A stretch of DNA of 22,338 nt from a virus. Every line of letters starts with the position of its first letter. Position 1 is the first letter of the stretch. Positions 1 to 22,338 of the stretch are shown here, one piece after another. The stretch is from IMG/VR virus record IMGVR_UViG_3300048904_000170, positions 1 through 22,338 of that record; one strand, written 5' to 3'. The notes under the pieces were generated by a model that did no database searches, was not told the origin of the DNA, and was given only the letters and a program-made list of their open reading frames with translations. Both the position numbers and the translations under genes were made by a program.

Positions 1-324
1 GATTATTTCCTTATCAAAGGCACAGTTGTGAGCAATTACCGCTTCCGATCTTTGAAGGAATTTTCTAGTTCGTTCTGCGTATTCTTTAAACGGCTTTTCG
101 TTTTTGAGCATTTCGTTCGTGATATGCGTCTTCTTTTCAATTTCTTCTGCCACAGGACCAAAAGACGGCTTGGCAAGATAATGAAGCTCTTCTTGCGGTG
201 GATCATCTGTTGATAAATCTACTTTGCATCCGTAAAACTCCGTTATTTCAGGCTTGTATTCATCTCTTACAAGAGCAGTTCCTAAAAGACCGGTTGTTTC
301 CGTATCCATAACTACTACAATCAT
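1..324 (-). CDS. DnaQ-like 3'-5' exonuclease (DEDD family), C-terminus cut by window edge
   Basis: The reading frame starts at ATG 324-322 and stays open to base 1, so only the first 108 residues are present. Residues 6-12 (MDTETTGL region) match the Exo I motif DxE of DnaQ/RNase T-type exonucleases. The segment near residue 96 (VIAHNCAFDKE) matches Exo II, with the Asn and the Phe-Asp pair. Enzymes of this superfamily remove nucleotides from DNA or RNA 3' ends using two metal ions. In phages they act as proofreading subunits or nucleases of DNA metabolism. The ATG directly follows the TAA stop of the HNH gene (TAAATG). That start is supported by the family motif lying six residues in. The Exo III motif (HxxxxD or YxxxD) is outside the window, so DEDDh versus DEDDy cannot be decided. 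It sits in a nucleotide and DNA metabolism cluster with a HAD phosphatase, a dNTP diphosphohydrolase and MazG. Confidence 0.85.
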   Translation of the reverse strand, partial: MIVVVMDTETTGLLGTALVRDEYKPEITEFYGCKVDLSTDDPPQEELHYLAKPSFGPVAEEIEKKTHITNEMLKNEKPFKEYAERTRKFLQRSEAVIAHNCAFDKEII

Positions 325-933
325 TTAAGTTGCCTTTTGTCTTCTTAAAACCCAAGAGGCTTTTACGCTTGCACTACGCTTTTCTCTTTCTTGAATAGAC
401 CTAATTCTAGTTTTTTGTGTGTGACTTTTAATGGCCTTTGCTTCATCAGTATTTTGATAAGCTTTGATTTTATCTATGACTTCTTTAGGTCTTTTCTTTC
501 CAATTTTAGCTTCCGCCATTTTCTTTCTTGTTTCTTCAGAAAACTTTTTGCCTGTTTGAGACAAACCAGATTTAATTCTGGCATCTCTAGATGTCAATTT
601 TGAAATTATATTGTCGTATTTAGCTCGATTTCTTTCTACAAAATCATCATGATTATTTTTTGCAGTTCCAAGATAAAGGTGATTTGGATTTACACACCAA
701 AAATTGTCACACTCATGGCACACATAACCTTCTCCATTTTTCTTATTTTTATCAATTGACTTAACATTTAAATGAAATGACAATCTAGATGCAAGCCAAA
801 CCTGTCCATTATAACATGTTAATGGTCTGCGATTTGTAATGGGTTGGCCTTTAATTTCTCCTCTATCGCCTAAAACTGCTAAACAATCGCCAATTTTAAC
901 AAGCTTACGAGGAAATTTTATCGTCTGTGCCAT
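325..933 (-). CDS. HNH homing endonuclease (HNH_3 type with NUMOD3 repeats)
   Basis: 202 residues. Residues 70-100 carry an HNH core of the kind found in phage homing endonucleases: VCHECDN, then CVNPNHLYLGT, then NNHDDFVERN. His73 is the first His, Asn82/Asn84-His85 the middle element, and His95 the last. Residues 128-147 (GKKFSEETRKKMAEAKIGKK) and the following KRPKEVIDKIKAY segment look like one and a half NUMOD3 DNA-binding modules. The tail is Lys/Arg-rich and probably binds DNA. The start ATG lies 29 bases inside the end of the upstream HAD phosphatase gene. Its stop abuts the DnaQ-like start. The gene appears inserted between two metabolic genes as a free-standing selfish element. Its base composition looks more AT-rich than its neighbours. 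No strong Shine-Dalgarno is seen (weak AGG about 14 bases upstream). Confidence 0.88.
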   Translation of the reverse strand: MAQTIKFPRKLVKIGDCLAVLGDRGEIKGQPITNRRPLTCYNGQVWLASRLSFHLNVKSIDKNKKNGEGYVCHECDNFWCVNPNHLYLGTAKNNHDDFVERNRAKYDNIISKLTSRDARIKSGLSQTGKKFSEETRKKMAEAKIGKKRPKEVIDKIKAYQNTDEAKAIKSHTQKTRIRSIQEREKRSASVKASWVLRRQKAT

Positions 934-1351
934 TTAAGTAATTAACCTGCATAGTTGTTATACCAAGCTCTTGAAATGGTTCAAGATTTTGGGCTGAGTT
1001 ATCCCATACCATACCTATTCCCTCAAGTCTAGGACCAAAAATCTCAATTGCTAGTTTAATTTTGAGTTCATGACATGGCAAATAACTATCTTCTGGCCTC
1101 ATAACTAATCCAGATGCTAATACCTTGTGTTTAACTAACCATTCAAGAGTTATCTGTCGCCAGCGCTCATTACGACTTGTAAGCAACACCACTTGCCAAC
1201 CGAGCAAAGCCATAGCATTAACAGCTTTGATTACTGGCATAATTGGCTTGTCGTCAACAGACTTGGGATGGTAAGTTTCCCATTGACCAAGCCAAGGATC
1301 GCGCCAAGCTGCGTCAGTAATAGTATGATCGATGTCACACAAAAGAATCAT
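905..1351 (-). CDS. HAD-superfamily phosphatase resembling the polynucleotide kinase 3'-phosphatase domain
   Basis: 148 residues containing the four HAD motifs. Motif I is CDIDHTITD (Asp6 nucleophile, Asp8 acid/base, residues 5-13). Motif II is LLTSRN (Thr58/Ser59). A motif III Lys lies in HELKIK (Lys97 or Lys99). Motif IV is MVWDNSAQN (Asp117). The pattern with YHPKSVDDKP after motif I, a long helix, TSRN, WL, and ELGI at the end resembles the phosphatase half of T4 polynucleotide kinase as I know it. Repair of DNA or RNA 3'-phosphates, or nucleotide dephosphorylation, is therefore the likely role. No kinase P-loop domain is attached. The start overlaps the stop of the upstream diphosphohydrolase gene as ATGA, indicating translational coupling. 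The 3' end overlaps the HNH gene by 29 bases, so the last residues (about NYLNGTDDKISS) may have changed when the HNH gene arrived. Confidence 0.82.
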   Translation of the reverse strand: MILLCDIDHTITDAAWRDPWLGQWETYHPKSVDDKPIMPVIKAVNAMALLGWQVVLLTSRNERWRQITLEWLVKHKVLASGLVMRPEDSYLPCHELKIKLAIEIFGPRLEGIGMVWDNSAQNLEPFQELGITTMQVNYLNGTDDKISS

Positions 1352-2163
1352 TGTGGAAGTCCAAATTCATCTAATTGCGTAAAATTTGAAATGTCGTCAT
1401 CAACCTCCTTTAATAAACGTTCCACTTCCGCTTTCCTATTGTGTAGAAAAGAAAGAAGTTCTTCGTTACCAAGTGCAGGGAGTTTTGCAAGAAGGTTATT
1501 TATGTATCCAATTAAATCTTCAGTCTTTTTCTTTAATCTATGAGAAGATTTAATGCGGCCATCGATTGTATAATAACCATAAGAAAGGGCCGTCTTTGCA
1601 TTAAGTATAGAATTAATTTTATCGAGCACGTATTCTTTTGCTTCTTGCTTTGAACTTGATACAACTGCTTTCGGCCTCTCTGAAGTCATCTTTTCTATAA
1701 GCTCAGAAAACTTCCCCTTGACAGGTCTATTGTCATTCAAAGTTCCTTGTGCTTCAGCATCTAAAATAATAGCACAACAAGCCATAACATGCCCAAGATG
1801 ATGCACGCCACTATCTTCGGCAATGTCTTGTCCATCAATCCAGGCCATAAGATGGCGCATGGCAGCATCATAATAAATACTAGCAGAAACATTTTGGTCG
1901 CGCCAATTGTAAGGGCCGTATTTCTTAGCACCATTTGCCATTGCGCCCATTAGATGCAGTAAAGCCGTCGTTGGCACATTAAACATTGATGGCTTTTGAA
2001 CGCCATGCATTGTCTTAGGATTGTCATCAGGATAGGGCTTGCCATGATCTTTTGGATCAATTTCAAATTTTGGATCAATGTTCATTTTTGCATCTTTCAT
2101 AACATAGGTATCGCCGTCTGCGCCAAGTCCTACAACTTCCCCGTCTAGAATGCCAAGCTTCAT
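1348..2163 (-). CDS. dATP/dGTP diphosphohydrolase-domain protein (MazZ-like N-terminal domain) with unknown C-terminal helical region
   Basis: 271 residues. Residues 80-136 match the phage dATP/dGTP diphosphohydrolase N-terminal domain family (related to MazZ, a MazG-fold enzyme). The segment contains KYGPYNWR at 81-88, AMRHLMAWIDGQD at 101-113, then EDSG and HHLGHVMACCAI with the conserved acidic and His residues. Family members hydrolyse dGTP or dATP to the monophosphate plus pyrophosphate. Residues 150-271 form a charged, Leu-rich, probably helical extension that I do not recognise. The start overlaps the MazG stop by four bases (ATGA), and the stop overlaps the HAD start in the same way. 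The three enzymes are thus translationally coupled. They probably shape the dNTP pool during infection, favouring phage synthesis or depleting host or alarmone nucleotides. Function beyond family membership is inference. Confidence 0.85.
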   Translation of the reverse strand: MKLGILDGEVVGLGADGDTYVMKDAKMNIDPKFEIDPKDHGKPYPDDNPKTMHGVQKPSMFNVPTTALLHLMGAMANGAKKYGPYNWRDQNVSASIYYDAAMRHLMAWIDGQDIAEDSGVHHLGHVMACCAIILDAEAQGTLNDNRPVKGKFSELIEKMTSERPKAVVSSSKQEAKEYVLDKINSILNAKTALSYGYYTIDGRIKSSHRLKKKTEDLIGYINNLLAKLPALGNEELLSFLHNRKAEVERLLKEVDDDISNFTQLDEFGLPQ

Positions 2164-2564
2164 CGGTTATCACCACTTCCTGAAATCTTGTTGCGCTTTG
2201 CTCTATCTGCAAGCTTTTGAACATTCTGTTCTATAACTTCTTCAAAATTATATCCTAGTTCATCTGCCATTCGAACAGTGTACCAAAGAAGATCGCCAAG
2301 CTCTAATAGAAGTTCTCTGCGGACTTCTTCGGAAATTTTACCTCCTGCATCTCGCCAAATCTTTTTTACTTTACCTTGAACTTCGCCAGCTTCGCCAAGA
2401 CCAAGAGCGCAATATGTTACAGCAACAAGTGAGCCAGTACCGCCCTCCGGATACAATCCAGTTGCTTTTGTAAATTCTGTGTAAGCTTTTAGCCGACCGA
2501 TTTCAGATACAACAAGGTAAAATTCGTCAATATCTGAAGCGTCTTCAATGATAGAATCAGCCAT
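2160..2564 (-). CDS. MazG-family nucleotide pyrophosphohydrolase
   Basis: 134 residues from the chosen start at 2564. The MazG signature is clear: GLGEAGEVQGKVKKIWRD gives E58xxE61, and LLLELGDLLWYTVRMADELG gives E88xxD91, the four acidic residues that bind magnesium in all-alpha NTP pyrophosphatases. Such enzymes convert NTPs or dNTPs to NMPs plus PPi. Phage MazG proteins have been linked to dNTP salvage and to lowering stress nucleotides. The longer frame opening at 2621 is rejected because AGGAG lies 8-9 bases before the internal ATG at 2564, while the upstream codons overlap the preceding gene. The start overlaps that gene's stop by eight bases. The stop overlaps the next gene as ATGA. 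The length is typical of a single-domain phage MazG. Confidence 0.9.
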   Translation of the reverse strand: MADSIIEDASDIDEFYLVVSEIGRLKAYTEFTKATGLYPEGGTGSLVAVTYCALGLGEAGEVQGKVKKIWRDAGGKISEEVRRELLLELGDLLWYTVRMADELGYNFEEVIEQNVQKLADRAKRNKISGSGDNR

Positions 2565-2835
2565 TATTGTTTCTCCTAGCATTTGCAACAGCAACCTCAA
2601 CAACATCTTCCGGCATATCAAGATACTTCAACAGAGTAACAACATTATCGCGGAAATGGTCAAGCATTTCAATGGGCTTGGCTCCCTTAAGGTCGCTAGC
2701 AGGTGATTTACAAGCAACTAGAATAATTCCAGTAACAACAAGCTCTGTCATCTTCAATACTGAATCAAAACCTTGTCCAGCCCGAAGTTGAGTTTGCATA
2801 ATCTGAGCGATATGAATTTTTGCCTGATCATTCAT
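2557..2835 (-). CDS. Small phage protein of unknown function upstream of mazG
   Basis: 92 residues, soluble and probably mostly helical, with the segment QTQLRAGQGFDSVLKMTELV and a C-terminal MPEDVVEVAVANARRN helix. No catalytic motif is recognised. The start ATG at 2835 has AAGGGA about eight bases upstream. The gene is first in a leftward group that continues through overlapping starts into MazG, the diphosphohydrolase and the HAD phosphatase. This suggests co-expression, and possibly a role as an accessory of that nucleotide module. The end of this gene carries the Shine-Dalgarno of MazG. Upstream lies a 151-base non-coding stretch with the rightward terminator described separately. Confidence 0.75.
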   Translation of the reverse strand: MNDQAKIHIAQIMQTQLRAGQGFDSVLKMTELVVTGIILVACKSPASDLKGAKPIEMLDHFRDNVVTLLKYLDMPEDVVEVAVANARRNNNG

Positions 2836-2846
2836 CGGTCGATCCC

Positions 2847-2875
2847 TTGACTAACAGCCTTTGGTTTCCTATCCT
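2847..2875 (+). promoter_or_regulatory. Candidate sigma70-type promoter reading rightward
   Basis: TTGACT at 2847-2852 and TATCCT at 2870-2875 are separated by 17 bases on the plus strand, opposite to all neighbouring genes. Transcription would begin near 2882 and run into a strong terminator at 2927-2953. The -35 matches 5 of 6 consensus bases and the -10 matches 4 of 6. A chance match is quite possible. The value of the call rests on its pairing with the terminator. Confidence 0.3.
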
Positions 2876-2881
2876 TCGAGT

Positions 2882-2953
2882 TGAGCCATCCGGCTCCGAC
2901 TCGGTTGTCGTTTCCCCCTCCGACTTGGGCGCCCCAAACGGGGCGCTCTTTTT
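2882..2953 (+). ncRNA. Candidate small structured RNA transcribed rightward in the leftward arm
   Basis: The stretch begins with a GAGCC/GGCTC hairpin (2883-2887 with 2892-2896, loop ATCC). It contains two copies of CTCCGACT (2894-2901 and 2918-2925) and ends in a 9-bp GC-rich terminator hairpin followed by five T. It lies between two leftward genes and has no ORF of note. If the promoter at 2847 is real, the product is about 70 nucleotides. Target and function are unknown. It could instead be a leftover terminator with no transcript. Confidence 0.3.
2927..2953 (+). terminator. Rho-independent terminator, rightward orientation
   Basis: GGGCGCCCC (2927-2935) pairs with GGGGCGCTC (2940-2948), nine pairs including one G-U, around an AAAC loop, and is followed at once by TTTTT (2949-2953). 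On the minus strand the hairpin is followed by AAGTCGG, so it should not act on the leftward genes. It must serve rightward transcription, or be a relic. Confidence 0.7.
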
Positions 2954-2962
2954 GTTGTCGAA

Positions 2963-2980
2963 GACTACAACTTTGTAGTC
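2963..2980. repeat. Perfect inverted repeat downstream of a leftward gene
   Basis: GACTACAA (2963-2970) and TTGTAGTC (2973-2980) are perfect complements around CT. They sit seven bases beyond the stop of the 2987-3199 gene. Neither strand has a T-tract after the stem, so a protein operator or RNA-stabilising 3' hairpin is as likely as a terminator. Confidence 0.5.
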
Positions 2981-2986
2981 AAAGAC

Positions 2987-3199
2987 TCAACTTATCTTTT
3001 TTGTATTGTTCTCTGCAACAACAGACGCAGCAACTAAAGACTCACCAATTTTTCTAGCTTCAGTTGGCGTCAACATACCATCAATAAGAAGATTGTGATT
3101 ATAATCTTTCAAGGAAAACAGAACAAAAGTTCCTGAAGGTTCGGAATGCCACTGAGCACCATATTGAAGCTGTTCTTTATTGTTCATTTCAACTGCCAT
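2987..3199 (-). CDS. Small phage protein of unknown function
   Basis: 70 residues with no recognised domain. It is predicted to be a small mixed alpha/beta protein with a beta-rich N-terminal half (TFVLFSLKDY, NLLIDGML) and a helical LTPTEARKIGESLVAASVVAE segment. The start at ATG 3199 is chosen because AAGGA lies eight bases upstream, inside the end of the preceding gene, which it overlaps by 11 bases. An internal ATG at residue 5 is the alternative. It is part of a leftward pair with the 66-residue gene upstream. Confidence 0.7.
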   Translation of the reverse strand: MAVEMNNKEQLQYGAQWHSEPSGTFVLFSLKDYNHNLLIDGMLTPTEARKIGESLVAASVVAENNTKKIS

Positions 3200-3389
3200 C
3201 TGTCATATCCTTAAGAGCTTGATTGATTTTAACCCTTGCTTCGTCTTTTATTTCTTGAAACATCTTTTTACCAACATCACCCAAATTAGAAGAATTTTCA
3301 ATTAAATTAAAACCATCAATCCATTTGCAAAGTCTTTGAGCGTGCTGCAAAGCAATTTGCACTTGCGCTAACAATTGTTCATCGGTCAT
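3189..3389 (-). CDS. Small helical phage protein of unknown function
   Basis: 66 residues, nearly all predicted helix (MTDEQLLAQVQIALQHAQRL, then KKMFQEIKDEARVKINQALK). No motif identifies a function. AAAGGA is present about nine bases before the ATG at 3389. It overlaps the following gene by 11 bases, which suggests coupling. It sits immediately downstream of a tRNA gene in the leftward transcript. Confidence 0.7.
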   Translation of the reverse strand: MTDEQLLAQVQIALQHAQRLCKWIDGFNLIENSSNLGDVGKKMFQEIKDEARVKINQALKDMTDGS

Positions 3390-3425
3390 AAGTCGTTTCC
3401 TTTTATACTAATACTTATGTAATAG

Positions 3426-3500
3426 TGGCCCCTATGGCGCGAATCGAACGCGCGTCTTCCTAGTGTAAACTAGTCGCTCTACCTACTGAGCTACACAGGG
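3426..3500 (-). tRNA. tRNA gene with unusual 6-base anticodon loop, best read as tRNA-Val(TAC)
   Basis: Read on the minus strand, a 7-bp acceptor stem pairs CCCTGTG with CATAGGG (one G-U), followed by discriminator G and an encoded CCA. The D arm is TA-GCTC-AGTAGGTA-GAGC. The T arm is GCGCG-TTCGATT-CGCGC. The anticodon stem is CTAG/CTAG, with the next outward pair mismatched (A-G), and the enclosed loop is TTTACA, six bases instead of seven. Taking the second T as U33 gives anticodon TAC (Val) with A37, the most sensible reading. Taking the first T as U33 gives TTA, which would read the UAA stop codon but would put C at 37. The gene is flanked by inverted copies of TAAGTATTAG. Whether it is functional or decayed cannot be told from sequence alone. 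Confidence 0.75.
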
Positions 3501-3505
3501 GTGAC

Positions 3506-3542
3506 TTCGTTAAGTATTAGACAAAGTCTAATATTTAGCGAA
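3506..3542. repeat. Long inverted repeat abutting the 5' end of the tRNA gene
   Basis: Bases 3506-3522 pair with 3526-3542 as a 17-bp stem with two G-T pairs around an AAA loop. The core TATTAGAC/GTCTAATA is perfect. It begins six bases from the tRNA 5' end in the leftward transcript. A processing hairpin, transcript stabiliser or protein-binding palindrome are all possible. There is no T-tract typical of a terminator. Confidence 0.6.
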
Positions 3543-3552
3543 AGTCAGAAAC

Positions 3553-3636
3553 TTAATGGAAAAATCCCAATAGCCACAGAATTAGCAGAATTGGAATAGG
3601 CACACCTAACAGCCAAAGAAGTCCCATGCGTCCCAT
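3553..3636 (-). CDS. 27-residue hydrophobic peptide (single membrane segment)
   Basis: The ORF reads MGRMGLLWLLGVPIPILLIL and continues WLLGFFH before TAA. This is essentially one membrane-spanning helix with a Gly-Val-Pro-Ile-Pro kink. Near-identical layouts (MGR, WLLGVPIP, hydrophobic, ending in a short polar tail) are familiar to me as tiny unannotated proteins in proteobacteria and their phages. Function is unknown. The SD GGAG lies about six bases upstream of the ATG. The ATG follows the preceding gene's stop directly, with one base between (TAAAATG context). The good ribosome site and tight spacing argue that it is expressed. It is near the lysis gene, so a role in membrane disruption is possible but unsupported. 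Confidence 0.7.
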   Translation of the reverse strand: MGRMGLLWLLGVPIPILLILWLLGFFH

Positions 3637-3637
3637 T

Positions 3638-3835
3638 TTACTCTCCTTCATCATCAACGATGTCATCAAACGGCGGGGAAATTTCCTCAATACTTTCTCC
3701 AGTTTCCATATTTATGTATTTATACCAAGTTCCTTCTTGTGTTTCATCTCCATAAATAACAACATGCTTGAGTCGTCCTAAATCTCCCACAGCTGGAAAA
3801 GACACTTCTGCGGATTCATTTGGTTCTTTCGTCAT
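3638..3835 (-). CDS. Small acidic phage protein of unknown function
   Basis: 65 residues from ATG 3835, very acidic at the C-terminus (SPPFDDIVDDEGE). It has a central beta-like stretch (LKHVVIYGDETQEGTWYKYI) that resembles a small SH3-like or single-strand-binding fold only loosely. The longer frame opening at 3907 would run deep into the upstream Cys-rich gene and has no SD, so the internal start is used. AGGAAA lies 11 bases upstream. It sits between the Cys-rich secreted protein and the 27-residue peptide, downstream of the endolysin. Confidence 0.65.
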   Translation of the reverse strand: MTKEPNESAEVSFPAVGDLGRLKHVVIYGDETQEGTWYKYINMETGESIEEISPPFDDIVDDEGE

Positions 3836-3836
3836 A

Positions 3837-4043
3837 TTATGACATTTCCTGAGGAATGTAAATACAACGTACATTAACACCTTGTTGGCAGATGTGACAT
3901 TGCCCATCTTTACTAGGCATTTGCATTACGCTTCCAAGATTTTTCATAACTTCTGGACAAGGTGCCGGATGGCAGTCGCGATCACTGCAACATGCTTGAT
4001 CATAGAAGCTGTGAGCCAAAACTACTAATAACAGAATTGTCAA
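3837..4043 (-). CDS. Small cysteine-rich secreted protein behind the endolysin, probable TTG start
   Basis: From TTG at 4043-4041 the product has 68 residues. A hydrophobic N-terminal segment (TILLLVVLAHSF) looks like a signal peptide or anchor. It is followed by seven cysteines (near residues 18, 19, 24, 29, 49, 52 and 60), suggesting an exported, disulfide-bonded or metal-binding protein. TTG is chosen because AGGAG (4051-4055) lies exactly seven bases upstream and TTG follows the endolysin stop by two bases. The ATG at 4085 lacks an SD and would overlap the endolysin by 40 bases. The position directly after an endolysin is where spanins or other lysis accessories usually lie. No clear lipobox or Rz-like coiled coil is seen, so a lysis role is only suggested by context. 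Confidence 0.65.
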   Translation of the reverse strand: MTILLLVVLAHSFYDQACCSDRDCHPAPCPEVMKNLGSVMQMPSKDGQCHICQQGVNVRCIYIPQEMS

Positions 4044-4045
4044 TT

Positions 4046-4837
4046 TCAGTCTCCTAGATGTAGAATATCCACAATAATAGACCAAGTGCGAGGTCCAACT
4101 ATACCATCTGCAACAAGCTGGTGTTGACGTTGAAATTCACGAACCTTTGACTCAGTCTTCGCACCAAATTGACCATCAATTGGCTCCGCACCAACTGCCT
4201 TTTGAACGGTCTTTACATCTTCGCCTGAATCGCCACGTCTAAGGGTTTCGCGCCCTTGGTCGTCCACTGGAACAATTGGTTCCGGTTTCGGAGCATCACC
4301 GCCAATAATCTGAGCAACTTTGAGCCTAAAATCAACCATATTGATTCCGGCAGGATCAATCTTTCTGCCTTTTGGCAAGCAATATTCTTTGTGACCTGCA
4401 ACCATTTCGGCGCCAAATTTCTTCCATCGGCAAATTGCTGCGCAAATTTGAACATATGCTTCAACTTGCTTATCGGGCCAAGGTTCACCAACTCCGCTAT
4501 TCTCAGCTTCAATGCCAAGCATATTTCCGTTGCCGTTGCTGATACCATGCCACAAACCTCTTCCTGCATGATTCGCACGGCCTGCCGCGATGATATACGC
4601 TGTACCGTCTCGGCCTAATAATATTTGGCATAGTGGTCCAGGTAAATCCGAACGACCATTTACTACTGTTCCCAATGATGGAGCATTTTTGCCCGGTTGT
4701 GATGCTGTATGATGGCATATTATACCTTTAATGTTTAGAATACCGCGACCGCGAGTCTTCCAATTGGGATACTCTGAAACCTTTACGCCAGCGCGTAAGA
4801 GAACTTGTGGCAAATCGAAGTTATTCGCGAAAGACAT
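4046..4837 (-). CDS. Endolysin: N-acetylmuramoyl-L-alanine amidase (Amidase_2) with C-terminal peptidoglycan-binding domain
   Basis: 263 residues. Residues 35-178 form an Amidase_2/T7-lysozyme-like domain: IICHHTAS (His42/43), GRDGTAYIIAAGRANHAG, a second His in AGHKEYCLPKG (His149), and GRKIDPAG (Lys159, Asp161). These are the expected zinc-binding and catalytic residues. After a Pro-rich linker (about 182-192), residues 194-258 match a peptidoglycan-binding domain 1 (LRRGDSGEDVKTVQ, DGQFGAKTESKVREFQ, DGIVGPRTW). The enzyme cleaves the bond between MurNAc and L-Ala in the host wall at lysis. A two-domain layout with the binding domain at the C-terminus is common. There is no signal peptide or SAR-like N-terminus, so a holin should release it. 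GGAG lies seven bases before the ATG. Confidence 0.93.
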   Translation of the reverse strand: MSFANNFDLPQVLLRAGVKVSEYPNWKTRGRGILNIKGIICHHTASQPGKNAPSLGTVVNGRSDLPGPLCQILLGRDGTAYIIAAGRANHAGRGLWHGISNGNGNMLGIEAENSGVGEPWPDKQVEAYVQICAAICRWKKFGAEMVAGHKEYCLPKGRKIDPAGINMVDFRLKVAQIIGGDAPKPEPIVPVDDQGRETLRRGDSGEDVKTVQKAVGAEPIDGQFGAKTESKVREFQRQHQLVADGIVGPRTWSIIVDILHLGD

Positions 4838-4875
4838 GGTATTACTCCATATGGATGTAAACTAACGTTATAATA

Positions 4876-4949
4876 TGGATCGCCCGCTTGGATTCGAACC
4901 AAGATTGGAAGATTCAAAATCTTCAGTCCTGCCGTTAGACGACGGGCGA
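4876..4949 (-). tRNA. tRNA-Gln(TTG)
   Basis: On the minus strand the acceptor stem TCGCCCG pairs perfectly with CGGGCGA, followed by T73 and an encoded CCA. The anticodon stem GAAGA/TCTTC encloses TTTTGAA, giving anticodon TTG with A37. The T arm is CTTGG-TTCGAAT-CCAAG. The D arm is short (GTCT with GGAC). All arms are regular. It reads CAA glutamine codons, which this phage uses often. It lies alone between the endolysin and a 183-residue unknown. Confidence 0.95.
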
Positions 4950-4959
4950 TCAACTTGCT

Positions 4960-5511
4960 CTACTTGGCGGAAGAAAGCCTTCGATTTTCCTTCCTAACCC
5001 AAGCATTATAGGCTTTGACGATCACAATAAAGAACTTGTGTTCTCCATCATCTTCGCCATAATCAACCCATTCTTTTTCTTCGTCCCATAGCCTCTGAAG
5101 AAAGCCTCTGACATCCTTTGGTCCATTTTTAGTTCCGTTGTAATCCCAATCGCTCTCTAAGATTACTCCGGCAGTCTGCCAACGTTCCAAAGCGTCATTT
5201 GGCTTCCAGTCAAGTTCACGAAGGAACCAACTAGGAAAGCGCAAAACCATCTTGTTGTTTTTAGAAGGTCCTGGCTTCTTGGGCTTTTCAACATTACTTG
5301 GCAAGTCTTCCCTTAATTCATGAGGCAGAGGAGCGCTTAGAAACAAGCGATCAACAAGCTTTCTAAGGTCCTGAATAGACATTCTGTTTTCATAGTCATC
5401 AGTTCCCGTCAACTCTCCGAATTTATCAACAAGAGACTGACGATGCCTATTGTATAGAAGTCCATGAAAAATGATCATCAATTGATCAGCCGTGATCTTT
5501 TCTAAGTTCAT
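4960..5511 (-). CDS. Phage protein of unknown function, 183 residues
   Basis: Soluble, highly charged protein with no domain that I recognise. The N-terminal half is helical (ITADQLMIIFHGLLYNRHRQ) with RKLVDRLFLSAPLPHELRED. A Lys/Pro-rich spacer (EKPKKPGPSKNNK) divides it from a Trp-rich C-terminal half (PSWFLRELDWKPNDALERW, then KAYNAWVRKENRRL). The layout suggests two small domains joined by a flexible linker. The ATG at 5511 has only a weak purine-rich site (GAGA). The preceding 50 bases hold a short ACTACAGCAACC direct repeat. It is the last coding gene before the tRNA-Gln/endolysin segment. Confidence 0.75.
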   Translation of the reverse strand: MNLEKITADQLMIIFHGLLYNRHRQSLVDKFGELTGTDDYENRMSIQDLRKLVDRLFLSAPLPHELREDLPSNVEKPKKPGPSKNNKMVLRFPSWFLRELDWKPNDALERWQTAGVILESDWDYNGTKNGPKDVRGFLQRLWDEEKEWVDYGEDDGEHKFFIVIVKAYNAWVRKENRRLSSAK

Positions 5512-5561
5512 AGTAGTTCTCGCTGTTGCTGTAGTGGTTGCTGTAGTAGTTAGTTTTGAAC

Positions 5562-5753
5562 TTACGCCAAGTAAGCACTTCCAACTAAGTTCACGCGCTT
5601 CTTGGTCTTAGGCTTTGGTGAAGCCTCATCCAAGCCCGGAACTAAATTAGTCTCAGGCAAGTCTTCGTCTTCAGTAACCGATTGATCTGCATCGACATGG
5701 TCGCATGCATCGATATCCTTTTCAGGATCATCTTCAACTTGCTTCTTTTTCAT
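5562..5753 (-). CDS. Small acidic, probably disordered protein
   Basis: 63 residues. The first 40 are rich in Asp and Glu (DDPEKDIDACDHVDADQ, TEDEDLPET) and the tail is basic (PKPKTKKRVNLVG), giving a strong charge split. It is probably disordered. No family is recognised. Phage proteins of this type sometimes act as DNA mimics or partner-binding adaptors, but nothing here shows that. AAGGAA lies about ten bases before the ATG. The first 20 bases overlap the end of the upstream Cys-rich gene. Confidence 0.6.
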   Translation of the reverse strand: MKKKQVEDDPEKDIDACDHVDADQSVTEDEDLPETNLVPGLDEASPKPKTKKRVNLVGSAYLA

Positions 5754-5970
5754 GACGCCAATTTCCTTCAGGATAGAAGTCTAGGATACAGGTAATTGGT
5801 CCAGTTGACTGGACTTTTTCTGCATGTTGCGCACACAAAGCTTGAATTTCATCAGTAAAACATACGCACCCCATAGGAGTATGAAAGACGCCAACGGCCG
5901 GATTTGAACAGCCAAACCTGCATTTCAGTTGCTTAAGTTTATACTGTTCTATGAGAAACACAATATTCAT
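5734..5970 (-). CDS. Small zinc-ribbon-like protein
   Basis: 78 residues from ATG 5970. It contains KCRFGCSNPAVGVFHTPMGC followed by VCF, then ALCAQHAEK. The Cys-x3-Cys, Gly-Cys-Val-Cys and Cys-x2-His groups are spaced like a structural zinc site. The layout C..C..PAVGV...P.GC.C....ALC..H is one I have seen in unannotated phage proteins. No function is known to me. The start is fixed by an ATGA overlap with the DUF3309 stop. A longer frame opening at 6045 would lie inside the DUF3309 gene. It is part of a small-gene string. Confidence 0.7.
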   Translation of the reverse strand: MNIVFLIEQYKLKQLKCRFGCSNPAVGVFHTPMGCVCFTDEIQALCAQHAEKVQSTGPITCILDFYPEGNWRHEKEAS

Positions 5971-6125
5971 AATCTGCCCGTCAAGAGCAGAATTAAGAGA
6001 ATCAACACGATCAATCCAGCACCACCACTTGGGCCATAACCCCAACTAGCAGAGTAAGGATAAACCGGAAGGGCTCCGATCAAGACGATGATCAGTAGAA
6101 TGAGTAGAATTAAGCCGACGTTCAT
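5967..6125 (-). CDS. DUF3309 small membrane protein
   Basis: 52 residues from ATG 6125. A hydrophobic helix (residues 3-18, GLILLILLIIVLIGALP) is followed by a short loop with the family hallmark SWGYGPSGG (about 27-35), then a second hydrophobic helix (LIVLILLILLLTG). This fits DUF3309, a family of about 50-residue proteins common in alpha- and betaproteobacterial chromosomes. Its function is unknown. GGAGAG lies six bases before the ATG, and the stop overlaps the next start as ATGA. The frame continues open upstream to 6278 but that part lies in another gene and has no SD. Its presence in a phage suggests capture from a host. Confidence 0.88.
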   Translation of the reverse strand: MNVGLILLILLIIVLIGALPVYPYSASWGYGPSGGAGLIVLILLILLLTGRL

Positions 6126-6141
6126 TTTGATCTCTCCATAA

Positions 6142-6378
6142 TTAATGTCTTTTCTTAGCTCGCTTTGCCATATTACCATGTAGTTCTTGTCTAGCAAAAT
6201 GCACCGCCTCGCGCCAGCTAATCTTGCGGAGGGGTTTTGCAGGAACAGCGCGGGATGTGGTGCTGGTAACAACCTCACGAGAAGGCTCAGAAAAGACGCG
6301 CTTCACTTCACGAAGCAAACGGGCATAATTACGATTTGCAGCGCGATAAGTTGAAGCCTCTCTAGCTTTACCAGACAT
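6142..6378 (-). CDS. Small basic protein of unknown function
   Basis: 78 residues, strongly basic (REVKRVFSEPSREV near the middle, NMAKRAKKRH at the end), probably helical at both ends with an STTSRAVPAKP linker. It may bind nucleic acid by charge alone, but no motif is recognised. AGGA lies seven bases before the ATG at 6378, inside the last codons of the YkgJ-like gene, which it overlaps by 11 bases. Confidence 0.65.
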   Translation of the reverse strand: MSGKAREASTYRAANRNYARLLREVKRVFSEPSREVVTSTTSRAVPAKPLRKISWREAVHFARQELHGNMAKRAKKRH

Positions 6379-6859
6379 TGGAAATTCCTAAGGCTGAAAA
6401 TATATCGGAAGGTTCAGGGTTAAAATCATCAAGATCAAAGCCGACAATACTAGCCCAAACGCTTACCAAATCTTGCGCCTCTTTTGTATCCCATGCAAGC
6501 TTTATTTCTGGCCGAAAACTTTCCTCTCGTGTATCGCAGCCAAATTCTTTCACACATTCATATGGTTTAAATCCAGATGAATGAATTTGACAGAGTTTAT
6601 TTTCATCGAGAAATGTACAAGTTCCTAAAGGTTGACCGAAGTCTCTTTCGTCATCTGTTAATGCGTTCTTACTCTCCATGCCAATTGCTGCCGGAGCAAG
6701 AACATAAATGTTTCTGAAAGCGGTCTCAACCCACCAATCAATCATTAATCTATGAGCATATCCAGACTTGATTGCCCTTTCTGCTTCATCAGGCATCATC
6801 CATCCGGGATTCCAAGTGCAACACTTTTTACATTTGTCACAAGCGCATGATTTGAACAT
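6368..6859 (-). CDS. YkgJ-like cysteine-cluster protein (zinc/iron-chelating domain)
   Basis: 163 residues. The N-terminus has CACDKCKKCCTWNPGWM (Cys5, 7, 10, 13, 14). A second cluster follows in GTCTFLDENKLCQIHSSG (Cys81, Cys90, His93) and PYECVKEFGC (Cys102, Cys108). The order CxxCC, then C-x-FL....C.IH...KP..C, is the pattern of the YkgJ zinc/iron-chelating domain family. The biochemical role of that family is poorly defined, with metal binding predicted. An ideal AGGAGG lies six bases before the ATG, one of the strongest ribosome sites in the window, so high expression is likely. The stop is overlapped by the next gene. Why a phage carries such a protein is unclear. Many short phage proteins here have Cys clusters. 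Confidence 0.75.
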   Translation of the reverse strand: MFKSCACDKCKKCCTWNPGWMMPDEAERAIKSGYAHRLMIDWWVETAFRNIYVLAPAAIGMESKNALTDDERDFGQPLGTCTFLDENKLCQIHSSGFKPYECVKEFGCDTREESFRPEIKLAWDTKEAQDLVSVWASIVGFDLDDFNPEPSDIFSALGISNVW

Positions 6860-7012
6860 TTATGGCCTCCTGGCACATGCCCAACCTTCGAATCCTCGTG
6901 ACAGAATAGCTATCTCGTTTTCATGGCATTGTGGTCTTGTCTTTACAAGGATAAAAATCGAAAGGGCTCCAAGCACAACACCAATTGCTACTGCTATTAG
7001 ATTATACTTCAT
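6860..7012 (-). CDS. 50-residue single-pass membrane protein
   Basis: The ORF starts at ATG 7012 with AAGGA seven bases upstream. After MKYN, residues 5-23 (LIAVAIGVVLGALSIFILV) form a clear membrane helix. The short soluble tail holds Cys29 and ends GFEGWACARRP. The TAA stop touches the ATG of the YkgJ-like gene, and its last codons contain that gene's AGGAGG. The layout, a membrane helix followed by a short domain with two cysteines and a final G-W/F-A-C element, is frequent among unannotated phage proteins. Function is unknown. Confidence 0.72.
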   Translation of the reverse strand: MKYNLIAVAIGVVLGALSIFILVKTRPQCHENEIAILSRGFEGWACARRP

Positions 7013-7040
7013 ATTGCGATCCTTAATATTCATATGATAA

Positions 7041-7125
7041 TGGTGCCCTCACCGAGATTCGAACTCGGACGGCATAAGCCATCTGATTTTAAGTCAGACA
7101 TGTCTACCTGTTCCATCATGAGGGC
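7041..7125 (-). tRNA. tRNA-Leu(TAA)
   Basis: Acceptor GCCCTCA/TGAGGGC, discriminator A and an encoded CCA are all present on the minus strand. The anticodon stem TCTGA/TCAGA encloses CTTAAAA, giving TAA with A37. A long variable arm (TGGC..TATGCC) marks a class II tRNA, and the T arm is CCGAG-TTCGAAT-CTCGG. It decodes UUA, and by wobble UUG. These codons suit an AT-richer phage in a GC-richer host. Confidence 0.96.
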
Positions 7126-7131
7126 AATTCA

Positions 7132-7326
7132 TTACAATGAAGCGGTAATTGTATTTATAGCCCAAATGAGCGCAAACGCGGCAAGCACTATAGCCATAAC
7201 AGTAAAGAGCGTTCTGATTATATCAGCCCAAGTCTCCTTAGAGAGGTCCTTTATTATAAAAACAAACACTACAAAGAAGGCTATTATTACAGCCCAGGCT
7301 ATATATAATTCTATATGACTATTCAT
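7132..7326 (-). CDS. Two-pass small membrane protein, holin-like topology
   Basis: 64 residues with two membrane helices, about 6-25 (ELYIAWAVIIAFFVVFVFII) and 38-58 (RTLFTVMAIVLAAFALIWAI). They are joined by a short charged loop (KDLSKETWADI). Size and two-helix topology fit class II holins, and no other holin candidate is near the endolysin. However, the gene lies 2.3 kb upstream of the endolysin in transcription order and has no C-terminal charged tail. The holin assignment is therefore only a possibility. Its start overlaps the stop of the HTH gene by eight bases. GGAG is about 13 bases upstream, rather far. Confidence 0.65.
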   Translation of the reverse strand: MNSHIELYIAWAVIIAFFVVFVFIIKDLSKETWADIIRTLFTVMAIVLAAFALIWAINTITASL

Positions 7327-7594
7327 ATCGATTAGTATACTCCGTATCGAAATATATACCGAACTTCTGTTTCATCTGAGCGATGATCTTTTCATAGTTG
7401 TCTGGCCCAAGGTAAGCCAACAGCAAAGCAAAGTTTGCTGCTCTACTTGGAACGTTGGTCTTGCCAGTAGTGTAGTTGTACACGTTTTGCGGATGATATC
7501 CGGTCAGAAGACCAAACCTATTTGCTGTTATACCACCGGCATTCAGAAGTTCCTTGAACTTTTCTTTGTCGATTGTTGCAAGAGTTCTAGGCAT
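7319..7594 (-). CDS. XRE-like helix-turn-helix DNA-binding protein
   Basis: 91 residues. Residues 12-62 fit a lambda-repressor/XRE-type HTH. FKELLNAGGITANRFGLLTG is helices 1-2, YHPQNVYNYTTGKTNVP carries the recognition helix with the typical N..V/I..Y..G segment, and the closing helix is FALLLAYLGPD. The rest (NYEKIIAQMKQKFGIYF) may dimerise. It probably regulates phage transcription, and palindromes near 14526-15249 or 12181-12214 are possible operators, though no specific link is shown. AAGGGA lies before the ATG. Its stop overlaps the two-pass membrane gene. Confidence 0.72.
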   Translation of the reverse strand: MPRTLATIDKEKFKELLNAGGITANRFGLLTGYHPQNVYNYTTGKTNVPSRAANFALLLAYLGPDNYEKIIAQMKQKFGIYFDTEYTNRYE

Positions 7595-7610
7595 TATTAT
7601 AATCCCTTAA

Positions 7611-7940
7611 TTATGGAAGCAATTCTTCAAGCAAAGGGTCCTGCTCAACAAGCCATGATCTAGAACAAACATAGAAAGATTTTGGCCTTTGATCAGGAAC
7701 ATTCCATTCAGCAAGCTCTTGATCGCGCGGATGGGCAATGCCGGCAGCATCAAAAGGACCATTTGACACAACACAAACGCCATAGTGCTTTTCTGTGCGA
7801 GTAACATCAAACTTTTCAAGATAGTCTTTCATATCTGTAATGCCGCGGACTTTGATAATTTGTCCGTTTTCAGATGCCAGACGAAAGAAATCTTGCTTAT
7901 ATGGCGTATTAAGAGATACTGGATTGCAGTAAATGCCCAT
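7611..7940 (-). CDS. Phage protein of unknown function, 109 residues
   Basis: Soluble mixed alpha/beta protein with no recognised family. Notable segments are IIKVRGITDMKDYLEKFDV, HYGVCVVSNGPFDAAG and PKSFYVCSRSWLVEQD. GGAG lies eight bases before the ATG at 7940. It stands a few bases downstream of the zinc-ribbon gene and upstream of the HTH gene in the leftward string. The 3' end overlaps nothing. Confidence 0.72.
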   Translation of the reverse strand: MGIYCNPVSLNTPYKQDFFRLASENGQIIKVRGITDMKDYLEKFDVTRTEKHYGVCVVSNGPFDAAGIAHPRDQELAEWNVPDQRPKSFYVCSRSWLVEQDPLLEELLP

Positions 7941-7954
7941 TATATTAACTCCGT

Positions 7955-8266
7955 TTAGCCACAGCCTTTATTCCAACCACAGTCTTCACAAGTCTCGCAT
8001 GTGCCAGTCCGGCGCAAGTTGAAGCTTCCGCATTGCTCACAAGCGTTGCCTGTAAAGCCGCTATTCCGAGCAATCTCGGACTGCGTCAACGTGGATACGG
8101 TTGACCGAGCCGGCACATCGGGCTTGTGCTCAAGCGCACGAACCTTCTCAAGCTGGCGTTCGATTACTTCGCTAATATATTCGACATTCCCCTGATGCAG
8201 CGCAGCCGCATGAAAGGAGCGAATGTTGCCGGTTTTGGGATCAATCGCCACTAGAAGAAACGACAT
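7955..8266 (-). CDS. Small protein with C-terminal zinc ribbon
   Basis: 103 residues from ATG 8266, chosen because GAGGT lies nine bases upstream. A frame start at 8281 has no SD. The N-terminal half (FLLVAIDPKTGNIRSFHAAA) is beta-like, and the middle helix is ISEVIERQLEKVRALE. The last 30 residues form a rubredoxin-type ribbon: CEQCGSFNLRRTGTC, then CEDCGWNKGC. Such C-terminal ribbons of the form C..CGS..L.RTGTC..C.DCG are widespread in phage proteins and in the tails of some ribonucleotide reductases. They can bind nucleic acid or a protein partner. No enzymatic domain is present. It overlaps the upstream gene by 26 bases. Confidence 0.72.
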   Translation of the reverse strand: MSFLLVAIDPKTGNIRSFHAAALHQGNVEYISEVIERQLEKVRALEHKPDVPARSTVSTLTQSEIARNSGFTGNACEQCGSFNLRRTGTCETCEDCGWNKGCG

Positions 8267-8489
8267 TTTGGTCAACCTCATTTGGTAACAAGCGGTAAAT
8301 CGCTTTGCAAAGGTCCTTTGCTTGATTATAAGTCATTGCAACAATGTCTATTGTTGATCCTAAGCCCTTTTGATAAAGGGCAATCATTTCAAGAATGTCG
8401 TCTTGTTTAACACGAACATCATCGCAATCGTCATCTGATAGGATAAATTCTTTTGTGTTTTCAACAAACGCATCTTTTAAAGATGTCAT
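8241..8489 (-). CDS. Small helical phage protein of unknown function
   Basis: 82 residues with acidic and helical segments (SLKDAFVENTKEFILSDDDC, ILEMIALYQKGL, NQAKDLCKAIYRLLP). No function is recognised. GGAAGGA lies ten bases before ATG 8489, and the start overlaps the preceding stop as ATGA. It belongs to a coupled run of four genes (9131 to 8241). Confidence 0.7.
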   Translation of the reverse strand: MTSLKDAFVENTKEFILSDDDCDDVRVKQDDILEMIALYQKGLGSTIDIVAMTYNQAKDLCKAIYRLLPNEVDQNVVSSSGD

Positions 8490-8707
8490 CTTTTCGATCC
8501 TTCCTTTTCGATGGCATCGAAAATCATGTGAGCGGTCGCGTCACATATACCGCAAACTAGCCCAATGCCATCACATTCGTTATGTGGCAGTCGTTTAACC
8601 AAATAGTGTTCATGATTGCGACGACAAAGGATTTGTCTTATAGCAACTACGCAAGGAACCTTGCGGAGTATAACCGCTTTGCCGCGTTCGTCTTCGTTTA
8701 CGTTCAC
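8486..8707 (-). CDS. Small Cys-containing phage protein of unknown function
   Basis: 73 residues with cysteines near 19, 28, 45, 52 and 55 (VPCVVAIRQILCRRNHEHYL, NECDGIGLVCGICDATAH). They are possibly a zinc site, although the spacing does not match a family I know. Start and stop both form four-base ATGA overlaps with neighbours, indicating coupled translation. Confidence 0.68.
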   Translation of the reverse strand: MNVNEDERGKAVILRKVPCVVAIRQILCRRNHEHYLVKRLPHNECDGIGLVCGICDATAHMIFDAIEKEGSKR

Positions 8708-8994
8708 TTCTGAATTCCAATCGCTTCTTCAATAACATTAACAAGCTTGTTTCTGATAGCGCCGATGTCGTCTGCTTCAAAAAGCGTAACTAAGGTATCC
8801 CTTACAAGATAGAGAGTTTGAAGCAATTTATCGTGCTCTTTATACCAATATGGATCGCGCTTTTTCTCGAAAATGTTTAACATTTGGTAAACGGCATCAT
8901 CGCTGAAATTTATACCGCCTCCATTAATGTTGACCATTCCTCCATTAACACTTGTGACTTTAGACTTAACTTTCAACTTTTCGGTCTTAATCAT
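8704..8994 (-). CDS. Small phage protein of unknown function
   Basis: 96 residues from ATG 8994, chosen because GGAGGA lies eight bases upstream and the ATG overlaps the stop of the tiny membrane gene (ATGA). A frame opening at 9015 is less likely. The N-terminus is basic (MIKTEKLKVKSKVTSVNGG) with a Gly/Asn-rich turn (GGMVNINGGGINF). The rest is helical with an amphipathic DKLLQTLYLVRDTLVTLFEA segment. Function is unknown. Confidence 0.7.
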   Translation of the reverse strand: MIKTEKLKVKSKVTSVNGGMVNINGGGINFSDDAVYQMLNIFEKKRDPYWYKEHDKLLQTLYLVRDTLVTLFEADDIGAIRNKLVNVIEEAIGIQK

Positions 8995-9131
8995 AGTCCA
9001 TTCCTCCGCATCCAACTAAGGATGTCCTGGCCGGAAAAGAACACAACAGCCAACAATACAAAGAGGCTAGGCAAGACGCGACCAGTTCCCATAAGCAAAC
9101 CTGCAAGGAAAGCTAAGGCTAGATTAAACAT
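8991..9131 (-). CDS. 46-residue membrane protein
   Basis: The ORF begins MFNLALAFLAGLLMG at ATG 9131 and has two hydrophobic stretches (residues 2-15, then 19-33 VLPSLFVLLAVVFFS). It ends in a short polar tail (WMRRNGL). AGGAG lies about ten bases upstream. The start touches the stop of the 37-residue ORF (TAAATG), and the stop overlaps the next gene as ATGA. The tail encodes the next gene's GGAGGA site, a strong sign of real translation. Two closely spaced helices plus a basic C-terminus would suit a small holin-like or toxin-like peptide, but this is speculative. Confidence 0.65.
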   Translation of the reverse strand: MFNLALAFLAGLLMGTGRVLPSLFVLLAVVFFSGQDILSWMRRNGL

Positions 9132-9245
9132 TTACTTTCCACTCCTATTAGCCATTTCTATGAATGCAGCCAAGATGGCAAAGAAGAGCAGTAATACCAA
9201 AAAGGAAAACTGCCCGTCAGTGTATACCCACAAATGATTCTGCAT
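9132..9245 (-). CDS. 37-residue membrane protein
   Basis: The ORF starts MQNHLWVYTDGQFSF and continues through one hydrophobic helix (FLVLLLFFAILAAFIEM) to NRSGK. It ends in TAA that touches the ATG of the 46-residue gene. The topology is a short soluble N-terminus, one helix, and a short basic end. No good Shine-Dalgarno precedes ATG 9245 (upstream is CACTTTGCAATAAAAAT), so the start is uncertain. The AGGAG for the next gene is inside its last codons. The hydrophobic reading frame and the tight junction are the evidence. Confidence 0.5.
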   Translation of the reverse strand: MQNHLWVYTDGQFSFLVLLLFFAILAAFIEMANRSGK

Positions 9246-9265
9246 ATTTTTATTGCAAAGTGCGC

Positions 9266-10285
9266 TTACTTCTTCGAAGCTTCTTTGTTAGCAGCTTCCC
9301 TAACCTTATTCCATTGAATAAGGAGAGATTCAATATCAGAATCCTCTAGAAGAGCTTCGACCGAATCATGCTCGCCACTAGGAACATACTTGAACAAAAT
9401 CTGAGCGATCTTGCGTGTTGCGTTAATCTTGTTGATATTGTTGACCTTCTTTTTCCGAGGCTCAGGCTCCGCATCCAAGTCCCGCTCCACCTTGGCCCGC
9501 TGGCGCCCCGGCGACAGGCCACGCAACGTGTCCAGATAGGTCCCCTTGTCCAGATGCGTCCCCTTGATCGTTGCCAGAACATCCGGCTCAATCTCTTTAC
9601 CGCGCTTATGATCTGCCTTGATTGAACTCTCGCTTCGTCCAGTCTGCGCAGCAGTCTTCTTATAGAAGTCCCTCTCGTCTTCTGTTGACTCATCACGAGG
9701 CGGTGGAGGAACATCACTTTCGATTTTGAAGAACGTGTCATTGTTGTCATCTGGTTCCATTTGAACAGGAACATCAGATTCGTCTGGAATGTAGACATTA
9801 TTATCAGACAGAACTTCGTCATCAAGAACATCAATCGGAGTGTTCTCCGGATGATCTTGAACAGGCGAGAAAGTCTCAACGGCTACGCCGTTGATAATAT
9901 CATATAACTGCTTCTTTCGTGCAATAGATCGCGCACGCTCAGCAGCAGACAACTCAGCACGACAGAGATTTTCATCAATCATGGCCAATTCGGCATGCAA
10001 GTCGTCATCATCGACAACAACGCACGGAACCGTCTCGGAACCCATGATCTTAAGCGCTTCCAGACGATGGCGCCCAAGAGTGACTTCCCAACCATTAACA
10101 AATTGATTAGGGGCAGTCTCAATCTTGGTCGGACGAACACGAAGCGGGTGAAGCAAACCAACTTCTTCAATTGACATTCTTATCGCACCGATGGTGCGTT
10201 CATCCAGCTTACGGGCATCCTTACGGGAAATAATCTTCTCGATAGGAAGATCAATCGGCATATCCATTTCGACTGTCGTTGACAT
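9266..10285 (-). CDS. ParB-like nuclease-domain protein
   Basis: 339 residues. Residues 11-110 match the ParB/Sulfiredoxin N-terminal domain: GLLHPLRVRP at 43-52, NGWEVTLGRHRLEALKIMG at 64-82 with the GRHR box, VVVDDDD, and ENLCRAELSAAERARSIARK at 105-124. After an acidic, low-complexity linker (about 140-190, SDVPVQMEPDDNNDTF) comes a second helical part with TGRSESSIKADHKRGKEI, which resembles the ParB HTH region. In ParB family proteins this domain binds CTP and spreads on DNA; in phages it can be a nuclease or a regulator of transcription or replication. No ParA partner is visible. AAGGAG lies seven bases before the ATG, so expression should be high. Acidic runs suggest partner binding. 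Confidence 0.88.
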   Translation of the reverse strand: MSTTVEMDMPIDLPIEKIISRKDARKLDERTIGAIRMSIEEVGLLHPLRVRPTKIETAPNQFVNGWEVTLGRHRLEALKIMGSETVPCVVVDDDDLHAELAMIDENLCRAELSAAERARSIARKKQLYDIINGVAVETFSPVQDHPENTPIDVLDDEVLSDNNVYIPDESDVPVQMEPDDNNDTFFKIESDVPPPPRDESTEDERDFYKKTAAQTGRSESSIKADHKRGKEIEPDVLATIKGTHLDKGTYLDTLRGLSPGRQRAKVERDLDAEPEPRKKKVNNINKINATRKIAQILFKYVPSGEHDSVEALLEDSDIESLLIQWNKVREAANKEASKK

Positions 10286-10298
10286 TTTATTTCTCCTT

Positions 10299-10499
10299 TT
10301 AAGAGATAGAGGAAAACTTCGGACAATGTCCGTCCGTGTTCACATCTCTACAGAATTTAAATTCTTTCTTTGGTCCATCATAAAAATCCAGTCTCACTAC
10401 AGGACTTGCCAAACAAAGGTGGTTATACCAAACATCTCTTCTAGGAGAATTTGGTTCTTTGTTAAGCAAAAACCTACAATTCTTACAAAGGACCATCAT
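10299..10499 (-). CDS. Small Cys-rich zinc-finger-like protein
   Basis: 66 residues with CKNCRFLLN at the start, HLC in the middle and FCRDVNTDGHCPKF near the end. The pattern C..C......C....C......G.C..F is typical of a small phage protein family that I know only as hypothetical. Four to six cysteines probably bind one zinc. AAGGTG lies seven bases before ATG 10499. The gene sits between the coiled-coil protein and the ParB-like gene. Confidence 0.72.
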   Translation of the reverse strand: MMVLCKNCRFLLNKEPNSPRRDVWYNHLCLASPVVRLDFYDGPKKEFKFCRDVNTDGHCPKFSSIS

Positions 10500-10508
10500 T
10501 TGGTCACC

Positions 10509-11303
10509 TTAGCGCTTATTAGTCCCATTTGCGCCAGCATCTTGTGACGGGCCGATGGGCACAGTCTTGCCTTGAAGACTGCGAAAGGAGCTTGCCAATT
10601 CGGCAGCTTCCTTTCCCATGTCCATTACATGGGTTTCAAGTGCAACAACGCGCTTTTCTAGTTCAGAGAACTGCTTTGCAAGCTTCAAATCACCTTCCAT
10701 AGTGGCAGAAATTTGCTTTGCATGTGCATCAAGACGATTTGCTTGATTTGTCAACCTTTGTGCATAAGCATTGATTAAAGATTCATGAACATCAAGACGC
10801 TTTGCCTGTACATTAAGTCTATGTGTATTATTGCCAATATTGTTGTTGGAATCGTTCACAAGCTTAATAATATCGCCTTTACAATCATTTACAAGCTTAA
10901 TGATGTATTCCTCTACAATGCTAATAATAGCAGCTGGCGGTTCAGTAGTTGGCTCAGTAACCGGCTGGCTTACTGGCTCAACAACTGGCTTCGGTGGAAA
11001 ATAAATCCTTCCGAAGTTCTCAACCCGAACGCGCGAAACCATAGTCTTCTTAACGTAACCAAACTCTTCTGCATCTAAAGCCTGCATAGCTTCAGCTACA
11101 GTTTCATCATTATGCCTTTTATGAAACCTACATCCCTTATGGCCCTTAGGGAAGACATCAACAGGCTCATTGTTTTCGTCAACAAGCCTAGTTCCATCTT
11201 TATTAACGGGATAAAGGACCTTTTCTAGAGCTTGCCTAACCGGTTCATTATGCGGTCCAGCAAGTTGCTTACGGTCCTTAAAGGGAGTGATCTTACTTAC
11301 CAT
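10509..11303 (-). CDS. Coiled-coil phage protein with Pro-rich hinge
   Basis: 264 residues from ATG 11303, where AAGGAG precedes the start by about eight bases. The frame opening at 11351 has no SD. The N-terminal 100 residues are basic and compact (MVSKITPFKDRKQL, GHKGCRFHKRHN). Next comes a PKPVVEPVSQPVTEPTTEPP hinge with V-x-x-P-V/T-x-E repeats. Then two copies of IIKLVND are spaced 11 residues apart, and a long coiled coil has heptad-like RLNVQAKRLDVHESLINAY and RLTNQANRLDAHAKQIS repeats. Shape suggests an elongated oligomer, perhaps a structural or tethering protein. It lies in the early or middle arm rather than the tail module, so a fibre function is unlikely. Its start overlaps the upstream gene by 11 bases. 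Confidence 0.75.
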   Translation of the reverse strand: MVSKITPFKDRKQLAGPHNEPVRQALEKVLYPVNKDGTRLVDENNEPVDVFPKGHKGCRFHKRHNDETVAEAMQALDAEEFGYVKKTMVSRVRVENFGRIYFPPKPVVEPVSQPVTEPTTEPPAAIISIVEEYIIKLVNDCKGDIIKLVNDSNNNIGNNTHRLNVQAKRLDVHESLINAYAQRLTNQANRLDAHAKQISATMEGDLKLAKQFSELEKRVVALETHVMDMGKEAAELASSFRSLQGKTVPIGPSQDAGANGTNKR

Positions 11304-11670
11304 TGTCGTTCTCCTTAGTCTCTGAGCGAAACTGATGAATTTCATCAACAATCTTCATGAAGCCTGCATAAATAATTGTTGGATTTGAATATCCTTCAAA
11401 AGATCTTGCAAAAGATTCAACAACAGCCGCAACAGCAAAGATTACAACAGAAATATTGTAATTTTCTAGAACATCTTCGATACTTCTTGCAAGACTCTGT
11501 GCTTTGTCAGCATCGGCTGCTTTCACAATAGCAGTACAAAGATCGTCTGCAAAGCGATAAACGTGTTGACGATATTCCAAAACGCTTGGAAAATCATTCA
11601 TAGTTTTGAGAGCTTCTGCTTTCCTGCGCTTAAATTCAGGATCATTCAAGAAATCAGTTTTTGACTGCAT
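11293..11670 (-). CDS. Helical phage protein of unknown function
   Basis: 125 residues from ATG 11670, preceded by AAGGAGG at good distance. The frame is open to 11688 but those codons have no separate SD. The protein is nearly all helix (KTDFLNDPEFKRRKAEALK, DDLCTAIVKAADADKAQSLA, VVIFAVAAVVESFARSFEGY). One hydrophobic helix around residues 75-95 may pack in a bundle rather than span a membrane. No family is recognised. It overlaps both neighbours (11 and 17 bases), so translation is coupled. Confidence 0.7.
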   Translation of the reverse strand: MQSKTDFLNDPEFKRRKAEALKTMNDFPSVLEYRQHVYRFADDLCTAIVKAADADKAQSLARSIEDVLENYNISVVIFAVAAVVESFARSFEGYSNPTIIYAGFMKIVDEIHQFRSETKENDNGK

Positions 11671-11947
11671 TTTCCGCCTCCTTTTCATTTGCCATCTTTA
11701 CGGCTTCTAGCATCCATTGCATTAATAAATTACAAACCATAAGTCCAATATTTGGATCAGGATGGTAAGAAAACTTAGTTCCCATAAACCTTGCCATAGC
11801 AAGATCAACCTGAATGTTTGTGTGCCCATGTGAAACTTCATTATATTTCTTAGAAAGATTCACAACATCCTCATCGTCACAATTTTCGATGAATTTAGTT
11901 GCTAAGGCAACGGCTGTTGCAACATCATCATCAGATGGAGTTTTCAT
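11654..11947 (-). CDS. Small helical phage protein of unknown function
   Basis: 97 residues, helical throughout (VATAVALATKFIENCDDEDV, VDLAMARFMGTKFSYHP, LMVCNLLMQWMLEAVKMANE). No motif is recognised. The purine-rich AAGCAAG before ATG 11947 is a weak site. The 17-base overlap with the next gene places that gene's AAGGAGG in this gene's last codons. Shape and neighbourhood resemble the 125-residue gene, so the two may act together. Confidence 0.68.
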   Translation of the reverse strand: MKTPSDDDVATAVALATKFIENCDDEDVVNLSKKYNEVSHGHTNIQVDLAMARFMGTKFSYHPDPNIGLMVCNLLMQWMLEAVKMANEKEAENAVKN

Positions 11948-11963
11948 GGTCTTGCTTTCTTAA

Positions 11964-12086
11964 TCAGATGTCCGAAAGGAACTTTTGAGAAGTCTTGTAA
12001 AGACTCATAAGCTGCCAATAAGGCGCAAGCCAACAAACCATCATGAAGTTGGCGAAGTATTTGTAATGGTTAAAAAGATTGTTCAT
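11964..12086 (-). CDS. Possible 40-residue small protein
   Basis: The ORF starts MNNLFNHYKYFANFMM at ATG 12086 and runs through a partly hydrophobic, aromatic-rich centre (VCWLAPYWQLMSLYK) to FLSDI and TGA. It fills the gap between the terminator and the 11654 gene. The upstream site (GGAAAATTAAC) is weak. This is one of the least certain coding calls here. Confidence 0.35.
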   Translation of the reverse strand: MNNLFNHYKYFANFMMVCWLAPYWQLMSLYKTSQKFLSDI

Positions 12087-12109
12087 GTTAATTTTCCATA
12101 AATTTAACT

Positions 12110-12177
12110 AAAAAGCGAGGAACAGCCGTTGAAGGTAATGTGGGGGGCATCGACTCTTCTCAGGACCGTTCCTCGCT
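12110..12177 (-). terminator. Intrinsic terminator of the leftward transcript, long-loop form
   Basis: On the minus strand AGCGAGGAAC (12177-12168) pairs perfectly with GTTCCTCGCT (12123-12114), ten pairs, and a run of five T (12114-12110) follows at the stem's end. The 44-base loop is unusually long and contains a C6 run. On the plus strand the stem is followed by CGC then TTTT, which is weaker. It lies 40 bases beyond the 12217-13035 gene and would separate the leftward arm into two transcripts. Confidence 0.6.
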
Positions 12178-12180
12178 CGC

Positions 12181-12214
12181 TTTTACGTAAGTATTAGCTT
12201 CTACTCACGTAAAA
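12181..12214. repeat. Interrupted inverted repeat between gene end and terminator
   Basis: TTTTACGT (12181-12188) pairs with ACGTAAAA (12207-12214), and after one mismatch AGTA pairs with TACT, enclosing an 8-base loop. It includes a third copy of TAAGTATTAG. It begins two bases after the stop of the leftward gene and stands just before the terminator stem. It may be an operator, a protein-binding RNA hairpin, or part of the terminator. Confidence 0.5.
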
Positions 12215-12216
12215 CT

Positions 12217-13035
12217 CTAGAAGGCAGAGTCTTGGTTACGGCCTTCGGCCGGACTCACTTCAGTGAACTCTGCATCAACTTCGCCAGCCTCATCAACACG
12301 CGCCTTGCCCTCGATAAAGGCATCATACATCGCACGCGCAAGGTTGCGTTCTGCCGGAGTTGTCTTGCGTTCACGCTGAATGTCGCTCCCCATCCACTGA
12401 CCCTTGGCATTGGTCTTCGCACGGGAAGTGATGCGATAGGCAGCCGCCCATGCCGGACACTTGGCCCCACCGGGCGTCAACAACTCATTCATCAGGCTTT
12501 CCCAAGCCCGACAATCTGTGTGACCTGTGCCAGTAAAACTCATTGCGCAAGCAACTGGCATTCCATCATCGGGAATCCAGAAACCATAGCGGAAGCGGAA
12601 CTCTGCAACTTCAGTCTTACTTGAAGGACGGAGCCAGAACTTTCTTCCGTTGTCATCTTCTCGCAACGCGGCATCACTTGGCCGATCCTTGTGAGAACCA
12701 ACAAAGCCACCGCCGCGGGAACGCGGATTGAATTCTAACCATTTCAAATCAAGAACGGAAGGAACGAACACAAAGCCTGGATTTGGTTTAATCACAATGG
12801 GATGTGCAGACTTAAAAAGATATGCACCGGGTTCCGCACCCATAATAAAACGCTGGCCTTGTGCATTACACTCCGGAGAGTTTGCCTGCAACACGCGAAT
12901 AGTCGGAATGATGTTGTCTTCGGGGCGTTGTGATACACCCTTGCCAGCATCAGTTTCGAATTCAGCGAAATCATCTTCGCTGAAAGTAAGAGCGTTGGCA
13001 TTGCGCAACGCAATTTCTTGTGTATCAAGTGCCAC
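12217..13035 (-). CDS. Conserved phage protein, possible single-stranded-DNA-binding or replication accessory
   Basis: 272 residues starting at GTG 13035 with AAGGA seven bases upstream. A long frame of normal phage size with a compact core: PEDNIIPTIRVLQANSPECN, then GAEPGAYLFKSAHPIVIKP, then VPSVLDLKWLEFNPRSRGGG, then a Trp-rich WLRPSSKTEVAEFRFRYGFW, and a polar, acidic C-terminus (EVDAEFTEVSPAEGRNQDS). The opening pattern P.I.VLQ..SP.....G....GAEPG and the acidic tail resemble proteins that lie beside phage replication genes and are sometimes annotated as ssDNA-binding. Acidic tails are typical of such proteins. I do not see a definite OB-fold signature, so this is a cautious suggestion. 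It is the last gene before the terminator, downstream of a 219-residue conserved protein and three small genes. Confidence 0.7.
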   Translation of the reverse strand: MALDTQEIALRNANALTFSEDDFAEFETDAGKGVSQRPEDNIIPTIRVLQANSPECNAQGQRFIMGAEPGAYLFKSAHPIVIKPNPGFVFVPSVLDLKWLEFNPRSRGGGFVGSHKDRPSDAALREDDNGRKFWLRPSSKTEVAEFRFRYGFWIPDDGMPVACAMSFTGTGHTDCRAWESLMNELLTPGGAKCPAWAAAYRITSRAKTNAKGQWMGSDIQRERKTTPAERNLARAMYDAFIEGKARVDEAGEVDAEFTEVSPAEGRNQDSAF

Positions 13036-13055
13036 TTTAGTGTCCTTTCGCTTCG

Positions 13056-13286
13056 TTAAGATCGGTAAAACGCATCATCCAGTTCATGACGATCAACAGC
13101 TTGAAGATTAGTAAAGCAAACCTTCTCAGAAGCCTCTAACAAAGGAAACAAAAATCCCTCTCCCATACAGAGGCAACCGCCAATGGTAAAGAGAACTACG
13201 GAAGAAAACTTTACTTCGTTGTTGTCTGATTTAGACGCTCTTTCAGCAAGAGCTTCTAAAGCTCCCATAAACTCTGATTTTGTCAT
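13056..13286 (-). CDS. Small phage protein of unknown function
   Basis: 76 residues. A short hydrophobic Cys/Gly stretch (VVLFTIGGCLCMGEGFLFPL) lies in the middle, and helices flank it. It may be a buried core rather than a membrane segment. AAGGA precedes ATG 13286 by nine bases, and the start overlaps the upstream stop as ATGA. No function is recognised. Confidence 0.68.
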   Translation of the reverse strand: MTKSEFMGALEALAERASKSDNNEVKFSSVVLFTIGGCLCMGEGFLFPLLEASEKVCFTNLQAVDRHELDDAFYRS

Positions 13287-13495
13287 GATGTTGCATCCTT
13301 CAGATCAGAGATAAGCTCTTCGAAAGTTGCAATCTCTTTCTGAAACATTTCAATATAATCATCAGTGACATCTACACTGCTTGCTACATTATATTCTATA
13401 ACCCTGATGTTTTCTGCCATTGCTGCCTCAAGAAAAACTTTCCTTCTGGTGATACATTTATTGCAAAATGCAATGAAATCATCAAGAGTCTTCAC
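13283..13495 (-). CDS. Small helical phage protein of unknown function
   Basis: 70 residues, mostly helix (LDDFIAFCNKCITRRKVFLE, DYIEMFQKEIATFEELISDL), with a Cys-x2-Cys pair near the start. Four-base overlaps with both neighbours show a coupled operon of three small genes. No function is recognised. Confidence 0.68.
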   Translation of the reverse strand: MKTLDDFIAFCNKCITRRKVFLEAAMAENIRVIEYNVASSVDVTDDYIEMFQKEIATFEELISDLKDATS

Positions 13496-13785
13496 AGAGA
13501 GTTATCCTCTTCAAAGTATTTAAAAGAAATTCCCTCGGGCATTTCTGGACAAGGCATCCAACAAAGAGGTTCCATTCCTGAATAAGTAACCCAATCCCAT
13601 TCTTTTTCTGGAAGAAGGATTAATTCATTAGTTTTTTCATCAACGCGCCATCTTGGTTCTCTAGTAACCCACATCATATTGTGATCCCAAAACGCATCAA
13701 TCATTCTGTTCCGCGGATACGGATAAAGAAGATCAATTTTCGTTCCGTCCTTTGGTGCTGTTTCCATCGGTTGCCACGGTGACAT
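13492..13785 (-). CDS. DUF551-like phage protein
   Basis: 97 residues from ATG 13785. The opening SPWQPMETAPKDGTKIDLLY matches the DUF551 hallmark W.P.ETAPKDGT..LL, and the later WRVDEK and MEPLCWMPCPEMPEG fit the family's closing W-M-P-x-P element. The function of DUF551 is not known. It is very common in phages. I chose the internal ATG because the domain starts there and AAGGAG lies nine bases upstream. The alternative ATG at 13863 adds 26 Tyr/Asp-rich residues, also has AAGGA nine bases upstream, and directly follows the preceding stop, so it cannot be excluded. Confidence 0.75.
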   Translation of the reverse strand: MSPWQPMETAPKDGTKIDLLYPYPRNRMIDAFWDHNMMWVTREPRWRVDEKTNELILLPEKEWDWVTYSGMEPLCWMPCPEMPEGISFKYFEEDNSL

Positions 13786-13865
13786 TTTTTCTGGCTCCTT
13801 ACAGTCGTAATATTTAAAGTAGTAATATGAGTCTAGAATATGAGTTGAGTCATATTCTTGCATAT

Positions 13866-14525
13866 TTATACGTCCTTAATAACAGCTTCTTGCCCAACAC
13901 TCCCGCCAATTACATCTAATGGCGGATGTGGCAAACCTTTCTTGCGGCGCTCGCGCAACCACTTGGAAAGAGTTTGAGTGTGGACGGCTTCAATTTGTTC
14001 AAATTCAAGGCCACCCTTTCTAGCAAACTCTGCCAAGATTCGGGCTTCGCTCTCGCTTCCTGCTGGAAATTTGAACGTAAAAGTATTTTTTATCAAATGA
14101 CCACCATCGCCCGTTGCGCGCAAAGCCTCAAAGGCTTGTTCACGCCGACGCGCATCCCAACCTGCCGCAATGTTTGCGTAGCAGAAAGTTTTAAGGGTGA
14201 TCTTTTTATCGGGCAGATTTCCACCGCCGCGGATTGTGATGTCTTTAATGTTGACTTTTTCCATGAGCGCAGGAATGCGTTCATGTGTCAAACGACGCAA
14301 AGATTCTTTTGCTTCGTTAAGCCGTTCATTAAGATATTGAATATCAAGCTCAAGGTCTGCCGCATCGCGACAAGCTTTGGTAACTTCCTTGAGACTGTCG
14401 GAATTTACTTTTCTTGGAGAAAGAGCTTCTTCGGCTTCTATTTCACGAAGATATTCAGGATCGATATCGTTGATCTTATCTTCGCCATACAAGGCACGAA
14501 GAGCGTCAAGATTTTCGTTTGCCAT
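13866..14525 (-). CDS. Conserved phage protein, first gene of the leftward arm
   Basis: 219 residues. The N-terminal half has a coiled coil (ADLELDIQYLNERLNEAKES, LRRLTHERIPALMEKVNI). The C-terminal half has FEALRATGDGGHLIKNTFTF and a closing VHTQTLSKWLRERRKKGLP, ending near GGSVGQEAVI. The closing block V.TQTL..W.RE....G.P.P....G..VG..A.I is one that I have seen in phage proteins that lie next to single-stranded-DNA-binding-like genes. Its function is not established. The ATG at 14525 directly faces the repeat-rich hub. A GGAA/TTCC hairpin-like CGGAA..TTCCG element lies two bases upstream of the ATG and could mask the start or bind a repressor. As first gene of the arm it is a likely early gene. 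Confidence 0.75.
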   Translation of the reverse strand: MANENLDALRALYGEDKINDIDPEYLREIEAEEALSPRKVNSDSLKEVTKACRDAADLELDIQYLNERLNEAKESLRRLTHERIPALMEKVNIKDITIRGGGNLPDKKITLKTFCYANIAAGWDARRREQAFEALRATGDGGHLIKNTFTFKFPAGSESEARILAEFARKGGLEFEQIEAVHTQTLSKWLRERRKKGLPHPPLDVIGGSVGQEAVIKDV

Positions 14526-14549
14526 AGCGGAAGGCCCTTTCCGAAATTG

Positions 14550-14600
14550 GCTATATATGTATATGAGCTATATATGTATATGAGCTAGATATGTATATGG
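14550..14600. repeat. Three tandem 17-bp repeats (iteron- or operator-like)
   Basis: GCTATATATGTATATGA occurs exactly at 14550-14566 and 14567-14583, and a third copy at 14584-14600 differs at two positions (GCTAGATATGTATATGG). There is no spacer. The array ends 25 bases upstream of the first leftward ATG, in the leader of the leftward transcript. A 17-bp period puts successive copies about 1.6 helical turns apart. An initiator, repressor or phage promoter array could use it. Confidence 0.85.
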
Positions 14601-14604
14601 AGAA

Positions 14605-14653
14605 ACCTAGGGCATCCAGAAAGCCAATCTCGTAACCTTCCGATGCCCTAGGT
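14605..14653. repeat. Perfect 12-bp inverted repeat with 25-base spacer
   Basis: ACCTAGGGCATC (14605-14616) and GATGCCCTAGGT (14642-14653) are exact complements. They start four bases from the 17-bp repeats. The T-run after the stem on the minus strand is short (TTTCTCC), so a terminator is doubtful. An operator pair or attenuator are alternatives. Confidence 0.75.
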
Positions 14654-14850
14654 CCACTGTTGCCGCTACTCGTTGGTGACAACCGTCTTCATCTCCGGTT
14701 AGACAATTGATCATTCAATTGCATTTATTCAAAGCACTCGCAATGCCCGAATAAATGAGTCATAATGACTTCTAAATCCTTTAGCGCCTATACCGAAACG
14801 GCTCCAGCGCGGATTAGGACGGCCCAACAACGCATAACGCGCGTGTTAGC

Positions 14851-14904
14851 GGAATGGTTCCCTCGGCCGAGTTAGGGGCGCAAGGGCGCCCCTGAAACCA
14901 TTCC
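14851..14904. repeat. Nested inverted repeats forming a three-arm or cruciform structure
   Basis: GGAATGGTT (14851-14859) pairs with AACCATTCC (14896-14904). Inside lie the 10-bp palindrome CTCGGCCGAG (14862-14871) and the hairpin AGGGGCGC-AAGG-GCGCCCCT (14874-14893). The elements account for nearly all bases in the segment. GAATGGTT recurs at 15102-15109 opposite AACCAT at 15131-15136. Confidence 0.7.
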
Positions 14905-14962
14905 CACGCCTTGGCTATTATAGATCGGCAAGCCGCCAAGCCTCTTGTCCGACCACAACAAG

Positions 14963-15039
14963 TATAGGAAAAACACACACCGTAGCCATCGTCTTTAAGT
15001 TGGTGTATGTTTCATAGGTGGATGGCTCACTTTCCTATA
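14963..15039. repeat. Crossing inverted repeats (pseudoknot-like) in the rightward leader
   Basis: The outer arms TATAGGAAA (14963-14971) and TTTCCTATA (15031-15039) are perfect. Inside, ACACACACC (14973-14981) can pair with GGTGTATGT (15002-15010, one mismatch), and AGCCATC (14984-14990) pairs with GATGGCT (15021-15027). The last two pairings cross, as in an H-type pseudoknot. The element lies about 210 bases before the helicase start. Confidence 0.5.
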
Positions 15040-15249
15040 TCTCAAATCAGGCATGGCTTCTAGCTGAAGCCACCCTGACCCACCCCCTAAGGCAGTTCAG
15101 CGAATGGTTGGCGAACCAAGCGCCGCGTCGAACCATCAATCTAGCGCCCCTTGCGCCCGGCCACAAGCCCCATTATCATATTTTTTCGCGATTTCGTCCA
15201 AACGGACGACTTTTAAGAAAAATCGAAGAATTATTCAAGGAAACCCACA

Positions 15250-17547
15250 ATGAATTCCGTCCACGAAAAAGACCTTCCAGCATCATTGCTTGCTTACTTT
15301 AACAGAATTGGCGCACATGTCCTCAATTTTAAAAGAGCAATGGTCAAGGAAGAAGGGAGTAAATACTACGTCGAAAAAGTAATCCTTAAGGTTCTGCCAG
15401 ATGGCACCATAGAAACCAAAGAAGAACATAAGTCCTGGCTTCCTTTAAAGACTGAACAGGAACTAATCAGAGCAGAATTCGTTGGGCGCGAATTCCCTAT
15501 TTACAAAGAATCCACTGAAATCAATGCGCTTGAGCTTCGCCAAAAGCTTATGCGCGAGCATTCCGACTCGCAGGTATACCTGTTTTATAACCAAGAAACA
15601 GGCAACGTCAAGATGGTCCAGCATCGATACGATGATGTTGACAATGAAAGACAGTTCATTCCTTACACTTACTGGTCTGACATGGAATGGCGTAAAATGG
15701 AGCCTGAGGGCGGGCTTCCGTTTTTCAAGCCAAAAGTTGCCACTTGTAAAAGTATCATGGTGCATGAAGGCGCCAAAGCAGCACAAGCAGCACAAAGAAT
15801 TGTGGACAAGGAAGAAAGGGATCATGTTTGGTATGAAGATCTGAAGGATTATGAACACTGGGGAATGATTGGCGGGGCAACAGCAACGCACAGAACAGAC
15901 TATAGTGAACTTCATAAAAGAGAATCCAAAGATGTTGTCTATGTTTGCGATAATGATTACCTTGGAAAGGAGGCATTGGAGACTATTAGCAAGCATTACA
16001 GAAGAAGTATGAAGGGAATTTATTTCGATTATCGTTGGCCTAATCATTGGGATATGGCCGATCCTTTTCCTGATCATCCAGAATTGTGGAAAGTTAGCCA
16101 AGAAACTGGAGTAAAGCACTACAACGGCCCTAAACTATTGCATCTAGCCCGTCCCGCCACTTGGGCAACGCAAGTAATCGAAACAGGAACTCGCGGCAGG
16201 CCGCTGATCGCCATCACAAGAGACTTTGGCGAGGAATGGATTCATTCTGTTGAGCCTGAAATTTACATCAATAAACACCTGCCACATGAGCAATACACGA
16301 AGGAAGGATTTAATAATCTTGTAAAGCCGTTTTCAGACGCAAAGGATACAGCCGACAAGCTGCAACGGCACAACTCAAGCAAGTCAATCAAGCTCACATA
16401 TGATCCAACAAAAGAATCAGGAATTATTCAAGGTGGAGGAGTTAAAGGCAATCTTGTTTTGAATACTTATGTTCCTTCACTTATTGAAGCAACTCCTTAT
16501 GAGAATGTTGAGGAAATCAGACCTTGGTTGGATTTTCTTAAAATTCTTATTCCAAGTGAAGGTGATCGTCACAATCTTAAGAAATGGATTGCGACATTGA
16601 TCTCGCGTCCTGACATTCGCATGACATTTGGCGTGTTGTTGATCAGTGAAAGAATGGGCGTAGGAAAGGATACCCTTGGCGAGCGAATCTTGGCTCCACT
16701 TGTCGGAGTAACAAACTGTTCTTTCCCGAACGAATCGAATATTGTCGACTCAAGCTTTAACGACTGGGTCGGCAATAAAAGACTAGCAGTAGTCCACGAG
16801 ATTTACGCTGGGCATTCTTCGAAAGCCTATAATAGACTTAAGAGTTACATAACGGATACTCATATCGACATCAATAAGAAGTATATGAATACTTATAAGG
16901 TCGAAAATTGGACTCATATGTTCGTTATGTCGAACAGCACGAACGCGCTGAAGGTAAGCGCGGGAGATCGCAGGTGGTTCGTGCCTTTCGTCACTGAAAA
17001 AGTTCAACCGTTCACATATTGGAACAATTTTTTCGATTGGTTAGAAAAGCGCGGTGGATTAAGTCTTATCCGACATTGGTGCGATTTACAAATGTTGCCC
17101 GGTGGAGTTGGATATTTCCAACGTGGTGAAATTGCGCCTGGATCAGAAGCCAAAGATAATGTTGTGAAAGATGGTTATTCGCCTGGAATGAGATTGCTGT
17201 ATGACGCAGCAAGGGAAATCAAGGAAGATAACGCAGATCGTTTAGTAGCCATAACCGACAGGCAGGCTCAGAATGTTTTGAAGCAATTCATGTATAATGG
17301 ACAAGATATGAAATATCTTGAAAAAACATCAACCATTCGCAAGGTTTTTGAAACAGCAGGATGGCACATTGGATGGGAACAAATTAAGAATCGAGATTGG
17401 AATGGCGTAAAATGTCGTGATCATAGAGTGATGTTAACCGGACCAGACGCGGAAGCTTTTGTTTCGGCACAAGTAGGCACAATAATGGCAGCGGCTCCTG
17501 AGTTGTATGACTTGCTTAGTTTGTTGAAGGGGAGAGAGGGGTTCTAG
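15250..17547 (+). CDS. Toprim-SF3 helicase, phage primase-helicase
   Basis: 765 residues. An N-terminal domain of about 160 residues is unassigned. Residues 165-275 look like a Toprim fold: SIMVHEGAKAAQAAQ (Glu173), VYVCDNDYLGKEA (Asp234, Asp236) and HWDMADPFP, as in phage primases. Residues 420-580 form a D5/SF3-type helicase of the DUF5906 kind: Walker A ERMGVGKDTLGE (GVGKDT 470-475), Walker B RLAVVHEIY (511-519), motif C HMFVMSNSTNA (556-566) and DRRWF (573-577) as arginine finger. The C-terminal 150 residues are probably a DNA-binding part. It should unwind DNA at the fork and make primers. As the only rightward gene beside the hub it probably starts replication there. AAGGA lies nine bases before the ATG. 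Product length suits a fused primase-helicase. Confidence 0.9.
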   Translation: MNSVHEKDLPASLLAYFNRIGAHVLNFKRAMVKEEGSKYYVEKVILKVLPDGTIETKEEHKSWLPLKTEQELIRAEFVGREFPIYKESTEINALELRQKLMREHSDSQVYLFYNQETGNVKMVQHRYDDVDNERQFIPYTYWSDMEWRKMEPEGGLPFFKPKVATCKSIMVHEGAKAAQAAQRIVDKEERDHVWYEDLKDYEHWGMIGGATATHRTDYSELHKRESKDVVYVCDNDYLGKEALETISKHYRRSMKGIYFDYRWPNHWDMADPFPDHPELWKVSQETGVKHYNGPKLLHLARPATWATQVIETGTRGRPLIAITRDFGEEWIHSVEPEIYINKHLPHEQYTKEGFNNLVKPFSDAKDTADKLQRHNSSKSIKLTYDPTKESGIIQGGGVKGNLVLNTYVPSLIEATPYENVEEIRPWLDFLKILIPSEGDRHNLKKWIATLISRPDIRMTFGVLLISERMGVGKDTLGERILAPLVGVTNCSFPNESNIVDSSFNDWVGNKRLAVVHEIYAGHSSKAYNRLKSYITDTHIDINKKYMNTYKVENWTHMFVMSNSTNALKVSAGDRRWFVPFVTEKVQPFTYWNNFFDWLEKRGGLSLIRHWCDLQMLPGGVGYFQRGEIAPGSEAKDNVVKDGYSPGMRLLYDAAREIKEDNADRLVAITDRQAQNVLKQFMYNGQDMKYLEKTSTIRKVFETAGWHIGWEQIKNRDWNGVKCRDHRVMLTGPDAEAFVSAQVGTIMAAAPELYDLLSLLKGREGF

Positions 17548-17556
17548 GGTTAAGGG

Positions 17557-17568
17557 TATATGCTCTAG
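17557..17568 (+). promoter_or_regulatory. Repeated 12-mer TATATGCTCTAG, copy 1
   Basis: The exact 12-mer occurs here, ten bases after the helicase stop, and again at 17992-18003 upstream of the 18066 gene. Both copies are in short intergenic gaps on the same strand. The TATAT start could be part of a -10 element. No convincing -35 is seen for this copy. It may be a phage-specific promoter. Confidence 0.35.
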
Positions 17569-17592
17569 TTTGTAAAATACACCCTGTTTTCT

Positions 17593-17691
17593 GGGGTAAA
17601 ACGCGTCAGTTTCCTACGTAGATAGAATCAAATCAAAGAAGGTAAGAAGGATTAAATTATATAGGAACCGGGAACTCATGCGTTTAACCCC
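17593..17691 (+). promoter_or_regulatory. Long-stem leader structure upstream of a small membrane gene
   Basis: GGGGTAAAACGC (17593-17604) pairs with GCGTTTAACCCC (17680-17691), 11 of 12 positions. Inside, TTCCTA (17611-17616) pairs with TAGGAA (17662-17667). A further TTTACCCCA (17694-17702) can pair instead with TGGGGTAAA (17592-17600), so two stems compete for the same 5' arm. The 226-base gap before the 17774 gene has no convincing ORF. Confidence 0.45.
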
Positions 17692-17773
17692 ACTTTACCC
17701 CACCCCCAAGGTTCATTTGCGGCCAAGCTGGTTGTACCCCTGTGAACCCAAATCATTTTTTGTGAGGAAGAAA

Positions 17774-17935
17774 ATGCGCAAATTTTTGTTTCCAATTTAT
17801 AAGGAAAAGATTTATGAAATTCAACAACCAAAGAAGAAAAAATTTAATGCAATTTGGATTGTTGTGATTTTTGGAATCATTGCAATTCTTTGCAAGTTGA
17901 GTGTAATTTATATTGACAGAATGTATCCAACATAA
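17774..17935 (+). CDS. 53-residue single-pass membrane protein
   Basis: Start ATG 17774 is chosen because AGGA lies six to seven bases upstream. The frame opens at 17678 but the earlier codons lie in a Pro-rich, C-run segment without SD. The N-terminus is basic and aromatic (MRKFLFPIYKEKIYEIQQPK, then KKK). One membrane helix follows (about residues 25-45, NAIWIVVIFGIIAILCKLSV), and then a short outside tail (DRMYPT). The positive-inside rule puts the N-terminus in the cytoplasm. Function is unknown. Confidence 0.7.
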   Translation: MRKFLFPIYKEKIYEIQQPKKKKFNAIWIVVIFGIIAILCKLSVIYIDRMYPT

Positions 17936-17969
17936 ATATGTGTTTTTTGGCGCGATTGGCTTGTGCCGC

Positions 17970-18003
17970 TTGCCAAGTGGCCAAAGCCTACTATATGCTC
18001 TAG
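17970..18003 (+). promoter_or_regulatory. Candidate rightward promoter including 12-mer copy 2
   Basis: TTGCCA (17970-17975), 16 bases, then TATATG (17992-17997), the start of the second exact TATATGCTCTAG copy (17992-18003). The next gene starts at 18066, so a leader of about 60 bases would result. The -35 and -10 matches are partial. The repeat is the stronger evidence. Confidence 0.35.
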
Positions 18004-18065
18004 AGGCGTGGCAAAGGTTTTGCGTTGCCCCATCGCGGAATTTCGCTCAACGGGAGCAAAATGTT

Positions 18066-18431
18066 ATGGTTGATATGTCTAATGTTCATCCTGTCATTCA
18101 TGGTGAGTTTGAAGATCATGAATGGCGGGCTGCTGTTTCTAAGAAAGCCGAACAGCGTAACCGTCGTGAAGCACAAATTGTGCGACGTGGTGCGCGTTCA
18201 CATCCTTATTCTGATGCTTCTGTTTATGTCGATAACAGTGTTCCAAACACTGTTCGATATTTTCAGGATGAAGAGCATCACAAGGCTTACACAAAGAAGC
18301 ATGAAGCCAAGGGTCCCCCTACGGCTGCCGCCCAGCCGTCTCCTAAGCAGGCAGACATTGATGCCGCCGGGAATGCCCAGGTGGCTGAGCGCATGGCCCA
18401 GCAGACCGCTGGCCGTGCTAAGGGAGCCTGA
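18066..18431 (+). CDS. Phage protein of unknown function, 121 residues
   Basis: Start ATG 18066 has GGGAG about nine bases upstream. The open frame reaches back to 17913, but those codons are unlike the rest. The N-terminal part is charged and His-rich (HPVIHGEFEDHEWRAAVSKK), followed by EQRNRREAQIVRRGARSHPY. The C-terminus is Ala/Gln-rich and probably disordered or helical (AAAQPSPKQADIDAAGNAQV, ERMAQQTAGRAKGA). Base composition rises sharply in GC over the last 130 bases, unlike the upstream half. No family is recognised. It precedes the structured intergenic region and the packaging genes. Confidence 0.68.
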   Translation: MVDMSNVHPVIHGEFEDHEWRAAVSKKAEQRNRREAQIVRRGARSHPYSDASVYVDNSVPNTVRYFQDEEHHKAYTKKHEAKGPPTAAAQPSPKQADIDAAGNAQVAERMAQQTAGRAKGA

Positions 18432-18451
18432 TGGGCAGATGCCTGTCCTTG

Positions 18452-18556
18452 GGCTTCCCAAGCCTCTGTGGTGAGAGTCCTGAAGCTGGTGGCGTCGGCC
18501 GGCTTAGTCTGTGAGGCCCTGACTTTCCAAATCACTCGCCTGGACCACAGAGGCTT
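18452..18556 (+). ncRNA. Candidate structured RNA element with competing stems (translational switch?)
   Basis: AAGCCTCTGTGGT (18460-18472) and ACCACAGAGGCTT (18544-18556) are a perfect 13-bp inverted repeat enclosing 71 GC-rich bases, which hold a further AAGCTGG/CCGGCTT hairpin (18483-18489 with 18499-18505). The AAGCC at 18460-18464 can alternatively pair with GGCTT at 18452-18456 in a tight local hairpin. The 3' arm contains AGAGG, the SD of the 39-residue ORF starting at 18559. Formation of the long stem would hide it, and the local hairpin would weaken the long stem. No known riboswitch family is recognised. Confidence 0.5.
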
Positions 18557-18558
18557 TA

Positions 18559-18678
18559 ATGATTGCTCTTGATATGATTGCAGCTTCCTTGTCCCGCACC
18601 CTTGGGGCTGCAAACTATCAAGAATGCAAGTCGGAAAGAGTTGTGATAAGAGATTATTGCACTCTTTTCGATTTTTAA
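18559..18678 (+). CDS. Possible 39-residue protein with SD inside an RNA stem
   Basis: The ORF starts MIALDMIAASLSRTLGAANY at ATG 18559 and ends DYCTLFDF. AGAGG lies five to six bases upstream, but inside the 3' arm of the 13-bp stem. The N-terminus is amphipathic and helical, and no family is recognised. It fills part of the 269-base gap before the small terminase. The ORF could be real, or a leader peptide, or chance. Confidence 0.4.
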   Translation: MIALDMIAASLSRTLGAANYQECKSERVVIRDYCTLFDF

Positions 18679-18700
18679 CCATTTATCTACTGAAAAACAA

Positions 18701-19186
18701 ATGAATCCAGTAGCAGACATAACAGGCGATCAGGCGCAAATTCAAAAGCGCCCACGTGGCCGTCCAGTTGGATCAGTCAACAAGATTCAACAACTCGCAA
18801 GAGAGAATCTAACCGCGCTATTCGAAATGAATGGTGGGGTTCAGGGAATGTTTAAGTGGCTGCAAAAGAATGAAAGGAATGAATACGCATTTTATGTGTA
18901 CATCTATCCTAAGATTCTAGGCGTTCAAGGCGTTCAAAAGCCCCAAGGTCCAGTTGTTGCCAACATCACCAATGTGATCGTTGATCCGCGCAACAATTAT
19001 AAGGGATCAATTGACGCTTCAGCAGTCGATGTGACACCGCAACGTGAACCGCGATATGATCCACAAGACCACGAATTTAATGCCGTTGATAAAGACACTC
19101 CGGAAGTAATCGAAGAGGTTCCGATTTATGAACCTCAACAACAACTTCCTAATGCTTCCGACATCGATGGAGAAATTCCACTATGA
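18701..19186 (+). CDS. Putative small terminase subunit with AT-hook-like N-terminus
   Basis: 161 residues. Residues 14-29 (IQKRPRGRPVGSVNKI) carry an AT-hook-like RPRGRP core that would bind AT-rich DNA. A helical LARENLTALFEMNGGVQGMF and WLQKNERNEYAFYVYIYPKI segment follows, which resembles the RGRPKGS.NK..LL.E...A...GG....L........AF..L..K.LPL layout of small terminase-like phage proteins. The C-terminal 80 residues are acidic and Pro/Gln-rich, perhaps disordered. The position four genes before the large terminase supports a DNA-packaging role. The start codon has no clear SD (GAAAAACAA precedes it), so it may be downstream. The stop overlaps the next start as ATGA. Confidence 0.65.
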   Translation: MNPVADITGDQAQIQKRPRGRPVGSVNKIQQLARENLTALFEMNGGVQGMFKWLQKNERNEYAFYVYIYPKILGVQGVQKPQGPVVANITNVIVDPRNNYKGSIDASAVDVTPQREPRYDPQDHEFNAVDKDTPEVIEEVPIYEPQQQLPNASDIDGEIPL

Positions 19187-19443
19187 GCACCAATAACACA
19201 ACAGTCGTTTTTGTTGACAAGGTTCCAGATGGCCCACCTGTTGTTACTACTTTGGTTTCCACTGATGTTCCGGGAGAATTTGAAGGTTTCTTAGATATGG
19301 GTGGAAATCATTCTATTCCTTTGCAGTCTTTGTTAATAATGAAACCGGAGTTGCTTTGTCCGTTCCGGAATCTTGGACTTTGGATAGAGAAGTTAGTAAA
19401 GAAGACTGAAATGTATCCACAGATCGTAGAAATAAGGAGTTAA
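19183..19443 (+). CDS. Small phage protein of unknown function
   Basis: 86 residues with a beta-like N-terminal half (NNTTVVFVDKVPDGPPVVTT) and GEFEGFLDMGGNHSIPLQSL. No motif is recognised. The ATG overlaps the putative small terminase stop by four bases, with GGAG about ten bases upstream. It sits in the packaging module between the two terminase genes. Confidence 0.68.
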   Translation: MSTNNTTVVFVDKVPDGPPVVTTLVSTDVPGEFEGFLDMGGNHSIPLQSLLIMKPELLCPFRNLGLWIEKLVKKTEMYPQIVEIRS

Positions 19444-19447
19444 AGTC

Positions 19448-19675
19448 ATGAAGTTTTTATTCGCCTTCCTAGTCTTCTCCCTTGCCACTTCTTTCTCATT
19501 TGTTGCTGATGCAAAACCTCCTTCTCCGCAACAGCAGCTTATGGTTTCGTGCAACAAGTATTGGCACGTTTACATGAAGGAAAATGGTCTGAAGGGTAAG
19601 GACCGTAAGAAGTACCTGTCTGATTGTTTGTCCGGCACAGTTGTTGTTCCGGATGCTTTCAAGCGCGCAAGGTGA
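19448..19675 (+). CDS. Secreted PsiF-repeat-like small protein
   Basis: 75 residues. Residues 1-22 are a signal peptide (MKFLFAFLVFSLATSFSFVA, then DA before the likely cleavage). Residues 29-63 resemble one PsiF repeat: QQLMVSCNKYWHVYMKENGL then KGKDRKKYLSDCLSG. The Cys35/Cys60 pair, the L-K-G-x-x-R-K-K/A-Y/F spacing and the closing CLSG are the family signs. In bacteria PsiF is a periplasmic protein induced by phosphate starvation, of unknown activity. Here it lies among packaging genes, which suggests a moron-like cargo gene modifying the host envelope. AAGGAG lies about nine bases before the ATG. Cys residues may form a disulfide. Confidence 0.72.
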   Translation: MKFLFAFLVFSLATSFSFVADAKPPSPQQQLMVSCNKYWHVYMKENGLKGKDRKKYLSDCLSGTVVVPDAFKRAR

Positions 19676-19681
19676 ATTCAA

Positions 19682-19909
19682 ATGGATCGGCAGATAGCAG
19701 AGATTGAAATTCCTCCTGAGGCTTTGGTTTATGCTATCGGCTTGATTCCTTTTGAAATAGTCGGATCGGGAGCATCTGAAAATGGAGTTGTAAAACTTCT
19801 TTTCGATGTTTCCGATACCGGCCAACAAGGTGGTCCTTGGGTTATAGATTACCACAGAAAAATGAACAATGTTGGAATTACTTTCCGTCCAAAAGTCGAT
19901 GGTGAGTAA
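19682..19909 (+). CDS. Small phage protein of unknown function
   Basis: 75 residues, beta-rich (AEIEIPPEALVYAIGLIPFE, VVKLLFDVSD, GPWVIDYHRKMNNVGITFRP). AAGGTG lies eight bases before the ATG. The stop touches the next gene's ATG (TAAATG). The function is not recognised. Confidence 0.68.
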   Translation: MDRQIAEIEIPPEALVYAIGLIPFEIVGSGASENGVVKLLFDVSDTGQQGGPWVIDYHRKMNNVGITFRPKVDGE

Positions 19910-20146
19910 ATGCTGGCATTTGTTGAAGTCACTTTTCTAGAGCAATTTTACCAGAAGGTTTCTGATGAATTTAGCCCTACATTTTTGTTGAATGTGAATA
20001 CCATTCGTTCTGTTTTGCGTCATGGGGAGTTTACTTCAATTAAACTAGACAATGGTAAGATAATCACAGTGGATATTTCTTATCATGATTTTAAGAAACT
20101 TATTGATAAGGCTTGCAAAAGAGGCGGAGTTGCTTTTCACACATGA
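19910..20146 (+). CDS. Small phage protein, FlbD-like fold suspected
   Basis: 78 residues with TFLLNVNTIRSVLRHGEFTS then IKLDNGKIITVDISYHDFKK. The pattern (I..V...G..T.I.L.NG....V...Y.DF) loosely recalls the small FlbD/LytTR-like beta domain, but this is a weak likeness. It starts directly after the previous stop. Its last codons overlap the large terminase start as ATGA. Function unknown. Confidence 0.65.
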   Translation: MLAFVEVTFLEQFYQKVSDEFSPTFLLNVNTIRSVLRHGEFTSIKLDNGKIITVDISYHDFKKLIDKACKRGGVAFHT

Positions 20147-21426
20147 CTTTTGAAGACCAACAAAATGAAGTTGATCCAGGCATTCAGGCATTCATGTCTT
20201 TGCCTGGAATGGATCTTCTTGCGCCTAAAAAAGCTCAACTTTTCTTTGAGACGCCGCGCGTCTTTGCCCCATTATTACAGCCTGGAAGGTATAAGGCAGC
20301 ATGGGGCGGCCGAGGAAGTGGCAAGTCTCATTTCATGGCAGAATTGTTGATCCGTAAATGCCTTAATGTTCCTGGCTTACGGTGGGCTTGTGTTCGTGAA
20401 ATTCAAAAATCTCTTGAACAGTCTGCAATGCGTCTGATTAAGGATAAGATTGAGGCGTATAATCTTGGCCACCTTTTTCATGTGATGGAAAGTGAAATTC
20501 GCACTCCTGGCAATGGCGTGATCATCTTTCAAGGGATGCAGAATCACAATGCGAATTCTATTAAATCTTTAGAAGGTTACAATGGCTGTTGGGTTGAAGA
20601 AGCGCATTCGCTCAGTAAATCCTCGTGGAGTATACTTAGGCCCACGTTTAGAGAGGCTGGTTCTGAGATTTGGGCAACGTGGAACCCAACGAATCGTAAT
20701 GACCCGGTTGATGAATTCTTCCGCGCGGGCGAACTTCCGCCACGCGCTATTGTTGTTGAGGCTGAATGGTACGATAATCCGTGGTTTCCGGCGGAACTTG
20801 AAGAAGAGAGAGTTTACGACCAGAGACGTGACCCGGATCGTTACGCGCATGTTTGGGGTGGCAAGTATTTGCAGGCGTCCCAAGCGCGCGTTTTTAGAAA
20901 CTGGAAAGTTGAACACTTTGAAACGCCGAAAGACGTTCGCTTTTTCTTTGGTGCGGATTGGGGCTATGCAGAAGACCCAACAGTGTTAGTTCGTTGTTTT
21001 CTAGATGAAAAGAGGCGAAGACTTTATGTTGACAGAGAGGCATATCAGCTTCATTGCGAACTTGATAAGATTCCTCAATTGTTTGATAAACTTCCTGGTG
21101 CTCGCAATTGGCCTATTCGTGCTGATAGTGCTAGACCTGACACTATTTCTTATGTGGCTAATCGTGGCTTCAATATCGTGGGCGCTGACAAGGGTCCTAG
21201 GTCTGTTGAGGATGGCATTGAGTTCCTAAAATCTTGGGACATTATCGTTCATCCGAGTTGCCAGCACACGGCAGATGAATTATCGTTCTATTCATGGAAG
21301 ACCGAACCTAAGACGGAAGATATTTTGCCAATTTTGGAAGACAAACACAATCACGTAATCGATTCGTTGCGCTATGCGCTTGAGGGCGCGCGCAAAGGAC
21401 AGAGCATGGCGGATTATATTGACTAA
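20143..21426 (+). CDS. Large terminase subunit (TerL, Terminase_3/PBSX type)
   Basis: 427 residues from ATG 20143, which overlaps the preceding stop as ATGA. An earlier TTG at 20113 is possible but less likely. The N-terminal ATPase has Walker A GGRGSGKSH (residues 55-63), Walker B GCWVEEAHSLS (148-158) and the coupling motif IWATWNP (176-182). The C-terminal RNase H-like nuclease has FFFGADWGYAEDPT (Asp272), IRADSARPDTI (Asp328) and KHNHVIDSLRYAL (Asp407). These are the expected metal ligands. The enzyme pumps DNA into the capsid and cuts the concatemer. The family suggests a headful or cos mechanism, not decidable here. It is followed at once by the portal region, as in most tailed phages. 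Confidence 0.96.
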   Translation: MTFEDQQNEVDPGIQAFMSLPGMDLLAPKKAQLFFETPRVFAPLLQPGRYKAAWGGRGSGKSHFMAELLIRKCLNVPGLRWACVREIQKSLEQSAMRLIKDKIEAYNLGHLFHVMESEIRTPGNGVIIFQGMQNHNANSIKSLEGYNGCWVEEAHSLSKSSWSILRPTFREAGSEIWATWNPTNRNDPVDEFFRAGELPPRAIVVEAEWYDNPWFPAELEEERVYDQRRDPDRYAHVWGGKYLQASQARVFRNWKVEHFETPKDVRFFFGADWGYAEDPTVLVRCFLDEKRRRLYVDREAYQLHCELDKIPQLFDKLPGARNWPIRADSARPDTISYVANRGFNIVGADKGPRSVEDGIEFLKSWDIIVHPSCQHTADELSFYSWKTEPKTEDILPILEDKHNHVIDSLRYALEGARKGQSMADYID

Positions 21427-21584
21427 TGAAAATTGATGAAGGTGAGATTATTCAAGTTACTAAGAATTTAAGTATTGAATATAGTCATGGACAATTCATA
21501 TTTAAGGTGGATGAAAACGCAGACGACTTGTTATATGACATGTTTGAAGTCTTGTTTACTGATAATGGCATAGTGTGGTGCTAA
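21426..21584 (+). CDS. 52-residue acidic protein, paralogue-like A
   Basis: The ATG overlaps the TerL stop by one base (TAATG), so translation is coupled. The product reads MKIDEGEIIQVTKNLSIEYS, continues acidic with ENADDLLYDMFEVLF, and ends in TDNGIVWC. Its size, closing V-W-C and spacing resemble the 48-residue protein at 21786, and the two flank the 67-residue gene. Function is unknown. Confidence 0.65.
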   Translation: MKIDEGEIIQVTKNLSIEYSHGQFIFKVDENADDLLYDMFEVLFTDNGIVWC

Positions 21585-21585
21585 G

Positions 21586-21789
21586 ATGAACGAAGATTTT
21601 GGACACAATTTGCGAGATAGAACCATTCCGGCCTATCAAGACGAGCAAAGAAAGCTTATTGATGAATTTCTTGATTTCTTTGTTGGTGGAAAGGACTTCT
21701 ATTTCGGTGGTTTGCGTGTTGATTTATTTGAAATTCTTGGTGGCAATAAAGAAAATCTCATAGACGACTTCTTCAAGAGCAGAAAATGA
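21586..21789 (+). CDS. Small phage protein of unknown function
   Basis: 67 residues, charged and helical (AYQDEQRKLIDEFLDFFVGG) with KDFYFGGLRVDLFEILGG. No family is recognised. It follows the upstream stop by one base and overlaps the next ATG by four bases (ATGA). Confidence 0.68.
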   Translation: MNEDFGHNLRDRTIPAYQDEQRKLIDEFLDFFVGGKDFYFGGLRVDLFEILGGNKENLIDDFFKSRK

Positions 21790-21932
21790 GTTTCGAATTA
21801 ATTAAAGTTGGCAAAGGTTGTTGGAGGGTGTACTTTCACACCATGAATCCAAATTGGAATGCTGTTTACGATCTTATAAATTATGATAAATTCGAAGGCT
21901 TATTTTTAGATTCAAGATTGGTCTGGTGCTAA
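21786..21932 (+). CDS. 48-residue protein, paralogue-like B
   Basis: The product begins MSFELIKVGKGCWRVYFHTM and ends FEGLFLDSRLVWC. Start ATGA overlaps the upstream stop. The pattern of a short beta start, an aromatic centre, an F..LF.D segment and a V-W-C end is shared with the protein at 21426, though identity is low. It precedes the portal gene. Function is unknown. Confidence 0.65.
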   Translation: MSFELIKVGKGCWRVYFHTMNPNWNAVYDLINYDKFEGLFLDSRLVWC

Positions 21933-21950
21933 GATAGAAGGTAATTCAAG

Positions 21951-22338
21951 ATGTTCCATCCTGTAGAATTGATGTTGCAAGCGCGGGATGGATTGAAGAA
22001 TCTTGTCAGCAAGATCGGTCACCCAAGTAAAGATAAGTCCGCAAATTGGGTTTGGGATTTAACCCCAATGTCGGGGCCAGAATGTCTTGCAATGTATGCA
22101 AGCGACTGGCTACCAAGAAAGATCGTTGACATTGTTCCCCAAGACGCAACGAGGGAATGGAGAACTTGGCAAGCAAAAGATAAACAAGCAGAGAAACTTT
22201 ATGCTTTAGAAAAGGCATTAAAGGTTCGCTCAAAGATAATGCGAGCAATGCAGCTTGATCGTTTGTTTGGCGGATCAGCAATTCTTATTGGAACAGGCGA
22301 CAAGAATATTGATGAACCATTAGATGTAACGAAGATCA
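21951..22338 (+). CDS. DUF1073-type portal protein, N-terminal fragment
   Basis: The first 129 residues of a protein cut by the window edge. Residues 54-72 (WLPRKIVDIVPQDATREWR) and 104-114 (DRLFGGSAILI) match the head portal family DUF1073, with the pattern .L.RKIVD.P..D.TREWR....LE......L.....A....R.FGG.AILIG. The portal forms the dodecameric ring at one vertex through which terminase packages DNA, and to which the tail joins. Start ATG 21951 has AAGG about ten bases upstream. The position after TerL is canonical. Confidence 0.85.
   Translation, partial: MFHPVELMLQARDGLKNLVSKIGHPSKDKSANWVWDLTPMSGPECLAMYASDWLPRKIVDIVPQDATREWRTWQAKDKQAEKLYALEKALKVRSKIMRAMQLDRLFGGSAILIGTGDKNIDEPLDVTKI

Follow-up and report, generated by a model that had tools for sequence, protein, structure and literature searches.

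The gap between a 121-residue gene of unassigned function and a putative terminase small subunit gene (terS) holds, as far as sequence comparison can identify one, a real, previously uncatalogued structured RNA element of a phage. The window analyzed here is a 22,338-nt (22-kb) piece of an environmental tailed phage, taken from a virus record. Our preferred explanation, to which we assign a probability of about one half, is that the element is a constitutively folded, non-coding RNA of ~250 nt, located on the + strand between these two genes and acting mainly in cis, as an intercistronic element. Comparison of two phage species shows that the secondary structure is conserved and belongs to the + strand, that the open reading frame (ORF) within the element carries no coding constraint, and that a previously proposed alternative fold is absent. 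It appears to be the folded shape, rather than the letters or a small protein, that evolution has preserved.

A four-domain RNA before the packaging genes

The starting point was a perfect 13-bp inverted repeat, in which AAGCCTCTGTGGT (18460-18472) is fully complementary to ACCACAGAGGCTT (18544-18556) across a 71-nt spacer. By simple arithmetic, a perfect 13-bp repeat with a spacer of up to ~90 nt is expected by chance ~0.03 times per 22-kb window. The earlier note that reported this repeat also pointed to GGCTT (18452-18456), AAGCC three bases further on (18460-18464), AGAGG (18549-18553) and a 39-residue ORF (18559-18678), and all of its coordinates are correct. Its proposal of a structured RNA before the packaging genes holds as well; the extent does not, as the element is bigger than described (18425-18673) and the original stem is the core of its second domain. 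Taken alone, the 171-nt stretch that had been suggested for folding (18430-18600) is of ordinary stability (z -0.45). The 266 nt from 18425 to 18690 are unusually stable (z -5.24, 0 of 200 shuffles), and so is the counterpart region in a separate species, L003 (contig 3300015371_000109; z -4.35, 0 of 200 shuffles).

Folded separately, the window and L003 converge on one four-domain shape. D1 (18425-18455) is a two-part hairpin, AGCCU...GGGCU around GGGCAG(AUGC)CUGUCC, in which most pairs exceed a probability of 0.95 in the window and in L003 alike. The upstream gene ends inside D1, its stop codon coinciding with the 5' end of the hairpin, and D1 is nearly invariant in L003, the two changes being too few for a covariation test. 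D2 (18460-18556) is branched, comprising stems P1 and P2 and hairpin P3. The arms of P1 are the two halves of the inverted repeat, and the 3' arm includes AGAGG, which is absent from L003. P2 (18473-18527) pairs GAGAGUC at 18473-18479 with GACUUUC at 18521-18527 and shows one register shift and one double change in L003; its support is moderate, with a pair probability of only ~0.22 in the single-sequence ensemble. P3 (18483-18505; AAGCUGGU/GCCGGCUU) shows two double changes in L003, and its loop, GGCGUCG (18491-18497), is invariant. D3 (18567-18623) is a long hairpin, UCUUGAUA...UAUCAAGA, with an inner UUGCAGC/GCUGCAA helix and a variable C-rich loop; it differs from L003 by one double and four one-sided changes. 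D4 (18629-18673) is a hairpin of ~20 bp, AGUCGGAAAGAGU...ACUCUUUUCGAUU, and a few U residues in a row come after it in the window and not in L003. Helices of ~20 bp are part of the predicted fold.

Compensatory changes and strand

Base pairing has been retained through compensatory changes beyond chance, which on this comparison of sequences marks a structured non-coding RNA. Among 83 consensus pairs, 64 are identical between the window and L003, 8 differ on both sides, 11 differ on a single side, in each case gaining or losing a G-U pair, and none is broken; substitutions fall on 27 of 166 paired columns (16%) and on 28 of 80 unpaired ones (35%). The earlier note had looked to compensatory changes in the 13-bp stem for support, and they are there: P1 has three double changes (C-G to G-C, U-A to A-U and C-G to U-A) plus one consistent one-sided change (A-U to G-U), with no pair broken and one extra bulged A in L003. 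The consensus folding energy is -101.7 kcal/mol compared to -54.2 +/- 6.2 kcal/mol in 1000 controls, in which the same 55 substitutions were re-placed at random on like letters; none of the controls is as low. Domain by domain, the consensus energy is reached by 0 of 1000 controls for D2, 2 of 1000 for D3, 19 of 1000 for D4 and 280 of 1000 for D1, the last figure being uninformative because D1 has too few changes between the species. Two choices favor both the pair count and the consensus score: the alignment gaps were positioned manually in light of the structure, and the 83 pairs come from a consensus fold of these very sequences. The separate folds and the energy of L003 alone (-101.8 compared to -80.1, sd 5.0, in controls; 0 of 1000) are independent of these choices. 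The covariation amounts to one comparison, between two species.

The strand is also informative. The complementary strand has a consensus energy of only -50.2, clearly favoring a + strand RNA and making a DNA cruciform unlikely. Sites for DNA packaging (cos or pac) are often found directly before the small terminase gene, and the position of the element, immediately 5' of the putative terS, would suit a DNA element of this type, i.e. a packaging start site or cruciform rather than an RNA. We consider that reading highly improbable, as pairing survives the 11 one-sided changes only through G-U, which serves a + strand RNA and is not workable in DNA or in the - strand, and the energies favor the plus strand by the amount just given.

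No support for a switch or a small protein

The earlier note had proposed a translational switch in which alternative folds expose or hide AGAGG, thereby controlling the 39-residue ORF. The short complementary pieces that such a switch would use do exist in the window; nevertheless, we give this proposal next to no credence. For GGCUU/AAGCC and for CUUGGG/CCCAAG, the pair probability stays at 0.00-0.01 throughout the contexts tested, and that of P1 is near 1 in five window contexts of 176 to 698 nt. The GGCUU/AAGCC pairing is at ~0.00 because GGCU is bound in D1 to AGCC at 18425-18428. Folding 18430-18600 does yield the CUUGGG/CCCAAG hairpin, and this stretch lacks the first D1 strand; the switch reading therefore hinges on where the fold starts. 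In successive 3' truncations the local hairpin is dominant nowhere, except for one transient CUUGGG/CCCAAG prediction at 18520. Nor is the local hairpin conserved: the P1 arm of L003 reads AGGGC, which cannot pair with GGCUU, and D1 and P1 both persist there. In a longer context (401 nt) the modeled probability of P1 in L003 falls to ~0.3, suggesting that flanking sequence can compete there; the weakness lies either in single-sequence prediction or in the P1 of L003. Two conserved folds that exclude each other were not found, and neither was a conserved Shine-Dalgarno sequence of a real gene within the switching arm; at the position of AGAGG, L003 reads AAATG.

The ORF itself (18559-18678, + strand), which spans D3 and D4, we judge to be no gene. 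Between the window and L003 its substitutions at codon positions 1/2/3 number 10/9/2, the reverse of the flanking genes (7/2/33 and 18/8/35); the changes alter residues and third positions are kept, a pattern which argues that the frame is not read as protein. It has no family match above the cut-off, and although it is open in L003 as well (38 codons), this is probably incidental, judging by the substitutions. The best reading is that the ORF is a by-product of RNA structure, and it illustrates how an open 39-codon frame with a plausible Shine-Dalgarno sequence can arise in this way. Judged by what the earlier note said would refute it, the pairing stands, and the Shine-Dalgarno sequence and the ORF do not.

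Two other frames were considered and set aside. A 24-codon ORF at 18432 has only six codons in L003. The +1 frame beyond the stop of the upstream gene (DGQMPVL...) was rejected as a frameshift extension since the homologue in a more distant relative, L005, stops at the same GA-stop without it. The frame past that stop (18428-18474; EPDGQMPVL..LW-stop) is conserved in both species; we take it as a by-product of D1, leaving some chance that it is an overlapping frame.

Distribution

The element appears to be lineage-restricted and is known from two phage species only. Two further relatives, L001 and L002, match the window exactly. L003 shares 83% identity in the primase, about 92-93% in the upstream gene, 75% in the putative terS and 79% at the DNA level in the RNA region, and a D2 covariance model based on the window sequence alone detects it at E 8e-13. 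In L005 (large terminase TerL 72%, upstream gene 42%, putative terS 39%), the RNA is absent and the gap before the putative terS contains a tRNA-Met gene (L005 3108-3180).

Searches by TerS, TerL, primase and upstream gene, and by DNA patterns in viral contigs, gave no other carriers, and the D2 covariance model applied to the loci of 80 TerL and 35 primase relatives found the same two species only. A similarity search of phage DNA records gave only chance matches, and structured gaps before the terminase in other relatives have no element obviously in common with this one, their z-scores being mostly modest. Candidates from wider searches were discarded: a P1/P3 pattern search of 85,000 cellular (bacterial and archaeal) genomes returned 34 chance matches, of which the covariance model confirmed none, and a D1 16-mer search returned nine unrelated contigs, mostly coding for a GGQMPV peptide, with D2 not nearby. 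Neither copy of the element matches any of 4,227 Rfam families, among them riboswitches, GOLLD, ROOL, pRNA, tmRNA and introns, chance matches appearing only at relaxed E, and literature searches turned up no account of an RNA at this position. The Rfam matches in the window that reach gathering score are three tRNAs only, away from the element. Separately, the tRNA at 3426-3500 (- strand), which Rfam also scores as a tRNA, has an odd anticodon loop from which ARAGORN yields only a two-base anticodon (ta).

Genome setting and transcription

On the + strand, a DUF5906 primase gene (15250-17547) precedes the upstream gene (18066-18431), the element and the putative terS (18701-19186), whose start is 27 bases 3' of the structured element. 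The terS is named from its position and general look; a family search gave no match for it, and a Shine-Dalgarno sequence before it was found in none of the window, L003 and L005. Small ORFs, a large terminase (TerL, a Terminase_3 family match just downstream of the putative terS) and a Phage_portal_3 portal gene follow on the same strand. Outside the conserved element, strong folding (z about -4) is also seen at the start of the putative terS gene (18681-18840), just past the 3' end of the element.

Conservation between the window and L003 begins abruptly at 17970-17999 and extends across the upstream gene and the RNA and into the terminase genes, whereas 17548-17965 is hardly alignable. At this boundary is a promoter-like site, TTGCCA-18-TATGCT (17970-17999, + strand), which is conserved in L003. 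Promoter-like matches in the region are no commoner than in shuffles, so the support for this site is its conservation. The conserved block is compatible with the upstream gene, the RNA and the putative terS sharing a single transcript. A 12-mer, TATATGCTCTAG, occurs at 17557-17568 and at 17992-18003, each time in a gap separating genes of the + strand. L003 conserves the second copy, which lies within the promoter-like site, and the repeated 12-mer is possibly a phage promoter motif.

Possible roles of the RNA

What might such an RNA do; does it act on its own transcript or elsewhere? We favor action in cis, probably in processing, insulation or the setting of output. In this proposal the element would be carried on one transcript starting near 18006 and would act mainly as an intercistronic element: its long helices (P1 plus P2 of D2, and those of D3 and D4) would serve as substrates for a double-strand-specific RNase and/or shield the ends. 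The putative terS start, which lacks a Shine-Dalgarno sequence, would in this way be uncoupled from the upstream gene, and the uncoupling would set the output of the packaging genes. The helices are kept and the unpaired letters are mostly free, making a structural or processing role likelier than one in which the sequence is read. Against this proposal, L005 carries both genes and no such RNA, so expression of packaging genes in general can do without it.

T7-type RNase III sites between phage genes and the lambda 6S/tR' leader are familiar cases of long intercistronic hairpins close to late genes. By analogy, the present element may work most like an intercistronic processing element. It differs from these systems in having four domains with a branched D2, and a processing or antitermination role is putative here.

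A narrower version of local action, which we consider unlikely, would make the RNA a 3' end or stability element of the upstream gene, with D4 as a terminator or attenuator and D1-D3 as a shield for the transcript, comparable to late-operon leader RNAs. The conserved promoter-like site upstream would suit this, as would the long D4 hairpin with UUUUU on its 3' side in the window; however, other bases break up the U run of L003 (UUGUUAG), and the terminator scan makes no call at D4.

The chief rival to a cis role is a trans-acting, stand-alone phage non-coding RNA, processed or transcribed from its own promoter and binding a phage or host protein or RNA. We regard this as possible, if less probable. 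The ~250-nt multi-domain fold would fit, and the fact that D1 and the P3 loop do not vary hints at specific recognition beyond mere processing; this invariance and a possible pairing between the two keep the idea alive. Additionally, the tRNA-Met gene that fills the L005 slot before the putative terS indicates that the slot tolerates a stable RNA gene. Yet a promoter-like site directly in front of the RNA is absent, the terminator is unconvincing, the RNA shares bases with the upstream gene's stop codon, and no relatives were found elsewhere. Antisense pairing with the primase gene was rejected since the complementarity is lost in the L003 loop sequence.

A more ambitious trans role, and in our view a very unlikely one, would tie the RNA to genome packaging, working with the adjoining terminase as a counterpart of the phi29 packaging RNA (pRNA) that arose independently. 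The AUGC of D1 could pair with GCGU of P3, extendable to GAUGCC/GGCGUC, and both are invariant between the species; contact between these loops would give a compact or multimeric RNA. The likeness to pRNA is that of a structured phage RNA linked with DNA packaging genes and having loops that could pair. Unlike phi29, the present phage has Terminase_3 and not a phi29-type motor, the RNA has no Rfam match, and the predicted D1-P3 contact is invariant and hence without covariation.

Relation to other phage RNAs

Comparative genomics has provided many candidate structured RNA motifs, some of them in phages, such as manA, wcaG and the c4 antisense RNA (PMC2864571, PMC8040213). The present element resembles these in being intergenic, non-coding, recognized by covariation, located beside phage genes and unproven in function; it differs in having no Rfam family and in being found in two species only. 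GOLLD and ROOL are large folded RNAs of phages and prophages, of unknown function and often near tRNA genes (PMC12286853). The likeness to them is only that of a structured phage RNA, as the present element is ~250 nt rather than many hundreds and lies beside terminase genes, not in a tRNA array. The element adds to current RNA catalogues a structured RNA with good support that they had missed, in a phage lineage and at a location, directly before a putative terS, where structured RNAs are rarely described. Should it prove to influence packaging or the output of the packaging genes, it would represent a testable RNA layer in phage assembly.

Elsewhere in the window, three tandem copies of a 17-base unit at 14550-14600 are followed by a gap before the primase gene that has strong folds on each strand, with z values near -4.5 (at 14600) and -4.2 (at 14920); the region 14550-15250 is a possible origin or control region.
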